DNA of 64,000 nt from assembly GCA_027483885.1 (NCBI GenBank), contig JAIXTO010000071.1:1-64000 (forward strand), read 5' to 3'. This stretch comes from Rhizobiaceae bacterium. Its GTDB lineage: Bacteria > Pseudomonadota > Alphaproteobacteria > Rhizobiales > Rhizobiaceae. The translations under genes and the position numbers were made by a program. Under the pieces are notes generated by a model. That model did not search any database. It had not been told where the DNA came from and saw only the letters and a list, made by a program, of their open reading frames with translations. Below, piece by piece: positions 1 to 64,000 of the stretch (the first letter of the stretch is position 1; every line of letters begins with the position of its first letter).

Positions 1-410
1 ATCCGGTGGAATGCCTGCCGCAGGCGCGCGCCGCGCTGGAGGCTCTGCGCGGCCGCTATTTCCTCGTGCTGATCACCAAGGGCGACCTGTTTGACCAGGA
101 ACGCAAGCTCGCGCAATCCGGCCTTGGCGATTTCTTCGATGCGGTGGAGATTGTCTCCGACAAGACCGCCACCACCTATCGCCGCATCTTTTCCAGATAT
201 GGCGAAGGCCCCGAACGGGCGATGATGGTGGGCAATTCGCTGAAATCCGATGTGGTGCCCGCCATTGCCGCCGGCAGCTGGGGCGTGTTCGTGCCGCATG
301 AACTGACCTGGGTTCTGGAACACGTGGAGCGCCCGATGGAAGCACCGCGTTTTCGCGAAATCGAGACGCTCGGCGAACTGCCAGACCTTGTGGCGCAGAT
401 CTGTAGCTAA
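1..410 (+). CDS. HAD-superfamily hydrolase, C-terminal part (cut by window start)
   Basis: The reading frame is open from the first bases of the window, so the N-terminus with the nucleophilic Asp motif lies outside. What remains shows HAD core motif II in LVLITKGD (Thr), a lysine in the VSDKT stretch, and motif III/IV as MVGNSLKSDVVPA, where the Asp after SLKS would coordinate Mg2+. This arrangement is typical of small-molecule phosphatases of the HAD family. The substrate cannot be told from this fragment. The stop is 5 bp from the convergent end of tag. The family call is firm; no specific function is claimed. Confidence 0.85.
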   Translation, partial: PVECLPQARAALEALRGRYFLVLITKGDLFDQERKLAQSGLGDFFDAVEIVSDKTATTYRRIFSRYGEGPERAMMVGNSLKSDVVPAIAAGSWGVFVPHELTWVLEHVERPMEAPRFREIETLGELPDLVAQICS

Positions 411-415
411 CCGGT

Positions 416-1045
416 TCAGGGCCGCGCGAATGCGCCCCGCAGCACCTCAACCTCCGGCTGGCGATAGCAGCCGTCGAGATGGTCGTTGACCAGCCCCATG
501 GCCTGCATGAAGGCATAAACCGTGGTCGGACCGACAAACGTCCAGCCGCGTTTCTTCAGATCCTTGGATAGCCGGATCGAAACGGCGGTCGTCGGATTGG
601 CGCGCAGCGTGTCGAGATCCATCACGGCCGGGCGCTCGGAAGGCGCCGGCTCATAAGACCAGAAGAATTTGGCGAGCGAGCCGAATTCATCGCGCAAGTC
701 CACCGCGCGCCGGGCATTGTTGATGGTGGAAACGATCTTTCCCCGGTGGCGGATGATGCCGGCATCAGCCACGCAGCGCTCGATATCCGCTTCATCAAAC
801 TGCGCCACCTTGTCGAAATCAAAGCCGGCAAAGGCAGCGCGGAAATTGTCGCGCTTGCGCAGGATGGTGAGCCAGGAGAGGCCCGACTGAAAGCCTTCGA
901 GGCAGATCTTTTCAAACAGCCTGATATCGTCGGTCATCGGCAGCCCCCACTCTTCGTCGTGGTAACGCTCATAATCGGCAAGGCCCTGATGCCAGCTGCA
1001 ACGGCAGCGCCCATCCGCCCCTTCGATGATCCCCGGCTTCTGCAT
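416..1045 (-). CDS. tag: DNA-3-methyladenine glycosylase I
   Basis: Base-excision repair glycosylase that removes 3-methyladenine from alkylated DNA. The 209-residue protein has the family's zinc-snap residues in the expected places: Cys16 and His29 near the N-terminus, with the same 13-residue spacing as Cys4/His17 of E. coli Tag, and the His and Cys of NDHLDGCYR near the C-terminus. The central block ICLEGFQSGLSW carries the conserved acidic residue of the active-site pocket. Length is normal with a short N-terminal extension. A GGGGCAGGAC Shine-Dalgarno-like stretch precedes the ATG. It converges with the HAD gene and stands alone as a transcript. Confidence 0.95.
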   Translation of the reverse strand: MQKPGIIEGADGRCRCSWHQGLADYERYHDEEWGLPMTDDIRLFEKICLEGFQSGLSWLTILRKRDNFRAAFAGFDFDKVAQFDEADIERCVADAGIIRHRGKIVSTINNARRAVDLRDEFGSLAKFFWSYEPAPSERPAVMDLDTLRANPTTAVSIRLSKDLKKRGWTFVGPTTVYAFMQAMGLVNDHLDGCYRQPEVEVLRGAFARP

Positions 1046-1254
1046 CTGTCCTGCCCCTTCAACGCGCTGCCTTTCCGTTTAGCGGGGATAAACCATGTCT
1101 GCCAACCACAGATTAACCCTGATGCCAGAGTTTGCGCCAAAACCTGACAGGCAACGGGGGCGCATTTACCTTTCACTTGCACCTTTCCCGCAATTTCGGG
1201 CCATCGCTTGGTGAAGGCGATCAAGGGGTTAAGCATTTGCAAAGGATAAGGCCG

Positions 1255-2061
1255 ATGAAGAGGTTGTGGCTGATCGGTGCGCTGGGTCTTGCAGCCCTTG
1301 CCGGGCCGGCGGTGGCCGATGACCGATACGCGGAGCGCCCGCCGGTGATCGTCAGCCCGGATCTCACGGCGCCTTGGATCACCCAGCTTGGCGGCACACC
1401 ACGCCGCGCCGTGGCCGCTGCCACCGGCGCCCGCGCCGCTCAGGTTCCGCCGCAGCCGGGCTTGCGCGTGATCTACCGGCAGCCGCCGCCTTCGCCGCGC
1501 ACCCAGTCCACCCAGATCCGCCCCAGACCGCCGCAGGTGGAGGCGCGCCAACCGGTGCAGACGGCGGTGGCCGGACGAGCGATCCCTGTCATCCGTGGCC
1601 GTATCGAACCACAATTCCTGCCGCAGATCGTCACCTTCGAAACGCAGCATGCCCCGGGCACGATCATTATCGATACCACCAGCCGCTTTCTCTATCTCGT
1701 ACTGCAGGACGGCAAGGCGAAACGGTATGGCGTCGGCGTCGGCAAGCCGGGCTTCGAATGGGCCGGCGCCCATACCGTGACGCGCAAGGCCGAATGGCCA
1801 AGCTGGCATCCGCCGAAGGACATGATCAGCCGCGAGGCCGAAAAAGGCCATTACCTACCGGCCTCCATGCAGGGCGGGCCGGAAAATCCGCTCGGCGCCC
1901 GCGCGCTTTATCTCGGCTCGACGCTGTACCGCATCCACGGCACCAACGCGCCCTGGACGATCGGTTCGGCCGTCTCCTCCGGCTGTATCCGCATGCGCAA
2001 CGAGGATGTCACCGATCTTTACGGGCGCGTTCCCGTCGGCACCAAGGTCATCGTGATCTGA
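1255..2061 (+). CDS. Periplasmic L,D-transpeptidase (YkuD domain)
   Basis: Likely catalyses 3-3 cross-linking of peptidoglycan or attaches proteins to it. The ATG at 1255 is chosen because it begins a clean signal peptide (MKRLWLIGALGLAALAGPAVA) and follows an AAGGAT ribosome site; an upstream in-frame start would place polar residues before it. Residues about 25-110 are Pro/Arg/Gln-rich and probably a flexible linker. The YkuD catalytic domain fills the C-terminal half, with RIHGTN and the active-site SSGCIRMRNED cysteine motif. Length (268 aa) suits the rhizobial family, which has many paralogues in each genome. Which cross-link it makes cannot be decided from sequence. Confidence 0.9.
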   Translation: MKRLWLIGALGLAALAGPAVADDRYAERPPVIVSPDLTAPWITQLGGTPRRAVAAATGARAAQVPPQPGLRVIYRQPPPSPRTQSTQIRPRPPQVEARQPVQTAVAGRAIPVIRGRIEPQFLPQIVTFETQHAPGTIIIDTTSRFLYLVLQDGKAKRYGVGVGKPGFEWAGAHTVTRKAEWPSWHPPKDMISREAEKGHYLPASMQGGPENPLGARALYLGSTLYRIHGTNAPWTIGSAVSSGCIRMRNEDVTDLYGRVPVGTKVIVI

Positions 2062-2151
2062 GGCGAGTGATGCCGCCACGCCACAGCCGCGTCATCACCC
2101 TGTCACGCATTCCCGGTTAGCTCGAGGACATCAGGGGATCGGGGTTCTCTC

Positions 2152-2820
2152 ATGTCAAATCGCAATGCCATCAGCGTCGCTGCTGTTTTCGTCGGCGGCT
2201 GTCTTTTGTCGAGTGTCGCCTTTGCCGGCGATATCGAAATTTCAGCCTATGGCGGATACCAGACCGCGCCGCACAGCAAGGTTGAGGTCTCCGACCAGCC
2301 GGATTTCACCGCCGGCTGGGAAGGCAAATCCTTCGCATCGCCGCCTTATTGGGGCGTGCGCGGCACCTACTGGTTCGAAGGCGGTGCGCTGGAAAATCTT
2401 GGCCTCTCGCTCGATTACACCCATGACAAAGTCTATGCCGACGACGAGACGCTGCAAAAGTCCGGCTGGTCACATTTCGAGTTCACCGACGGCCTCAACC
2501 TCCTGACGCTGAATGCGCTTTATCGTTTTCCGCTGGAAAGCATGCCCGCGCTCACGCCGTATGTCGGCGCCGGTGCCGGTATCAACGTGCCGCATGTGGA
2601 GGTCACCCGCGCCTCCGGCAAGACCTTCGAATACCCGTTCGGCGGTGCCACCCTGCAGGCGCAGGCGGGCATTAGTTACGCGATCACGAAGAACTGGTCG
2701 ACCTTCCTGGAATACAAGGGCACCTATTCCTTCGTGGACGTCGATATCGACAGCGGCGCGTCCTTGAAGACGGATGTGAAAACCAACGCCGTCAACCTGG
2801 GCATTGCCTACAAGTTCTAA
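2152..2820 (+). CDS. Outer membrane beta-barrel protein, LpxQ-like (lipid A oxidase family candidate)
   Basis: 222 residues with a signal peptide ending SVAFA and then alternating amphipathic strands ending in an aromatic residue (NLGIAYKF), as in small 8-stranded barrels. Short motifs such as ISAYGGYQTAPHS and DYTHDKVYADD resemble, from memory, the rhizobial LpxQ group that oxidises the proximal lipid A glucosamine to 2-aminogluconate. I see no alignment, so the enzyme assignment is tentative; OmpA/opacity-type structural barrel is the alternative. The stop codon overlaps that of glcF on the other strand: TAA at 2818-2820 against the reverse TAG at 2817-2819. Confidence 0.65.
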   Translation: MSNRNAISVAAVFVGGCLLSSVAFAGDIEISAYGGYQTAPHSKVEVSDQPDFTAGWEGKSFASPPYWGVRGTYWFEGGALENLGLSLDYTHDKVYADDETLQKSGWSHFEFTDGLNLLTLNALYRFPLESMPALTPYVGAGAGINVPHVEVTRASGKTFEYPFGGATLQAQAGISYAITKNWSTFLEYKGTYSFVDVDIDSGASLKTDVKTNAVNLGIAYKF

Positions 2821-4121
2821 GCTTTTGCGACGCCGGAAAGTTTGGCGGGTTTCGGCCCGCCATAGGCCCAGTCGAGCAGTTCCACCGTGTGCAGGATCGG
2901 CATGTTTGCCACCGTTGCGATCTGCGTGATGCAGCCGATATTGCCGGTGGCGATGAGATCGGCCCGCGTCGCCTCGATATTTTTCACCTTGCGCGCTTTC
3001 AGCTCGGCGGAAATCTCCGGCTGGAGAATGTTGTAGGTGCCGGCCGAGCCACAACAGAGATGGCCTTCCGCCGGATCCTTCACGGCAAAACCCGCCGCCT
3101 TCAGGAGAAGTTTCGGCTGCAGCGTGATCTTCTGGCCGTGCTGCATCGAACAGGCGGAATGATAGGCGACGGTCAGGTTTTGCGGGGCAAGGCGCGGCAG
3201 GTCGAGCAGCGCCAGATATTCCGTCACGTCCTTTGCGAGTGCCGAGACACGCGCCGCCTTTTCCGCATAGGCCGGATCAAGCCGCAGCATATGGCCGTAA
3301 TCCTTGATCGTCGTGCCGCAGCCGGACGCGGTGATGAGGATCGCATCAAGCCCGCCCGCCTCGATCTCGCGCGTCCAGGCATCGACATTTGCGCGGGCAA
3401 AATCGAGCGCTGCGGCCTCTCGGCCCATATGATGCACCAGCGCGCCGCAACATCCCTCCCCTTTCGGCACCACGATTTCCACGCCGAGCCGTGACAGAAG
3501 CCGTTCGGTTGCCGCGTTGATGCCGGGATCGAGCACCGGCTGGGCACAGCCGGCAAGGATGGCCACCCGCCCGCGCACCGGTTTTTCCACCGGAACCGTC
3601 ACTGCCTTCGCTACGGGAGCCAGGCTTTGCGGCGCAAGCTCCAGCATGGCGGCAAGCGGTTTTAGCGCTGTCACGCGGGAAAGAACGGGGGCCAGCGGCC
3701 GGGCAAGACGGGCCAGCGACAGCGCCAGCCGAAACCGCTGGGGATGCGGCAGCACGGCCACAAGCACCCCGCGGATCAGCCGGTCCATCAGCGGCCTCTG
3801 GTAGGTGTTTTCGATATGCGCCCGCGCATGGTCGATCAGATGCATGTAATCGACGCCGGAGGGACAGGTGGTGGTGCAGGCAAGGCAGGAGAGACAGCGG
3901 TCGATATGGGTCACCACCTCGCGGTCAGCCGGCCGGTCGTTTTCCAGCATGTCCTTGATGAGGTAGATGCGCCCGCGCGGACTGTCCAGCTCATTGCCGA
4001 GCGTCACATAGGTGGGACAGGTGGCGGTGCAGAACCCGCAATGCACGCAGCGCCGCAGGATCTTTTCCGACGCCGCCACATGCGGATCGGTAAGCTGTGC
4101 CTCGGTGAAATTGGTTTGCAT
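2817..4121 (-). CDS. glcF: Glycolate oxidase iron-sulfur subunit
   Basis: Electron-transfer subunit of membrane-associated glycolate oxidase, which turns glycolate into glyoxylate. The 434 residues begin with two ferredoxin-type 4Fe-4S motifs, CVHCGFCTATCP and CLSCLACTTTCP, and continue with two cysteine-rich CCG domains visible as GCAQP, GEGCCGALVHH, and HLCCGSAGTYN. Length fits E. coli GlcF (about 407 aa). It is the last gene of glcD-glcE-glcF, starting 6 bp after the glcE stop, and ends tail-to-tail with the barrel gene. No linked glcC-type regulator is seen. Confidence 0.95.
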   Translation of the reverse strand: MQTNFTEAQLTDPHVAASEKILRRCVHCGFCTATCPTYVTLGNELDSPRGRIYLIKDMLENDRPADREVVTHIDRCLSCLACTTTCPSGVDYMHLIDHARAHIENTYQRPLMDRLIRGVLVAVLPHPQRFRLALSLARLARPLAPVLSRVTALKPLAAMLELAPQSLAPVAKAVTVPVEKPVRGRVAILAGCAQPVLDPGINAATERLLSRLGVEIVVPKGEGCCGALVHHMGREAAALDFARANVDAWTREIEAGGLDAILITASGCGTTIKDYGHMLRLDPAYAEKAARVSALAKDVTEYLALLDLPRLAPQNLTVAYHSACSMQHGQKITLQPKLLLKAAGFAVKDPAEGHLCCGSAGTYNILQPEISAELKARKVKNIEATRADLIATGNIGCITQIATVANMPILHTVELLDWAYGGPKPAKLSGVAKA

Positions 4122-4127
4122 CAGCCG

Positions 4128-5381
4128 TTACGCCCCCATCTTCCCCGGGTTGAAAATGCCCGCCGGATCAAGCGTTTGCCGGACCCGCTCGGAGAGTGCG
4201 GCCAGTGGCGCCGGTTGCGGTTCGAAGGCCGGTGTTGAGGCCCGCAGGGCGTCGCTCGCACGCATCAGCGTGGCGTGGCCGCCACCGAAGCGGGGGATGA
4301 GGGCGCGCAAGAGGTCTGCGTCCGGCTCGGCCTCCATGCGCATCCACACAAGGCCGCCCTGCCAGTCGTAGAAGGCATCGACGCCGGCGTGCTGGCGAAA
4401 CGCAAGAACGAGCGCTGCACCGGCACCGGGTGCCACGGAAACCCGCCAGAGCGGTTTTTGGCTGTCGCCGGCATAGGGCAGCACGTCACGGATCTGGTGC
4501 CAGAGATGCGCGCTCGCGTCCGCCTCGATACGGGAAATCGGGCCGAAACGGCCAAGCGCTGCGGTGAGCTTTTCGGCCCGCACGGGAACGGAGGCGGAAA
4601 GGCCTTCGAGCCTCAGTACGGTTGCGGCACCTTCCGGCAGGCGCCCGTTCAGGAAGCGGCCCTTCACGTTATCGGGCAGATGGGCAGCGCCCGATACTTC
4701 GACGGAAAGCCCCATGGCCAGCGCCATGGCGCGGGCGGCATCTTCATCGAGGAGACCGGAGACGATCAGCGTCTGCTCCGTCTGCGGGCGTGGCGCCACG
4801 CGAAAGGTCACTTCGGTGAGGAAGCCGAGCGTGCCGAAGGAGCCGGCCAGCAGCTTGACGAGATCGAGCCCCGTGACATTTTTCATCACCCGGCCGCCGG
4901 CGCGGATCACCTCGCCTTGCCCGTTCACGAAACGGATGCCGAGAAGGCTGTCGCGCGCGGCACCGGACAGAAGCCGGCGCGGGCCGGATGCGTTGGTGGC
5001 AAAAACGCCGCCGATCGTCGGTTCGCCTTCCGTGCCCATGACAGTGCGGTGGTCGATGGGCTCAAAAGCCAGCATCTGGTTGTTTTCGAGCAGGATTTCC
5101 TCGATTTCGGCAACCGGGGTCCCGGCCCGTGCCGTCATCACCATTTCGGCCGGATCATAGGCCACGATGCCGGAAATGGCCGCCGAACGCAGCACGGCAT
5201 CCGCCTCGACCCGGTTGCCGAAACCCGAGCGCGTGTTGCCGCCGGAAATCTGGAGCCTCCGGCCCGCCGCTGCCGCCGCACGGATCATGCCGGCCGCCTC
5301 CTCCTCGCAGACGGGAACGAGGATGGCGCTCATCGGCACCGTGTTGACCTCTGATGTCGTGTTGATCGTGATCGCACTCAT
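4128..5381 (-). CDS. glcE: Glycolate oxidase FAD-binding subunit
   Basis: FAD-binding type 4 protein pairing with GlcD and GlcF. The N-terminal PCMH-type FAD domain shows QISGGNTRSGFGNRV and AYDPAEMVMTARAGTPVAE; a further conserved block is GGRVMKNVTGLDLVKLLAGS. The ATG at 5381 overlaps the TGA of glcD in an ATGA junction, which implies translational coupling. An internal ATG at 5333 (MSAILVPVCEEE) matches the usual family N-terminus better and may be the true start, giving 401 rather than 417 residues. A longer open frame upstream runs antiparallel inside glcD and is unlikely to be translated. Confidence 0.92.
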   Translation of the reverse strand: MSAITINTTSEVNTVPMSAILVPVCEEEAAGMIRAAAAAGRRLQISGGNTRSGFGNRVEADAVLRSAAISGIVAYDPAEMVMTARAGTPVAEIEEILLENNQMLAFEPIDHRTVMGTEGEPTIGGVFATNASGPRRLLSGAARDSLLGIRFVNGQGEVIRAGGRVMKNVTGLDLVKLLAGSFGTLGFLTEVTFRVAPRPQTEQTLIVSGLLDEDAARAMALAMGLSVEVSGAAHLPDNVKGRFLNGRLPEGAATVLRLEGLSASVPVRAEKLTAALGRFGPISRIEADASAHLWHQIRDVLPYAGDSQKPLWRVSVAPGAGAALVLAFRQHAGVDAFYDWQGGLVWMRMEAEPDADLLRALIPRFGGGHATLMRASDALRASTPAFEPQPAPLAALSERVRQTLDPAGIFNPGKMGA

Positions 5382-6832
5382 GCCGAAAACGCTCTCGTTT
5401 CGGGCCGTCCGTCGAGCGGAAACACTTTTGACGGGTTCATCAGCCACTGCGCATCGAAGGCGGAGCGTACCGCCATCTGCTGGTCGAGATCGGCCTTGGA
5501 AAACTGGTGGCGCATCAGGTCGCGTTTTTCGATGCCCACACCGTGTTCGCCCGTCAGACACCCGCCGGCATCGACGCAGAGTTTCAGGATCTCGTTGCCG
5601 GCCGCTTCGGCGCGTGCCGCCTCGTCGGGATCGTTGGCGTTGAAGAGGATCAATGGATGCATGTTGCCATCACCGGCGTGAAAGACATTGGCAACGCGAA
5701 GGCCAAACCCTTCGACGATTTCTCCCGTGCGTTTCAGCACATGAGACAGCTGGCTGAGCGGCACGGTGCCATCCATGCAGATATAATCGGCAATGCGGCC
5801 GGTGGCGCCAAAGGCGGACTTTCGACCTTTCCAGATCAGTGCCGCCTCTGTTGCCGACTGGCATTCGCGCACGGTTTTGACGCCGTGCCGGCGGGCAATC
5901 TCCACGATCAGCGCCAGCATCGCATCCATTTCGGCCTCGGAGCCTTCCACCTCGACGATCAGCAGCGCGCCGACATCAAGCGGATAACCGGCCTTGGCAA
6001 AAGCCTCGCAGATCTCGATGGCCGGCTTGTCCATGAATTCGATGGCAACGGGAATGATGCCGGAGCCGATGACATCGGTGACGCAGGCGCCCGCCTCTTC
6101 CGATGTCTCGAAGCCGAACAGAACGGGGCGCGCGCCTTCCGGCTTTGCGATGAGGCGAACGGTCGCTTCCGTCACGATGCCGAGCTGGCCCTCCGAGCCG
6201 CAGATCAGGCCGAGCAGATCGTAACCGCCGGCATCCAGATGTTTGCCGCCCAGCTCGACGATGGTGCCATCCACCAGAACCATGGTCACGCCGAGCAGAT
6301 TGTTGGTGGTCACGCCGTATTTCAGGCAATGCGCACCGCCGGAATTCATGCCGATATTGCCGCCGATGGTGCAGGCGAGCTGCGAACTTGGGTCCGGCGC
6401 ATAGAAAAATCCTTCCGGCGACACGGCGTCCGAAATGGCAAGATTGGTAACGCCCGCCTGCACCTTTGCGGTGCGGTTGAACGTGTCGATCTCGAGAATG
6501 CGCGACAGGCGCGACAGCCCGATCACCACCGCATCCTCCTGCGGAATGGCCCCGCCGCAGAGCGAGGTGCCCGCGCCGCGCGGTACTACGGGAATGCCGT
6601 AGCGGTTGCAGTATTTCAACACGGCAGACACCTGCGCCGTGGTTTTCGGCAGCACCACGGCGAGCGGCAGGCGACGATAGGCGACGAAGGCATCCGTCTC
6701 GAACGGCACCAGTTCGCGCGCCTCATGCACCAGGCATTCGGGTGGCAGCATGTCGGCCAGGTCTTCGATGATGATCGAGCGGCGCGCCATCACGTTCGCG
6801 CGAGGTTCAAGAAAAGCAATTGCGTCCGACAC
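5378..6832 (-). CDS. glcD: Glycolate oxidase catalytic FAD subunit
   Basis: Catalytic flavin subunit oxidising glycolate (possibly also D-lactate). The start is the GTG at 6832, which sits behind a GGAGGAG ribosome site and gives VSDAIAFLEPRANVMARR, the usual rhizobial N-terminus; the frame extends 13 codons further upstream without such a site. FAD-binding type 4 domain contains VPRGAGTSLCGGAIPQED and STIGGNIGMNSGG-like residues; the C-terminal FAD-oxidase domain has HAGDGNMHP and TGEHGVGIEKRDLM. At 484 residues it is the normal size. It is first in glcDEF, so the operon promoter should lie in 6833-7105, shared with the divergent NUDIX gene. Confidence 0.95.
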   Translation of the reverse strand: MSDAIAFLEPRANVMARRSIIIEDLADMLPPECLVHEARELVPFETDAFVAYRRLPLAVVLPKTTAQVSAVLKYCNRYGIPVVPRGAGTSLCGGAIPQEDAVVIGLSRLSRILEIDTFNRTAKVQAGVTNLAISDAVSPEGFFYAPDPSSQLACTIGGNIGMNSGGAHCLKYGVTTNNLLGVTMVLVDGTIVELGGKHLDAGGYDLLGLICGSEGQLGIVTEATVRLIAKPEGARPVLFGFETSEEAGACVTDVIGSGIIPVAIEFMDKPAIEICEAFAKAGYPLDVGALLIVEVEGSEAEMDAMLALIVEIARRHGVKTVRECQSATEAALIWKGRKSAFGATGRIADYICMDGTVPLSQLSHVLKRTGEIVEGFGLRVANVFHAGDGNMHPLILFNANDPDEAARAEAAGNEILKLCVDAGGCLTGEHGVGIEKRDLMRHQFSKADLDQQMAVRSAFDAQWLMNPSKVFPLDGRPETRAFSA

Positions 6833-7105
6833 GTCGTCTCCTCCACCTGTCTCGCGCCCCAGTCGTCTCACGAATGACCGGTCAGCATCAAGCGCTGATA
6901 AAGTCGCAAGCGCCCCGGCTCAAAAAAATGCGCGACATATTCAAGCAGGCCCTTATATTTCAGTTTCACGCAACCCAGCTGGTGTAAGACTGTTCGTACA
7001 AGCGTGTACACCGAATCAAATTTTCGGTTAACGTCGCAAATGAACAGCTGTGCAATCTGTAACCATGCTAGGAACAATTCAGCATATCCGGAGTGAATAA
7101 AAACT

Positions 7106-7612
7106 GTGAACCTTCTCAAGCAACTCGTCTCGAACCTGTATCTGATGCTGCGGCGTCCACCGCGGCAGCAATACGCTGCGCTGTGCTACAGGCTTGATGC
7201 GATGTCGGGCCTGCAGGTTCTGTTGTTGACCAGCCGCGAGACGCGCCGCTGGGTTGTTCCGAAAGGCTGGCCGATGAAGGGCAAGAAGGCCCATGCGGTT
7301 GCCGAGCGGGAAGCCTATGAGGAAGCCGGCGTGCGCGGCAAGGCGGAGAAAGAGCCGTTCGGCTATTTCGCCTATATGAAGAAGCTGAAAAGCGGCATCA
7401 AGGTTCCTGTACGGGTACAGGTTCATGCGTTGCGCGTGGATGAAATGCTGACCGATTTTCCGGAAAAAGAGAGCCGCACACTGGAATGGACATCCTGCCC
7501 GGAGGCGGCAGCGCGGGTGAAAGAGCCGGAGCTGAAGGCGTTGTTCATGGCCTTTGCCAAGCGCATGGCACCGGCACCTGTCGAGGAAAAGCTGCGCGCT
7601 GTCGGGCGCTGA
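7106..7612 (+). CDS. NUDIX hydrolase
   Basis: 168-residue pyrophosphohydrolase of the NUDIX fold, similar in layout to small diadenosine/diphosphoinositol polyphosphate hydrolases. The GTG start at 7106 follows a GGAGTGA site. The Nudix box is GWPMKGKKAHAVAEREAYE followed by EAGV: the catalytic REUxEExGU core is intact, while the first Glu of the classical Gx5E part is Lys here, as I recall for this rhizobial subgroup. Substrate is unknown. The 270 bp upstream are shared with the divergent glcDEF operon. Confidence 0.88.
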   Translation: MNLLKQLVSNLYLMLRRPPRQQYAALCYRLDAMSGLQVLLLTSRETRRWVVPKGWPMKGKKAHAVAEREAYEEAGVRGKAEKEPFGYFAYMKKLKSGIKVPVRVQVHALRVDEMLTDFPEKESRTLEWTSCPEAAARVKEPELKALFMAFAKRMAPAPVEEKLRAVGR

Positions 7613-7793
7613 CTTTTTAGAACCACGAATTCACCCGGTTGCGATTTTGCAATCGGCGACCGAATGACCGCAGGCGTGGATTTTACCACCACAGACGAGA
7701 TTGTCGAAGATGCGTTCGCGTGACAGGCTGGCGCTGCCGCGCACCGGCCATGATCGACACACGAAATATTTTGCGAAGGCGGCGCTTTTTTAA

Positions 7794-9344
7794 TTGAAAA
7801 GAATATCCGAACCCGCGCATGACGGCGCGCACAAAGGCCCTGCCCTGCAGCCCAGGAAGGCAACCCTCGACAAGGATCTGGAAAAGATCGCCTCGGTGGA
7901 AGACGCATCCAAGCATGTGGGCCGCCGTCTGGCAGGCCCCGGCGCCGGTTTCCTGTTTCTCATCGCCGTGATGATCTTTACTGTCGCCTCCACGGCCGGC
8001 CACCCGGACGCCATGGTTGCCATCGCGGCCGCCGTACTGGCCGGGTATATGGCGATGAACATCGGCGCCAATGATGTTGCCAACAATATCGGTGCCGCCG
8101 TCGGATCCAAGGCGATCAGCCTCGGGCTCGGCCTTGCCCTTGCCGCCATCTGCGAAATTGCCGGCGCGCTGATTGCCGGAAACCAGGTGGCCGGCACGAT
8201 TGCCAATGGCATTCTGTATGCCGACCGCGTTGCAAACCCGGATCTCTATGTCTGGGCGATGATGGCAGCGCTGCTGGCCGCCGCCATCTGGATCAACATC
8301 GCCACCTGGATCAGCGCGCCTGTTTCCACCACCCATGCTATCGTCGGCGGTGTGATGGGCGGAGGCATTGCGGCAGCCGGTATCAGCGCCGTCAACTGGA
8401 CGGTGCTGGCCGGCATTGCCACCAGCTGGGTTGTGTCTCCGCTTCTGGGGGCGGCGGTGGCTATCGCCATGCTGGCCTTCATCAAGACCTTCATCATCTA
8501 CACACCCGACAAGATTGCCGCCGCCCGCCGCTGGGTGCCGGTGCTGATCGGTGTGATGTTCGGCTCCTTTGCCGCCTATCTGATGCTGATGCTGCCGCTG
8601 GGCAGCCTGATGCTGTCGCTGCCGCAGGCGCTGCTGTTCGGCCTTGCCGGTGGCATTGCCGTAACGCTGGTTGCGCGCCCGCTGGTCAGGCGCCAGTCGG
8701 AAGGGCTGGAGAACCGCAACCAGTCGCTGCGCAAGCTCTTCCGGATACCGCTGATCTTTTCGGCCGCCCTCCTCTCCTTCGCCCATGGCGCCAACGACGT
8801 GGCTAACGCCGTCGGACCGTTGGCGGCCATCATCGGAACGTTGAACGACGGGCCGCTGGTTGGCGAGACACCGATCCCGGTCTGGGAGCTGCTGATCGGC
8901 GGCCTTGGCATCTCGATGGGCCTTCTTCTGTTCGGGCCAAAACTCATCAATCTGGTCGGCAAGGAAATCACCAAGCTGAACCCCATGCGGGCCTATTGCG
9001 TGGCGCTGTCTTCGGCCGTCACCGTCATCGTTGCTTCATCGGTCGGCGCGCCGGTCAGCTCCACGCATATTGCGGTTGGCGCCGTCTTCGGCGTCGGCCT
9101 GTTTCGCGAATGGCACCATCGCCACTCGGGCCAGCGCCAGACCTATCTGCGTCAGACGGCACCGATCGGGACAGACCCATTGAAAAGACCGGTCGGCGAG
9201 GTCAACACCGCCGAAGTGCGCCGGCGTTATCTGGTGCGCCGTTCGCACCTGCTCACCATCGTCGGCGCCTGGACGATTACGGTTCCGGTGTCCGCTGCCC
9301 TTGCAGCTGTCCTTGCGATGATTATGTTCCGGCTGTTCGCCTGA
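7794..9344 (+). CDS. pit: Inorganic phosphate transporter, Pit family
   Basis: Inner-membrane low-affinity phosphate (metal-phosphate) symporter. The 516 residues include the duplicated PHO4 signature, NIGANDVANNIG in the first half and FAHGANDVANAVGP in the second, and the repeated SAPVSTTHAIVGG / GAPVSSTHIAVGA elements, with ten or more hydrophobic helices between. A TTG at 7794 is the first usable start; the next Met lies inside the first helix, so the cytoplasmic N-terminal tail of about 50 polar residues depends on this rare start. No PhoU-like DUF47 partner is adjacent. Confidence 0.93.
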   Translation: MKRISEPAHDGAHKGPALQPRKATLDKDLEKIASVEDASKHVGRRLAGPGAGFLFLIAVMIFTVASTAGHPDAMVAIAAAVLAGYMAMNIGANDVANNIGAAVGSKAISLGLGLALAAICEIAGALIAGNQVAGTIANGILYADRVANPDLYVWAMMAALLAAAIWINIATWISAPVSTTHAIVGGVMGGGIAAAGISAVNWTVLAGIATSWVVSPLLGAAVAIAMLAFIKTFIIYTPDKIAAARRWVPVLIGVMFGSFAAYLMLMLPLGSLMLSLPQALLFGLAGGIAVTLVARPLVRRQSEGLENRNQSLRKLFRIPLIFSAALLSFAHGANDVANAVGPLAAIIGTLNDGPLVGETPIPVWELLIGGLGISMGLLLFGPKLINLVGKEITKLNPMRAYCVALSSAVTVIVASSVGAPVSSTHIAVGAVFGVGLFREWHHRHSGQRQTYLRQTAPIGTDPLKRPVGEVNTAEVRRRYLVRRSHLLTIVGAWTITVPVSAALAAVLAMIMFRLFA

Positions 9345-9380
9345 ACGCGACAGTCAAACCACGTGAACGGGGCATTCCGG

Positions 9381-10118
9381 ATGCGCGCCAATTTCCGCAT
9401 GCAGCGGCTTTTCATCGACCAGAAGCTGGCTCTCGGCCTGTCCCACGAGGCGGCAAGCGACCATTTCAACTACCTCGTCAACGTGCTGCGCATGGCAGAG
9501 GGCGACGAGGTTCTGGTGTTCAACGGCGTTGACGGCGAATGGCGGGCACGCCTTCTGCTGCCGACCCGCAAAAAGCTGCTGATCGAACCTATCGAGCAGA
9601 CGCGGCCTCAATCGCCGCTGCCGGATCTGCATTATCTGTTTGCGCCGCTGAAAGTCGGCCGGCTGGATTATCTCGTGCAGAAGGCGGTGGAAATGGGCGC
9701 CGGCCTGTTGCAGCCGGTGATGACCCAGCATGTGCAGGGCAAGATCACCAGCCTGGAGCGACTTCAAGCCAATGTGATGGAGGCCGCCGAACAATGCGGC
9801 GTGCTGGCCGTGCCGGCAGTTGCGGCCCCCGTCAAGCTCAAGGACCTGCTGGAAACCTGGCCTCATGACCGGCGCATCATCTTTTGCGACGAGGGTGAGG
9901 AAAGCCAGAACCCGCTGCCGATCCTCAATGAGATCAAGGAACGCAAGCTTGCGCTGTTGATCGGCCCGGAAGGCGGGTTTTCTGAAGGGGAGCGGACGCT
10001 GCTGCGCAGCCTCGACTTCGTCACCGCCATTCCGCTGGGCCCGCGTATTCTGCGCGCCGATACCGCAGCCGTGGCCGCCCTTGCCCTGGTGCAGGCCACC
10101 ATCGGGGATTGGGCATGA
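9381..10118 (+). CDS. rsmE: 16S rRNA (uracil1498-N3)-methyltransferase
   Basis: SPOUT-class enzyme that methylates N3 of U1498 in 16S rRNA. The ATG at 9381 gives [14 protein letters not shown], the typical start of the alphaproteobacterial protein; a GTG six codons upstream is possible. A PUA-like N-terminal domain (about 1-75) leads into the SPOUT domain, whose knot appears as [13 protein letters not shown] and [17 protein letters not shown]. It begins 37 bp after pit and 143 bp before gshA. rsmE next to gshA is, from memory, a common order in Rhizobiaceae. Confidence 0.95.
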
Positions 10119-10260
10119 GGTTTTTGCCTCATTCTGTGTTCAGAGAAATTCACTTGCACCGCCGCTAGATCCGGTACAAGCAACGATCCCGAAGGTCTCT
10201 TTGCGGCTTTCGGACCGGCTTCCTGCTTCAAGACCCCCTACTTCAAACAAGGTCGACTTC

Positions 10261-11634
10261 ATGGCCCGCGATACCACCGATCACACCCCGCTGACCTCCG
10301 TTTCGGAACTGGCCGACTATATGGCCGGGGGCTGCAAGCCGGAAACCGACTTCCGTATCGGCACCGAGCACGAAAAGTTCGCCTTCTTCCGCACCGACAA
10401 TTCGCCCGTGCCTTATTTTGGCGAGGCAAGCATTTCGGCGCTTCTGAAAGGCATGCAGCAAAAGCTCCGCTGGGAGCCGATCATGGATGGTGACAACATC
10501 ATCGGGCTTGGCGAGACCGGCGGCATGGGCGCGATCTCCATCGAGCCGGGCGGCCAGTTCGAGCTGTCGGGCGCGCCGCTTGCAACGCTGCACGAGACCT
10601 GTCGCGAATCCAACCAGCATCTGGCCGTGCTGCGCGAGATTGCCGAGCCCATGGGCATCCGCTTCCTCGGCATCGGCGGCAGCCCCAAATGGACGCTGGC
10701 CGAAACGCCGGTCATGCCGAAATCCCGCTACAAGATCATGACCCGCTACATGCCGAAGGTCGGCAGCCACGGGCTGGACATGATGTACCGCACCTGCACC
10801 ATCCAGGTGAACCTCGACTTCTCCTCCGAAGCCGACATGGCGCGCAAGATGCAGCTGTCCCTGAAGCTGCAGCCGCTGTCGACGGCGCTGTTTGCCGCCT
10901 CTCCCTTTACCGAGGGCAAGCCGAACGGGCTTCAGTCCTGGCGTGGCGAGATCTGGCGCGATACGGACAATGCCCGCGGCGGTCTGATGCCGAAGGCGTT
11001 CGAGCCCGGTTTCGGCTTTGCCACCTATGTGGAATGGGCGCTCGACGTGCCGATGTATTTCATCGTGCGCGACGGCAAATATCACGATTGCACGCATGTG
11101 ACGTTCCGCCAGTTCATGGCCGGTGCGCTGAAGGGCGAAGTGACCGACTGGCAGCCGACGCTTGGCGACTGGACGAACCATCTTGGCACCCTGTTTCCCG
11201 ATGTGCGCCTGAAGCGTTACCTCGAAATGCGCGGCGCAGACGGTGGCCCGTGGCGGCGCATCTGCGCGCTTCCGGCCTTCTGGGTCGGCCTTCTCTATGA
11301 CGATGCTGCCATGACGGCCGCCGAAGAGATCACGCGCGGCTGGACCTACCAGGATGTGCTGGCGCTGCGCGATGCCGTGCCGGTCGAGGGGCTTGCGGCA
11401 AAAATTGCCGGGCGCCCGCTGATGGAGGTTGCGCGCGACATTCTTTCGGTTTCCACACAAGGCCTCAAAGCCCGCAACCGGCTGAACGGCGAAGGTCAGG
11501 ACGAATCGGTGTTTCTGCAGCCGCTGGAAGAGATTCTGGCCAAGAAGAAGGTGCTGGCGGAAGAACTGCTGTCGCTTTACCACGGCCGCTGGAACGGCTC
11601 CGTTGAGCCGGTTTTCGACGAATACCAGTATTAA
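10261..11634 (+). CDS. gshA: Glutamate-cysteine ligase (plant-type)
   Basis: First enzyme of glutathione synthesis, joining L-glutamate and L-cysteine with ATP. The ATG at 10261 (MARDTTDHTPLTSVSEL) follows AAGGTCG; earlier in-frame starts would run through the rsmE end. GTEHEKFAFF and IGLGETGGMGAISIEPGGQFE are the ATP/Mg-binding segments of the GCS2 family, and MTRYMPKVGSHGLDMMYRT is also characteristic. At 457 residues it matches alphaproteobacterial and plant enzymes rather than E. coli GshA. An LsrB-like regulator lies 1.6 kb downstream. Confidence 0.95.
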   Translation: MARDTTDHTPLTSVSELADYMAGGCKPETDFRIGTEHEKFAFFRTDNSPVPYFGEASISALLKGMQQKLRWEPIMDGDNIIGLGETGGMGAISIEPGGQFELSGAPLATLHETCRESNQHLAVLREIAEPMGIRFLGIGGSPKWTLAETPVMPKSRYKIMTRYMPKVGSHGLDMMYRTCTIQVNLDFSSEADMARKMQLSLKLQPLSTALFAASPFTEGKPNGLQSWRGEIWRDTDNARGGLMPKAFEPGFGFATYVEWALDVPMYFIVRDGKYHDCTHVTFRQFMAGALKGEVTDWQPTLGDWTNHLGTLFPDVRLKRYLEMRGADGGPWRRICALPAFWVGLLYDDAAMTAAEEITRGWTYQDVLALRDAVPVEGLAAKIAGRPLMEVARDILSVSTQGLKARNRLNGEGQDESVFLQPLEEILAKKKVLAEELLSLYHGRWNGSVEPVFDEYQY

Positions 11635-11748
11635 GCCTCGAGCCTTCCCGCCAAGGGACAGTTTAAAGCTGAACAAACCGGTTCCGTCCCGGATTTTTCC
11701 AGTTATAGTAGCTGGATACAAGGGGAATCCAGGAAGGAGCCGGTTACC

Positions 11749-12639
11749 ATGCTGCCGCTGTTCGACATGATGCTGAAGGCGCAGAACGGCGCCGCGATGG
11801 ACACTCTGGCCAAGCAGTTCAATCTGGCCCAGGAGCAGGCGGCGCAGGCGATGGCCGCCCTCCTGCCGGCGTTTTCCTCAGGCCTCAAGCGCACCAGCAA
11901 CAACCCGTATGATTTCAGCGCGCTGATGAGCGGCATGTTTTCCGGCGCCTACGGCAAATATTTCGAGGACATCAACAAGGCTTTTACGCCGCAGGGCATG
12001 GCCGATGGCAATGCGGTTCTTGAGCGCCTGTTCGGCTCCAAGGATGTCTCGCGCGCGATTGCGGCGCAGGCAGCCCAGCTGACCGGCATCGGCCAGGATG
12101 TTTTGAAGCAGATGATGCCGGCCATGGCCGACACGATCATGGGCGGCCTCTTTAAGCAGATGACCGGCCAGGTCAACACCAATCCGTTTTCGCCGGAGGC
12201 CATGGGCCAGGCGACGCAGCAATGGCTGCAGGCCATCGGTTTCCAGCCCAAACCCAAGCCGCAGCCGGCTGCCATTCCCTTCGACAACCCGATGTTCCAG
12301 GCGATGCGCAGCATGTGGGGGCTGGAAAAGCCCGCAGAGGCGGCCCAGCAGACCAACCCCTTCACCGACAATCCGTTCGCCAAGGCTTTTCAGGACATGA
12401 TGAGCGGCAGTTTTTCCGCGCCCGAGGCTGCCCCACAGCCAGCCAAAGCCGCAGCGCCGAAGACTGAGGCGCCCGAGACGCCGACTGGCAAGCCGGAGAT
12501 CGAGAAATTCCAGGCCGTTCTCTCCAGCATGTTCGATAGCGGCGTCGAAGTGCAGAAAGCCTATCAGAAGAATATGGAAGCCATCTTCGAGGGTTATGTG
12601 CGTGCGCAGGCCGGCGAAGCGCCCAAGGCTTCCGTCTGA
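11749..12639 (+). CDS. DUF937-domain protein
   Basis: 296 residues. The first 140 form a helix-rich DUF937/YidB-like domain (MLPLFDMMLKAQNGAAMDTL, AALLPAFSSGLKR); the rest is Pro/Ala/Lys-rich with short conserved islands (TNPFTDNPFAKAFQDMMSG) and a helical C-terminus that may dimerise. No signal peptide or transmembrane segment is visible, so it is probably cytoplasmic. AGGAAGGAG precedes the ATG. The function of this family is unknown to me; gshA neighbourhood is conserved in rhizobia as far as I recall but does not define a role. Confidence 0.8.
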   Translation: MLPLFDMMLKAQNGAAMDTLAKQFNLAQEQAAQAMAALLPAFSSGLKRTSNNPYDFSALMSGMFSGAYGKYFEDINKAFTPQGMADGNAVLERLFGSKDVSRAIAAQAAQLTGIGQDVLKQMMPAMADTIMGGLFKQMTGQVNTNPFSPEAMGQATQQWLQAIGFQPKPKPQPAAIPFDNPMFQAMRSMWGLEKPAEAAQQTNPFTDNPFAKAFQDMMSGSFSAPEAAPQPAKAAAPKTEAPETPTGKPEIEKFQAVLSSMFDSGVEVQKAYQKNMEAIFEGYVRAQAGEAPKASV

Positions 12640-12686
12640 TCACCGCCTGAACCAGAGGTCCTGCCCTGCAGAGGCTTGCAGACCAT

Positions 12687-12719
12687 AAAAAAGCCCGGCG
12701 CGGATAAACCGGCCGGGCA
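12687..12719 (-). terminator. Rho-independent terminator of the DUF1127 gene
   Basis: Read on the minus strand, GCCCGGC and GCCGGGC arms (with flanking G/C pairs) surround a short AT-containing loop and are followed by TTTTTT. It lies 46 bp after the DUF1127 stop and also separates that gene from the DUF937 gene, which ends at 12639 on the other strand. Confidence 0.8.
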
Positions 12720-12765
12720 AGTGTGCAGGGTCATTGGCGTTTACCCTGCGGGGAAAACTGGTGGG

Positions 12766-13077
12766 TCAGGCGCGCTTGTTCACGGACAGCGACCGGCGGC
12801 CGCGCTGGCGGGCATGCGGTGGCAGGAGCGAATAGGGATCCTCAAACAGGCCCGACTGGATCATTGCACGATCGACCTCCAGCCGTGTCAGGCCGATATC
12901 GAACAGCTGGTGATCTTCAAGCTCGCTCAGCGCATTCATCGCCTTGCGATTGCGAAGGGCACGAAGAACGGTTTTGCTCCATGCCGCCGTATAGGCGATC
13001 ACATCGGCAAAAAGGCGCACATTGACCTTCCGGGTGGCGGAGAGGGTGCGGGTCATGGTCCGTTCAGTCGTGCTCAT
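12766..13077 (-). CDS. DUF1127 small protein
   Basis: 103 residues with a C-terminal DUF1127 motif, ALSELEDHQLFDIGLTR, preceded by a basic helix (VLRALRNRKAMN). Proteins of this family in Agrobacterium have been linked to phosphate and carbon metabolism and RNA interactions, but the present length (long N-terminal and C-terminal tails) differs from the 45-residue minimal forms. A GGAAG site precedes the ATG and a clear intrinsic terminator follows. Soluble, basic, monocistronic. Precise role unknown. Confidence 0.85.
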   Translation of the reverse strand: MSTTERTMTRTLSATRKVNVRLFADVIAYTAAWSKTVLRALRNRKAMNALSELEDHQLFDIGLTRLEVDRAMIQSGLFEDPYSLLPPHARQRGRRSLSVNKRA

Positions 13078-13272
13078 GGGAACTTCCTTTCGTCAGGCAC
13101 GAAAATTCATTCCTCCAACAGTGTCAGGCCGCTGGATCGGGCCGCCGTTTCTGGAAGGAAGGCAGGGACGGCGCTTGGGAAGCGCCATCTGTTTGGCTTT
13201 GCCCTTGCGTTATGCGAAATCACCATTGATCAGTCCAACGAATGTTTCTAATGATTAGCATCAAACTCACTG

Positions 13273-14238
13273 ATGGGTGCTCCAATGTCTGCTCCACTTG
13301 ATACTGACCAGTTGCAAACCTTCGTCGCCATCGTCGACAGCGGCAGTTTCACCAAGGCCGCCGACCGCGTGTTCAAGACGCAAAGCGCCGTCTCCATGCA
13401 GATGCGACGGCTGGAGGAGCGGGTGGGCAAGCAGCTGTTTGCCAAGGACGGGCGCGGCAACCGGCTGACGCTGGAAGGCGAAAAGCTGTTGAACTATGCC
13501 CGCCGCATCATTCGGCTGAACAACGAGGCAATTGCAGCCTTCGACGACAACCGGCTGGAAGGCACGCTGCGCATCGGCACGCCCGACGATTATGCCGACC
13601 GCTACATGCCTGAGATCATCGGGCGTTTTGCAAAGACGCATCCGAATGTCGAGCTGTTCATTGTCTGCGAACCCTCGGTGGATCTGGCGGAAAAGATGGC
13701 GCGCGGAGAGCTGGATATTGCGCTTGTGACGCACAATCCCCGCGCCCGCCAGTCGGATGTGGTGCGCACGGAGCCGCTCTGCTGGGTGGCCTCGGCCAAC
13801 CATCCGCTGCGCGACGATGCGCCGGTGCCGCTGGCTGTCGGCCGGCGCGATTGCAACTGGCGCCAGCTTGCCTGTTCGGCGCTCGATGCCGACGGGCGCG
13901 AATACCAGATCCTGTTTACCAGCTGGTCGTCCATGGTGGTGGCGTCAGCTGTTCTCGCCGGCATGGCCGTGTCGATCTTGCCGGAATCGGCCCTTCGCCC
14001 GGGTATGAAGGTGCTGAGCCAGTCGGACGGTTTTCCGCCGCTTCCCCCGGTGCAGATCGGCCTGATGAAGCGGCCGGGCCTGTCGCCCTCGCTGATGACG
14101 GCGATCACCGATCACATCACCGCCTGCCTCGACAACATCTCGCCGGCCGTTGCCCCTGACGATCTCGACGGCGACATGAAGGCGTTTGGCCGCGCTGCCG
14201 CCCGCCTGCGCACCGCCCAGTTGATGCCGGGGTGGTGA
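13273..14238 (+). CDS. LysR-family regulator, LsrB-like
   Basis: Transcription factor with an N-terminal winged helix (SGSFTKAADRVFKTQSAVSM as recognition region) and a type 2 periplasmic-binding-fold effector domain. Wording such as RIGTPDDYADRYMPEIIGRF, ILFTSWSSMVVA and VSILPESALRPGMKVLSQSD resembles LsrB of Sinorhizobium/Agrobacterium from memory; LsrB is a redox-responsive regulator that controls glutathione synthesis and oxidative stress genes. Cysteines are present in IVCEPS, LCWVA, DCNWRQLACSAL and TACLDN, compatible with redox sensing. Start at 13273 or 13285; both ATGs are in frame. It could be a paralogue rather than LsrB itself. A DUF1127 gene lies divergently upstream. Confidence 0.85.
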   Translation: MGAPMSAPLDTDQLQTFVAIVDSGSFTKAADRVFKTQSAVSMQMRRLEERVGKQLFAKDGRGNRLTLEGEKLLNYARRIIRLNNEAIAAFDDNRLEGTLRIGTPDDYADRYMPEIIGRFAKTHPNVELFIVCEPSVDLAEKMARGELDIALVTHNPRARQSDVVRTEPLCWVASANHPLRDDAPVPLAVGRRDCNWRQLACSALDADGREYQILFTSWSSMVVASAVLAGMAVSILPESALRPGMKVLSQSDGFPPLPPVQIGLMKRPGLSPSLMTAITDHITACLDNISPAVAPDDLDGDMKAFGRAAARLRTAQLMPGW

Positions 14239-14671
14239 TCAACGTCCGCTTGCCATCCGGGATGCGCCTGCCTTGCAAAAGCGTTTCCCGCTGAAGCGCT
14301 CTGTCGCTTTCCTGTCACGCAGTGGCGGACATAAAACCGCTCCCAGCTTTTTCCGGGCCAGCCCCAAGAGATGGGCGGCCCGCACGCAGTGCCGATGACG
14401 TGTTGTCTGCAAGGCACCGTCGTCTGATGTTACCGCCCCCTCGCGTGCCGGGCGGCACAGCACCGTGCCTTTTCAACAACATGTGCAACGCCTCACTTCA
14501 AATGGCCTCCAGGATATTTACAGCGATTTATTTTGCGTATTATCTACTACAAAACATCAACGATTCCCGTAATTTATTTAGATACTAAATATTAAATCCG
14601 GAAACTATCCGTACTATATTTATATCCGAATAATCTCCGCTCATCGTTGATCAAAAACGAGGGAGGACATT
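14239..14671. other. Intergenic, AT-rich leader of the autotransporter gene
   Basis: 433 bp with no convincing gene. The last 190 bp (about 14480-14671) are strikingly AT-rich compared with the GC-rich surroundings and contain short self-complementary AATTTATTTA/TAAATATTAAAT-like stretches, then GAGGGAGG before the autotransporter ATG. This is a reasonable place for a curved or H-NS-like-protein-bound promoter, but no specific operator is recognised. Confidence 0.5.
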
Positions 14672-17413
14672 ATGAATCTATTTTCATATGCGCAGCCGCG
14701 CGGCCAAAATGGAGTATACGCAGGACTATACACCCCGCGCAGCAGGCTCGCGTTGCGTCATGCAATCCTGATGACGACGGTTTGCGTGCCGCTTTCACTT
14801 CTGGCGCTGGCGGCAGGCGGCTTGCGTGCCGCATCTGCGCAATCCATCACGGGGACCGGCGATATCAGCCCGACACTACCCGGCCCAACCGGCTCCTGGT
14901 CGCCGTCCGGCCGGCTCGAAGTGGGTGCAACGAGCACGGGGGCGCTCAGCGTTACGGATGGCGCGACGCTGAACTCGATCGATTCCGCCCTTGGCCTTGC
15001 CGCCGGCAGCAACGGAAGCATCACCATCAGCGGACAGGGCTCCACCTGGGTCAACCAGGGCGGCATCCTGATGAATGATGTCGGCACCAGTTCGCTCACC
15101 ATCTCCGACGGCGCGCGGATGGAGACCGTCAACGGCAGCCTCGCTATGGGCGCAAATTCAAGCCTCACCATTACCGGCCCCGGCACATCGGTCGATCTTG
15201 GAACCCTGACGGCAACGGATCCGTCAAGCTGGACGTCCGCAGCGGGTTATCTCAGCCTCAATGAGGGAACGGCGACGCTGTCCAATGGTGCAACCCTGCA
15301 TGACGATGGTGGCTATGTCGGTGGCGAGGGCGCAACCTGGGCCACAATGACCGTGACGGGCCAAGGCACGCAGTGGACGAACAGCCTCAACGTCTATGTC
15401 GGCGGCAGCGGAAACGGCACTGTCGGTTATGGGCGCCTGACCGTCTCTGACGGTGCCGTGGTATCGGCCCATACGGGCGCTGTTGGCACCGATACCGGCT
15501 CCTTCGGCGAGATGACGCTGATCGGTGCGGGCACGCGCTTCGAGACGCTTTCAAATGCGAATTTTGCCGGCAACATGCGCGTCGGCTTCAACGGCACTGG
15601 CACTGTGACCGTGAGGGATGGCGCAGAACTGCTGGTCAGTAACCAACTAGATATTGGCACCAATGCCGGCAGCACCGGCACACTGAACATCGGGGCGGCG
15701 CAAGGGTCGGCTGCGGCTGCAGCCGGCACGATTTCGGCAACCAACGGCATCTATTTCGGCGATGGCACGGCGACACTGGTATTCAACCACACCAGCGACG
15801 CCTATGAATTCAACCAGAAACTGTTCGGAAATGGCGGCGATATCCTGCAGATCGCGGGTACAACCATCTACACTGGAGATGGATCGGGCTTTACCGGCAC
15901 AACGCATGTGGAAGGCGGAACGTTCGTGCTGAATAGCACGCTCGGCGGGACGATCGACATCGGAACCGGCGGCACGCTGAAAGGGTCAGGCTCCATCGGC
16001 GCGATCGAGATTGCCACCGGCTCCACCGTGGCACCGGGCAATTCCATCGGAACGCTCAACACCTCCGGGACTTATGTCCAGCAGGCAGGCGCACTTTATG
16101 AAGTCGAACTCGACCCCACCTCGACGGCCTCGGACCTGATCAATGCGGGCGGCACCGCCACGCTGCAGCCCGGAGCGCTGATCTCCTGGTCCCGCGGTGC
16201 GGCCGGAACCTTCGTGCCCGGCGCGCAATACACCATCCTGACGGCAGCCGGCGGTCTCACCGGAACCTTCGACTGGTCCGGCTCACCCGCCGTTTCGGCC
16301 TTCTACGATCTGGTCGATTCCTATGACGCCAACAACGCATATCTGACCGTTACCCAGACGACGGCGCTCACCGATGCCGCCCTGACACCAAACCAGATTG
16401 CAACGGGCACGGCACTGGAACAGCTTGCCGGCACCAACAGCCTGCGAGCAGCCATTGGTATGACGGTCGATTTCAATGAGGCCCGCGACGCCTTCGACCT
16501 CGTTTCGGGCGATGTCTATGCCTCGCTGCGCTCGCAGATGCTGGAACACGCTCGCGTTGCGGGCAAGGCCGCCTTCACGCGGCTTGCCGATGACGGCGAC
16601 GGTTTCTGGGCCACCGCCCAGGGCAGCCGCCTTGCCCTGTCCGGCGACGGCAATGGCGGCGCAATGGCTGGCAACAGTTTTGACATGCTCGCGGGCATGG
16701 ACCGCAGCCTCGGCGACTGGCGCCTCGGCGTGATGATTTTTGGCGCCACGCAGCACATCTCGGCCGGCGACCGCGACACGACCGGCACGCTGAACACCGG
16801 CGGTCTTGGCGCCTATGCCGGTGCCGACTGGGGTGCAACCGCGCTCGATCTTTCGGCAAGCTTCGGTTACAGCGGCATCGATACCAGCCGCGACGTCGCC
16901 ATCGGAAGCTTTTCCGATCATCTGAGCGCAGACTATAGCGGGCTGTCCGGCCAGCTGTCTGCCCGCCTGTCGCAACGGATCAGCCTGTCGCAACTTGACC
17001 TCGTGCCGTTCGGCGAAGCTGCCTATGTGGCAGCCTCCACCCGCGACGTTCGCGAAAGCGGTGGTCTCGCTGCCCTGTCTGTGGATGGTGACACCGATCA
17101 CGCGCTGATCACCACGATCGGCACCACGGTCGAAAAGGGCCTGACGCTGGAGGACGGGCGAAAGGCTGATCTGAAGCTGGGGCTTGGCTGGCAACATACA
17201 AACGCCGACACACCGCAGTCGCGCAATGCTTTCTCGACCGGAAATGCCTTTACCGTGGCAGGCCTCGACCTGCCGGAGAATGCGCTGGCGCTCAATGCAA
17301 GCGCCGGTGTTGCCTTGAGCGAAAAGGCGACGCTTGGGGTGAGCTACAATGGGCTGCTGAGCGGCGACGGGAATGCCCACTCCGTCAAGATCAACCTCAA
17401 CGGCCGCTTCTGA
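14672..17413 (+). CDS. Autotransporter (type Va secretion) with beta-strand repeat passenger
   Basis: 913-residue surface or secreted protein. An extended signal region of about 58 residues (basic start, then hydrophobic ILMTTVCVPLSLLALAAGG, ending ASAQS) is typical of autotransporters. The passenger is a Gly/Thr/Ser-rich beta-helix built of repeats such as TISGQGSTWVNQGG, TVTGQGTQWTNSLNV and TLIGAGTRFETLSN, each followed by G-x-L-x-V/I-x-D-G-A units. From about residue 600 a 12-strand translocator domain follows (FWATAQGSRLALSGDGNG onward) and ends in the obligatory aromatic Phe (KINLNGRF). No protease triad is evident in the passenger, so adhesin is the likeliest role. RBS GAGGGAGG. Confidence 0.92.
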   Translation: MNLFSYAQPRGQNGVYAGLYTPRSRLALRHAILMTTVCVPLSLLALAAGGLRAASAQSITGTGDISPTLPGPTGSWSPSGRLEVGATSTGALSVTDGATLNSIDSALGLAAGSNGSITISGQGSTWVNQGGILMNDVGTSSLTISDGARMETVNGSLAMGANSSLTITGPGTSVDLGTLTATDPSSWTSAAGYLSLNEGTATLSNGATLHDDGGYVGGEGATWATMTVTGQGTQWTNSLNVYVGGSGNGTVGYGRLTVSDGAVVSAHTGAVGTDTGSFGEMTLIGAGTRFETLSNANFAGNMRVGFNGTGTVTVRDGAELLVSNQLDIGTNAGSTGTLNIGAAQGSAAAAAGTISATNGIYFGDGTATLVFNHTSDAYEFNQKLFGNGGDILQIAGTTIYTGDGSGFTGTTHVEGGTFVLNSTLGGTIDIGTGGTLKGSGSIGAIEIATGSTVAPGNSIGTLNTSGTYVQQAGALYEVELDPTSTASDLINAGGTATLQPGALISWSRGAAGTFVPGAQYTILTAAGGLTGTFDWSGSPAVSAFYDLVDSYDANNAYLTVTQTTALTDAALTPNQIATGTALEQLAGTNSLRAAIGMTVDFNEARDAFDLVSGDVYASLRSQMLEHARVAGKAAFTRLADDGDGFWATAQGSRLALSGDGNGGAMAGNSFDMLAGMDRSLGDWRLGVMIFGATQHISAGDRDTTGTLNTGGLGAYAGADWGATALDLSASFGYSGIDTSRDVAIGSFSDHLSADYSGLSGQLSARLSQRISLSQLDLVPFGEAAYVAASTRDVRESGGLAALSVDGDTDHALITTIGTTVEKGLTLEDGRKADLKLGLGWQHTNADTPQSRNAFSTGNAFTVAGLDLPENALALNASAGVALSEKATLGVSYNGLLSGDGNAHSVKINLNGRF

Positions 17414-17421
17414 AGAAACGT

Positions 17422-17453
17422 GGCGGTGCGCGGAAAATCCTCCCCGCACCGCC
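17422..17453. terminator. Hairpin between convergent genes
   Basis: A 9-bp perfect stem, GGCGGTGCG paired with CGCACCGCC, lies between the autotransporter stop and the end of the convergent dienelactone hydrolase gene. There is no T-run on either side, so it is probably a bidirectional or Rho-assisted stop rather than a strong intrinsic terminator. Confidence 0.5.
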
Positions 17454-17469
17454 GGCATCGCATCTCAGG

Positions 17470-18348
17470 TCAGCCGAGATATTTTTGCAGGAACTTGACG
17501 GTGCGGCTCCAGGCAAGGTCAGCCGCTGCCTTGTCATATCGGGCCGACGAGGTGTCGTTGTTGAAGGCGTGGTTGACGCCATCATAGATGAAGATTTCAA
17601 ACGTCTTGCCGCCGGCTTCCAGCGCCTTGCGATAGGCGTCGATGCCGGCATTGATGCGCTCGTCGAGGCCGGCGTAATGCAGCATGAGCGGCGCCTTGAT
17701 TTTCGCAACATCTGCGGCGGGCGGCTGCGCGCCGTAATAGGCGACGCCGGCGTTAAGCTCCGGTGATGCCACTGCCATGCGGTTCACCATGCCGCCGCCC
17801 CAGCAGAAGCCGATGGCGCCGACCTTGCCGTTCGCCCCCTGACGCTTTGACAGAAACGCCCTTGTGGCCTCCCCATTGGCGACGGTAACACTCATGTCCA
17901 AGGTGGAAAACATCTGGCGCGCCTGATCCTCATCCGTGGGCGTGCCGCCATTGGGTGACAGGAAATCCGGGGCGAGCGCCACGAAACCTTCAAGCGCCAT
18001 GCGGCGCGCCACATCGCGGATATGATCGTTGAGACCACGGTTCTCGTGAATGACGATGACCGAACCAAGCGGGCCGGCCGGATTTTTGGGCGCTACCAGA
18101 TACCCCTTCATCTCGCCGCCTGCCCCCGGATAGGTGATGTCCGCACCGGTCAGCCGGGCATCATCTGCCGGCACGACGGCTGCTTGCGCACTGCTGGCGG
18201 CCAGCATCGGGGCGATGGCCGCAGCAGCGGCACCGGAGCCCGCAAGGAGGCTCAATCTTTCCATGAATTTTCGGCGATCGAGGCTGAGATGCGTGTATTC
18301 GTCATAGGCATCGATCATCGCCTGCGTGATCTTCGGCTTGTCGGTCAT
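17470..18348 (-). CDS. Tat-exported dienelactone hydrolase family protein
   Basis: Alpha/beta hydrolase of 292 residues. The ATG at 18348 follows GGAGGAAA. Near the N-terminus DRRKFMERLSLLAG and a hydrophobic Ala-rich stretch ending AQA form a twin-arginine signal, so the mature enzyme is probably periplasmic. The DLH active site is seen as GFCWGGG (Cys nucleophile, in place of Ser) and a C-terminal His in DGVNHAFNND; the acid is probably the Asp of HYAGLDERIN. Substrates of this family include enol-lactones and various carboxyl esters; no aromatic pathway genes flank it, so the substrate is open. Confidence 0.88.
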   Translation of the reverse strand: MTDKPKITQAMIDAYDEYTHLSLDRRKFMERLSLLAGSGAAAAAIAPMLAASSAQAAVVPADDARLTGADITYPGAGGEMKGYLVAPKNPAGPLGSVIVIHENRGLNDHIRDVARRMALEGFVALAPDFLSPNGGTPTDEDQARQMFSTLDMSVTVANGEATRAFLSKRQGANGKVGAIGFCWGGGMVNRMAVASPELNAGVAYYGAQPPAADVAKIKAPLMLHYAGLDERINAGIDAYRKALEAGGKTFEIFIYDGVNHAFNNDTSSARYDKAAADLAWSRTVKFLQKYLG

Positions 18349-18504
18349 TGCGTTTCCTCCATCAAATCCCCAAGGCTTGGGACAAGATGGGCGAAAGCGC
18401 AGGTTTTGGAAGCGGCCCGGCCGCCACCCGCGCCACAACTTTGCGTGATGCTTGAGGAGCGGCGCGGGTTGCGTAGACGTGATGCCCCGGTGGACCGAGA
18501 AGGT

Positions 18505-19287
18505 TCAGCCCATGTGCCAGCCGTGACTGACGGTGATCGACTGGCCGGAGAGCGCATTGGTCTTGAAGGCGGCGAGGAACAGCGCAACGTCTGCGACATC
18601 CTCCACAGTCGTGAATTCGCCGTCGACGGTTTCGCCCAGCATCACCCGCTTCACCACCTCATCCTCGGAAATGCCGAGCGTTTTCGCCTGTTCGGGGATC
18701 TGCTTGTCGACGAGCGGCGTGCGCACAAAACCGGGGCAGATGACATTGGCGCGGATACCGAATTCGCCGCCTTCCTTGGCGAGCACCCGGGCAAGGCCGA
18801 GAAGCCCGTGCTTTGCCGTGACATAGGCGGATTTAAGCGGCGAGGCCTCGTGCGAGTGGACGGAGCCCATGTAGATGACCGCGCCGCCGCCGTTGGCCTT
18901 CATGTGCGGCACGCAGGCCTTGGTGGTCAGGAAGGCGCCGTCGAGATGGATGGCGAGCATCTTTTTCCAGTCGGCAAAGGGGAAATCCTCGATGCGGTGG
19001 ACGATCTGGATGCCGGCATTGGAGACGAGAATATCGACGCGGCCGAAGGTTTCCACGGTTTTTGCGACGCCGTCATTCACCGCCGCCTCGTCCGTTACGT
19101 CCATGGCAACGCCGATTGCCCGGCCGGGGCCGATGGCGGTGAGTTCCTTTGCCTTTGCGTCCGCCGCATCGAGCCTGAGATCGGCAATGACGACATCGGC
19201 GCCCTGTTCGATATAACGCCTGGCGATTTCGGCGCCGATGCCGCTTGCCGATCCGGTGACGATGGCGATTTTTCCGTTGAGGGTCAT
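18505..19287 (-). CDS. bdhA: 3-hydroxybutyrate dehydrogenase
   Basis: NAD-dependent short-chain dehydrogenase converting D-3-hydroxybutyrate to acetoacetate, in polyhydroxybutyrate turnover. The 260 residues show the Rossmann motif [11 protein letters not shown] in [14 protein letters not shown], catalytic Ser in [10 protein letters not shown] and Tyr-x3-Lys in SAYVTAKHG. The segment [19 protein letters not shown] and the C-terminal [13 protein letters not shown] are characteristic of BdhA among SDRs. It follows the patatin gene by 63 bp on the same strand, in a likely two-gene operon. Confidence 0.93.
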
Positions 19288-19350
19288 GGTGCGGTCTCCT
19301 TGAAATCGGGCCGCCCCGTCGGTGTGTTTGTACCGGCTGAGGGTCCGTCG

Positions 19351-20463
19351 TTATTCGTCTCGCGGCCTGTCCTGGGCAAGATCGAAGATCTGGATGCCAT
19401 CCTTCGGACGGCCCCGTTTTTTCCATTTGGGGTGGTTCAGCGTGTGCATCGCATCGTCATAACCGGCCTTCCAATTGGCCTCGACGCTGGCGCGCGAGAA
19501 CTCGGCATCCATGGCATGCGAATCGTAGGCGGCGCTGCGGTGGATGAGATGGACCAGCGTCACATCGTATTCGATGCCGACCGAGCGCAGGAGTTTGACA
19601 TCCTCGTCATCGCGAAGCTCCGGCGGCAGTTTTTCGAGGAGGCGACGGGCAGCGCGGCGAAACATCTGCTTGCGGGCAAACTCGTCGGTATTCATGCGCG
19701 TGCGGCTGGAATAGCGGATTTCCTTGACCCGGGCGTCGACCTCAAGCAGGTCGCGCGGCATCTGGCCACGGGCGGGAAACAGATCAACCTGAAAGATGCA
19801 CAGATCTGCCTCAAAACCATCGGCCGCCAGCACATATTGCAGCGGCGTGTTGGAGACGAGACCGCCATCCCAATAAAACTCGCCGTCGATTTCCACCGGC
19901 GCAAAGCCCGGCGGAAGCGCCCCGGAGGCGGCGACATGGCGGGCAGAGAGCTTGATATCGCGATTGTCAAAATAGGCGAAATTGCCGGTTTTCACATTGA
20001 CCGCCCCGAGGCTGAGGCGCACCTCGCCCTGGTTGATCCGGTCGAAATCGACAAGCCTGTCGAGCGTCTTCAACAGCGGTTCCGTATCGTAATGGCTGAT
20101 CGTCACGTCGCGGTTGAACAGAAGCTGGTAGGGGGTCTGCAGGCGGGGCGAGAAAAAGCCGGGAATGCCGGTCATCGCGCCGGCAAGCACAGACCAGTCC
20201 TTGAGCAGCCGCTTGGCATCATGCTGAACCACCGGGCCGAAATCGAGACCGGAAGACACCATCTCCCAGAACTGGCGCAGGTTTTCCACCTGCCGATCCG
20301 GTGAACTGCCGGCAATGATGGCGGAGTTGATGGCGCCGATGGAAATGCCGGCGAGCCAGTCCGGCTTGATGCCCTGTTTGTGAAGCGCCTCGAAGGTACC
20401 GGCCTGATAGGCGCCAAGCGCCCCGCCGCCCTGGAAGACAAGAATATTTTCGATGGACCGCAT
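19351..20463 (-). CDS. Patatin-like phospholipase
   Basis: 370-residue lipid acyl hydrolase. The start at 20463 gives MRSIENILVFQGGGALGAYQ; the frame continues upstream without a good ribosome site. The patatin Ser-Asp dyad is present: oxyanion loop GGGALGAYQAG, nucleophile elbow GISIGAINS and DGG in YWDGGLVSNTPLQYV. A C-terminal extension of about 130 residues follows the catalytic fold (seen in DUF3734 patatins). Linkage to bdhA suggests a role in PHB granule or membrane lipid turnover; as I recall this pairing recurs in rhizobia, but the substrate is not known. Confidence 0.9.
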   Translation of the reverse strand: MRSIENILVFQGGGALGAYQAGTFEALHKQGIKPDWLAGISIGAINSAIIAGSSPDRQVENLRQFWEMVSSGLDFGPVVQHDAKRLLKDWSVLAGAMTGIPGFFSPRLQTPYQLLFNRDVTISHYDTEPLLKTLDRLVDFDRINQGEVRLSLGAVNVKTGNFAYFDNRDIKLSARHVAASGALPPGFAPVEIDGEFYWDGGLVSNTPLQYVLAADGFEADLCIFQVDLFPARGQMPRDLLEVDARVKEIRYSSRTRMNTDEFARKQMFRRAARRLLEKLPPELRDDEDVKLLRSVGIEYDVTLVHLIHRSAAYDSHAMDAEFSRASVEANWKAGYDDAMHTLNHPKWKKRGRPKDGIQIFDLAQDRPRDE

Positions 20464-20584
20464 GCCCTGAACTCCCGATGCCCGATTGCGCCTTCGCAAC
20501 TGCAGCATCTTCATCTTCACATGGGGCGCAGCTTTCAAATTGTCATCACCTGCAAGATTAAACTTCGTTCATGCGGGGAGATGC

Positions 20585-20613
20585 AAAAAGCCGCCCCGGG
20601 GTGGGACGGCTTT
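20585..20613 (-). terminator. Rho-independent terminator of adhP
   Basis: On the minus strand AAAGCCG and CGGCTTT arms with an inner G/C-rich stem are followed by a T-run, 23 bp after the adhP stop. It insulates adhP from the downstream patatin-bdhA unit. Confidence 0.8.
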
Positions 20614-20635
20614 GTGATAGATGCGTCGGGAGTTG

Positions 20636-21664
20636 TCAGCCGGCGAGATCAAGCACGATGCGGCCGTCGATTTTGCCTTCTTCCATGCGGTGGAAGATGT
20701 CGTTGATGTTTTCGATTTTATCCCAGGAATAATGCGCGGCAACCTTGCCTTCGCCGGCAAATTGCAGGCTTTCCTCGAGATCCTGACGGGTGCCGACGAT
20801 GGAGCCGCGCACGGTGATGCGCTTCAAGACCGTCTCGAACACCGGCAGCGAGATGAAACCCGGCGGCAGGCCAACCAGCGCCATCGTGCCCTTGGATCGC
20901 AGGAAGCCATAGGCCTGTTCCATGGCCTTTGGCGAAACGGCCGTCACCAGCGCGCCGTGGGCGCCGCCGGTTGCCTTCTGCACCTGTGCGATGGCATCCG
21001 CGTCGCGGCCATTGACCACCACGTCGGCGCCAAGCTTCTTGGCAAGCTCCAGCTTGTCGTCAAAAATGTCTGCGGCCACCACATGCATGCCCATCGCCTT
21101 GGCATATTGCACGGCCATGTGGCCAAGGCCGCCGATGCCTGAGATGACCACCCATTCCCCGGGGCGCACTTCGGTTTCCTTCAAGCCCTTGTAGACGGTG
21201 ACGCCGGCGCAAAGGATGGGGGCAGCCGCCCCGAATTCGAGATTATCCGGCAGGCGACCGACGAAATCGGGATCGGCCAGGCCATATTGGGCAAAGGTGC
21301 CGTTCACCGAATAACCGGTGTTCTGCTGGCTGCCGCAGAGCGTTTCCCAGCCGGTGCGGCAGGGATTGCAGCAGCCGCAGGCGGTGTGCAGCCATGGCAC
21401 GCCGATCCGGTCACCTTCCTTGATGCGGGAGACACCCGCGCCGAGCTTTGCCACATACCCTGTGCCTTCGTGGCCGGGAATGAAGGGGGGATTGGGCTGA
21501 ACCGGCCAGTCGCCGTTTGCGGCGTGCAGATCCGTGTGGCAGACGCCGGTCGCCTCGTATTTGACGAGGATCTGGCCGGGGCCGGGTTCCGGGATCGGCA
21601 TTTCCTCGATGGTGAGCGGCTTGCCGAACGTGCGTACCACTGCGGCCTTCATCATTGCTGCCAT
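20636..21664 (-). CDS. adhP: Zinc-dependent alcohol dehydrogenase
   Basis: Medium-chain dehydrogenase interconverting primary alcohols (ethanol) and aldehydes with NAD. The start at 21664 follows GAGGAGAA. Catalytic zinc ligands appear in GVCHTDLH, GHEGTGYV and the later Cys of ILCAGVTVYKG; the four structural-zinc cysteines are in ACGCCNPCRTGWETLC. The NAD motif is GIGGLGHMAVQYAK. At 342 residues it matches AdhP/AdhA of Proteobacteria. Monocistronic, with its own terminator. Confidence 0.94.
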   Translation of the reverse strand: MAAMMKAAVVRTFGKPLTIEEMPIPEPGPGQILVKYEATGVCHTDLHAANGDWPVQPNPPFIPGHEGTGYVAKLGAGVSRIKEGDRIGVPWLHTACGCCNPCRTGWETLCGSQQNTGYSVNGTFAQYGLADPDFVGRLPDNLEFGAAAPILCAGVTVYKGLKETEVRPGEWVVISGIGGLGHMAVQYAKAMGMHVVAADIFDDKLELAKKLGADVVVNGRDADAIAQVQKATGGAHGALVTAVSPKAMEQAYGFLRSKGTMALVGLPPGFISLPVFETVLKRITVRGSIVGTRQDLEESLQFAGEGKVAAHYSWDKIENINDIFHRMEEGKIDGRIVLDLAG

Positions 21665-21798
21665 GGATCTTCTCCTCGAACCGATGACGGCACCTGTTGG
21701 TGCCGCGCGACTGCCTTGCAAGCGGTCTTTCCGCCTGCACTGGTTCTAGAGGATCGGACCCTGTGACAGTTTGATCTGCCGCAAAAGCCGTTAATCTA

Positions 21799-22218
21799 TC
21801 AGGTGAGCGCCAGCCACACGACGAGCCAGCCCCACATGCCGACAAGAGCCGCAACGCCGGCCATGAACAGGTTCCGGCGCAGGAACACGCGGTTGCTGGT
21901 GACATGCACATAGGAATGGGCATAGCGCGAGGCAACGAACAGCCAGGCGAGGATGACGGTGCCAATATTGTCGCCATCGACGGCAAACAGCGCCAGGCAA
22001 CCAATGTGGAAGAACATCGGCAGTTCGAACTGGTTCTTCAGGTTGTTATGGACGAAAAGACTGTCCTCCGGCTCCTGAAGGTTGGCGCGAAACTGCGATA
22101 CTGTCGCCCGCCCCGCCTTCACCGCCGCCACCCGCCGCTTCGACAGCAGCACGTAGAGAATGAGGACGAGAGCCGCATGCGCGACCATCGGCCAGATCAT
22201 CGCTTCGTTGGAAATCAT
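21799..22218 (-). CDS. MAPEG-family membrane protein
   Basis: 139-residue integral membrane protein with four hydrophobic helices and the family-type loop NNLKNQFELPMFFH followed by SRYAHSYVHVTSNRV, where Arg and Asn residues contact glutathione in the eukaryotic eicosanoid/glutathione enzymes. Bacterial members are mostly uncharacterised. ATG at 22218 is preferred over the GTG one codon earlier because GAGG is eight bases upstream. Monocistronic; no partner evident. Confidence 0.85.
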   Translation of the reverse strand: MISNEAMIWPMVAHAALVLILYVLLSKRRVAAVKAGRATVSQFRANLQEPEDSLFVHNNLKNQFELPMFFHIGCLALFAVDGDNIGTVILAWLFVASRYAHSYVHVTSNRVFLRRNLFMAGVAALVGMWGWLVVWLALT

Positions 22219-22316
22219 CACTCATTCCTCGGGGTTCGGCAGACACTGGCCATGTCATAGACGAAGGACACCCGCGAGGGAAAGCCTCGGGAACACGGAA
22301 CCCCGAAGGAAAACGA

Positions 22317-22679
22317 TCAGTTCCTGCGGGTCAGCACCTCGGTGCCGGCGCCGTCCTCGCCGGAGATCGTCCAGACGCCGTCCAGCACGCCATTGTCCTT
22401 CACCTCGTAGACGATGAGGCCGACATTTGCGCCGAGCACGTAGCCGGCGGCAAAGGCATTGTCATGCAGCATGCAGATGCCCTGCGACGTCGTACCACCC
22501 GTCGACCATTCGATGGAACAGGTGGTTTCGCTGGTGAGCGAAATGACGGCGGTGCCCTCATAGGGCGAGCCGTCGAGATTGGTGCCGGCAACGTCATAGG
22601 TGCCCTCGCGCACCGTCTGGGCGGCGGCACCGGAACAAAGGCCGGCTGCCAGAAGCAGGCCTGCAAGAATGATTTTCAT
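22317..22679 (-). CDS. Small secreted protein, conserved in type, function unknown
   Basis: 120 residues, beginning with a signal peptide that would be cut after SGAAAQ. The mature part is beta-rich, with two cysteines (TTCSIEW and GICML) that could form a disulfide in the periplasm. A GGGGGGAA ribosome site precedes the ATG. I do not recognise a named domain. It sits between MAPEG and guaB, all on the minus strand, with 100-bp gaps. Confidence 0.7.
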   Translation of the reverse strand: MKIILAGLLLAAGLCSGAAAQTVREGTYDVAGTNLDGSPYEGTAVISLTSETTCSIEWSTGGTTSQGICMLHDNAFAAGYVLGANVGLIVYEVKDNGVLDGVWTISGEDGAGTEVLTRRN

Positions 22680-22787
22680 GACTTCCCCCCGATATCCGGA
22701 ACGATCCCCGGATAGAGCAGCATAAGAGGGAAACGGCGGCTGGCAATGGCTGCCAGCCGCGAACTTTGTGCATGGTTGACGAGAAAC

Positions 22788-24278
22788 TCAGGCGCCACCG
22801 GGATAGTTCGGGCTTTCGCGGGTGATCGTCACGCCATGCGGATGGCTTTCGCGAAGGCCGGCGCCGGAGATGCGCACGAAGGTGGCCTTTTCCTGGAAAT
22901 CGAGGATATCCTTGCCGCCGACATACCCCATGGCAGCCTTGAGGCCACCGGCCAGCTGGTGCAGCACGGCCGAGACCGGGCCCTTGTAGGGAACCTGGCC
23001 CTCGATGCCCTCAGGCACCAGCTTCAGCGTATCGCGCACTTCCGCCTGGAAGTAGCGATCCGCAGAACCGCGGGCCATGGCGCCGACCGAACCCATGCCG
23101 CGATAGGCCTTGAAGGAGCGGCCCTGGTAAAGATAGACCTCGCCCGGGCTTTCGTCCGTGCCGGCCAGAAGCGAGCCGACCATGACGGCGGACGCGCCGG
23201 CTGCAATGGCCTTTGCCACATCACCGGAAAACTTGATGCCGCCATCGGCGATGACGGGAATGTTGTGCTTGTTGGCTTCGGCAACGGCAGCCATGACGGC
23301 GGCGAGCTGCGGCACGCCGACACCGGCGACGATGCGCGTGGTGCAGATCGAACCCGGGCCGATGCCGACCTTGATGCAGTCTGCGCCGGCATCGATGAGG
23401 GCGCGGGTGCCGTCACCGGTTGCGACATTGCCGGCAATGATGCGCACGGCATTCGTCATCTTCTTCACCTCAGCCACCGCATCCAGAACCTTCTGGGAAT
23501 GACCATGGGCGGTATCGACAACAATCACGTCGACGCCGGCCTCGATCAGGCGCTCGGCGCGCTCGCGGCCGTCCTCGCCGGTGGAGATGGCAGCGGCCAC
23601 CCGAAGGCGTCCCTGCACATCCTTGGAGGCATGCGGGTTAAGCTGCGACTTCTCGATGTCCTTGACGGTAATGAGACCGACGCACCGGCCTTCATTATCG
23701 ACCACCAGAAGCTTTTCGATACGATGGCTGTGGAGCAGGCGCTTGGCCTCATGCTGCTCGACGCCATCTTTCACCGTGATGAGGTTTTCCCGCGTCATCA
23801 GCTCATAGATTTTCTGGCTGGGATCGGAGGCAAAACGCACGTCGCGGTTCGTCAGGATGCCGACGAGGCGGCCGGGGCGGCTGGAGCCTTCGACCACAGG
23901 GATGCCGGAAATGCCATGGGCGCTCATCAGCGCCTTGGCTTCGGCAAGCGTTGCTTCCGGGCCGATGGTGACGGGGTTGACCACCATGCCGCTTTCAAAC
24001 TTCTTGACCTGGCGAACCTGCTCGGCCTGCTCGATGGGTGTGAGGTTGCGGTGGACAACGCCGATACCGCCGGCCTGCGCCATGGCAATCGCCAGACGGC
24101 CTTCCGTGACCGTATCCATGGCAGACGAGAGGATCGGCAGGTTCAGCTCGATGTCATGGGCGATGCGGGTGGCGATGTTCGTCTGGCCCGGCATGACCTC
24201 CGAATGTCCCGGCTGCAACAGCACGTCGTCGAAGGTAAGCGCGTCCGCGCCGGTTGCAGATTCTACAATGCGAGCCAT
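22788..24278 (-). CDS. guaB: IMP dehydrogenase
   Basis: Rate-limiting enzyme of GMP synthesis: oxidises IMP to XMP with NAD. 496 residues with the (beta/alpha)8 barrel split by a CBS pair (about 95-220: [20 protein letters not shown] and [18 protein letters not shown]). Catalytic Cys lies in GPGSICTTR, the phosphate loop in [12 protein letters not shown], and the flap in GSADRYFQ. The ATG at 24278 follows AAAGGAAA; an in-frame TTG two codons earlier is less likely. Monocistronic, insulated upstream by a strong terminator. Confidence 0.97.
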
Positions 24279-24395
24279 GGCCAATTTCCTTTAATGAATG
24301 GAAGTTCGGTCCGGCGGGAGGTTAACCGGATGCGATCTTCAGGAATGGGAAGTTGGCGAGGGCTGGTAACACGGTTATGACGGGAAGGAAACAGA

Positions 24396-24426
24396 AAAAA
24401 CCCGGAAGCCGAACTCCCGGGTTTTT
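24396..24426 (-). terminator. Strong intrinsic terminator (MBL hydrolase gene)
   Basis: Arms AAAAACCCGG and CCGGGTTTTT pair perfectly over 10 bp with an 11-nt loop; the U-run works on the minus strand for the MBL gene ending 26 bp before it, and the symmetric A/T tracts would also stop plus-strand transcription. It separates the MBL gene from the guaB promoter. Confidence 0.85.
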
Positions 24427-24451
24427 CAAAGGCTGACAGGTGACGATCCGC

Positions 24452-25456
24452 TCAGATGTCGAACTGGTAGGACTTGGGCACGAAGCGGTAGCCCGTCTCC
24501 TGCTTTTCCACGTAGCCGACAGCGGGAAACGGCATGTGGTAACCGAGGAAGGCGACGCGGTCGGTGGCGAGCATGTCGAACACCGTCTTGCGGCTTGCGG
24601 CGGCCGCCTTCTTGTCCATGTCGAACTTTACTTCCCAGTCCGGCCGCTGCAGCGACAGCACGAAATGGTTGGCCGTATCGGCCGTCAGCACCAGGCGACG
24701 CCCGCCCGATTCGATGTTGTAGATCATGTGGCCGGGCGAATGGCCGAACGCTGCCATGCTGGTAATGCCGCTCACCACGGTCGCGCTGTTGGTGACGAAG
24801 GTCGCCTTTTCGACCAGCGGCTTCACATTGGCCAGCACGGCCTTGTGCCCGCCTTCGGCGGCCGTTCCCTGGCGCGCCGTGTTGCTCCAGAAATCGTATT
24901 CCACCTGGCCGATGATGTAGCGCGCGTTGGGAAACGCCGGCTTGCCGCCTTCCATCAGGCCGCCGATGTGATCGCCGTGCAGATGCGTCAGCACCACCAC
25001 GGTCACGTCTTCCGGGCGGTAGCCGGCAGCCTCAAGGCCCTCCAGCAGACGGCCATTGCCGGCGGCTCGGCCGCTTGCACCAAAGCCGGTATCAAACAGC
25101 ACCCGGTCGCTGCCGGTATTGATGAGCGTGGGCGAGAAGGAATTGACGAAATTATCCTTCGGCAGGAAATTTTGCTCCAGCAGCGCCGAAACCGTCTGTT
25201 CCTTCTGGTTGGTGCCAAAGGTTTCGCCAGGTTTGCCGGAGGCGCGGGCGCCATCCTTCACCACCAGAACCTCAAACTCGCCGAGCTTGAAGCTGTGGGT
25301 ATCTGCCGGCAGGACTTTTGTCATATGTCTATCCGTCGAGGTTTGTGTGCTGCTGGCTTGCGCCAGGGCGCGTCCGAACAGAACTGCCGGTGCGGCCAGA
25401 AAGCCCACCCCTGCCGTGCCCAGAAGCGCGCGCCGCCCCATTTTAAAGTTATTCAT
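24452..25456 (-). CDS. Tat-exported metallo-beta-lactamase-fold hydrolase
   Basis: 334 residues. ATG at 25456 follows GGGAGGG. GRRALLGTAGVGFLAAP is a twin-arginine-type signal. The MBL metal site is seen in LTHLHGDHIGG, then GHSPGHMIYN and ADTANHFVLS. Family members act as lactonases, sulfatases or thioesterases; the overall pattern (SPTLINTGSDRVLFDTG) resembles the periplasmic lactonase-like group often next to MFS pumps. It is divergent from the MFS gene (190 bp apart). A second protein of this class lies at 34.8-35.7 kb. Substrate unknown. Confidence 0.88.
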   Translation of the reverse strand: MNNFKMGRRALLGTAGVGFLAAPAVLFGRALAQASSTQTSTDRHMTKVLPADTHSFKLGEFEVLVVKDGARASGKPGETFGTNQKEQTVSALLEQNFLPKDNFVNSFSPTLINTGSDRVLFDTGFGASGRAAGNGRLLEGLEAAGYRPEDVTVVVLTHLHGDHIGGLMEGGKPAFPNARYIIGQVEYDFWSNTARQGTAAEGGHKAVLANVKPLVEKATFVTNSATVVSGITSMAAFGHSPGHMIYNIESGGRRLVLTADTANHFVLSLQRPDWEVKFDMDKKAAAASRKTVFDMLATDRVAFLGYHMPFPAVGYVEKQETGYRFVPKSYQFDI

Positions 25457-25645
25457 TGCCACCCTCCCATGCGCAGACCGAATGCGCGTGTGCCGTCGTG
25501 ACCGGTCGCAGCAACAGATATGGCAAAGACATGCAAAGGAGAACGCCTGTCACGTAGTCGTGATAGCCATGCCAGAGACCCTGAAACCCAGTAGCCGGAC
25601 GCCCAAACGAGGCGTAGGAAGACGCCAGCCGAAGTTTCGCAAAGC

Positions 25646-27064
25646 ATGCCTGCCATGAACCGGATTGTCCCCCTCATCCTTGCCGTCGCTCTTTTCATGG
25701 AGCAGATGGATTCCACCGTCATTGCCACCGCCCTTCCCGCGATTGCGACCGACCTTGGCGTCGGGCCGATCACGCTGAAGCTGGCGCAGACCTCCTACAT
25801 GGTGGCGCTGGCCGTCTTCATTCCGATCAGCGGCTGGATGGCCGACAAATTCGGCGCAAAAAGCATTTTTCGCGTCGCAATCCTGGTCTTCGTGGTGGGC
25901 TCCATCTGTTGCGCCGTTTCCTCGTCCGTCGTGGAATTCGTCATGGCGCGCTTCCTGCAAGGCATGGGCGGGGCGATGATGACGCCGGTCGGGCGGCTCG
26001 TTCTGCTGCGCACGACACAGAAGAAGGATCTGGTCTCGGCCATGGCGCTTCTGACCATTCCAGCCCTTGTCGGCCCGCTGACAGGACCGCCGGTCGGCGG
26101 TTTCATCACCACCTATTTCACCTGGCACTGGATTTTTCTGATCAATGTGCCGGTCGGCCTTGTCGGCGTGTGGCTGGCCACGATCTACCTGCCCGATATC
26201 GAGCGGCGCGATGCACCGCCGATCGACCTTTACGGCTTCCTGCTGATTTCGCTGACCGCCGCCGGCACCGTGTTCGGGCTTTCGGTGGTCAGCCTGCCGG
26301 CGCTGCCGCCGGCGGTGGGCATCGTCACCACCATTATTGGACTCGTCTGCGGCGGGCTTTACCTTCGCCATGCCCGCACGCACCCTGCCCCGATCCTCAA
26401 GCTGACGCTGTTTCGCAACCAGGCGTTCCGCGCCGCCATTACCGGCGGCACGTTGTTTCGCATCGCAACCGGTGCCGTGCCCTTCCTGATGCCGCTGATG
26501 TTGCAGCTGGCCTTCGGCATGACGCCGTTCCAGTCCGGCCTCACCACCTTTGCCGGCGCGCTTGGGGCGCTGACAGTGAAATTCGTTGCCAAGCGGCTGT
26601 TTGCCTCGACAGGCTTCAAGATGACGCTGATCGGGGCAAGCATTGCAGGCGCCGCAACGACGGCTGTCAACGGCTTCTTCACCGACCAGACACCGCAGGG
26701 CGTCATCATCCTTTTCCTGTTTGCCTCGGGCCTTGCGCGTTCGATGTTCTTTACCGGCACCAATGCGCTGAGCTATTCAGAAATCGAGGATGACGAGGCA
26801 AGCCAGGCGACATCGATCAGCTCCGTGCTGCAGCAGGTGAGCCTTGCGCTCGGCGTGGCCTTTGCCGCCTTCGTGCTGGAAGCCTCGTCCTATCTCTCCG
26901 GCTCACACCTGCAGCTGGCGGATTTCCACCTTGCCTTCTTCCTGGTCTCGGCGGTGTCGCTGGCTTCGCTTCTGCCGCTGTTGTCGCTCAAGGCAAATGC
27001 CGGCTCCGACGTTTCCGGCCACCGCCGTTATGCGGCGCGGCCGGTGGAAGTGCCGGGGGAATAG
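25646..27064 (+). CDS. MFS drug-efflux transporter, DHA2 type
   Basis: 472-residue inner-membrane proton-driven exporter with about 14 hydrophobic helices. Motif D1/A region LFMEQMDSTVIATALPAIA is the DHA2 family signature, followed by ISGWMADKFGAKSIFR (motif A) and MARFLQGMGGAMMTPVGR (motif B). ATG at 25646 or 25655; neither has a strong ribosome site. Divergent from the MBL-fold gene, possibly sharing a control region at 25457-25645. Substrate cannot be inferred. Confidence 0.92.
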   Translation: MPAMNRIVPLILAVALFMEQMDSTVIATALPAIATDLGVGPITLKLAQTSYMVALAVFIPISGWMADKFGAKSIFRVAILVFVVGSICCAVSSSVVEFVMARFLQGMGGAMMTPVGRLVLLRTTQKKDLVSAMALLTIPALVGPLTGPPVGGFITTYFTWHWIFLINVPVGLVGVWLATIYLPDIERRDAPPIDLYGFLLISLTAAGTVFGLSVVSLPALPPAVGIVTTIIGLVCGGLYLRHARTHPAPILKLTLFRNQAFRAAITGGTLFRIATGAVPFLMPLMLQLAFGMTPFQSGLTTFAGALGALTVKFVAKRLFASTGFKMTLIGASIAGAATTAVNGFFTDQTPQGVIILFLFASGLARSMFFTGTNALSYSEIEDDEASQATSISSVLQQVSLALGVAFAAFVLEASSYLSGSHLQLADFHLAFFLVSAVSLASLLPLLSLKANAGSDVSGHRRYAARPVEVPGE

Positions 27065-27067
27065 ACC

Positions 27068-27090
27068 CGAAGGCTGAAACTCAGCCTTCG
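27068..27090. terminator. Perfect hairpin shared by convergent MFS and rlmE genes
   Basis: CGAAGGCTGA and TCAGCCTTCG form a 10-bp perfect stem with a 3-nt AAC loop. One arm contains the last codons and the TGA of rlmE (27081-27083); the other follows the MFS stop immediately. There is no U-run, so it probably serves both transcripts as a 3' stabilising or Rho-assisted structure. Confidence 0.6.
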
Positions 27091-27869
27091 TCATCCTCGT
27101 CGGCATACTGCGGACGATGGTCGCCGGCATCCTCCAGCGGATCGTTCTCACGATGCATTTCGTCGCGGTAACTTCCCATGACGCTGCCTTCCTTGCGGCC
27201 CTTGAACCCCTTGGCCAGCAGGAACATTTCCACCGATTCCTGCCGCGATGAGGCCGGCTTGATGTGCATGACCTGACGGAAATTCTGCTTCAGCATGTTG
27301 AGCAGATCCTTTTCCGTGCCGCCCTGAAAGGTCTTTGCCAGGAAATGTCCGCCTTCGCCGAGCACTTCCACGGCAAAATAGGCGGCGACTTCGCACAGAT
27401 GCATGGTGCGCAGGTGGTCTGTCTTCTGGTGGCCGGTGGTCGGAGCCGCCATATCGGAAATGACAAGATCCGGCGTGCCGCCGACGGCTTCCATCAGCTG
27501 CGCCGGCGCATCCTCGTCCAGAAAGTCGAGCTGCAGGATTTTTACCCCCGGCAGCGGCGCCATTTCCAGAAAATCGATGGCGGCCACGCGCACGTCGGTA
27601 TCGGTCGAACCGGTGACCTTGGCGGCGATCTGCGACCAGCTGCCGGGTGCTGCACCCAGATCGATGATGCGCCGCGCACCCTTCAGGATCTCATGCTTCT
27701 CGTCGATTTCCAGCAGCTTGAAGGCGGCGCGGGCGCGATAACCCTCGATCTTTGCCCGCTGCACATAGGGGTCGTTGATATGGCGCTCGATCCAGCGGCG
27801 CGAGGACGCCTTGAGCTTGCCCTTTTTCACCTTCTGGCCGAGCTTTCGGCCGATAGGAGCCTTGGTCAT
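27081..27869 (-). CDS. rlmE: 23S rRNA (uridine2552-2'-O)-methyltransferase
   Basis: FtsJ/RrmJ enzyme methylating U2552 in the ribosomal A-loop. SAM-binding [15 protein letters not shown], the K-D-K-E tetrad residues in [26 protein letters not shown] and [13 protein letters not shown] are all visible. The 262-residue length includes a basic N-terminal tail ([18 protein letters not shown]) and a 40-residue acidic C-terminal tail ending in DEDDEG, both usual for rhizobia. Its ATG overlaps the TGA of ppx (ATGA), so it is translated as the second gene of that operon. Confidence 0.96.
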
Positions 27870-30001
27870 CGATGGTTCTCCGTGGCACCGCGTGCCGCAT
27901 TATCGCCTGGGCGGCGGCCGCGAAAGCGCCGCCAGACGCCGTCATCCGCCATCATATCGGTCAAAAGTCCTTCGCGCAGACCGCGATCGGCAACCCGCAT
28001 GCGCTGGCTTGGCCAGCGTCTGCGGATCGCTTCCAGAATGGCGCAGCCCGCCAGCACCAGATCGGCGCGATCCGGCCCGATGCAGGGGTTTGCCGCGCGG
28101 CCCTCGAAATCCCAGGACAAAAGCTTTTCCTGCATGGCGCTTACTTCCGCATCCGAAAGCCAGAGGCCATCCACCTTGCGCCGGTCATAACGCGGCAGAT
28201 CGAGATGCACGCCGGCAAGCGTGGTGACCGTGCCGGACGTGCCGATGAGGTGAAAATCCTCATCCGGACGTGCGCTTTCCTCGCCAAGTGCGGGGCATTC
28301 GAAACCGGCAAGCATGCCCTCCACCTCGTCGACCATGGCCGAAAACACGGCGGGCGTGACATTTTGCCCGCCATGGCGTTCCGAAAGCGTTACGACGCCG
28401 ACCGGCAGCGATGTCCAGTGGGTGATGTGGTTGGCAAGCCGCGAGGAGCGGTTGTCGCGAATGCGGATGACCGCGATTTCCGAGGAGCCGCCGCCGATAT
28501 CGAAAAGCACGACGGAACGCGCCTCGCGCCCGACCAGCGACGAGCAGCCGGAGACCGCCAGCCGTGCCTCGGTTTCCCGGTCGATGATCTCCAGCTCGAG
28601 CCCGGTCTCCCTGGTGACGCGGGCCAAAAATTCCTCGCCATTGGCGGCAGCCCGGCAGGCTTCCGTCGCAATCAGCCGCATCTTGCGGATCGGCCGGTTG
28701 GAAAGTTTTAGCGCGCAGATGCGCAGCGCTTCCACGGCCCGGTCCATCGCCTCGGTGGAAAGGCGTCCCGTCGCGGCAAGCCCTTCCCCCAGCCGCACGA
28801 TGCGCGAAAACGCATCGACGACACGAAACTGGCCCGGCCGCGTTGGCTGGGCAATCAGCAGGCGGCAATTGTTGGTGCCAAGATCGAGTGCCGCGTAAAG
28901 ATCATCCGGCGCGCCACGATCGGACGCTGCCCGCTCTGATGTTGCCCGATCTGATGTTGGTCGATCTGATGCGCCGCGGAAAACCGTCCCCGCCGCTTCG
29001 CCGGCAAATCCCGCCTGGCCGCGTGGCTCCTTCGCGGGCCCTGCAAAGCCCGGCTTTCCATGCCCCCCTTTGGCATGCCCGCCATGGGTGCCGTGGGCAC
29101 CTTGCGGATGTGCGCCTGAAGAATGCGACATGGAATGAGACCGCGACTGCGGACCAGAATGGGAACCGGCGGATGAACGTCCGCCACCCCCGGCCTGCCC
29201 ACTCAAATGCCCACCCGGATCACCGCCGCCTGCATGGGGGCTTGCACGAGAACCGGGGTGGCGAGCCGCATGCCCGCCGGCCGCCCGCGCGCCGTGCCCA
29301 GCCTGATGGGCGCCGCCCCCGGAATGCCCAGCCTGATGGGGCGCATCGGTTGAACCATGCGCCGCCGCTTGGCCTGAACCCGAGCCAGAACCGTGGCCTG
29401 AATGTCCCTGCGATGCATGACCGGCGCGGCCGGCGCCCCCCTTGCCGGTCGGTGCCAGCGGGCGTCCCTGCAGGCTGCGCGCCTCGCCTTTGGCGCGACC
29501 CCGCCGGCGACGACGGCCCGAGGAGGTTTCACGTCCGTCACGGCCCTCAGCCCCATCACCCGGGCGCCCTGTTCCGTCCGGAAGTGCTAGACCGTTCTCT
29601 CGCGCTGCACCCTCGCCTTTGCCGGCGCGTTCGCCACCATCGATCCGAGCAGAGGCTGCATGGCTTCCCCCTGACGTCCTTGCCGACGCCACGCGAGAAT
29701 GACCTGCAGCATCCGGTGTTCCGGCCACGGCCTCTGCACCGCCACCCGGACCCTTGCCTTGTCCTTGGCCCTTTGCGCCACGCGAACGGCGGCGCTTGCG
29801 CTTGCGCGGCGGGCCGGTATCGTCTTTTATATCCGGGCGTCCGGCATCCAGGCCTGCGCCCTTGTCGATGCCATGCGCAACAGCCGCGGACGGCGGCTTG
29901 CCGCTCCGCTTAGCCTTTCGGCGACGGCCGGATTTTTCGTCCGGTCGTCCTGCTGCTGACGCCCCGCCTTCGGGCGGCTTTCCGCCGCTGTCGGGGTTCA
30001 T
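27866..30001 (-). CDS. Ppx/GppA-family phosphatase with a 365-residue disordered N-terminal extension
   Basis: Exopolyphosphatase/guanosine pentaphosphate phosphohydrolase family. The catalytic part is the C-terminal 345 residues: [27 protein letters not shown] and [14 protein letters not shown] are the ASKHA nucleotide-fold signatures. Before it come about 365 residues of low complexity: Lys/Arg clusters (near 24-33, 66-74, 162-170), then a Gly/His/Ser/Ala stretch (about 190-320) and ASDR-type repeats just before the fold. Start is uncertain: 30001 ([13 protein letters not shown]), 30016 and 30019 are all ATG with poor ribosome sites, and the frame is open to 30163. Operon with rlmE by ATGA overlap, a pairing common in rhizobia. 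The extension may bind polyphosphate or RNA. Confidence 0.9.
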
Positions 30002-30335
30002 CACTGATCTATCCATCATGCCGCGCAAGAGCCGTAAGCCCGCTGCGGCGTTAATCGTTTCGTTGACAAGAGGATAACAGCAGCGGACGATTTCGCCAAT
30101 GGCTTTGTCACGGGCCTGATATTGCCACATCATCGACCCCACGCGGCCTGCCCGGACGCCCACCCGAAAGCCCCGCCGACCTCTCGTCTCTCACGCAGCA
30201 GAAAAAGTGCCCGCTCGGCACTTGATCGACCCAGAAAATCTGTTACAAGGCGCCCACCGACGCGGTTCGGTGACGGGAAGACCGGCCCGTAGCGACACCA
30301 TCCGCACAGTCCGAAACATAAATGTTTCAACGGAT

Positions 30336-30409
30336 TGGGGAATAGTTCAACGGTAGAACGACGGACTCTGACTCCGTTAATCTTGGTTCGAATCCAGGTT
30401 CCCCAGCCA
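30336..30409 (+). tRNA. tRNA-Gln (CUG anticodon)
   Basis: 74-nt cloverleaf: acceptor TGGGGAA pairs with TTCCCCA followed by G and encoded CCA; D-arm GTTC/GAAC; anticodon stem ACGGA/TCCGT with loop CTCTGAC giving anticodon CTG (reads CAG); T-arm CTTGG/CCAGG with TTCGAAT loop. The 3' end borders an accessory segment, but I find no repeat of the tRNA end further along the window. Confidence 0.96.
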
Positions 30410-30512
30410 ATCTCTTTTAGCCCTTCCTGAAGTTCCAGATTGCCCAGCGATTTAAGGCGGATGGACCCGTGCAGTGGTCTGGAGCAAGCACACTGCCCCC
30501 ACTTATCTGCCC

Positions 30513-31259
30513 CTACTCCGATTTGATCGTATCTGAGTGGCGTAACGCAGCACTAATTTCGTCAAGCGCCGCATTACGAAGATAGCCGGGCGCGCCACTC
30601 ATGGCAGGCGCACTTGCGTACGTGAGCAACCCTCGAATGCTAAGTTCATGGAGAACATGACTAGCCTCGCGATGCTCGAACTGCAGCCCACTCGGGTCCG
30701 AAATTCCTATGAAGTCTCTGACCGTCAGGACAAAATCACGTCCGGCGCGCGCCAATTCGGGCGGGTGGTCGAAGATGAGGATGCAGCGGACAAGGGCAGC
30801 AAGCTCCTTGTAAGTTAGCAAGTGGAGCTTTTGCGCAGCTCTGCCAACGCGCCCCACGTCTCGTGTCGAAGCGTCATCCTCCAGTTCGCCCGCGATCAGC
30901 TTAGCGAGGACCGCAAGATTGTGGTCATACTCGCCTCAGCGGACCTGCTCCAGAAAGCGATAGTAGGCTGGGACAAAGAACTCAAATTGCGGATCATCGA
31001 GCGCGCCAAGACCACGTCGCCGCAATTCTTCCAAGAGCATCTTTTCACCGCTCTGCATCTTCCGCTTTACCGCGAGCGCGACCATCTCCCGGAAGGCCGT
31101 TCCAACACCGGGGAAAAGCTGTTCGAGGGCAGCGGCCTGTCCGGCGGTATTCGGGAAATCGCCATAGTCGCCGACACGACCGACCTGGAGTGTAAGGCCG
31201 CACGAGGCCGTCCGCCGTCGGAACAGAAGAACCGCTCCTGGGATGCGACAAGCCGACAA
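30513..31259 (-). pseudogene. Interrupted gene of unknown function (in-frame TGA)
   Basis: Two same-frame pieces, 31259-30936 (107 aa, ending FFVPAYYRFLEQVR) and 30857-30513 (114 aa from a GTG), are separated only by a TGA at 30936-30938 and 26 open codons that read smoothly (GEYDHNLAVLAKLIAGELED). This looks like one gene of roughly 249 codons with a nonsense mutation. The first piece has only a TTG start and the frame is open only to about 31286, so the 5' end also seems lost. Helical, Leu/Arg/Glu-rich; I do not recognise the family. Alternatives are two small genes or stop readthrough. Confidence 0.5.
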
Positions 31260-31267
31260 CCTTGCAA

Positions 31268-31354
31268 CTAGATCGGCTTGCCGTTCTCAACACGGACCAA
31301 GGCTAATGTAGCGGCAACACCCAATGCAATTATATATGCGCCACGCATAGACAT
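31268..31354 (-). other. Possible 28-residue hydrophobic mini-ORF
   Basis: ATG at 31354 (second ATG 31348) opens a short frame, MSMRGAYIIALGVAATLALV plus eight polar residues, like a single membrane anchor. It may be the original N-terminus of the broken gene that follows, which is in another frame by one base. Its first codons overlap the TATGC-N5-GCATA operator at 31335-31349. Could equally be chance. Confidence 0.3.
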
Positions 31355-31388
31355 TGCGTGATTTTCATGTTTATATGCTTCATGCATA
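31335..31388. promoter_or_regulatory. Two TATGC-N5-GCATA operators upstream of the PaiB-like gene
   Basis: Perfect inverted repeats TATGC GCCAC GCATA (31335-31349) and TATGC TTCAT GCATA (31374-31388), centres 39 bp apart. The same arrangement recurs at 32905-32954 in front of the MarR and DUF417 genes. The MarR protein encoded at 32380-32892 is the natural candidate to bind, which is inference. The second copy lies 48 bp before the PaiB-like ATG. Confidence 0.75.
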
Positions 31389-31436
31389 CAATTCTTGCAG
31401 CCGTATGAATCCCCAAAAATCAGACGAGGACAGAAC

Positions 31437-32117
31437 ATGCATTATGCTGAATACAAACATACCGACGCAGCACTGATTCAGGCCCTGGTCGAAACATTTC
31501 CATTTGCTGCCATATCCGTGAATGGTGCCGAAGGTCCGCGTATCGCCCACGCGCCGCTGACCTTCCGATCTGGAAACGCCCCGACGGGGGCACTTGAATT
31601 CCATCTGGCAAGGGCAAATCCAATTGCCCGCGACATGAAGACTGGCGTGCCCGTCACGATCCTGGTTCAGGGACCCGGAGCCGCGATATCGCCGAGCTGG
31701 TTCAGCGCGAGCTTTCCAGGACCCGAGTCAGATCGCAGCAGGACGGCCCCAACCTATAACTACATCAGCCTGATCATGCATGGGCGGCTCACATTCATGG
31801 ACGACCCTGCCCTGCAGCGCCAGATCAAAGACCTTGTGATCGCCAGCGAACCGGAAGGTGGATGGCAGACGGAAGAACTGGCGCCCGATCTCTGGCAGGG
31901 CTGGCGCAAGCTCATCCAGGGGTATCGGCTCGAAATCGCGAGCTTCGATCTGACCGCGAAGCTGTCCCCAGGTGACGTCCCGGAAGACAGACGCGGCGTC
32001 ATCGAAGGGTTGTTGAGGCGTGGAGTGCTGGCCGACACCAGCATGGCACATCTCATCGGCGGCTATGATGGCACGTCAGAGACTCTCCAGTCGCTTGTCC
32101 GCTCGTTAAAGCGTTGA
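31437..32117 (+). CDS. FMN-binding negative transcriptional regulator, PaiB family
   Basis: 226-residue split-barrel protein of the PaiB group (flavin reductase/pyridoxamine oxidase-like fold). The ATG at 31437 (MHYAEYKHTDAALIQAL) has GAGGA six bases upstream and is preferred over an upstream in-frame ATG at 31395. Typical segments are ALEFHLARANPIARDM, NYISLIMHGRLTFM and WQTEELAPDLWQGWRKLIQGYRL-type wording shortened here. Bacillus PaiB represses sporulation and protease genes; proteobacterial members are little studied and may be flavin-dependent enzymes. Two TATGC-N5-GCATA sites lie just upstream, suggesting control by the neighbouring MarR protein. Confidence 0.85.
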   Translation: MHYAEYKHTDAALIQALVETFPFAAISVNGAEGPRIAHAPLTFRSGNAPTGALEFHLARANPIARDMKTGVPVTILVQGPGAAISPSWFSASFPGPESDRSRTAPTYNYISLIMHGRLTFMDDPALQRQIKDLVIASEPEGGWQTEELAPDLWQGWRKLIQGYRLEIASFDLTAKLSPGDVPEDRRGVIEGLLRRGVLADTSMAHLIGGYDGTSETLQSLVRSLKR

Positions 32118-32133
32118 CGGTAAAAAGGGAGAA

Positions 32134-32277
32134 ATGACTAAGCCTGGGGTCGTCCCTTCAGCAAAAACAATCGTTTCCGATCCAATGATCGTCGCGATGT
32201 TGCCTTTTGTTGCGCAACCCGTTGCGATCGATCGGCGAGCCGAATTGAACTACGCAGACACATGCGAACGCGGCTAA
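32134..32277 (+). other. Short reading frame after the PaiB-like gene (47 residues)
   Basis: ATG at 32134 is preceded by AAAAAGGGAGAA, a good ribosome site 16 bp after the PaiB-like stop, and runs 47 codons to TAA. The product (MTKPGVVPSAKTIVSDPMIV...) has no recognised motif and may be the surviving N-terminus of a truncated gene. The rest of 32118-32379 shows nothing recognisable. Confidence 0.3.
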
Positions 32278-32379
32278 ACCTATGCTGCATTCTCATGTGC
32301 CGTCATTCCGTACAAGTCATTGCGACCGTTTAGCCAGTGGCTTGACGTGCCAAATGCAGTAGCCTGCTTCGCTCATGTG

Positions 32380-32892
32380 TCATGCTTTTGCCTGGAGGCT
32401 GCAAACAACCGGGCAGTTCGGACAAGAACTGAAATCGCAGAGCCGGCAAACTGAATAGGCGTGATCGAGGTCCTCGACAAAATTCACCAGCAGTTTTTCC
32501 GTCAGCAAGCGATAGGTCTCCCTTTCAACCTGAGTGAGACCATTTAAAGCTCGTGCTATGCGCTCAAAGCGTGAAGACAGAATAGCATCACAGCGCGTGT
32601 CCCCGGCTTCCGTGAGGTGAAGAGCGACAGCCCGGCGATCGCTGGCGCTCGCGTGCCTCATCACAAGGCCATCTGCGACGAGCCGATCCACCAGTCGGAC
32701 GGTAGCAGAATGAGACAGGCCAAGTGCCCGCCGCATCTGCTCGATGGGCATGCCCGGTTCGTGCCGCAACAGCGCTATCGCCGCCGCCGCCTGCCCTTTT
32801 TCGGGAGCCTGGTTTTCTGTTTCGCGCAACACCGCATCAGCGAGTCCCAAGACCAGCGCGCCAATTACATTTTCTGTCTTTTTCTCATCCAT
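32380..32892 (-). CDS. MarR-family regulator with C-terminal cysteine cluster
   Basis: 170 residues. A winged-helix core (PIEQMRRALGLSHSATVRLV, then wing ASASDRRAVALHL) is flanked by dimerisation helices. The last 25 residues contain Cys149, 152, 157, 160 and 164 (CxxCx4CxxCx3C), plus Cys101 in the core; this suggests a redox or metal switch. It is transcribed away from the DUF417 gene, with two TATGC-N5-GCATA palindromes in the 83-bp gap and two more in front of the PaiB-like gene. Autoregulation and repression of both neighbours is inferred. I cannot name a characterised orthologue. Confidence 0.88.
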   Translation of the reverse strand: MDEKKTENVIGALVLGLADAVLRETENQAPEKGQAAAAIALLRHEPGMPIEQMRRALGLSHSATVRLVDRLVADGLVMRHASASDRRAVALHLTEAGDTRCDAILSSRFERIARALNGLTQVERETYRLLTEKLLVNFVEDLDHAYSVCRLCDFSSCPNCPVVCSLQAKA

Positions 32893-32904
32893 ACCGAAAA
32901 TATA

Positions 32905-32954
32905 TATGCACGACGCATAGACATCAAGCAGATTTAATATATGCTTGATGCATA
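32905..32954. promoter_or_regulatory. Two TATGC-N5-GCATA operators between marR-type and DUF417 genes
   Basis: Perfect inverted repeats TATGC ACGAC GCATA (32905-32919) and TATGC TTGAT GCATA (32940-32954), centres 35 bp apart. The spacing and even the flanks (TATATATGC..., GCATAGACAT, GCATACAA) match the pair at 31335-31388. Position between divergent start codons at 32892 and 32976 fits control of both genes. Confidence 0.8.
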
Positions 32955-32975
32955 CAAATTGAAGCAGAGATCAAA

Positions 32976-33497
32976 ATGACAAACAAGATTACATCCGTCG
33001 CAGACCGCGCCATCCTTGGCGTCGATCGCATCGTTCCCGCGGCCACGATCACGAAAATCGGGCGCGGCGTTGCCCTGGCCGGAGTGGTCCTTCCGCTCCT
33101 GCTTATTGGCGTTCTCAAGTTTACGCAGATAGAGGTCGATGCCCTCAAACCTCTCATCACAAATACACCTTGGCTCTCGTGGCTCTACCCTGCCTTCGGC
33201 GAGGTGGGCGCGACTGCCCTTTTGGGCACTGCAGAGATTTTCACGGCCATCCTGCTGATCGCGTCTCCCTGGTCGGCACGTGCCGGCGTACTCGGTGGTG
33301 CGATCGGTTCGTTGACCTTTCTCACCACGGTCTCGGTCATGTTCGCGCTCCCGATCTGGTACGCCGAACTTGGTGGCTTCCCCTGGATCAATCCAGTCGG
33401 CCAGTTTCTGCTCAAGGACGTATCGCTGCTCGGCGTCAGCATTTTCATTCTTGGTGAAAGCCTTGCACGTGTCAAAGCCCAGGCCTCGCTGACCTGA
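32976..33497 (+). CDS. DUF417 (YkgB-like) inner-membrane protein
   Basis: 173 residues with four hydrophobic helices; VLPLLLIGVLKFTQIEVDAL, NTPWLSWLYPAFGEVG and GFPWINPVGQFLLKDVSLLG are DUF417 hallmarks. From memory, the DUF417 protein RcrB of uropathogenic E. coli protects against hypochlorous acid and is under a redox-sensing repressor; other DUF417 proteins are uncharacterised. Here the gene lies divergent from a Cys-rich MarR gene with shared operators, compatible with an oxidant-induced defence. The link to reactive chlorine is inference only. Confidence 0.85.
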   Translation: MTNKITSVADRAILGVDRIVPAATITKIGRGVALAGVVLPLLLIGVLKFTQIEVDALKPLITNTPWLSWLYPAFGEVGATALLGTAEIFTAILLIASPWSARAGVLGGAIGSLTFLTTVSVMFALPIWYAELGGFPWINPVGQFLLKDVSLLGVSIFILGESLARVKAQASLT

Positions 33498-33600
33498 GCG
33501 CGCATTGCAAACAGGGCAGCATCCTTCGGGTCGCCGATCGCTGTCACGTTCACAGAACTCTGGAAGACTCGACGTTTATCGCAACCCTTATCCTGGATCG

Positions 33601-34258
33601 ATGATGGCATATCTCGAAGACATTTCCATTCCCGGCGTTGCGGTGCTTCTGTTTGCGGGAGCGTTCGCGCTCGGGGTAGCCATTCAGCATGGGTACCACC
33701 TGCGCGGTTCGTGCCATGTCTGATCTCATAAGGGATCGAAGGGCGGATGGATTATTGGGATTTTTCGAGTGTGGCCTATGGGCATTGCTTGTCGCGTGGC
33801 TACTGACGCCAGACATGGCCGTTCCGCGCTGGGAGCCCCTGGGCTCTCTATGCCTCGGAGCAGCTTTATTCGGAGCGGGGGCGACCCTCAACGGCGGCTG
33901 TGCATTCGGTTCGATTGCGCGTCTTGGAGAAGGTCGAGCCGAATTCCTACTGACTGGAGCGGGGGCATACTTTGCCTTTCGCTTCCTTGAAGCGATTGGA
34001 CAAGGCACAGTCGCTCCAATGGAGCATACTCCTGTCCCCGAACATGCCTTGCTCATCGTCGCGCTCGGTCTGCCCGGCCTCATCCTGTTGCGCTTTGCGC
34101 TGTGGAGACGGCCGCTGCGCGTAATTCTTAAGCTGTCATTCCTGATGGGTTTGATCGGAATCATTGGAGCTTTTGTCGGAGCCCTCCATCAGCCTTGGCC
34201 ATGGATGCCTGCGTTGAGACACATCGGGACCTGGCCGCTGGGCAGAAGACGAAACTGA
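33601..34258 (+). pseudogene. YeeE/YedE-family membrane protein, frameshifted
   Basis: ATG 33601 begins MMAYLEDISIPGVAVLLFAG and reads to IQHG, then runs into a stop at 33723. From about 33690 a second frame continues with the expected TTCAVRAMSDLIRDRRADGL and then NGGCAFGSIARLGEGRAEF, the Cys-containing signatures of YeeE/YedE (thiosulfate or sulfur-compound uptake) proteins. One extra base near 33688-33694 explains both frames. The 3' end is also shortened: the frame ends at 34258 inside sequence belonging to the next reading frame. The gene is probably dead unless the indel is a sequencing error. Confidence 0.8.
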
Positions 34259-34716
34259 GCGACCCGCGTTGGGTCGATCTGTTCGTGCGCGCGGGGCTGC
34301 CGGCGGTGCCCGAACCCGACATGGCGCTCTGGCTTCGATGCCACGCCCCGTTATGCGTCGCATTCGAGAGCGTCTCGATCGCGGGTGCCCGGCGGGGCAC
34401 CGGCGCGTCCTGGAAAGAGGCCATGGTGCTCGCGCATGGCATCCAGGAGAGCTTCAGGCTGATAAAGAGCCTCGGCTACCCGCTCTATCCATCGGGAAAG
34501 GCTTGGCTCGACAGGAGTCCAGCTTGGGTTGTCGCCGGCATGCTGTGGTCGATGTCGCGCATCCGTTCTTTCCGCGAACTGCTGGCCACTGGCGAAGGAG
34601 AATGCCGCGCCTTGGTCGATGTGATGGCGGCGGCTACGCGCTCAGACTCAACGATCACAGTTTCAAAAATCCTCGCCATGAAACCAAAGGACGTACTGAC
34701 GCCAACGCTTCGCTGA
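34195..34716 (+). pseudogene. Truncated ketopantoate-reductase-like protein, C-terminal half
   Basis: The frame (173 codons) reads TKLSDPRWVDLFVRAGLPAV, then HAPLCVAFESVSIAG and YPSGKAWLDRSPAWVV, which resembles the helical C-terminal domain of ApbA/PanE-type reductases. The N-terminal Rossmann domain is missing, and the 5' part overlaps the end of the YeeE remnant, so the two genes appear to have been joined by a deletion near 34240. An ATG at 34195 could start it, but function is unlikely. Family call is from memory and moderate. Confidence 0.5.
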
Positions 34717-34777
34717 ACGGAGCGCGGAGCGAACCCCTATGGGGCCCGCTCCGCGTAGATTTCGACAGTCGTAAAGC

Positions 34778-35743
34778 TCAGTAGTTGGCGCTGTAGACCA
34801 GCGGCACCCAGTCGTAGTTCGTCTCGTCGCGCCTCACATGGCCGATGCCCGGAAAGGCGTGATGGGCACCTGCGACCAGATATTTCTGATCGGCGGCCTC
34901 GGCGAAAGCGAGGGAGCGCGTGGCTGCAGCCGTCGTCTGGTCCACGTCGAAGTCGACTGTGACCTCCGGATGGTCATACTGCAGCACATCGCCGTGGGCG
35001 ATGTCACCCCAGAACACAATCTTCTCCCCATGGCTTTCCACGATAATGCCGCTGTGACCAGGGGTATGACCGGCCCGCAGCACCGAGCCGAATCCGGGCA
35101 AGGGAGCGGCATCGTCGGCAAAGGTTTCGAACTTTTTCGCATCGATGTAAGGGCCAACGCATTGCAAGGCCTGTGCGATTTGCGGACCCAGAACTTTGTC
35201 GGCCTTGACCTCGGCATCGGCTTTCAGCCAGAAGTCCGCCTCGCGTTGATTGACGTGCAGGATGGCGTTTTGAAACACCCGCTTGCCATTGGCAACCAGA
35301 CCGCCGGAATGATCGGCATGAATGTGCGTGAGGATGACGTCGTCGATCTGGTCTGCCCGGTAGCCCGCAGCCTCGATGTTGGAGACGAGTTTGCCGAGGG
35401 CCGGCCCCATCAGCGCGCCCGTCCCGGCGTCGATAAGAACGAGCTTCTCGCCGATGTTGACCAGATAGGCGTTGACTGAAATTTCCTGATCCGCCTGGAA
35501 ATGACCGGTCAGATAGGTTTCCGCGTCACTTTCTGTAATGTGCTTGTAGATCTTCGACATCGGAAGCTTCACCGTGCCATCGGAGAGTGCGGTGATCTCG
35601 TAATCACCCAGTTTCATGCGGTAGAAGCCGGCGGCCTGTTTGCCAACCATGGGTGCCTTGGCGAAGGCAAGCGACGGGGCGACGAAAGGTGCGGCAATGA
35701 GGCCGGTCAGGGCGCTTTTGAGAATGGAACGGCGGAATGGCAT
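34778..35743 (-). CDS. Exported metallo-beta-lactamase-fold hydrolase
   Basis: 321 residues. ATG at 35743 follows AAGGA. FRRSILKSALTGLIAAP is a twin-arginine-like signal. The metal site is ILTHIHADHSGG, with GHTPGHSGIIVE and GDIAHGDVLQYDHP. It is a paralogue in type of the protein at 24.5 kb, with the same C-terminal pattern (HHAFPGIGHVRR versus YHMPFPAVGYVEK). The divergent LysR gene 93 bp away probably regulates it. Quorum-lactone or aryl-ester substrates are possible; none can be assigned. Confidence 0.88.
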   Translation of the reverse strand: MPFRRSILKSALTGLIAAPFVAPSLAFAKAPMVGKQAAGFYRMKLGDYEITALSDGTVKLPMSKIYKHITESDAETYLTGHFQADQEISVNAYLVNIGEKLVLIDAGTGALMGPALGKLVSNIEAAGYRADQIDDVILTHIHADHSGGLVANGKRVFQNAILHVNQREADFWLKADAEVKADKVLGPQIAQALQCVGPYIDAKKFETFADDAAPLPGFGSVLRAGHTPGHSGIIVESHGEKIVFWGDIAHGDVLQYDHPEVTVDFDVDQTTAAATRSLAFAEAADQKYLVAGAHHAFPGIGHVRRDETNYDWVPLVYSANY

Positions 35744-35836
35744 GGGATGATCCTTCGGTGACGCGTGGGGAACGGCTTGCAAGTCCATGCCCATCAGCTA
35801 AGGATGTCTTGGTCAGCAAACAAATCGATACCAATC

Positions 35837-36763
35837 ATGCAAGTCATCGATCATTTCAATTTGCGTTCCTTCGACCTCAACCTTCTCGTCGCCTTCGATG
35901 CGATGATGGAAGAGATGAGCGTAACGCGTGCGGCGCAGCGGCTAAAAATCCAACAACCCGCCATGAGCCACAACATATCCACCCTGCGTACGCTGTTTCA
36001 GGATGAGCTCTTTGTCCGTGTCGGACAGGTGATGAAACCCACGGCACGCGCGCTCAACTTGTCCGGCCCCGTGCGGCAGGCCTTGCGACAGGCGCAGGCG
36101 GCAGTGTTGACGGTGGACATATTCGATCCGTCAACCGAGCGGCGCACCTTCCGACTGGGGCTTTCCAGCGAGGTGGAACTGCTACTGCTGCCCGATCTGA
36201 CGGCGCGTCTGCGGGATGTCGCGCCTGGCATTCGCATCCTGGCCCGTGGCGGCGATGCGGCGGAGGTCGATGCGATGATGGATTCAGGGACCATCGATCT
36301 TTCAGTCGGGTGCAGTTACGTACAGGACTCGCGGCACCATTGCGAACCGCTCTATCAGTCCAGCGTCTTGTGCTGTTTCAACCCGCAGATACTAACGCTT
36401 TCCAACCCGGTGAGCCTTGAAGCCTATATGACCGCACAACACGCAGTGATTTCGCAGACTGACAGCCTGCATGGCTGCGTCAAGGATGCACTGGAGCATG
36501 CGGGGGCAGAGCTGGACGTGGTCGCAGCAGCCCCGGATTTTATGTCTATATTGGCCACTGCGCGCTCATCCGCGGTCATTGCAACCGTCTCATCGCGCAT
36601 CGCACTTCGTTACGGACCGGTGCTGGGACTTGAGGTCAGCCCGGTGCCATTGGCGCTTTCTTTTCCACCCGTGGCAATGGTCTGGCCGCTCCATATGGAC
36701 AGCGATCTTGGCTGCGCATGGTTACGGAGCCAAATCCGTGAGGCAATGCTGAGGACAGAGTAG
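35837..36763 (+). CDS. LysR-family regulator, NodD-like branch
   Basis: 308 residues from the ATG at 35837 (MQVIDHFNLRSFDLNLLVAFD), the usual LysR start of the NodD/NahR branch; an upstream TTG-type frame extension is ignored. The HTH is MSVTRAAQRLKIQQPAMSHN, followed by LRTLFQDELFVR. The effector domain contains Cys in SVGCSYVQ, SSVLCCFNPQ and LHGCVKD. It is divergent from the MBL-fold gene, the classical arrangement for LysR regulator and target, so that gene is the likeliest target. Inducer unknown. Confidence 0.88.
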   Translation: MQVIDHFNLRSFDLNLLVAFDAMMEEMSVTRAAQRLKIQQPAMSHNISTLRTLFQDELFVRVGQVMKPTARALNLSGPVRQALRQAQAAVLTVDIFDPSTERRTFRLGLSSEVELLLLPDLTARLRDVAPGIRILARGGDAAEVDAMMDSGTIDLSVGCSYVQDSRHHCEPLYQSSVLCCFNPQILTLSNPVSLEAYMTAQHAVISQTDSLHGCVKDALEHAGAELDVVAAAPDFMSILATARSSAVIATVSSRIALRYGPVLGLEVSPVPLALSFPPVAMVWPLHMDSDLGCAWLRSQIREAMLRTE

Positions 36764-36926
36764 CAACCTCGCGAATATCGCAGCGTGACGTGAGTTGGTT
36801 CAACATGTTTCCGAACGGCTTCGCCTTCAAAGATTTTAGAGCTACGGTCGTCGCGAGTAAAAATCTGTTTTTGCTACGTTATATCACAAACTCTGCAATA
36901 ATGGTGCTAGCTAAGCTGCGCAGGTC

Positions 36927-37621
36927 TAGGCTCAGGACCTATTAATTTTTGTTACGAATGTGATTCACAGTCTCGATTGCGGAGGCTGGCATGGTTGATT
37001 TGTTTTTGTTGAGCGAGCGGCAGATGACGCGGATCTCGCCGTTCTTTCCACTGGCCCCTGGCGTGCCGCGGGTGGATGACCGGCGGGTCGTCAGCGGGTA
37101 TCGTCTATGTGATCCGCAACGGCTTGCAGTGGAAGGATGCGCCGAAGGCATACGCCCCCCCCACAAGACGCTGTATAACCGCTTCATCCGCTGGAGCAGG
37201 CTCGGCGTGTTCGACCGCACCTTCGCCAACCTCGCCGGGGACGGACTGAAAGCCGAACGGGTGATGATCGACGCCGCCATCTGAAGGCCCACAGGACAGC
37301 GGCGAGCCTCTTAAAAAAGGGACTGTTCCCCGTCGTATCGGGCGCACCAAAGGCGGATTGAACTCCAAGCTCCACACCGTCTGCGACGGAGAGGGCCGGC
37401 CGATCGTCATGCTTTTATCGGAAGGACAGATGCGCGACCACAAGGGCGCCCGCCTTGTCCTCGACGCCCCTCCCCCCGGCAAAGAGCCTAATCGCCGACC
37501 GGGGTTGTGACAGCGCCTGGTTCCGGCACGCGCTACGACCGTTGCGCCCACACCTTCTTCTCAGCCATATGCATCGCTGCGACCGTCATCTTCTGGCTCT
37601 GATCAATGAGTCCTGAGCCTA
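36927..37621 (+). mobile_element. IS5-family (IS427-like) element, degenerate
   Basis: Terminal inverted repeats are visible: TAGGCTCAGGACC from 36927 and its complement TCCTGAGCCTA ending at 37621, flanked by CTA on both sides as a possible target duplication. Inside, ATG 36991 begins MVDLFLLSERQMTRISPFFP, a typical IS5-type transposase, but it frameshifts near 37090 (extra G) and 37160 (expanded C-run), loses bases near 37280, and lacks the C-terminal DDE part after about 37530. About 695 bp remain of what is usually 830-870 bp. It cannot move on its own. Confidence 0.85.
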
Positions 37622-37648
37622 AAGAGCCCCCACCTGTTGCTCAGCCGT

Positions 37649-38653
37649 TCATTGCGAAACGGTAACCACAACCTTCCCCTTGGCGCGCCCGGTTTCCACA
37701 TAGGCCAGGGCGTCCGCCGTCTGTGCAAAAGGAAACACCTTGTCCACGACCGGACGAATTATACCGGCGTCGATGAGATTGGCGATCTCGCCCAATTGCT
37801 GACCGTCCGCGCGCATGAAGAGGAAGGCGTAGTCGACGCCCCGGGCCTTTGCCTTCTTCAGAATGCTCCGGCTGAGCATTCTCATGACGAAGCGCAGGAA
37901 CAAGTTCAGTTTCAGCGACTTGGCAAAGGAAACATCCGGCGGACCGGAGATCGAGATCAGCTTGCCGCCCGGTTTCAGCACGTTTAGCGATTTTGCCAGC
38001 GTCTTGGCATCCTGGCTGTTCAGCACCAGGTCGTAGCCGGACAGCACCTGCTCGAAGTCCTGCGTCCTGTAGTCGATCACCACATCCGCGCCGAGGCTTT
38101 TGACCAGCTCGACATTCGCAGCACTGGTGGTGGTGGCCACAGTGGCGCCGAGATGTTTGGCGAGCTGTATGGCAAAGGTGCCGACACCGCCGGAACCGGC
38201 CTGGATGAATACCTTCTGACCAGGCCTGACCTTGCCCACGTCGACGAGCGCCTGCCAGGCGGTCAGTCCGACCAGCGGGATCGAGGCTGCCTGTTCCATG
38301 GAGAGGCTTTTCGGTTTCAGCGCGAGATCTGCGGCATCAACTGCAATCATTTCTGCAAATGTGCCGACCCGCTGATCACGCGGACGCGCGAACACCTCGT
38401 CGCCGGTCTTGAAAGCCCGGACATTCGCGCCGACGCGGAGGACCGTTCCAGCCAGATCGTGACCGAGAATGAAGGGCGCGCGATAGGGCAGGAACAGCTT
38501 GAATTCGCCATCGCGCACCTTGGAATCGAGAAGGTTGATCGCGGTGGCCTCGACGCGAACCAGCACATCATTGGCACCGATCTTCGGATCCGGCATGTCG
38601 GCCAGACGCAGCGGGCCTTGTCTCTTGTATTTGTCAACGACGAAGGCTTTCAC
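37649..38653 (-). CDS. MDR-superfamily NAD(P)H-dependent reductase (quinone oxidoreductase-like)
   Basis: 334 residues of the zinc-free medium-chain type: GroES-like N-terminus (ATAINLLDSKVRDGEF, FILGHDLAGTV) and Rossmann motif QAGSGGVGTFAIQLAKHLGA. No structural zinc cysteines. The C-terminal DGQQLGEIANLIDAGIIRPV is characteristic of alkenal/quinone reductases. It is last of a four-gene minus-strand operon (SDR, OYE, SDR, MDR) that faces a TetR gene; reduction of activated C=C bonds or quinones is the common theme. Ends 28 bp from the IS remnant. Confidence 0.88.
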   Translation of the reverse strand: MKAFVVDKYKRQGPLRLADMPDPKIGANDVLVRVEATAINLLDSKVRDGEFKLFLPYRAPFILGHDLAGTVLRVGANVRAFKTGDEVFARPRDQRVGTFAEMIAVDAADLALKPKSLSMEQAASIPLVGLTAWQALVDVGKVRPGQKVFIQAGSGGVGTFAIQLAKHLGATVATTTSAANVELVKSLGADVVIDYRTQDFEQVLSGYDLVLNSQDAKTLAKSLNVLKPGGKLISISGPPDVSFAKSLKLNLFLRFVMRMLSRSILKKAKARGVDYAFLFMRADGQQLGEIANLIDAGIIRPVVDKVFPFAQTADALAYVETGRAKGKVVVTVSQ

Positions 38654-38777
38654 GGGCTTTCTCCGGTGTGAAGTGATTGTCAGTTCAGGCAGTCAGGAAA
38701 GCCAGGGCTTTCGGCACGAACCCGGAATGATATTGGAAGATCCCGCCATGGCCGGCGTTGTCAAAGATCATCAAATC

Positions 38778-39602
38778 TCAGGCAATGTTGAACTGCTTGC
38801 GCAGGATGCGATCAAACAGGGCGCGTGGCAGGAACCGCCTTGCAAACGCGGTCTGCCGGGCCTCTTTGCCCGAGGGATAACGCAGCCGCGGTTTCTTCGC
38901 CTGTGCTGCCGCCAGAATGGTCGCAGCGACATCATCCGCCGTGTCACCAGTCGCCATGGCTGCCGCAAACGCTGCCTGATATCTTGCGAAAGTCTGGCCA
39001 TAGGCGGCGACGGGACGGTCGGCCTTCGGTGAGTTGGATTCGATGGAGGTCCGGGTGGCCCAGGGCTCAATCACGGCGACGCGGATGCCGAACGGGCGGA
39101 CTTCATGATCCAGGGATTCGGAATAACCTTCGATCGCGTGCTTGCTCGCCGTATAATGGGCACCAAACGGACCGGGGATCAGCCCGACGACCGATCCTAT
39201 GTTCAAAATCCGTCCATTGCCGTGCCGGCGCATGATCGGGAGGATCTCGTTCGTCACCCGGACAACGCCCAGGTAGTTGGTATCCAGCAGCGCACGGACC
39301 TGCTCGATGGAACTTTCCTCCGCAGCCCCGGAGATGGCATAACCGGCATTGTTGACCAGGAGGTCGATGCGGCCAAGCTCGGCATGGGCAAGCGCCACAG
39401 CAGCAGAAACGGAGGCATCCGAGGTGACGTCACAGGCGATCATCCGAATGCCGTCGCGGACTTCTCCGGGTGCCGCCTTGCGGCTGGTGCCGATCACCCG
39501 GTAACCCGCCCGGCTGAGCGCCAATGCCGCCGCCTTGCCGATGCCGCTGGAGGCGCCGGTCACGAAAGCGGTCTTCTGTCCTTTTGGTGCAAGGGTCGCC
39601 AT
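38778..39602 (-). CDS. Short-chain dehydrogenase/reductase
   Basis: 274-residue classical SDR: TGASSGIGKAAALAL cofactor motif, NNAGYAISG, catalytic Ser in IGSVVGLIPGPFG and Tyr-x3-Lys in HYTASKHAIEG. Arg after the glycine motif (GTSRKA) favours NADPH. The C-terminal 60 residues are basic (RYPSGKEARQTAFARRFLP). Third gene of the TetR-facing operon, 112 bp after the OYE gene. Substrate unknown; a carbonyl product of the neighbouring ene-reductases is plausible. Confidence 0.9.
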   Translation of the reverse strand: MATLAPKGQKTAFVTGASSGIGKAAALALSRAGYRVIGTSRKAAPGEVRDGIRMIACDVTSDASVSAAVALAHAELGRIDLLVNNAGYAISGAAEESSIEQVRALLDTNYLGVVRVTNEILPIMRRHGNGRILNIGSVVGLIPGPFGAHYTASKHAIEGYSESLDHEVRPFGIRVAVIEPWATRTSIESNSPKADRPVAAYGQTFARYQAAFAAAMATGDTADDVAATILAAAQAKKPRLRYPSGKEARQTAFARRFLPRALFDRILRKQFNIA

Positions 39603-39714
39603 AGCTTTTTTCTCGATGTGGCGCGCGGCATCGGGCAGCGCAGCCTATGAAATTGTCAGGGATTGATGAGGATCGGCATCACGGGGGCCGCACCGAGGTG
39701 CAGCCCCTGAGAAC

Positions 39715-40809
39715 TCAACGGCCGGGAGCTTCGGTGGCGCGGGGATAATCGGTATAGCCCGCCGCCCCACCGCCATAGAGCCTCGCCGGATTGATCTCAG
39801 CCAGCGGCACACCGGTTTGCAGCCGTTCCACGAGATCCGGATTGGCGATGAACGGGCGTCCAAAGGCGATCAGATCCGCCTTGCCATCGGCCAGATGCGA
39901 TGTTGCGAGGCCGAGGTCATAGCCATTGTTGGCGATATAGGTCCTGGTGAAACGGCGGCGCAGCGATGCGTAGTCGAAGGGGGCCACGTCGCGCGGGCCG
40001 CCGGTCGCGCCTTCGACAACGTGGATATAGGCGATGCCGAGCGCCTCGAGCTGATCGACGATATAGTCGTACTGCGCCTGGGGATCGCTGCAAGTGATGC
40101 CGTTGGCGGGAGAGACCGGCGAGATCCGGACCCCGGTGCGCTGAGGCCCAATCTCCTCGGCCACCGCAGCGGCGACCTCAAGCATCAGACGGGCGCGGTT
40201 TTCCACGGAGCCGCCATAGGCGTCGGTGCGCACATTGGCGCCGTCCTTGGCGAACTGCTCGAGCAGATAGCCGTTGGCGCCGTGAACTTCCACCCCATCG
40301 AAACCGGCCGCGATGGCATTGGCGGCAGCCTGGCGGAAGTCGTTGACGATGCCTGCGAGTTCATCGATCTCCAGGGCGCGAGGCTCGGACACATCAACGA
40401 AGGCATTGTTGACAAAGGTCTTGGTCTCGGCGCGAATGGCCGAGGGCGCCACCGGCTGACCGCCGTTGGACTGCAGATCAACATGGCTGATGCGGCCGAC
40501 ATGCCAGAGCTGCAGAACGATGCGTCCGCCCTTTTCATGCACGGCGGCCGTGACCTTTTTCCAGCCCTCGATCTGCGCCTGCGTATAGATGCCGGGCGTA
40601 TCCTGATAGCCCTGCCCCTCCTGCGAAATCTGGGTCGCCTCGGAAATGATCAGTCCGGCTGAAGCCCGCTGGGCATAATATTCCGCAGTCAGCGCGCCCG
40701 GCACGAAACCCGCACCGGCGCGGTTGCGCGTCAGCGGCGCCATGACGATCCGGTTTGCAAGAGGAATGGCGCCGAGGGCGGTGGGTTCGAAAAGCGTATT
40801 GTTGGTCAT
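39715..40809 (-). CDS. Old yellow enzyme-family alkene reductase (NemA-like)
   Basis: FMN-dependent NADPH reductase acting on activated alkenes, nitrate esters or nitroaromatics. 364 residues: IVMAPLTRNRAGAGFVP at the FMN-binding N-terminus, HxxN substrate pair in VEVHGANGYLLEQF, FMN-binding ALIAFGRPFIANPDL-type end, and DAYGGSVENRARL. Length and motifs match NemA and xenobiotic reductases. Second gene of the operon after an SDR, 55 bp apart. In E. coli nemA is controlled by NemR, a TetR protein sensing electrophiles through one cysteine, and the same layout occurs here. Confidence 0.94.
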   Translation of the reverse strand: MTNNTLFEPTALGAIPLANRIVMAPLTRNRAGAGFVPGALTAEYYAQRASAGLIISEATQISQEGQGYQDTPGIYTQAQIEGWKKVTAAVHEKGGRIVLQLWHVGRISHVDLQSNGGQPVAPSAIRAETKTFVNNAFVDVSEPRALEIDELAGIVNDFRQAAANAIAAGFDGVEVHGANGYLLEQFAKDGANVRTDAYGGSVENRARLMLEVAAAVAEEIGPQRTGVRISPVSPANGITCSDPQAQYDYIVDQLEALGIAYIHVVEGATGGPRDVAPFDYASLRRRFTRTYIANNGYDLGLATSHLADGKADLIAFGRPFIANPDLVERLQTGVPLAEINPARLYGGGAAGYTDYPRATEAPGR

Positions 40810-40864
40810 GATATCCCTGTGATGTCTGCTTTACGGCGGCGTTCGCTCACCGACTGCGGGAAGC

Positions 40865-41653
40865 TCAGGCGGGCGTGCGATAGCGTTCGGCGGGAAGCGC
40901 GTTGACGAGGTTTCCGAGCATGGCCTTGCGGGCGCCATCAAAAGCGTCCCACTGGCCGCCATCGTGCAGCGGCGGGATGGTGACCGGCTCGCGACGGTCG
41001 AAGCCAACGAGGGCGGCATCCACCAGATCGCCCACTTCCATCACATGGCTCATGGCGTTGACGTCTGCGCCGACATGATCCCAGATCTCGGTGCGGGTCG
41101 TGGCGGGAAGTACAGCCTGGATGTAGACGCCCTTGGGTCCAAGCTCGTGTGCCAGCCCCTGCGACAGAAAGAGCACAAAAGCCTTCGTCGCGCCGTAGAC
41201 GGTCATGCCGAACTCTGGCGCCAGACCGACGACCGAACCGATATTGATGATCGCACCATCCCCAGCCTGGGCAAGACGGGGCGCAATGGCGCTGGAAAGC
41301 CGCACAAGGGCTGTCGCGTTGAGCGCAATAAGCCGGGTCATGTCATCGACGCTCTGGTCGACAAAACCTCCACCGATCGCCGTTCCCGCATTGTTGACGA
41401 GAATGCCGATGCGCGCATCGTCGCGCAGCCGGGTCTCGACCTTGGCGAGATCCGCCGCCTGGGTGAGATCAGCCGTCAGGATATCGATCGTCACGCCGGT
41501 TTCCTGGCGCAGACGGCTGGCAAGCGCTTCCATGCGCACCACGTCTCGGGCGACCAGAACGAGGTCGTGTCCACGTCCGGCAAACCGCTCGGCATAGGTG
41601 GCTCCAATGCCCGTGGAGGCGCCGGTGATCAGGACTGCAGGAATTTCACGCAT
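40865..41653 (-). CDS. Short-chain dehydrogenase/reductase, first gene of TetR-facing operon
   Basis: 262 residues from the ATG at 41653 (MREIPAVLITGASTGIG), which follows AAAGAG; in-frame starts further upstream lie within the operator region. Signatures: TGASTGIGATYAERF, NNAGTAIGGGF, INIGSVVGLAPEFG and VYGATKAFVL. The C-terminal part ends LGNLVNALPAERY. The start is 34-76 bp from two palindromes and faces the TetR gene, so it should be the first target of that repressor. Confidence 0.9.
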   Translation of the reverse strand: MREIPAVLITGASTGIGATYAERFAGRGHDLVLVARDVVRMEALASRLRQETGVTIDILTADLTQAADLAKVETRLRDDARIGILVNNAGTAIGGGFVDQSVDDMTRLIALNATALVRLSSAIAPRLAQAGDGAIINIGSVVGLAPEFGMTVYGATKAFVLFLSQGLAHELGPKGVYIQAVLPATTRTEIWDHVGADVNAMSHVMEVGDLVDAALVGFDRREPVTIPPLHDGGQWDAFDGARKAMLGNLVNALPAERYRTPA

Positions 41654-41686
41654 TGGATTGCTCTTTTCTGTCGTTGACCCTATATT

Positions 41687-41729
41687 CATGACAACCATCA
41701 TGATTGGATTTAAATATGATGGCCATCAT
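41687..41729. promoter_or_regulatory. Two palindromes between SDR operon and TetR gene (candidate TetR operators)
   Basis: CATGA-N6-TCATG at 41687-41702 and a perfect 14-bp palindrome ATGATGGCCATCAT at 41716-41729. Both share the CATGA/ATGATGG half-site. They lie between the divergent starts at 41653 and 41765, the usual site for a TetR autorepressor. Binding is inferred. Confidence 0.7.
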
Positions 41730-41764
41730 GTAAATGTCAACGGGTGTTGCGGAGAATTTTTGAA

Positions 41765-42313
41765 ATGAAGGTCAGCCGAGAACAAATGGCGGAAAACAGA
41801 CGCCGGATCCTGGACGTCGCCGGCCGGTTGTTTAAGGACAAGGGGTTCGATGCCGTCAGCGTCGCGGAGGTCATGAAGGCAGCCGGCATGACCCATGGCG
41901 GCTTTTACGGACACTTTACCTCCAAGGACGATCTGGTGGCGCAGACGCTGGCGCAGGCGCTTGCGACAGACAGCTTTGGAGACGGCGCGTTCAGCGATTT
42001 CGTCGGATCCTACCTCGCGCCGCGCCATCGGGATAATCCCGGCAATGGATGCCCAACCGCAGGCCTTGCCGCCGCCATTCGTCACCAGACCCCTGCTGCG
42101 CAAGCGGCCATGACCCAAGGTCTGCGCGCGCAGATCAATCGCATCGCGAATGCACTCCCAGATAGAGACGCTGCCGACAACCGCCGCGCAGCAATCGGAA
42201 GCTGGGCGGCGATGGTGGGGGCAGTCATCCTCGCAAGGGCTGTCGACGATCCTGAATTGTCAGACGAGGTTCTTGAGCAGACGCGCGCCTGGATCGATAC
42301 ACGCGTCGGATAG
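41765..42313 (+). CDS. TetR/AcrR-family repressor
   Basis: 182 residues from the ATG at 41765 (MKVSREQMAENRRRILDVAG). HTH: VSVAEVMKAAGMTHGGFYGH, then FTSKDDLVAQTL. The only cysteine is Cys96 in NPGNGCPTAGL, in the ligand-domain region where NemR-like proteins carry their reactive Cys. Divergent to four oxidoreductase genes with two palindromes between, so it probably represses them and itself and is relieved by electrophiles (quinones, enals). Ligand is inference. Confidence 0.9.
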   Translation: MKVSREQMAENRRRILDVAGRLFKDKGFDAVSVAEVMKAAGMTHGGFYGHFTSKDDLVAQTLAQALATDSFGDGAFSDFVGSYLAPRHRDNPGNGCPTAGLAAAIRHQTPAAQAAMTQGLRAQINRIANALPDRDAADNRRAAIGSWAAMVGAVILARAVDDPELSDEVLEQTRAWIDTRVG

Positions 42314-42326
42314 AAACGCGGGGGCA

Positions 42327-42542
42327 CGGTTCTCGGGAGACTGGTTCGATCAGGTGATGGAGCGTGCCTCGGGCGTCCATAAACGTCGGGTGTCGCTGTT
42401 ATCCTTTGCAGTCACGCTGGCGATCGCCGTTGCCATCAACGCCGACACGAGACAGGTCGCCCGCACCTTCCGGCAGGACGACACCCTGAGGGTGGCGTTT
42501 GCCGGGTCGGAAGCGCCAGTGATGAGGGAGAAGGGCTTTTGA
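42327..42542 (+). pseudogene. Fragment of a membrane-protein gene
   Basis: An open stretch in one frame reads FSGDWFDQVMERASGVHKR then a hydrophobic helix (VSLLSFAVTLAIAVAINADT) and RQVARTFRQDD. The pattern (amphipathic start, one helix, N-x-D-T) resembles the middle of a family of uncharacterised integral membrane proteins; neither start nor end of the gene is present. It is probably a leftover at the edge of the accessory segment. Low certainty. 42543-42768 shows nothing recognisable. Confidence 0.35.
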
Positions 42543-42768
42543 TGGGAAACCTCCCGCTGTCCCCTCGGCGGCCGCTGAGCCCGGCCCAACGTCGCAAGTA
42601 TGGCCGCGCGACCGCCCTGTTGAGTGATGCCCAAGGCGCGGCACAGACGTAGCGTCCACCGCTTTCCGGTCCATTCTCCCGAACCTTCAAGCCATATCTT
42701 GTCTGCGCCTTTCGCGCTCCCGCCGTCGCGGCTTTATCGTCCCAAATCCCCTGCCCGCAACCCCACAC

Positions 42769-42794
42769 AAAAACGGCGCCTCGTGGGCGCCGTT
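42769..42794 (-). terminator. Rho-independent terminator of the ligM-type gene
   Basis: On the minus strand AACGGCGCC and GGCGCCGTT pair over 9 bp around a 5-nt loop and are followed by a T-run, 26 bp after the stop of the O-demethylase gene. Confidence 0.85.
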
Positions 42795-42819
42795 CGTTGA
42801 TGGTGTATTTGATGATCGC

Positions 42820-44232
42820 TTAGCCGGCGCGCTTGGTGCGCCAGCTGTCGGCGTAGCTTTCGCGGGCCTGGGCGGCGTAAGGGGTGGGGGAAACGCGCAC
42901 GCGGATATGGGCCTGCTTGTGCGGTTCGGCAGACGTTTTTGCGGTGCCGCCATCGGGTTCGCCCCAGACCAGCGTCAGGATCTCGCCTTCCTTCACATCG
43001 GCATCGACAACGCCGAGCGAGAGCATGCTGCGCTCGTTGTAGGAATAACCGTTGAACATCGACATGCCCACCTTCTTGCCGTCGCGCAGGATGAGATCGG
43101 CGCTGGAGGAAGCATAGTTCGGTTGCGGGAAATCGATCCACTTGTAGTGGTCTTCACCCGGACGGAAGGCCGACGCGATGACCTCAACCACGTCTTCGGC
43201 GTTCCACTCGAAGGTGACCTTCTTGCGGTTGTTGGCGCCCTTCATCTTTTCGAGCGCCGCCTTGCCGATAAAGTCTTCCTTTTTCCAGCCGATGTAGAAG
43301 TCGTAACCCAGCTCGAACGGGTTGACGTAATAGTCCTCGATATTGTCGGAGACGAAGCTGCCGCCGATCGAGCCCATGGCCTCATAGCTGTCGGCGCCGA
43401 GCCAGTCGCGATAGGCGGCCAGCATGCCGTCGCCGGTATAGATGCCCGGCAGCGGTGACGGGATCCATCCCGATTCCAGCGTGTTGGTGGAATAGGCGCG
43501 GCTGCCGCAGCGCACGAGATCGACGCCGGCGTCCTTGGCCGCGTCCAGAATGCAGGAGAGGATATAGCTCTTGTCTTCGTAAGGCCCCCAGATTTCCAGC
43601 CCCGGCGCGCCGGACATGCCGTGGCGCAGCGCCTGCACCTTCTTGGAGCCGACATTGATCCAGTCGACATGGAAGAACTTGATGTCGGGGATCGGCCCGC
43701 CATTCATCTTTTCAAAGATCTTCGGCGCGTCCGGCCCCTGGATCTGGTAACGGTAATGGGTGCGGAGCACGCGTTCGCCCTCGGGGCGCGACGGCGAGCG
43801 CGGATCGTGCTTGATGCGCACGTTCCACTGGCCATAAGCGGCGCAGAACATCAGCCAGTTGGAGGTCGGCGCGCGCCCGACGAGGATGAACTTGTCCTCA
43901 CGCTCGCGAAAGATGATGTGGTCGCCGATGACATGGCCGTTCGGCGTGACCGGCACGAAATGCTTGGCACGGTTGAGGCCGAAATTCGAAAACGCGTTGA
44001 TGCCGTGATGGCTGAGGAATTTTTCCGCCTCCGGCCCTTCGACGATCAGCTCGTCCATGTGGTGCGACTGGTCAAACAGCACGGCGGAATTGCGCCAGGC
44101 GGCCTGTTCGCTGCGCCAGTTGGTAAACTCCGGCGTCACCACCGGGTATACATACATGCCCGTGCGGGAATTGCGCAAAAGCTCCACCGCATTGCGTGAA
44201 CCTTCGAGAACGCTGCTCAAACTCGATGCCAT
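42820..44232 (-). CDS. LigM-type tetrahydrofolate-dependent O-demethylase (aminomethyltransferase family)
   Basis: 470 residues of the GcvT/DmdA fold. In LigM of Sphingobium SYK-6 this family moves the methoxyl methyl of vanillate or 3-O-methylgallate to THF. Shared landmarks recalled from LigM: NWRSEQAAWRNSAVLFDQ, YVGRAP-like ILVGRAPTSNWLMF, HDPRSPSRPEG, LRHGMSGAPGLEIWGPYE, SNTLESGWIPSPLPGIYTGD and IGGSFVSDNIEDYYVNP. The start at 44232 lies seven bases after GGGAGGAGA; longer in-frame starts run through the operator. A TGTATACA palindrome is 33 bp upstream. PurU, MetF-like and extradiol dioxygenase genes nearby fit aromatic methoxyl use. Actual substrate not determined. Confidence 0.87.
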   Translation of the reverse strand: MASSLSSVLEGSRNAVELLRNSRTGMYVYPVVTPEFTNWRSEQAAWRNSAVLFDQSHHMDELIVEGPEAEKFLSHHGINAFSNFGLNRAKHFVPVTPNGHVIGDHIIFREREDKFILVGRAPTSNWLMFCAAYGQWNVRIKHDPRSPSRPEGERVLRTHYRYQIQGPDAPKIFEKMNGGPIPDIKFFHVDWINVGSKKVQALRHGMSGAPGLEIWGPYEDKSYILSCILDAAKDAGVDLVRCGSRAYSTNTLESGWIPSPLPGIYTGDGMLAAYRDWLGADSYEAMGSIGGSFVSDNIEDYYVNPFELGYDFYIGWKKEDFIGKAALEKMKGANNRKKVTFEWNAEDVVEVIASAFRPGEDHYKWIDFPQPNYASSSADLILRDGKKVGMSMFNGYSYNERSMLSLGVVDADVKEGEILTLVWGEPDGGTAKTSAEPHKQAHIRVRVSPTPYAAQARESYADSWRTKRAG

Positions 44233-44264
44233 ATCCGGGTCTCCTCCCATGGTGATGATATCTA

Positions 44265-44272
44265 TGTATACA
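44265..44272. promoter_or_regulatory. TGTATACA palindrome upstream of the ligM-type gene
   Basis: Perfect 8-bp palindrome, 33 bp before the ATG at 44232; the consensus GTATAC core is typical of FadR-type GntR (VanR/NanR-like) operators. Two further exact copies lie at 45342-45349 and 47602-47609. Confidence 0.7.
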
Positions 44273-44487
44273 CAGAACGACGGGTGAGGAAATTTTGCAA
44301 GCCCAAAAATCGCCGCGTGGGAAGATTTGGTTTTATGCGGAGGCATCGTTTCAAACGCGCCGAATGGCAGCGCCTGAGCGTGCATTGAAGCCACTGGCGG
44401 GGTATTTCATCTAAAAACGGCCCGGACGGCCGTCAACCGGCTCAAAATCCGGATCAGCGCCGAATTCATGGCAGCGTGGAAAACGGC

Positions 44488-45222
44488 CTAGCTTTGCACC
44501 AGCGCCAGCACTTTCACCTTGTCGAACAGCTGCGGCTCTTCATGCAAAATGTATTCAAGATTGTTGCGGGCAGTGCGGGCATGTTCGCGCGCGATAGCTT
44601 CGGCGCGGCTGCCCTCGCGTTGCTCCACGGCGCGGATCAGCGCCCGGTGCTGATCCTGCGCGGTGCGCAGCGAACGGCGGAAGGTTGCGATATTGGAACG
44701 ATCCGGCAGAAAGGCAGAGGGCGAGGCAAAGGGTAGCGCACTTGCCCGCTCCACCTCGCGGCGAATGACGTCGCTACCGGCGAGACCGGCCATCTGCCGG
44801 TGAAAGATGGCGTTAAGATCCGCGTATACGTCGAAATTCACGTCATCGGGCATGTCGCCGAAACAGCCGTCCAGTTGCGCCAGCGTCTGCTTGATGTCGG
44901 CAAGCAAGGCCGGTTCCACGCCGCGTTCGGCAGCAAGCCGCGCTGCCATGCCCTCCATCACGCCGCGCACCTCGATCGAATCGACCACGTCGGCCAGCCC
45001 GAAACGGCGCACGATAAAGCCGCCGCTCGGCAGCCGGTCCAGCAGACCTTCCTCGGCCAGTCGCGACAGAGCCTCGCGCACCGGCGTGCGGGAAATTTCC
45101 AGAAGCTCGGCAAGCGGCACCTCGAACAGGCGCGTTCCACCAGCGATCTCGCCGCTGAGGATCCGCTCGCGAAGTTCGATCACCGCGCGCCTGCCATGTG
45201 TTGCCGCTTCCACCTGCTTCAT
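44488..45222 (-). CDS. GntR-family regulator, FadR (FCD) subfamily
   Basis: 244 residues. N-terminal winged helix (LFEVPLAELLEISRTPVREA, then LSRLAEEGLLDRLPSGGFIV) and an all-helical FCD effector domain with metal-binding His/Asp residues (DLNAIFHRQMA, DQHRALIRAVEQRE). ATG at 45222; a TTG one codon earlier is ignored. The gene lies between the ligM-type gene and purU, all on the minus strand, and a TGTATACA palindrome is 120 bp upstream. It probably represses the one-carbon/aromatic genes until a methoxylated aromatic or downstream acid binds. Confidence 0.9.
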   Translation of the reverse strand: MKQVEAATHGRRAVIELRERILSGEIAGGTRLFEVPLAELLEISRTPVREALSRLAEEGLLDRLPSGGFIVRRFGLADVVDSIEVRGVMEGMAARLAAERGVEPALLADIKQTLAQLDGCFGDMPDDVNFDVYADLNAIFHRQMAGLAGSDVIRREVERASALPFASPSAFLPDRSNIATFRRSLRTAQDQHRALIRAVEQREGSRAEAIAREHARTARNNLEYILHEEPQLFDKVKVLALVQS

Positions 45223-45341
45223 CAACGATCAGCCCCTGCCCCATTCACAGGCCACGCCTGCGTTCCTGTATCCATATCACGCGCAAAAAAGGAATGACAA
45301 TCAACGGCTGATGCCGTGGGCCCCTGCTGCACATCATTACT

Positions 45342-45349
45342 TGTATACA
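45342..45349. promoter_or_regulatory. TGTATACA palindrome upstream of the GntR gene
   Basis: Exact copy of the palindrome before the ligM-type gene, lying 20 bp beyond the purU stop and 120 bp before the GntR ATG. A near copy (TGTATCCA, 45267-45274) is closer to the start. Autoregulation is inferred. Confidence 0.65.
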
Positions 45350-45368
45350 GGGATGCAGGCGCTACAGC

Positions 45369-46217
45369 CTATTTCGCAAACACCACCGTCTTGTGCTTGT
45401 TGATCAGCACGCGATCCTCCAGATGGAAGGAGACGGCGCGGGCCAGCACGCGCCGCTCGATATCGCGGCCCTTTCGCACCAGGTCGTCAGGCGTATCGGC
45501 ATGGCTGACGGGCTCCACATCCTGGCAGATGATCGGCCCCTCATCGAGATCACCGGTGACATAATGGGCGGTGGCGCCGATCATCTTGACGCCGCGCGTG
45601 TGTGCCTGATGATACGGTTTTGCGCCCTTGAAGCCCGGCAGGAAACTGTGGTGGATATTGATGCAGCGGCCGGACAGAAAGCCGGAAAACTCGTCCGAGA
45701 GGATCTGCATGTAGCGCGCGAGAACCACCAGTTCGGCACCGGTCTCTTCCACCAGATGGCGGATGGCAGCCTCCTGCTGCGCCTTGTTTTCCTTCGTCAC
45801 CGGCAGGTGGTGATAAGGAATGGTGCCGAGCAGGGTGAGGTTCAGCGCCTCGCGCGGATGGTTGCCGACGATGGCGACCGGATCGAGCGCCAGTTCGCCG
45901 ATCCGCGTGCGATACAGAAGATCCCCCAGGCAATGGTCGAATTTCGAGACCATCAGCAGCACCTTGCGCTTCTCACCGGCCGGCCGCAGCGTGATATCGA
46001 GCCCGAAACCGGCAATTTCAGCCTGAAGGGCCGTGCGCACCGCATCAGGGGAGGCCTCCATGCGAAAGGCCACGCGCATGAAGAACATGCCGGTTTCGGG
46101 ATCATCGAACTGGTGCGCCTCGGTGATATCACCACCATGCGCGGCAAGTTTTGCCGCAACGGCTGCCACGATGCCACTGCGATTGTCACACCGCAGCGTC
46201 AGGATGTAATCGCTCAT
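45369..46217 (-). CDS. purU: Formyltetrahydrofolate deformylase
   Basis: Hydrolyses 10-formyl-THF to formate and THF. 282 residues from the ATG at 46217 behind GGAGGAAA. N-terminal ACT domain ([20 protein letters not shown]) that senses methionine/glycine in E. coli, then the formyl transferase fold with [16 protein letters not shown] and the catalytic Asp in [12 protein letters not shown]. It lies 90 bp after the dioxygenase gene, probably one transcript. In this context it can free THF and release formate when one-carbon units from demethylation accumulate. A second housekeeping purU elsewhere is likely. Confidence 0.94.
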
Positions 46218-46307
46218 CAATTTTCCTCCGGAACGGCGGATGCCACCGCTCATCATGCAAAATTCATCCCGTCAAACAGCCTGCGCCCGGCGCTGTGCGC
46301 CATGGCA

Positions 46308-47279
46308 TCACGCCTTTGCTGCTGGCTGAGGGCTAACCGGCGGGGTGCCGTGGGTGTGAAAGGTCTCGATGGTCTTGAGGCCCCAGGCCTGGCCCTTCTT
46401 GCGCTCGGTCTCCGTCCAGGTGACGGTCGGCCAGTCCGGCCGCAGGATGAGGCGCGCCCCGGCATTGGCAAGCTCCACCCGGTTGCCGGCGGGCTCCCAG
46501 ACATAAAGAAAGAACGTGCCCTGGATGGCGTGTTTGTGTGGGCCCGTTTCGATATGCACGCCGTTTTCGAGAAAGATGTCGGCGGCGCGCAAGATATCCT
46601 CGCGCTGATCCACCGCATAGGTGACGTGGTGAAAACGGCCGGTGGCGCCGGTGTGATCCTCCGAATAGGCGATGTCATAGGTCTTGTTGTTGACCGTGAA
46701 CCAGCAGCCGCCAAGCCGGCCATTGTCGAGCAGGATCTGTTCCGTCACCCGGCTGCCGAGCGCTTCCACCATGAAATCGCGGATCTTGCTGACATCCTTT
46801 GCCAGAAGGTTCAGGTGATCGAGCCGGCGCGGCGAAGCACCACGCCCATGATAACGCTGGGCGATGTTTTTCAGCGCCGGCTTTTCGGTGGGCGGAGCCT
46901 CATAGACGCGCGTCTCCCAGTAAAGTTCAAAGATGTGATCATCGGGATCGCGGAAACGGTAGGCGCGGCCATGGCCCTCATCACCGTCCACCCATCCGAT
47001 GCCGCAGCCCATGGCCTCGATGACCGCGACCCGCCGATCGAGTGCTGCCTGCGAACTGGTGCGGTAGGCGACATGGCCGATGCCCGTCGTGTGGTGGCGG
47101 GTGAGCTTCAGCGTGTGAAACTCGTAATCGTCGAACGCCCTGAGATAGGCGGTGTCCTCATCGGAAAATGTCGCCGTCAGACCATAAACCCGCGTGAAAA
47201 AGGCGAGGCTTTCCTCGAAACGGTCGGTATAAAGCTCGACATGACCGAGATGCGCGACATCAAAACAGGGTTCGCTCAT
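46308..47279 (-). CDS. Extradiol dioxygenase, catechol 2,3-dioxygenase type (VOC fold)
   Basis: 323 residues of the two-domain type I extradiol class, which cleaves catechols next to the hydroxyls. The Fe(II) triad is intact: His154 (RRLDHLNLL), His217/218 (GRFHHVTYA) and Glu269 (PAGNRVELA), with His250 and Tyr259 at the spacing of XylE His246 and Tyr255. The N-terminal VOC domain is non-catalytic as usual. GGGGGAGGG precedes the ATG. Being followed by purU and near a LigM-type demethylase, it likely opens the ring of the demethylated catechol. Ring-product hydrolase or dehydrogenase genes are not in this window. Confidence 0.9.
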   Translation of the reverse strand: MSEPCFDVAHLGHVELYTDRFEESLAFFTRVYGLTATFSDEDTAYLRAFDDYEFHTLKLTRHHTTGIGHVAYRTSSQAALDRRVAVIEAMGCGIGWVDGDEGHGRAYRFRDPDDHIFELYWETRVYEAPPTEKPALKNIAQRYHGRGASPRRLDHLNLLAKDVSKIRDFMVEALGSRVTEQILLDNGRLGGCWFTVNNKTYDIAYSEDHTGATGRFHHVTYAVDQREDILRAADIFLENGVHIETGPHKHAIQGTFFLYVWEPAGNRVELANAGARLILRPDWPTVTWTETERKKGQAWGLKTIETFHTHGTPPVSPQPAAKA

Positions 47280-47600
47280 GACCGGCGCCCTCCCCCGACC
47301 TGTCGCGACACCGCGCGCAAAAACAGCGCCTGTCCGAAAACTGCATTCATAACCGTCCCTCCCAAGACACTATGCATGCACCGCACCCTCACGTTAAAAA
47401 ACGCGGGCGCGATTGCAAGGAAGGTGCCGCGGCACCCTGCCCTTCAACGTCAAGACTGCCAGAAGCCGGCAAGGACCGCAAGTTATGAATACATGGATTT
47501 CCATGCAGCCGCGGAAATCGTCTTTCCTGACGTTCAAAAACGCCGAAACGCCGGTTTTTATCGGCCTAAACTGAATCTTGATTTACGACCCCGTAATTTC
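47280..47600. promoter_or_regulatory. Divergent control region between dioxygenase-purU and metF-like genes
   Basis: No gene is seen. A near-palindrome ATGAATACAT at 47485-47494 differs by one base from ATGTATACAT found at 47601-47610, so it may be a second, weaker GntR site serving the dioxygenase side. The rest shows no recognised motif. Confidence 0.5.
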
Positions 47601-47610
47601 ATGTATACAT
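47601..47610. promoter_or_regulatory. ATGTATACAT palindrome upstream of the metF-like gene
   Basis: Perfect 10-bp palindrome containing the TGTATACA core, 28 bp before the chosen ATG, thus overlapping the likely promoter of the metF-like gene. Third exact copy of the core in this 3.4-kb locus. Confidence 0.7.
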
Positions 47611-47638
47611 TTATCTCCGGGAGTTATGGAGGATGAGG

Positions 47639-48538
47639 ATGGATATGCGCATCAACCAGCAGGACCGGGCCACGGAGGAAAGTGCTGCCCGTTCACCGCG
47701 CCTCCTCGACCAATGGTCAATCGAGGTCATGCCGCGCACGGCGGCAAAAATCGCCGATTTCAGGACGCTTCTGCCAGAGCGTACCCGCGTCTACATCGCC
47801 CATATCGAGGGCACGCCGGTGGATGACATGGTGGCGACCGCAAGACGGCTTCACCGCGAGGGTTTTCCCGTGATGCCGCATATCCCGGCACGCTCCATCG
47901 AAAGCCGGGCCGCCCTTGAGGATCTGCTCAACCGCTATCGCAGCGAGGCAGATGTGCGCCAGGCGCTGCTTCTGGCCGGCGGAAATTCAAGCCCGCGCGG
48001 CAGTTTTGAAAGCTCGCTCGACCTGATCGAGACCGGCCTGTTCGACGCCATGGGCTTTACCGACCTGCACGTGGCCGGCCACCCGGAGGGCAACCGCGAC
48101 ATCGACCGCGACGGCTCCACCACTGTCATCGACCGGGCGCTCGCAACCAAGCAGGAGTACGCCAACCGCACCGATGCCCGCATGGCGATTACCACCCAGT
48201 TTGCCTTTGATGCCGCAGGCGTGACGGCCTGGGCGGAACGCATTGCAGCGCTCGGCGTGACGCTGCCGATCCATGTCGGGATTGCAGGGCCGGCAAAAAT
48301 CCAGACCCTGATCAAATACGCCATCTCCTGCGGCGTCGGCCCCTCGCTGAAAATCCTGCAGAAGCGCGCCATGGACGTGACCCGCCTGCTCGTTCCCTAT
48401 GAACCGACCGAACTGGTGGCAGCACTGGAACGATACAAGCGCGACAATCCTGGAAGCCTCATCGAGCGCATCCATGTCTTCCCGCTCGGCGGCATTGAGC
48501 CCGCCGCAAACTGGTGTAAGCGCGAAAGCCGCACCTGA
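47639..48538 (+). CDS. Methylenetetrahydrofolate reductase-like protein
   Basis: 299 residues of the MTHFR (beta/alpha)8 flavoprotein fold. Glu29 in WSIEVMPRT occupies the place of the proton-donor Glu28 of E. coli MetF (SFEFFPP). Other landmarks: PHIPARSIESRAALED, LLAGGNSSPRGSFESS, HPEGNRD and ITTQFAFDA (Gln of the folate site). It diverges from MetF in sequence and is probably a dedicated paralogue that oxidises 5-methyl-THF made by the LigM-type enzyme. Start chosen at 47639, six bases after GGAGG; the ATG at 47633 abuts that site. Ends at 48538 with a long gap to the next gene. Confidence 0.87.
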   Translation: MDMRINQQDRATEESAARSPRLLDQWSIEVMPRTAAKIADFRTLLPERTRVYIAHIEGTPVDDMVATARRLHREGFPVMPHIPARSIESRAALEDLLNRYRSEADVRQALLLAGGNSSPRGSFESSLDLIETGLFDAMGFTDLHVAGHPEGNRDIDRDGSTTVIDRALATKQEYANRTDARMAITTQFAFDAAGVTAWAERIAALGVTLPIHVGIAGPAKIQTLIKYAISCGVGPSLKILQKRAMDVTRLLVPYEPTELVAALERYKRDNPGSLIERIHVFPLGGIEPAANWCKRESRT

Positions 48539-48593
48539 TACGACCCGGCACCCCCTTGGATCACGGCGCACCGCGGAAAGCAGAGCAAGAAAA

Positions 48594-48620
48594 ACGGCAG
48601 GCAAATGATCTGCCTGCCGT
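48594..48620 (-). terminator. Rho-independent terminator of the DUF992 gene
   Basis: ACGGCAGGCA and TGCCTGCCGT pair perfectly over 10 bp; on the minus strand the stem is followed by TTTTTCTT, 34 bp after the DUF992 stop. It also lies downstream of the metF-like gene on the plus strand. Confidence 0.8.
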
Positions 48621-48653
48621 CGTCATTATAGAGATGTATAGTTCAGGCGCCGA

Positions 48654-49184
48654 TCAGGACGCAGGCGTCAGGGTAACCGAGGTACCGGTTGCCGCGATAT
48701 TGAGGCCGAGCTGTCCGGTCACGCTGACCGTCTGAAGATGGATCGAGCCCGAGGTGCCACCAACGAGAATGTTGGCACCAACGCCTGCCACTACGGTCGC
48801 CTCCGCCGTAATGCCCTGGTAGAGGCCGGCAAGCGAGCCCGGATGATAACCGGCAGTCGGCGCAAAGACAGCCCAGATCAGGCGGCTCTTGGTGGTGAAG
48901 CCGAGATCGACACCCATCTTGCGGATCGTGCCAGTATACTGCTCGACAGGTTCACCGCCCATTGTCGAGGTAAAGGCGCAGGTCGCAGCCTTGGCAGACC
49001 CGATGACGTAACCGACGCCGCCTTCGATGGCGCAATCGAGATAACCGATCCGCACACCGCCGCGCTCACCTTCGGAATATTCCGGCACACGGTCCTGATG
49101 TCGGACGGCATCCGCCGCCAGCGCAGCACCTGCACCCTGCAATACGGTAACGGCAGCCAAAGCCGCAGCAACACTCTTATTCAT
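48654..49184 (-). CDS. DUF992 secreted protein
   Basis: 176 residues. ATG at 49184 follows GGAG and starts a signal peptide ending LAADA. The mature part is the DUF992 beta-structure: VRIGYLDCAIEGGVGYVIGSAKAATC with two cysteines, later GFTTKSRLIWAVFAP and GTSGSIHLQTVSVTGQLGLN. The family is periplasmic or surface in Rhizobiales, function unknown. Monocistronic with its own terminator; the frame is open further upstream but without a start of good quality. Confidence 0.85.
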   Translation of the reverse strand: MNKSVAAALAAVTVLQGAGAALAADAVRHQDRVPEYSEGERGGVRIGYLDCAIEGGVGYVIGSAKAATCAFTSTMGGEPVEQYTGTIRKMGVDLGFTTKSRLIWAVFAPTAGYHPGSLAGLYQGITAEATVVAGVGANILVGGTSGSIHLQTVSVTGQLGLNIAATGTSVTLTPAS

Positions 49185-49691
49185 CCCTGTACTCCAATCA
49201 TCTTGTTCTTGGCCTCCGGGCAGCCTTGCCACCCGACGACACATGACGCTTAAACGCATGTGTTCCACGATTGATCCCACCGCATGGCAAAAAGAGGGCC
49301 GCAAGGACCTCATGAGTGTTACATCTGCCCGTCGCACGACCTCAAGGACGCTATCACGGCATCAGCCACCACCCCCACAAGGGCTACCAAGCGGACAGAC
49401 AGTGCTCATCACGCCCGCGCGAATGCTGGCGCCGGCCACCGCACCGCCAGCTCACATACGTCATGATTTTTCGAGGCGACCAATACACATTTCAGCATTT
49501 CTTCAACTGCGCCTCTTCTGCAAATGCCCTGTACCGGATTCGCCACACATTTCGATTTGCTTTGAAATATGTTTTACGATCCATTAAATTAATAGGTGAC
49601 ACTGATTATGATCCGGAATATGAAGTATTGAATTCAGCTGTTTATTTGCTTTTCAATATTGAGTGGGGTGGTTTCCGTGGCGGCGACTGAT
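49185..49691. other. Intergenic region upstream of the exopolysaccharide locus
   Basis: About 500 bp without a supported gene. The last 200 bp are AT-rich relative to surroundings, which fits the promoter of the sugar transferase gene; a frame covering most of it shows no codon bias or motif. No operator is recognised. Confidence 0.45.
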
Positions 49692-50408
49692 ATGCACAAG
49701 GAAGAAACTCTTGTGGCTTTTGATCATGTGGCTTCGCTGTGGTCTTATCCAGGCGATGTGTCTGCGCAAGGCAGATTTGAAAACAGGTCTCCGGCCAGCA
49801 AGGCTCTCCATCTGTCCTTGAAGAGATGCCTTGATATTGCAGCCTCTCTCGCCGCGCTCATCGTGCTGGCACCATTGCTGCTGCTGGTAGCGCTGATCAT
49901 CCGCCTGGAAAGCAAGGGCCCGGTCCTCTTCAAGCAGGCGCGTTGGGGTCAGGGTTGCAAGCCGATCCGGGTTTACAAGTTCCGCTCGATGTATACGGAC
50001 CGCTGCGATCCGAGCGGCGTGAACCAGACGGTGAAGGACGATCCGCGCATCACCCGTATGGGCCGCATCATTCGCCGCACCAATATCGATGAGCTTCCGC
50101 AATTGCTGAACGTGCTGAGGGGCGAAATGTCGCTGGTCGGCCCCCGTTGCCATGCCATCGGCATGCTGGCGGCAGGCGTGCCTTACGAGGACCTGGTGCG
50201 GCAATACCATCGCCGCCATCTTCTGAAGCCCGGCATTACCGGTCTTGCACAGATGCGGGGCCTGCGCGGACCAACCGATCGCCCCTCCAAGGCACGTGCC
50301 CGGATTGCCTGCGACCTCTATTATGTCGAAAACTTTTCCATATGGCTCGACCTGAAAATCATTATCGGCACCATCCGCTCAGAATTGACCGGCGGCCAAG
50401 GTTTCTGA
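49692..50408 (+). CDS. Undecaprenyl-phosphate sugar transferase (ExoY/PssA-like)
   Basis: Initiating hexose-1-phosphate transferase for polysaccharide repeat units. 238 residues with one membrane hairpin (CLDIAASLAALIVLAPLLLL) and the catalytic bacterial-sugar-transferase domain: VLFKQARWGQG, VYKFRSMYTD and RITRMGRIIRRTNIDELPQL, then EMSLVGPRC. Start is uncertain: ATG 49692 (MHKEETLVAFDH) is used, but the frame is open from a TTG at 49659 with GTGs in between. First gene of the locus; likely transfers glucose or galactose phosphate. Confidence 0.9.
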   Translation: MHKEETLVAFDHVASLWSYPGDVSAQGRFENRSPASKALHLSLKRCLDIAASLAALIVLAPLLLLVALIIRLESKGPVLFKQARWGQGCKPIRVYKFRSMYTDRCDPSGVNQTVKDDPRITRMGRIIRRTNIDELPQLLNVLRGEMSLVGPRCHAIGMLAAGVPYEDLVRQYHRRHLLKPGITGLAQMRGLRGPTDRPSKARARIACDLYYVENFSIWLDLKIIIGTIRSELTGGQGF

Positions 50409-50668
50409 CGAGACCTGGCGCCAGAGCGCCCTTGCTTTGCGGCGCAACATCTTTCATCACACACTGACAGAATTGTTCACAAGTGCTGTGATACTTGCCC
50501 CTTGGGTTGCAGTTCTTGACGGCGCAGCGGGGCTGTCCGACACCGGATTATGTTTACGGTGTCGCCGTTCAGGGCTTGCGGCGGCTGCGGCAATAAGCCA
50601 ACTTCGCCGCAGCTCCAGATCAGGCCGTCCGGCCGGGTCAGATCGACATATCATTGCCGGAGATCGAC

Positions 50669-52102
50669 ATGAGCCAGAAAATCATTCCCGTCATCATGGC
50701 TGGCGGAAAGGGAACGCGGTTGTGGCCCCTGTCACGCTCAAGTGCGCCCAAACAATTCATCAAGGTGACCGGCGACAAGACGCTTTTCCAGTTGACGCTG
50801 GAGCGGGTGGCAGACCGCGACATCTATGAAGCGCCTGTTGTCATCACCAACCAGGACTTTCGTTTTCTGGTGGCGGAGCAGGCACGCGAAGCGGGGCTGG
50901 AACTGTCGGGCATCCTTCTGGAACCGGTGGCGCGCAACACCGCGCCGGCGATCGCTGCGGCTTGCGCCTTCCTCGGCGAGCGGTTCGGCCCGGAGGCCGT
51001 CCTGCAACTGCTCGCATCCGACCACGAAATCGACGCAGGCGCGGACTATCTGGATGCCATCCGGCTTGCACACCGGACAGCACTTTCGGGCAAGGTTGTG
51101 ACGTTCGGTATTACGCCGACGGAGCCTGCAACCGGATATGGTTATATCGAGGCAGGCGAAACCCTGGAAACGGGCGCTCGTGCCGTCAAGCGCTTCGTTG
51201 AGAAGCCGGCGTTTGAACGCGCCGAGGAAATGCTTGCCGCGGGCGGATTTTACTGGAATTCCGGTATCTTCATGTGCCGGGTTGATCTCCTGCTTGGCGA
51301 ACTCCAGCAATTTGCCCCGAAGGTTGCGGAAGCAGCCCTTGCCGCCGTCGAAAATGCCCATCGCGACCTGGATTTCATCCGCCTCGACCCCAAAAGTTTT
51401 TCGGCAAGCCCGGATATTTCGATCGATTATGCCGTGATGGAGAAGACAGCGAACGCTGCTGTCGTTCCCTCGAAGTTCGCATGGTCGGACCTTGGAAGCT
51501 GGGATGCCGTGTGGAAACTGGGCGAAAAGGATGCCGGCGGCAATGTCGTGCTGGGCAATGCAACCGTGATCAACACCGAAAATTCGTTGATCATCTCGCG
51601 CTCCAGCCATCTCGCCGTACAGGGCCTGAAGGATGTCGCAGTCATTGCCAGCGAAGATGCCGTCTATGTCGGCAGGCTGGAAGACAGCCAGGAGGTCGGC
51701 AAGCTGGTAAAGCAACTGGCAGCAGCTGCCGCGACATCCGCATTGACGGAAACGCATCCGACATCCTATCGCCCTTGGGGTGGCTATACGTCGCTGCTCA
51801 ACGGAGAACGCTTCCAGGTCAAGCGGTTGTTCGTCCTGCCGGGCAAGAAGCTGTCGCTGCAGCGCCACCACCACCGCGCCGAACACTGGGTCTGCGTCAA
51901 GGGTGTTGCTGAAGTCACTGTCGGCAACGAAGTCAAACTCCTGCGCGAGAACGAGTCCATCTACATTCCGCAAGGCGAACTGCATCGGCTGCACAATCCC
52001 GGCAAGATCCTGCTGGAAATGGTGGAAGTACAGAGTGGATCTTATCTCGGCGAGGATGATATTGTGCGCATCGAGGACGAATTCGGACGCGACAAGGCCT
52101 AA
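50669..52102 (+). CDS. manC: Mannose-1-phosphate guanylyltransferase / mannose-6-phosphate isomerase
   Basis: Bifunctional type II enzyme making GDP-mannose. 477 residues from the ATG at 50669 behind CGGAG. Nucleotidyltransferase motif PVIMAGGKGTRLWPLS, FVEKP in KRFVEKPAFERA, and the C-terminal cupin isomerase domain with QRHHHRAEHWVCV and YIPQGELHRLHN. Second gene of the locus, 260 bp after the sugar transferase. Supplies mannose (or downstream fucose/rhamnose) residues to the polysaccharide. Confidence 0.95.
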   Translation: MSQKIIPVIMAGGKGTRLWPLSRSSAPKQFIKVTGDKTLFQLTLERVADRDIYEAPVVITNQDFRFLVAEQAREAGLELSGILLEPVARNTAPAIAAACAFLGERFGPEAVLQLLASDHEIDAGADYLDAIRLAHRTALSGKVVTFGITPTEPATGYGYIEAGETLETGARAVKRFVEKPAFERAEEMLAAGGFYWNSGIFMCRVDLLLGELQQFAPKVAEAALAAVENAHRDLDFIRLDPKSFSASPDISIDYAVMEKTANAAVVPSKFAWSDLGSWDAVWKLGEKDAGGNVVLGNATVINTENSLIISRSSHLAVQGLKDVAVIASEDAVYVGRLEDSQEVGKLVKQLAAAAATSALTETHPTSYRPWGGYTSLLNGERFQVKRLFVLPGKKLSLQRHHHRAEHWVCVKGVAEVTVGNEVKLLRENESIYIPQGELHRLHNPGKILLEMVEVQSGSYLGEDDIVRIEDEFGRDKA

Positions 52103-52229
52103 GCCTCCGGCTCGGCAGTTTGACGAAGATTGTATCGGAACCACTTTCAATCGACCCTGAATTGCTGCTGCCGGCGTTGTAGGACGACCGAGACAATTCC
52201 GGGAAATCCGTCTTGATGAGGAATAGTAT

Positions 52230-53534
52230 ATGCGAATAGTCATGGTTGGTTCAGGCTATGTCGGCCTGGTATCGGGCGCGTGTTTTGCCGATTTCGGCCA
52301 CGAGGTCGTTTGCGTCGACAAGGCCGAGGAAAAGATCACCGCGCTGAACAAGGGCGTGATGCCGATCTATGAGCCGGGCCTCGATCTGCTGGTGGGCAAC
52401 AACGCCTCCTCTGGCCGCCTGTCGTTTACGACGGATCTCGGCCCGGCGGTCGAAGCGGCGGATGTGGTGTTCATCGCCGTGGGCACCCCTTCGAGACGCG
52501 GCGACGGCCATGCCGATCTGAGCTACGTCTATGCGGCGGCCGCGGAAATTGCCCAGTCCATCAAGGGCTTCACCGTCGTGGTCACCAAGTCGACCGTGCC
52601 TGTGGGCACGGGAGACGAGGTCGAGCGGATCATTCGCGAGACCAACCCAGCCGCTGATTTTGCCGTCGTCTCCAACCCGGAATTCCTGCGGGAAGGTGCC
52701 GCCATCGACGACTTCAAGCGTCCCGACCGCATCGTCATCGGCCTGTCCGACGAGCGAGCCCGTGGCGTGATGACGGAAGTCTACCGGCCGCTTTACCTCA
52801 ATCAGTCGCCGCTGGTCTTTACCGGCCGCCGCACATCCGAACTGATCAAGTATGCGGCAAACGCGTTCCTCGCCATGAAGATTACCTTCATCAACGAAGT
52901 GGCTGATCTTTGCGAAAAGGTTGGCGCGGATGTGCAGGACGTGTCGCGCGGCATCGGCCTTGATGGGCGTATCGGCGCAAAGTTCCTTCATGCGGGGCCG
53001 GGCTACGGCGGCTCCTGCTTCCCCAAGGACACTCTGGCACTGGTCAAGACGGCGCAGGACCATGACAGCCCCGTTCGTCTGATCGAAACGACAATTGCCA
53101 TCAACGACAATCGCAAGCGCGCCATGGGACGCCGCGTGATCAATGCCCTCGGCGGCGACGTCCGTGGCAAGAAGATTGCGCTGCTCGGCCTGACGTTCAA
53201 GCCGAACACGGATGACATGCGCGACAGCCCCGCCATTGCCATTGCCCAGACATTGCAGGATTCCGGCGCTATCGTTTCCGGCTATGATCCGGAGGGCATT
53301 GCAAACGCTCGCCAGTTGCTCAACATCGACTTTGCATCGGGACCTTACCAGGCAGCCGAGGGTGCGTCTGCCCTGGTGCTGGTGACGGAATGGAACGAGT
53401 TCCGTGCGCTGGATCTGGCACGACTGAAATCGACCATGGACACACCTGTTTTCGTCGACTTGCGTAATGTCTACCGCGCGCCCGAAGTGGAAGCCCACGG
53501 CTTCACCTACCACGGCGTCGGCAAGGCCGATTGA
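52230..53534 (+). CDS. ugd: UDP-glucose 6-dehydrogenase
   Basis: Oxidises UDP-glucose to UDP-glucuronate with two NAD. 434 residues: N-terminal Rossmann GSGYVGLVSGACFADFGH, NPEFLREGAAIDDF, catalytic Cys in GPGYGGSCFPKDTLALVK, and C-terminal LLGLTFKPNTDDMRDSP. Rhizobial name rkpK is also used. 127 bp after manC, same strand. Provides glucuronic acid for acidic exopolysaccharide. Confidence 0.96.
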   Translation: MRIVMVGSGYVGLVSGACFADFGHEVVCVDKAEEKITALNKGVMPIYEPGLDLLVGNNASSGRLSFTTDLGPAVEAADVVFIAVGTPSRRGDGHADLSYVYAAAAEIAQSIKGFTVVVTKSTVPVGTGDEVERIIRETNPAADFAVVSNPEFLREGAAIDDFKRPDRIVIGLSDERARGVMTEVYRPLYLNQSPLVFTGRRTSELIKYAANAFLAMKITFINEVADLCEKVGADVQDVSRGIGLDGRIGAKFLHAGPGYGGSCFPKDTLALVKTAQDHDSPVRLIETTIAINDNRKRAMGRRVINALGGDVRGKKIALLGLTFKPNTDDMRDSPAIAIAQTLQDSGAIVSGYDPEGIANARQLLNIDFASGPYQAAEGASALVLVTEWNEFRALDLARLKSTMDTPVFVDLRNVYRAPEVEAHGFTYHGVGKAD

Positions 53535-53541
53535 TTTGGTC

Positions 53542-53573
53542 GCAGCGCCGTGGTCTTTCAAACACGGCGCTGC
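53542..53573. terminator. Hairpin between convergent ugd and phosphoesterase genes
   Basis: GCAGCGCCGTG and CACGGCGCTGC form an 11-bp perfect stem with a 10-nt loop, 8 bp after the ugd stop. No U-run follows on either strand, so it is likely a bidirectional structural end. Confidence 0.6.
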
Positions 53574-53634
53574 ACCGGCCAAAACCAAGATCGCCGCCAG
53601 GGCGCAAAGGAGCGCCGGCAGCTCAAGCAATTGG

Positions 53635-54432
53635 TTATTCGATCAGGCTCGTTTCGCCCTGAAACAGCTTTAGAACCGACAGCCGGCCCGTTGCGTAGGC
53701 ACAGGTGTCGATCCCGATACGGCCAATGCCGAATTCCGGCTCCATGACCGGCGTGTGACCGTGTACGACGATCAGCGGCTGCTCCGGCCCCCGTGAGATA
53801 AACGGTTCGCGGATCCACAGAAGATCCTCATCGCTCTGCTCCTCAAGGGCAAGACCAGGCCTTATCCCCGCGTGAACGAACAGATGGTCCCCAAGCCGAA
53901 GCGTGGTGGGCATGTTGCGCAGGAAATCGACATGAAAGGCCGGAACGGATTCATCCAGAAGCCGCTTCAGTGCCACCATGTCGATCCTGTCGCGCTTCTG
54001 GAGATGTTCGATATCGATCCCATAGGACATCAATGTTTCGCGTCCGCCGAACTCCAGCCAGGTCGGCACGGACCGTGGATCCTCGATGAATTTCAGGAAC
54101 ATCTCGTCATGATTGCCGCACAGGGCCAGCCGGCGCAGGCCACGTGCGCTCGGTTTTGCCAGATGGGCGAGAACCGCAGACGAGTCCGGTCCGCGGTCGA
54201 CATAATCCCCCAGCAAAACGACAAGGCCCGGCAGGTTGCTGGAGGCCATATCGGCGGCGATCCGCGCCTCTGCATCCAGTAGTTCCTTCAGGCAACCGTG
54301 TACATCTCCAATAGCGTAGACCGCGTAGCCTGGAGACCTGTGACCGAGATCGATCCGCGAACGAGAACTGACGGGCCCCGCAACGTCTCCACGCGCGTTC
54401 AGCCAATCCACCATTTTACGAACGAAATTCAA
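53635..54432 (-). CDS. Metallophosphoesterase (serine/threonine phosphatase-like)
   Basis: 265 residues with the complete dinuclear metal motifs of the PPP family: IGDVHGCLKE, LGDYVDRGPD, LCGNHDEMF and VVHGHTPV plus FVHAGIRPG. Similar small phosphatases sit in several rhizobial polysaccharide loci. It is transcribed against manC-ugd and could dephosphorylate the autokinase or another protein of the locus, but this is speculation. The 200 bp after its start hold nothing recognised. Confidence 0.92.
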   Translation of the reverse strand: MNFVRKMVDWLNARGDVAGPVSSRSRIDLGHRSPGYAVYAIGDVHGCLKELLDAEARIAADMASSNLPGLVVLLGDYVDRGPDSSAVLAHLAKPSARGLRRLALCGNHDEMFLKFIEDPRSVPTWLEFGGRETLMSYGIDIEHLQKRDRIDMVALKRLLDESVPAFHVDFLRNMPTTLRLGDHLFVHAGIRPGLALEEQSDEDLLWIREPFISRGPEQPLIVVHGHTPVMEPEFGIGRIGIDTCAYATGRLSVLKLFQGETSLIE

Positions 54433-54634
54433 ACGTCACCTGCTATCCCATCCCAAGTCAGACCTGCCCTTGAGGTCCATTGCCGCCTACTTTAGCAGAA
54501 CCACCATTAACTTTGGCAATTCTTAGGCAGCCATCTCACGCTTTCGCGCTTCTGAGGCGATTGAAACCAGAGAAGCGAGCGAACGGCAACCATTGCTCAA
54601 CCTGAAACACGTCATTTTCATCGCCTGCTGCTCA

Positions 54635-55429
54635 TCATTGCCCTTGTCCGAGCCGCCCGGATTTCTCGACATGACTACCTGATCGAAACCGGAGGGCCGA
54701 AATTGGCGGCGGCACATAGGCCCGAAGCCCGCCGCTCTGGGCCAGCAGATTAAAGCGGCTGGGATCGCTGAATTCGGGGCGAAAGCTCAGCCTCTGGGTT
54801 CCCATGAAGTAATAGAATGGCTGCCAGTCTTTTATTTTCGTGTCGAGAGCGGCGAAAATTTCCTCACCCAACCCAAGGGGTTGCAGCGCCTTCCGTAACA
54901 TCTGCAAGCCCTGGCTGGCAATTTCGGTGCCGTCCGACCCCGACTTGCTGAACTTGGCGCGCCACGCAACGACATCTCCATACGCATTGCCGCGGATCTG
55001 GAGGAATATCGAGGGGGCTTCGACCTCCCCAGACGCCGTCCAGAACATGACGCATTGCCATGTGCCGCCACTTTCCGTGGTAAATTGCGGCGGATCCTGA
55101 TCTGCAACAGCAAGATCGAGACATCTTCGATCCGGCAATCGAAACGGCATGATCGCATCGTGAACCGATCCGACCGGCAGGCGAAATGGCCATAATTTTG
55201 ATGAACTCACTCCCGTATGCGGCAGATCCTCCTTCGGAAGATAGGCTGTTCTTGTCGACTGATCGATCCCAAGACGATGCATCACAATTTTGAGATTTCG
55301 TCCATCATTGGCAAGCAGAACGACAGCAACTGTGACGCTGATCACCAGGCTCAACCAGATAGCGAGGCCACGGCGCTTGGGCGGCCGCGGCGGAAGGACC
55401 GAAGCTTCTTGGCTGCTGCCATCGGACAT
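54635..55429 (-). CDS. Membrane-anchored protein of unknown function (possibly DUF6030)
   Basis: 264 residues. After a short cytoplasmic tail rich in Pro and Arg comes one transmembrane helix (LAIWLSLVISVTVAVVLLAN), then a periplasmic domain of about 215 residues with Cys in RRCLDLAV and TWQCVMFW that may pair. A dense positive C-terminus ends it. I recall similar proteins in Rhizobiaceae exopolysaccharide loci grouped as DUF6030, but cannot confirm. Start at 55429; a GTG ten codons earlier is possible. Transcribed against the wzy-wza-wzc direction, after the BTLCP gene. Confidence 0.65.
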   Translation of the reverse strand: MSDGSSQEASVLPPRPPKRRGLAIWLSLVISVTVAVVLLANDGRNLKIVMHRLGIDQSTRTAYLPKEDLPHTGVSSSKLWPFRLPVGSVHDAIMPFRLPDRRCLDLAVADQDPPQFTTESGGTWQCVMFWTASGEVEAPSIFLQIRGNAYGDVVAWRAKFSKSGSDGTEIASQGLQMLRKALQPLGLGEEIFAALDTKIKDWQPFYYFMGTQRLSFRPEFSDPSRFNLLAQSGGLRAYVPPPISALRFRSGSHVEKSGRLGQGQ

Positions 55430-55673
55430 ATCAAACAGACATTCAATCGGAAACACCACGGGTGTTCTTCAGGTGTATCAGCATTGGCCGATGGTCAAGT
55501 CAAACCTTCATCATCTGCGAAAAACCCGACTATCTCTATCAGATCAAGCTTGCCTGTCGTTCGATGCCCACGACCGACACGTTTCCGACAGGCTTGAGCC
55601 TGCGACGGATCCTGACCGAATTCGCTTCGTGACGCCGCAACCCCGGCGAAAGGGGCATGGCCCTCTATGCCGC

Positions 55674-56270
55674 TCAACCGTTGTTGGAAAGGTCATTCCA
55701 GAAGAGGGGATTGCCATCCGACTGGATTTTCAGCCAGCGGAGGTCGGTGTCGCGCCAGTTGCGAATGTCGTTGTTGCGATTATCGAGCACAAGATCACCG
55801 CTATCGGTGCTGACAACCAGTACCGCATGACCATTGTTGTTGGGTGTCACGGTCACGGCAACGCGCAGCTTGTTCGCTGGCCATCCCAGCTTCACCAGCC
55901 TGCTGCGCTTGGTGAGCACGTAATCCTCACAGTCACCTCTCTTGACATTGATGTTCCACTCGTCGTGTCCAGCAACGTCATTTTCTGGCTTGATGTCACG
56001 GTTGACCTGGAAGTTAACCTGCCTCAGCTCGCGGAGCAGCAAGGGAGTCAGCACCAAAGTATCGGCGCGATTGTCATTCCGACATTCTTCACCATGCGCG
56101 ACGCAGAAGCTGACAAATGCATAGGGAGCAAGCGTTGGTTTTGTCGCGGTGATGCGCAGGGATCCTTTGGGCGCGGGAGCAGCCAATCCGGCGGGGCCGA
56201 CAGCCAAAGAGGGAGACACGTTTCCCGCAAAGATAACGGCAGCAAAGGCTGCCAGCATAAGCTTCTTCAT
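55674..56270 (-). CDS. Transglutaminase-like cysteine peptidase (BTLCP)
   Basis: 198 residues with a signal peptide (ATG 56270 behind GAGGTCGG; MKKLMLAAFAAVIFAG). The family catalytic triad is visible: Cys in RGDCEDYVLTKR, His in NNNGHAVLVV and Asp in LVLDNRNND. BTLCPs are periplasmic and are common in alphaproteobacterial polysaccharide or LapA-type adhesion loci, where one proteolyses an anchor protein. Substrate here unknown. Divergent to the wzy gene across a 266-bp region with a palindrome. Confidence 0.88.
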   Translation of the reverse strand: MKKLMLAAFAAVIFAGNVSPSLAVGPAGLAAPAPKGSLRITATKPTLAPYAFVSFCVAHGEECRNDNRADTLVLTPLLLRELRQVNFQVNRDIKPENDVAGHDEWNINVKRGDCEDYVLTKRSRLVKLGWPANKLRVAVTVTPNNNGHAVLVVSTDSGDLVLDNRNNDIRNWRDTDLRWLKIQSDGNPLFWNDLSNNG

Positions 56271-56452
56271 CGCCCGACCTCGTTGCACATCGACGCAAAC
56301 CTCCGTCTGCATCTCGTGCCTCAGTTCTAGGCGGGGAAAAATGATGGGCGCTTAAGTGGAAAGTTCAAATTTTAGAAGTGACGCATTTTTGTGGTGCTGC
56401 GCCGCTTGGCGGCCGAAAAGTGGCTGAAAAGCAGCATTTTTTGTTTTGATGC

Positions 56453-56476
56453 AGTGCTAATTATGCTAGCAGCACT
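56453..56476. promoter_or_regulatory. Interrupted palindrome between BTLCP and wzy-type genes
   Basis: AGTGCT and AGCACT are inverted with 12 bp between, and inside lies a second inverted pair GCTA/TAGC. It is 60 bp before the wzy-type start. Could be an operator for the locus; no binding protein can be named. Confidence 0.4.
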
Positions 56477-56536
56477 ATCGCGTTCACTCATATTCTGCAC
56501 AGGCAGGCCAGTGGCAGGTTGAAGAGAGCATTGGCG

Positions 56537-58006
56537 ATGCAGAAGAATGGAAATCTTCCGAAGAAACGTACAACGCCCTCGGACGAGAGCACCGAATACA
56601 GCATCGTGGTCCGCTGGTTGCGGAACCTTTCCATTGGATTGTTTCTATCGTCGCTCTGCACCATTTATCTGTCGCATGGAGCCGTTTATCCGGAAGCCTT
56701 GACCATCAGCACAATGCTGATGTCGCTCTGCCTCGTGATTGCCTATTTCACTCTTGGCATTGCCGCACCCACCCGTACGTTCTTTCTGATCGTTCTTTCG
56801 ATCTGGGCATTTGTGGTGGTCTGGACATTAATACAGTCGATGCCGCTCCCCTCAGCGATCCCCGGCAATGCCGCATGGCGGGTTCTCCATGAGGCCGGAA
56901 TTGCGGCATCGCACTCGATATCGCCCGCGCCCGCCGATACACTTTGGTCCCTCGGCCCGATCAGCCTGCCGGCTATGGCGTTGTTGTCTGTCCTGCTGCT
57001 ATTTCGGCAAGAGGGAGAAATCGACCGTGCCCTGACGGTTTTTTGTGCGGCGGGCGGCTTGATGGCGGCCTTCTCACTGCTCCAGTTCGTCGCATTTCCC
57101 ACCTCACTGATGCTTGCCGAAAAGCAGTACTACCTGAGCTCCCTTACCGCTCCCTTTGTCAACCGCAACACGGCCGCCACCTTCTACGGCGTGACACTTG
57201 TCGCAATGATTTCCCGTTTCAGGGGCATAAAGGTCCGTCTGATACCCGGCAGTGACGTCTTTTATCGGCGCGACGGATGGACACCGCTCAATGCGGCCCT
57301 GTGGCTTCTGCTCGCACTCATCACGCTTTCGGCTCTCGTGCTGACACAATCACGTGGGGGGGTCCTGGCGACAGCGCTGGCACTCCTATGCCAGATCGGC
57401 GCCGGCGCCTACTTTCGATTCCAGATGCCTTCCGGTGGCACGCTCCCGATGGTTCGCGCGCCAGCCTCCTGGCGGCGCGTCCTTCAAGCGGCGGCTCTTG
57501 CCGCCTTATCGGTTCTGGTCATCGGCTTTTTCGCCGGCCGAGTTCTGTTAAGAGCGCAAGTGCAGGGGCTGGAAGACGGGCGCCTTTGCGTCATGCCCGG
57601 AATATTGTCGGCGATCCGGGACCATGCCCTGGTTGGCATCGGCAGCGGCGCATTTCCGGCAGTCTTTCCGGCCTATCGGGATGCCGCCTGCGGTCTTGTG
57701 GGTTATTGGCCGATGGCCCATAATTTCTATCTGGACGGGATTCTGGCCCTAGGGTTGCCGTTTGTTTTTCTGGCGGCGGTTTTCTTGGCGACGATAGCCT
57801 TTTCATTCTGGACTGGAATCAACCGCCGGCGCAGCAAGCGGCTTATAGTTGTCGGCGCAGCATCCGCGACTATTATTGTATTGATACACTCAGCCACGGA
57901 TTTTTCGATGCAGATACCGGGCTTTTCAGTATGGTGGGTTTTGTTTATAGGACTTTCGATCGCCGTGAGCTATGGTCGCAGAACGACGGTGAAAGTGAAA
58001 AATTAA
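56537..58006 (+). CDS. O-antigen ligase/polymerase (Wzy-like) membrane protein
   Basis: 489 residues with about eleven hydrophobic helices. The Wzy_C/ligase periplasmic loop appears as PFVNRNTAATFYGV, LTQSRGGVLATALALL, then GIGSGAFPAVFPAYRD and MAHNFYLDGILALGLP, typical of O-antigen ligase-domain proteins that polymerise or ligate repeats. Start at ATG 56537 with GAAGAGAG nine bases upstream; a TTG six codons earlier is open. First of wzy-wza-(low complexity)-wzc. Confidence 0.9.
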   Translation: MQKNGNLPKKRTTPSDESTEYSIVVRWLRNLSIGLFLSSLCTIYLSHGAVYPEALTISTMLMSLCLVIAYFTLGIAAPTRTFFLIVLSIWAFVVVWTLIQSMPLPSAIPGNAAWRVLHEAGIAASHSISPAPADTLWSLGPISLPAMALLSVLLLFRQEGEIDRALTVFCAAGGLMAAFSLLQFVAFPTSLMLAEKQYYLSSLTAPFVNRNTAATFYGVTLVAMISRFRGIKVRLIPGSDVFYRRDGWTPLNAALWLLLALITLSALVLTQSRGGVLATALALLCQIGAGAYFRFQMPSGGTLPMVRAPASWRRVLQAAALAALSVLVIGFFAGRVLLRAQVQGLEDGRLCVMPGILSAIRDHALVGIGSGAFPAVFPAYRDAACGLVGYWPMAHNFYLDGILALGLPFVFLAAVFLATIAFSFWTGINRRRSKRLIVVGAASATIIVLIHSATDFSMQIPGFSVWWVLFIGLSIAVSYGRRTTVKVKN

Positions 58007-58141
58007 CCAAATTTTGTTGTTTATCTGCTACACCCGTATTCAAGTTTTCTTTAAAATAGTGCGCTGCAATAAAAAATTCTGGCGCAGCCGGAATATCCGA
58101 TATTTAGTATAAACAACCTCTCAATGACGCGGTGGGAAATA

Positions 58142-59326
58142 ATGGGGATGATGGCAAATCGTATTTTATCGATTGCAATGGCGGGTTTGCTTGCAAGCTG
58201 CACGTCGCTGCCCCGGTCGGGGCCGGACCAGCGTGTGGTTGGCACCAACGCTTCGGTAACGGTGGGCACCGGCGACCAGAAGGTCGGCATAGATTATGCC
58301 CTCGTCGACATCAACAGTGCGGTCCTCAGTCATATTTCAACGACCGACGAGGGTAGTCTGCGTGGCAGCTTTGGTGCAACGCGCGACGGTATCCCGGATA
58401 TTGTCCTGGGCGTAGGCGACGTCGTTCAGGTGTCGGTCTTTGAAGCGCAGGCCGGTGGCTTGTTCATTCCGGCCGATGCCGGCGCAAGGCCTGGCAACTA
58501 CATTACCCTCCCGAGCCAGACGGTCGACCGGCAGGGCAACCTGTCCGTTCCCTATGCTGGCACCATTCGCGCTGCCGGAAAACCGGTCAACGACCTCCAG
58601 ATCGAAATTGCCAGCCGTCTGGCCAATCGTGCCATTGAGCCGCAAGTTGTTGTCTCCGTGAGCGAAAGCCGCTCTATGGAAGCTTCGGTTCTGGGTGACG
58701 TGACTTCGCCGAAGAAGATAACGCTGAGCCCGGCCGGCGAGCGGGTCCTTGACGTGATATCGGAAGCTGGCGGCCTCAGCGCGCCTGCAGCTGAAACGTC
58801 GATCACGCTCCAGCGTCGTGGAAAACAGGCAACCGTCGCATACAATACCCTGGCGCGGAGTTCCGTCGAGAATATCTATGTCCAGCCTGAAGATACCGTG
58901 ATTGTTCGGCGTGAGAGAAGAACCTTTCTGGCCTTCGGCGTGACCGGTCAGAGCGGCAGTTTCGACTTCGAGGATTCAGATCTTATGCTCGGCGATGCGC
59001 TGGCCAAGGCAGGCGGGTTGCTGGACGACAAGGCAGAACCGCAGGGAGTTCTTTTGTACCGCACGGTCAATAAGAGCTTCCTGTCAAAACTCGGCGTCGA
59101 CACCGCTCATTTCAAGGCTGACAATGTGCCCGTAATTTTCCGGGCTAACCTCAGGGATCCGTCCGGATTTTTTGCAGTTCAGAAATTTCCGATGCTGAAT
59201 AAAGATGTGATATACGTATCCACATCCGATGCCGTTGAACTGACGAAGTTCCTAACAATCGTGAACTCCGCAACATCCTCGGTCAGCAACATCGCCGATA
59301 CACGAGACACAATCCGCAACCAGTGA
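58142..59326 (+). CDS. Polysaccharide export outer-membrane lipoprotein (Wza/ExoF-like)
   Basis: 394 residues from the ATG at 58142 behind GGTGGGA. Lipobox LLASC gives an N-terminal lipidated Cys. The Poly_export domain (VLGVGDVVQVSVFEAQAGG, then TLPSQTVDRQGNLSVPYAGT) and two SLBB segments (SVLGDVTSPKKITLSPAG, AFGVTGQSGSFDFE) follow. It forms the outer-membrane conduit for the polymer together with the Wzc-like protein. Length is close to Wza (about 380). Confidence 0.93.
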   Translation: MGMMANRILSIAMAGLLASCTSLPRSGPDQRVVGTNASVTVGTGDQKVGIDYALVDINSAVLSHISTTDEGSLRGSFGATRDGIPDIVLGVGDVVQVSVFEAQAGGLFIPADAGARPGNYITLPSQTVDRQGNLSVPYAGTIRAAGKPVNDLQIEIASRLANRAIEPQVVVSVSESRSMEASVLGDVTSPKKITLSPAGERVLDVISEAGGLSAPAAETSITLQRRGKQATVAYNTLARSSVENIYVQPEDTVIVRRERRTFLAFGVTGQSGSFDFEDSDLMLGDALAKAGGLLDDKAEPQGVLLYRTVNKSFLSKLGVDTAHFKADNVPVIFRANLRDPSGFFAVQKFPMLNKDVIYVSTSDAVELTKFLTIVNSATSSVSNIADTRDTIRNQ

Positions 59327-59442
59327 CCGGGTCATTTGGTTTCGACTGAAACGAAAACATCATCCGGTCGAAACCGGCCTGCCAGATCTGCTGATGCAAG
59401 TGTTCGTCAGTATGCTGGAAACGTTTGAAGAGGATCGCTCGC

Positions 59443-60177
59443 ATGGGCACTATGCTTACAAAATCTCAGCTTATCGTTTCCGGCCTGGTTGTCTTGATGG
59501 CTGGGCAGGTAGCGGCTCAGACCCCAAATGCAGGCCAGGCGCCAGCAACAACGGAGCAGTCCACTCCTGCATCCCAGAGTCCGGCCATCACACCTGCTTC
59601 GGCCGAACAGCTGTCAGCGTTTCTCGCAAACCCGCAGAGCGTCCTGACGACCCCACAAGAGGAACTTGCAGCTCTGGTCGCCTCGCTTTTGCTGGCCGCA
59701 ACAGCGGAGGCAAAGCTGACAGAGGTGCTGACGGCGCTACAGGCTGCAGCACTGACGGCAAGCCCAGCGCAGGCCGCAGCGCTTGTCGTCGGGTCGAACC
59801 TTGCGGCAGCGACGTTGGCCGCTACGCAAAATCAGGTGGCAGCCGCCCAGATTCAGGTGGCTGTTGCGTCCAGCACGCAATTGGCGTCCGCTGCCGCGCA
59901 GGTCAATGCGACGACAGAAACTCAAACAGCTGAAACTGCAGCAACCGCACCCGGTGCTGGAGTTGTGGGAGCCGGCGGCGACCTTGGGGGAGTTGTTGGC
60001 GCTGCGGGGGGCGGTGACGCGCAGGGGACGACAGGTGGTGGTGGCCAGACAACAACTACGACTTCCACAACGAGCAGCGGATCCGGGACATTTGCGGGTG
60101 CGTCCGGGGGGACATCTTCGGGAAGCACGAACAATGGTGGTGGCGGCACTTCGGTGAGCCCGACAACGAACGGCTAA
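59443..60177 (+). CDS. Low-complexity secreted protein between wza and wzc
   Basis: 244 residues from the ATG at 59443 behind GAGG. Signal peptide ends QVAAQ. Residues 30-160 are Ala/Gln/Thr-rich with long amphipathic helices, then come Gly/Ala/Thr repeats (GGDLGGVVGAAGGGDAQG) and a Ser/Gly/Thr tail (SGSGTFAGASGGTSSGST). No catalytic motif and no family recognised. Its place between export genes suggests a matrix or periplasmic scaffold component made with the polysaccharide. Confidence 0.72.
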   Translation: MGTMLTKSQLIVSGLVVLMAGQVAAQTPNAGQAPATTEQSTPASQSPAITPASAEQLSAFLANPQSVLTTPQEELAALVASLLLAATAEAKLTEVLTALQAAALTASPAQAAALVVGSNLAAATLAATQNQVAAAQIQVAVASSTQLASAAAQVNATTETQTAETAATAPGAGVVGAGGDLGGVVGAAGGGDAQGTTGGGGQTTTTTSTTSSGSGTFAGASGGTSSGSTNNGGGGTSVSPTTNG

Positions 60178-60208
60178 TAATTAAACTGCTTAGGATTAGG
60201 ATGCCCCG

Positions 60209-62482
60209 GTGAACCAACACCCTGTTTTTGTCACGAACCAAGATGCAGGCCAGGGTGAACCGGTTGCGCATGAAATCAACATTGACCAGTTGATGGCGAT
60301 CGCTCGGCGACAATGGATTGTTGTCGCCGCAGCAGTTATCGCAGCAATGGCCGTCGGCACCGCTTATCTCGTGACTGCCGTTCCGCTGTACACGGCCTCG
60401 ACCAGCGTTCTCATCGACCGTGGCAACAGTGAGGTTGTGCAGCAGCTGTCAACGATCGGCGGCGTTCTCGATGACGAGTCGTCTGTTCTAAGCCAAGTCG
60501 AGCTTCTCAAGTCCGACACGATCGGACTGGCGACAGTCGATAATCTTAAGCTTTATGACAATTCGGAATTCATGTCTTCCGGCGGGTCCGTCCTCGGAAC
60601 CGTGACCTCCAGCATAAGAGCGCTGTTGTCATCCATAGGCCTCACGTCGAGATCAAACAACGAACTTATTGATGCCAGCGAAGCCAGGCGGCGTTCGGCG
60701 CTCGGTCGCCTGAAGGGCGGTTTGGCCATCCAACGTGTTGGCAGGGCTTATGTCCTGGAAATCGCCTATACATCGCCGTCACCCGGCTTGGCCGCTACCA
60801 TTGCCAACGCGGTGGCCGAAGCTTACATCAACGACAAGCTCGATGCCAAATACGAGGCGACCCGGCGTGCCGGTGAGTGGCTTCAGGACAGAATAGAAGA
60901 GTTGCGGCAGCAATCGCTGGCATCGGATCTTGCCGTTCAGAAATTCAGGGCCGCCAATGGTCTGGTAACGGCTGGCAATGGGCTCGTGTCGGACCAACAA
61001 CTGACTGAGCTGAACAGTGCCTTGATTGTTGCCCGCGCCGACACAGCCCGTGCGCAGGCCCGTTATGACCGCATTCAGGAAATATTGGCGAGCGGCCAGA
61101 CGGACGCCATCGTCACCGATGCTCTCGACAGTTCCGTCATCAATACGCTTCGTCAAAAATTTCTGAATGCATCTAAACTTGAGTCGGAAATCTCAAAGCG
61201 GCTTGGACCAGATCATGTGCAGGCCGTTCGCCTGCGCCAGGAAATGTCGGAATATAACCGGCTGATGTTTGACGAGTTGAAGCGTATTGCGGAAAGCTAC
61301 CAGAGCGAACTGGAAGTTTCACGCTCGCGTGAGCGCAACATCACCGAGGGCGTGCGCAAGGCTACAAGCGTCAGTGTTGCGGCCAGCGAGACGCAGGTCC
61401 AGTTGCGCGAATTGGAGCGCTCTTCCGAAGCCTACAAAAACCTGTACCAGACCTTCCTGCAACGCTATCAGGAGGCCGTGCAGCAGCAATCCTTCCCGGT
61501 CACCGAGGCGCGCATCATCTCAAAGGCGGTTGGACCTGGCGGTCCCAGCAGCCCGCGCAAACCATTGGTCATCGCGATTTCAGTTCTCTTCGGCTTGATG
61601 ATCGGCGCCGGCATCGGTGCATTCCGCGAATTTCGTGACCGCTTCTTCCGCACAGGCGACCAGATCAGAGATGTTCTCGGAGTGGAATATCTTGGAGCCA
61701 CGCCGGCAATCGTCAAGAAAACAGACACGGCGGCGGCTTCGCCCGTTGACCGGGAAGTTCATTTCCGCAACAGCGTGTCGAACTTCGCGATGAATTATCC
61801 GCTCTCGTCCTTTTCTGAGACCCTGCGCAGTTGCAAGATTGCCATTGATCTCAATATCGCCAAGGCGAGCAAGATCGTCGGCGTCGTCTCCACTCTTCCG
61901 GGCGAAGGCAAATCCACCATCGCTCTTAATCTGGCGCAGGTGCTTGCAAAAAGCGGCCGAACCCTGTTGATCGATACGGACCTGCGCAATCCCGGCACCA
62001 CCCGTGCAATTGGCCAGCATGCACAGGCCGGTCTGATCCAGGTGTTGACGGAAGGTTTGCCCTATACGTCCGTCCTCCTGCATGATCCGGCCTCGGGATT
62101 GGATGTTCTGCCTGTCGTGGTCAAGCGTCGGATTACCCATTCGTCGGAACTGCTGGCATCTCCGCAGATGCACCAGTTGCTGAGCCGGGTGTCTGCGGAA
62201 TATGATTATGTCGTGCTTGACCTTCCTCCGCTCGCGCCTGTGGTGGATGCACGTTCCATTGCGGCACGGATAGACGGCTTTATCATGGTCGTCGAATGGG
62301 GTGTCGTGTCGCGCAAGGTCGTCCAGCAGACGATGGTTTCGGAACGCCAGATTGCCGAACGGACGCTCGGCGTCGTTCTCAACAAGGTGGACGTCCAGAA
62401 GCTGAAGCTCTACCGCGAATACGGATCATCCGACTATTACAGCTCGCGTTACAGTTCCTATTATGTTGATCATGAAACGTGA
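60209..62482 (+). CDS. Polysaccharide co-polymerase with tyrosine autokinase (Wzc/ExoP-like)
   Basis: 757 residues starting at a GTG (60209) behind AGGA. Wzz domain between transmembrane helices near 38-58 and 450-470 with a long coiled periplasmic part; cytoplasmic BY-kinase with Walker A TLPGEGKST (about 562), Walker A' LLIDTDLRNPG and Walker B YVVLDLPPL. The C-terminal cluster of tyrosines (YREYGSSDYYSSRYSSYY) is the autophosphorylation tail. It controls chain length and export with the Wza-like protein. The next gene overlaps its end by 11 bp. Confidence 0.95.
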   Translation: MNQHPVFVTNQDAGQGEPVAHEINIDQLMAIARRQWIVVAAAVIAAMAVGTAYLVTAVPLYTASTSVLIDRGNSEVVQQLSTIGGVLDDESSVLSQVELLKSDTIGLATVDNLKLYDNSEFMSSGGSVLGTVTSSIRALLSSIGLTSRSNNELIDASEARRRSALGRLKGGLAIQRVGRAYVLEIAYTSPSPGLAATIANAVAEAYINDKLDAKYEATRRAGEWLQDRIEELRQQSLASDLAVQKFRAANGLVTAGNGLVSDQQLTELNSALIVARADTARAQARYDRIQEILASGQTDAIVTDALDSSVINTLRQKFLNASKLESEISKRLGPDHVQAVRLRQEMSEYNRLMFDELKRIAESYQSELEVSRSRERNITEGVRKATSVSVAASETQVQLRELERSSEAYKNLYQTFLQRYQEAVQQQSFPVTEARIISKAVGPGGPSSPRKPLVIAISVLFGLMIGAGIGAFREFRDRFFRTGDQIRDVLGVEYLGATPAIVKKTDTAAASPVDREVHFRNSVSNFAMNYPLSSFSETLRSCKIAIDLNIAKASKIVGVVSTLPGEGKSTIALNLAQVLAKSGRTLLIDTDLRNPGTTRAIGQHAQAGLIQVLTEGLPYTSVLLHDPASGLDVLPVVVKRRITHSSELLASPQMHQLLSRVSAEYDYVVLDLPPLAPVVDARSIAARIDGFIMVVEWGVVSRKVVQQTMVSERQIAERTLGVVLNKVDVQKLKLYREYGSSDYYSSRYSSYYVDHET

Positions 62483-63182
62483 GCCCGTCATTGCCGTCGT
62501 ATTGCTGGCGGTTCTGATAGCCGTCAATTTCTCGCAGATGCGGTTTCTGCCGGTCGCTGCGGAGTTTCGTGATCTCATGCAGCTGAGAAAGCTCGCCTAT
62601 GCGGGGGAACCATTGGCGGCGCCGGCTGTCGATGACGCTTTAAGCAGAGCTGATGCCATTGTTGCGTTGTGTGACCACGATGGCATTACTGCTGTTGTCG
62701 ACCTGTTAACCTGGCAGGCGGACAGGATTATCCCGCGTGAAAATCGCGAGGCTTGGCTCGAAAAGCTGAGGCGAATCGATGAAGTCTCGGTCAAGGGCCT
62801 GCAATGTCAGCCCACCAACGGTTTTCTTTGGGCACGTCTGGCCTTTGCCCGATGGTTTCTAGGGCGTCCTGCAACCGAGCAGGCCATGCTGCTCGGATAC
62901 TCGCAGAGCTACGCGCCTTCGGAAATAGCCTCGCTCACCGCGCGCATGACGCAGTGGAAGCGCGTATCCAGTGCCGTACTGGATCTGGCGCACGACCATG
63001 TCGAGGCCGATATCCGCACACTTTTCAATTATGCCCCAACGCGGACCGCTTTTGAACAGCTCTCGGATCTGCCCCCGCCGCTTGCTGACGTGCTCAAATC
63101 ACAATTGCCACTTCTCCCACCGGAACGCCTGGAAGTGCTTTTGAAGATCTCCGGAGCAGAGAAGGTCTTCGCTCCCGAGTGA
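62472..63182 (+). CDS. Membrane-anchored protein of unknown function, last in the polysaccharide operon
   Basis: 236 residues from the ATG at 62472, overlapping the autokinase stop. One N-terminal helix (VIAVVLLAVLIAVNFSQM) anchors a helical, TPR-like periplasmic domain with Cys in ALCDHDG and GLQCQPTNGF. LWARLAFARWFLGRPATEQA and a run of helices up to LLPPERLEVLLKISGAEKVF suggest protein interaction. No named family recognised. Operon position implies a role in the polysaccharide export machine. Confidence 0.7.
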   Translation: MKREPVIAVVLLAVLIAVNFSQMRFLPVAAEFRDLMQLRKLAYAGEPLAAPAVDDALSRADAIVALCDHDGITAVVDLLTWQADRIIPRENREAWLEKLRRIDEVSVKGLQCQPTNGFLWARLAFARWFLGRPATEQAMLLGYSQSYAPSEIASLTARMTQWKRVSSAVLDLAHDHVEADIRTLFNYAPTRTAFEQLSDLPPPLADVLKSQLPLLPPERLEVLLKISGAEKVFAPE

Positions 63183-63380
63183 CGCTTCGTCCCGGGTGAC
63201 TGTCCAGAAGCCCAGTGTGGCTTGTTGGGGCCAGCCCGGGAGTTGCCGCACGATCATGGCCGCAGACCTGTCGCAACACCCACCTGACGGTGCCAAGCGA
63301 CGAGCCGGACAGCTCGCATTCGTCCGGCCCTTGCTTTCAAAACCAATTCAGCGGCCATTGCGCTTGCGCGCCAATCACCT

Positions 63381-64000
63381 TTACCAGAGATCCACGTGGC
63401 GATTGACGTCCTTGTACAGAAGGTAACGGAAGCGGCTGGGGCCGCTGGCATAACAGGCCTGCGGGCAAAACGCGCGCAACCACATGAAATCGCCGGCTTC
63501 GACTTCCACCCAATCGGTGTTGAGGCGGTAAACGGCCTTGCCTTCCAGCACGTAGAGGCCGTGTTCCATCACATGGGTTTCCATGAAGGGAATGGTGCCG
63601 CCTGGCTCAAACGTGACGATGTTGAGATGCATGTCGTAGCGAATGTCGGAGGGATCAATGAAGCGCGTCGTGCCCCAGGCGCCGTTCGTATCGGGCATGT
63701 GGGCGATCTCTTGATCGCTTTCGTGGGAGAAGATGGCCGGTGGCAAATCAATATCTTCAACAGCCTGGAAGACCTTGCGCACCCAATGAAACTTGGCCGG
63801 TGCTACTGAGGTGTTTTCGACCGTCCACTTTGCTCCAGCCGGCAGATAGGCGAAGGAGCCAGCGCGCAGGGCATGCGGCGTGCCGTCGAGGGTGATGGTG
63901 AACTCTCCGTCAACAACGAAGAGGGCCGCCTGCGCCTTGGCATTCGGTTCCGGCCTGGTGCTGCCGCCGCCGGGTGCTACTTCCACGATGTATTGCGCAA
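63381..64000 (-). CDS. allE: (S)-ureidoglycine aminohydrolase, C-terminal part (cut by window end)
   Basis: Bicupin Mn-dependent enzyme releasing ammonia from ureidoglycine in allantoin/purine breakdown. Frame is open to the window end (YIVEVAPGG just inside); residues before that are missing, about 60-70 of 270. The second cupin carries the metal site: FMETHVMEHGLYVLEG and the C-terminal FMWLRAFCPQACYA, RYLLYKDVNRH. The 200 bp to the last polysaccharide gene show nothing recognised. Converges with the polysaccharide operon, so the two loci are separate. Confidence 0.93.
   Translation of the reverse strand, partial: AQYIVEVAPGGGSTRPEPNAKAQAALFVVDGEFTITLDGTPHALRAGSFAYLPAGAKWTVENTSVAPAKFHWVRKVFQAVEDIDLPPAIFSHESDQEIAHMPDTNGAWGTTRFIDPSDIRYDMHLNIVTFEPGGTIPFMETHVMEHGLYVLEGKAVYRLNTDWVEVEAGDFMWLRAFCPQACYASGPSRFRYLLYKDVNRHVDLW

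Follow-up and report, generated by a model that had tools for sequence, protein, structure and literature searches.

Paired TATGC-N5-GCATA sites shared by a cysteine-rich MarR gene, a DUF417 gene and a PaiB-like gene in a Rhizobiaceae bacterium: a candidate oxidant-responsive circuit

Four perfect sites in two pairs

Four inverted repeats of the form TATGC-N5-GCATA accompany three genes in the window, i.e. the whole 64,000-nucleotide stretch of a Rhizobiaceae contig that was analysed. The genes encode a PaiB-like protein, a MarR-family regulator and a DUF417 membrane protein, and the question arises whether one regulator reads all four sites and to what it responds. The reading that we favour, and consider likely, is that an autorepressing MarR protein with a four-cysteine (Cys4) end would act on the four operators, be released by oxidant and control marR, DUF417 and paiB. 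The evidence and the competing explanations are given below.

The original prediction named four perfect 15-mers, and they were found exactly at 31335, 31374, 32905 and 32940. Operators B1 (TATGCGCCACGCATA, 31335..31349) and B2 (TATGCTTCATGCATA, 31374..31388) stand before the PaiB-like gene, and operators A1 (TATGCACGACGCATA, 32905..32919) and A2 (TATGCTTGATGCATA, 32940..32954) lie between the divergent MarR and DUF417 genes, as had been described; none is assigned to a strand, and their palindromy is restricted to the 5-bp arms. The centre spacings (39 bp in the B pair, 35 bp in the A pair) and the similarity of the flanks were also correct, and alignments of relatives identify the pairs as two homologous promoters. 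The absence of any further perfect copy from the window was borne out by a pattern scan.

The idea that the four sites are chance palindromes can practically be dismissed. One hundred shuffles gave a mean of 0.07 zero-mismatch sites per window (maximum 1) vs the four seen, and the sites are kept in relatives, in both the A-type and the B-type alignments. In the bacterium's own assembly (5,515,789 bases, or 5.52 Mb, in 252 contigs, 96% complete), perfect copies total four, all within 1.6 kb, compared with two matches for the backwards control pattern. Random scatter of the 15-mers through the genome, an outcome that would have spoken against the original prediction, was thus not seen, and this confinement of perfect operators to the window counts for our main reading. 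Sites with one mismatch numbered 84 in the genome vs 55 for the control and are therefore not clearly above background; within the window, 28 sites had at most two mismatches vs 18.7 expected. A wider regulon in the same genome was considered and rejected on the 84 vs 55 count and because the only perfect pairs were the two of the window.

Promoters overlapping the operators

The MarR-family gene (170 aa) occupies 32380..32892 on the minus strand. In the gap between it and the DUF417 gene (32976..33497, plus strand), the promoter scan predicted two divergent promoters coinciding with the A pair, which counts for the main reading. The predicted marR promoter (TTGATG-17-TATATT, 32899..32927, minus strand) holds A1 in its spacer. 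As for the predicted DUF417 promoter (TAGACA-16-TATGCT, 32918..32945, plus strand), its -10 element is formed by the first six bases of A2 and its -35 element overlaps A1 by two bases. The scan taken alone is weak, with three promoter-like sites vs 1.6 expected by chance in the scanned stretch, and this we count against the reading. A1 begins at -27 relative to the marR start codon, which lies 12 bases beyond the operator, so that the marR messenger probably has little or no leader.

For the PaiB-like gene (31437..32117, plus strand), visual inspection of the alignment suggested putative promoter elements: a -35 TAGACA at 31348-31353, which begins with the last two bases of B1, and a -10 TATATG at 31372-31377, which is overlapped by B2. 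They were not among the promoter-scan output and are predicted by similarity only.

Conservation was seen in both pairs. Both operators are retained in all six valid A-type sequences (the L060 row was left out), and so is the intervening CATCAAG, which reads CTTGATG on the marR strand. The A pair is perfect in the window and in relatives L005-L008, L059 and L060. The B-type sequences (n=6) keep TATATGC, GCATAGACAT and TTATATG; in five relatives, one site of the B pair is perfect in 5/5 and the other carries one mismatch in 4/5. As far as sequence can tell, the arrangement is that of MarR-family regulators, with dyad operators on an apparently autoregulated divergent promoter.

A reduced version of a two-module layout

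Plasmid p_1 of Rhizobium leguminosarum (CP050515) carries two related modules. Module A comprises MarR-A and the divergent DUF417a-OsmC-YedE genes (operator spacing 35 bp), and module B comprises MarR-B and the divergent DUF417b-paiB genes (operator spacing 39 bp). The window has neither MarR-B nor DUF417b, and the pair at 31335-31388, with its 39 bp spacing, stands directly before paiB. The DNA just 5' of paiB resembles that just 5' of the L005 paiB, as expected if DUF417b had been deleted. Module A is eroded as well. An OsmC-hydrolase fusion gene follows DUF417a in R. leguminosarum, and a remnant of its C-terminus (33521..33601, plus strand; 27 codons, 63% identity) is left in the window, next to a YedE/YeeE gene (33604..34258, plus strand) broken by an early frame change, with similarity ending at residue 209 of 305. 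Losses are seen in relatives too: L005, L006 and L060 have no intact MarR-B, and L007 has a 20-codon OsmC remnant and a paiB split over two frames. From these comparisons, the window trio is the remainder after losses from the two-module layout. The proposal that the trio forms a regulon is partly supported, as regards the shared sites and the cysteine-rich MarR, but the trio is not the natural unit, given the separate MarR-A/DUF417a and MarR-B/DUF417b-paiB groupings of R. leguminosarum.

Since MarR-B and DUF417b are missing, the B pair might be a relic of their lost promoter, leaving paiB effectively unregulated in the window. The leftward TTGATG -35 element of L006, L008 and L059 is indeed gone in the window, L005 and L060, the last of which retains only 30 codons of MarR-B. 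Moreover, in L007 the contig ends 340 bases before paiB, and those bases contain no site even when two mismatches are allowed, which counts against our main reading. On the other hand, neither B dyad of the window has a mismatch, the rightward TAGACA persists, the paiB gene is intact with its start codon 48 bases from B2, and L005 and L006 keep the pair (one mismatch in one site each) despite the loss of MarR-B. We consider a relic rather unlikely for these reasons, and continue to regard the B pair as a candidate operator of paiB.

The GC content in 1-kb bins is 0.62-0.71 in the four bins before the locus, 0.53-0.59 from 30 to 34 kb and 0.57-0.64 after it. A tRNA-Gln (ctg) gene at 30336-30409 marks the fall, and the locus begins about 0.9 kb beyond it. 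None of seven other sampled genomes of the same genus had an operator pair. The low GC from tRNA-Gln onwards, together with the lack of a pair in these seven genomes, suits horizontal gain, and the 4 kb after the tRNA gene may have been acquired. A tRNA-linked island was rejected, as the window contains the tRNA 3' end only once. Further downstream, at 36991-37284, an ORF shows a sub-cut-off match to an IS4/5 transposase family (DUF4096, 31.7 bits vs a cut-off of 34.3).

The MarR regulator and its C-terminal cysteines

The regulator contains a winged-helix MarR domain (PF12802, 1.8e-10; PF01047, 1.2e-9; both above cut-off). It has cysteines at residues 101, 149, 152, 157, 160 and 164 of 170. 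Four of these form a C-terminal CxxC-x4-CxxC motif (CRLCDFSSCPNCPV), and codons C149-C152-C157-C160 (32413..32448, minus strand) are invariant in alignment A4, which comprises 13 hand-picked sequences including that of the window. OhrR and the MarR/DUF24 thiol-switch repressors carry a sensing cysteine in the N-terminal part. They resemble the window protein in MarR fold, in dyad operators on an autoregulated promoter and in cysteine sensing, which for the window protein is assumed. The regulator is thus cysteine-rich, as had been noted; unlike in OhrR and MarR/DUF24 proteins, all of its cysteines are C-terminal, the first at residue 101, and it lacks the N-terminal cysteine that marks those groups. 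The AlphaFold model is weak, with a pLDDT of 71 and the cysteine region under 50, too poor for judging the Cys4 site, and this is counted against the main reading.

A profile search of 240 genomes of the class returned 13 strong matches including the own one (E <= 3.1e-41), the next match being at 4.5e-18; two of the 13 genes were already contained in A4. All 12 others have the Cys4 end (L082 being the gene of L055). Eight strong matches were new to the operator search: one has a perfect motif, four have sister dyads of the form TRTGN-N5-NCAYA (arms TATGA, TGTGC twice and TGTGT), one has an imperfect dyad and two have none. Counted against our reading are L087 and L088, with Cys4 and no such dyad, and L099, with an imperfect dyad only. 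The Cys4 end itself is incomplete in two relatives, with the last two cysteines missing from MarR2 of plasmid pFBAOT6 and the first from the second MarR of L008, which also counts against.

Measured from the MarR start used, operators begin at -27 to -29 in close members and between -22 and -31 both in the group with DUF3237 neighbours (see below) and in most motif-bearing members overall, which counts for the main reading. When about 160 bases upstream of the gene were scanned and one mismatch was allowed, 7 of 29 non-own MarR loci, most of them with a cysteine-rich end, had a site. The remaining 22, including the closest, L010 (55% identity), have no such site in that stretch, and are counted against.

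Sister dyads with GATGC, TATGA, TGTGC and TGTGT arms were observed upstream of Cys4 MarRs in L013, L014, L098 and L084-L086. LSH in the recognition helix goes with TATGC or TGTGC, LTH with TATGA or TGTGT, and LSQ with GATGC, each in a few cases. In these small numbers, the changes of the dyad arms seem to follow the helix, and the sister dyads, with changed recognition helices in some proteins, might represent a possible specificity code. Upstream of a related MarR in L032 (1963-2003), three overlapping one-mismatch dyads are arranged in 13-base steps.

Operator pairs in other genomes and on plasmids

Two perfect operators 10-34 bases apart were searched for in 394 genomes of the family and 385 of the class. 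Pairs were present in 12 of the former and 6 of the latter, the own genome being in both, which leaves 11 + 5 = 16 others; the backwards control pair pattern gave no match in either sample. A related Cys4 MarR adjoins the pair or lies within about 3.5 kb of it in 12 of the 16, and this counts for the main reading. In the other four (L042, L043, L047 and L052, the last being a repeat array), no such MarR occurs within the 3-kb stretch examined, which counts against.

The neighbourhoods of these pairs differ in content. L039 has the same module as the window. Seven loci (L040, L041, L044, L045, L048, L049 and L050) are LysR/OsmC/MsrA/MsrB/GST islands, with MsrA, MsrB, OsmC and GST present in 7/7, YeeE in 6/7 and DUF417 in 3/7; a DUF417 gene was not seen in the other four, which counts against the main reading. 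Each has a Cys4 MarR within about 3.5 kb. Finally, in L053-L056, from genomes of four families of the class, the Cys4 MarR gene adjoins DUF3237 genes and its tandem operators are spaced 43-45 bp; DUF3237 genes are not known oxidant genes, and we count them against the reading.

Related genes are also found on mobile elements. A tblastn search of a plasmid collection gave 190 records related to the MarR (Citrobacter 55, Klebsiella 36, Enterobacter 28, and others), 161 of them with coverage of at least 80%; identity was 80-90% in two records and under 60% in 188. Of the best 60 of the 190 rows, 58 had an identity of 41.8%, and two such records from Aeromonas/Raoultella were read, pFBAOT6 and pJBIWA001_2. 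On pFBAOT6, genes for MarR, DUF417, YeeE, MsrA (twice), MsrB, OsmC-hydrolase, zinc alcohol dehydrogenase, GST and LysR are present. Sites precede MarR2-YeeE and DUF417, a one-mismatch site precedes MarR, and OsmC/LysR has a perfect and a one-mismatch site before it; the MarR2-YeeE site falls within the MarR2 start as annotated, and ahead of a start codon further on. The second plasmid resembles the first, and MsrA, MsrB, OsmC, GST, YeeE and DUF417 occur on both stretches read. Like the window, these plasmids combine a Cys4 MarR (42% identity), DUF417 and YeeE with TATGC-N5-GCATA sites before several genes. Unlike the window, their operators are mostly single, and MsrA, MsrB, zinc alcohol dehydrogenase, GST and LysR are added; paiB was found neither on the two plasmid stretches read nor in the seven islands. 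Two R. leguminosarum plasmids and the conjugative Aeromonas/Raoultella plasmids thus carry related sets of oxidant-defence genes that the motif marks; on the latter, disinfectant tolerance would matter. As for viral contigs, a search for the promoter layout gave no match, and a protein-profile search gave one, L076 (IMG/VR), with a MarR gene divergent from a DUF417 gene (5.4e-27) and one perfect operator, which counts for the main reading.

These settings bear on two further explanations. According to the first, another regulator, e.g. a LysR-type protein, reads the TATGC-N5-GCATA pairs. The pair lies exactly between divergent LysR2 and OsmC genes in the seven family genomes with islands, and the two pFBAOT6 sites before OsmC/LysR are similarly placed. 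Nevertheless, a Cys4 MarR is close by in every one of these seven genomes, the OsmC gene of R. leguminosarum p_1 follows the MarR-DUF417a operators and has no LysR gene as immediate neighbour, and the motif recurs at the MarR's own start across different settings, all of which makes another reader quite improbable. According to the second, MarR binds the sites and senses a small organic ligand in the classical pocket, with Cys4 being a structural metal site. L053-L056 suit this view, as they place the same type of regulator beside DUF3237 genes, in one case also with a SnoaL-like gene, and so does the spacing of the last two cysteines, which ranges from x2 to x5 among relatives, as a structural site may show. 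Yet the company of MsrA, MsrB, OsmC and GST in 7/7 LysR/OsmC loci and on both plasmid stretches points to oxidants, and we regard ligand sensing as rather unlikely.

Release of the MarR repressor by oxidant is hence the reading that we retain. The predicted oxidant-responsive regulon is supported to the extent that one cysteine-rich MarR probably controls all four sites and that its kin occur in an oxidant-defence setting in seven genomes and on two plasmids.

DUF417 and PaiB-like proteins

The predicted membrane protein encoded at 32976..33497 belongs to the DUF417 domain family (PF04224, 1.3e-28) and is RclC/RcrB-like; against the RclC equivalog itself it scored 61.7 bits (7.8e-17) vs a cut-off of 275. 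It contains no cysteine, and neither does RclC, according to PMC9600549 and PMC12096828. It is further stated there that loss of RclC leads to HOSCN sensitivity (PMC12096828) and that RcrB, an RclC homologue, serves HOCl resistance (PMC12096828, PMC9600549). For DUF417 proteins, the mode of action of which PMC12096828 describes as not known, the locus would supply both an operator and a candidate sensor. Two other papers, PMC8895235 and PMC11578231, were discarded as off-topic, the former having matched just as DUF4177.

The PaiB-like protein has an FMN_bind_2 domain (PF04299, 7.8e-29). Among solved chains, it matches 9KEA (5e-11), which is named LnzB in PMC13274692, PaiB (2OL5, 2.8e-9) and NohD (1.8e-7). 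His56, the heme ligand, and Asn61, Thr106 and Lys175 are found at matching alignment places, the matching residues being named for the piperazate synthase SbPZS and for PaiB in PMC13274692. The same His and Asn/Thr/Lys are present in L005, L006 and L059; L060 has no AKLS string, and its Lys was left out. The label "FMN-binding", used in the original prediction, is therefore doubtful: the protein groups with PaiB, NohD and piperazate synthases, which bind heme, and retains the heme-ligand His along with the Asn, Thr and Lys, so that heme is likelier than FMN. What sets it apart from PaiB, NohD and piperazate synthase is its link to a MarR-DUF417 module. Neither of the two ORFs 5' of paiB matches a Pfam family, so a paiA-like partner was not seen there. 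A PaiB-type protein of this heme family would here gain a testable physiological setting.

Proposed circuit and related systems

From the sites, promoter-like elements, conservation, gene association and gene losses described above, we infer DNA binding, repression, signal, cysteine chemistry and protein functions as follows. A MarR repressor with a C-terminal four-cysteine site would bind all four TATGC-N5-GCATA operators. At 32899-32954, A1 in the spacer of the marR promoter and A2 over the DUF417 -10 element would allow repression of both genes, and at 31335-31388, the homologous pair would cover the putative paiB promoter and repress it likewise. An oxidant, i.e. reactive chlorine or a similar thiol-reactive species, might then oxidise the Cys4 site, whether metal-bound or as free thiols. 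The oxidised repressor would leave DNA, and marR, DUF417 (RclC/RcrB-like) and paiB (heme-family) would be expressed together. The locus would represent a reduced form of an oxidant-defence module of two divergent MarR-DUF417 pairs with relatives on plasmids, and the circuit looks real, small and partly decayed.

A broader and clearly more tentative scheme, which we doubt will hold in full, is that of a mobile, little-described Cys4 MarR family. Its members would sense reactive chlorine or related oxidants via a zinc or iron-sulfur centre at the C-terminal Cys4, bind TRTGN-N5-NCAYA dyads that track the recognition helix and induce DUF417; in the window, a heme-dependent PaiB-type enzyme, which might detoxify N-chloro or N-hydroxy compounds, would be induced along with it.

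Redox repressors of the MarR type, DUF417 proteins and PaiB proteins all belong to known kinds. A group of MarR proteins with a C-terminal Cys4, tied to this operator and to DUF417/PaiB, was not found in open-licence PubMed Central papers among the matches listed, and PADLOC gave no match for the MarR, DUF417 and PaiB-like proteins. The systems nearest in design are RclR-rclABC of E. coli and RcrR/RcrB of uropathogenic E. coli, which serve defence against reactive chlorine and HOSCN; in them too, a redox-sensing regulator controls a membrane protein of the DUF417 family (PMC9600549, PMC12096828). In contrast to them, the regulator in the window is a Cys4 MarR, and PaiB-like, OsmC and YedE genes or their remnants take the place of rclA and rclB as partners.

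Other genes lie downstream of the module. At 34778-36763, a gene for an MBL-fold hydrolase related to AidB lactonase (172 bits vs a cut-off of 360) is divergent from a BsrA/LeuO-like LysR gene; the pair also occurs on plasmids of Sinorhizobium, Rhizobium, Pararhizobium and Neorhizobium, with 75.8-78.0% DNA identity among the matches listed. Genes for a zinc-type dehydrogenase, a short-chain dehydrogenase and an old-yellow-enzyme-type protein (Oxidored_FMN, 1.2e-80) are located near the module at 37649-40809, and are possibly further electrophile-defence genes.
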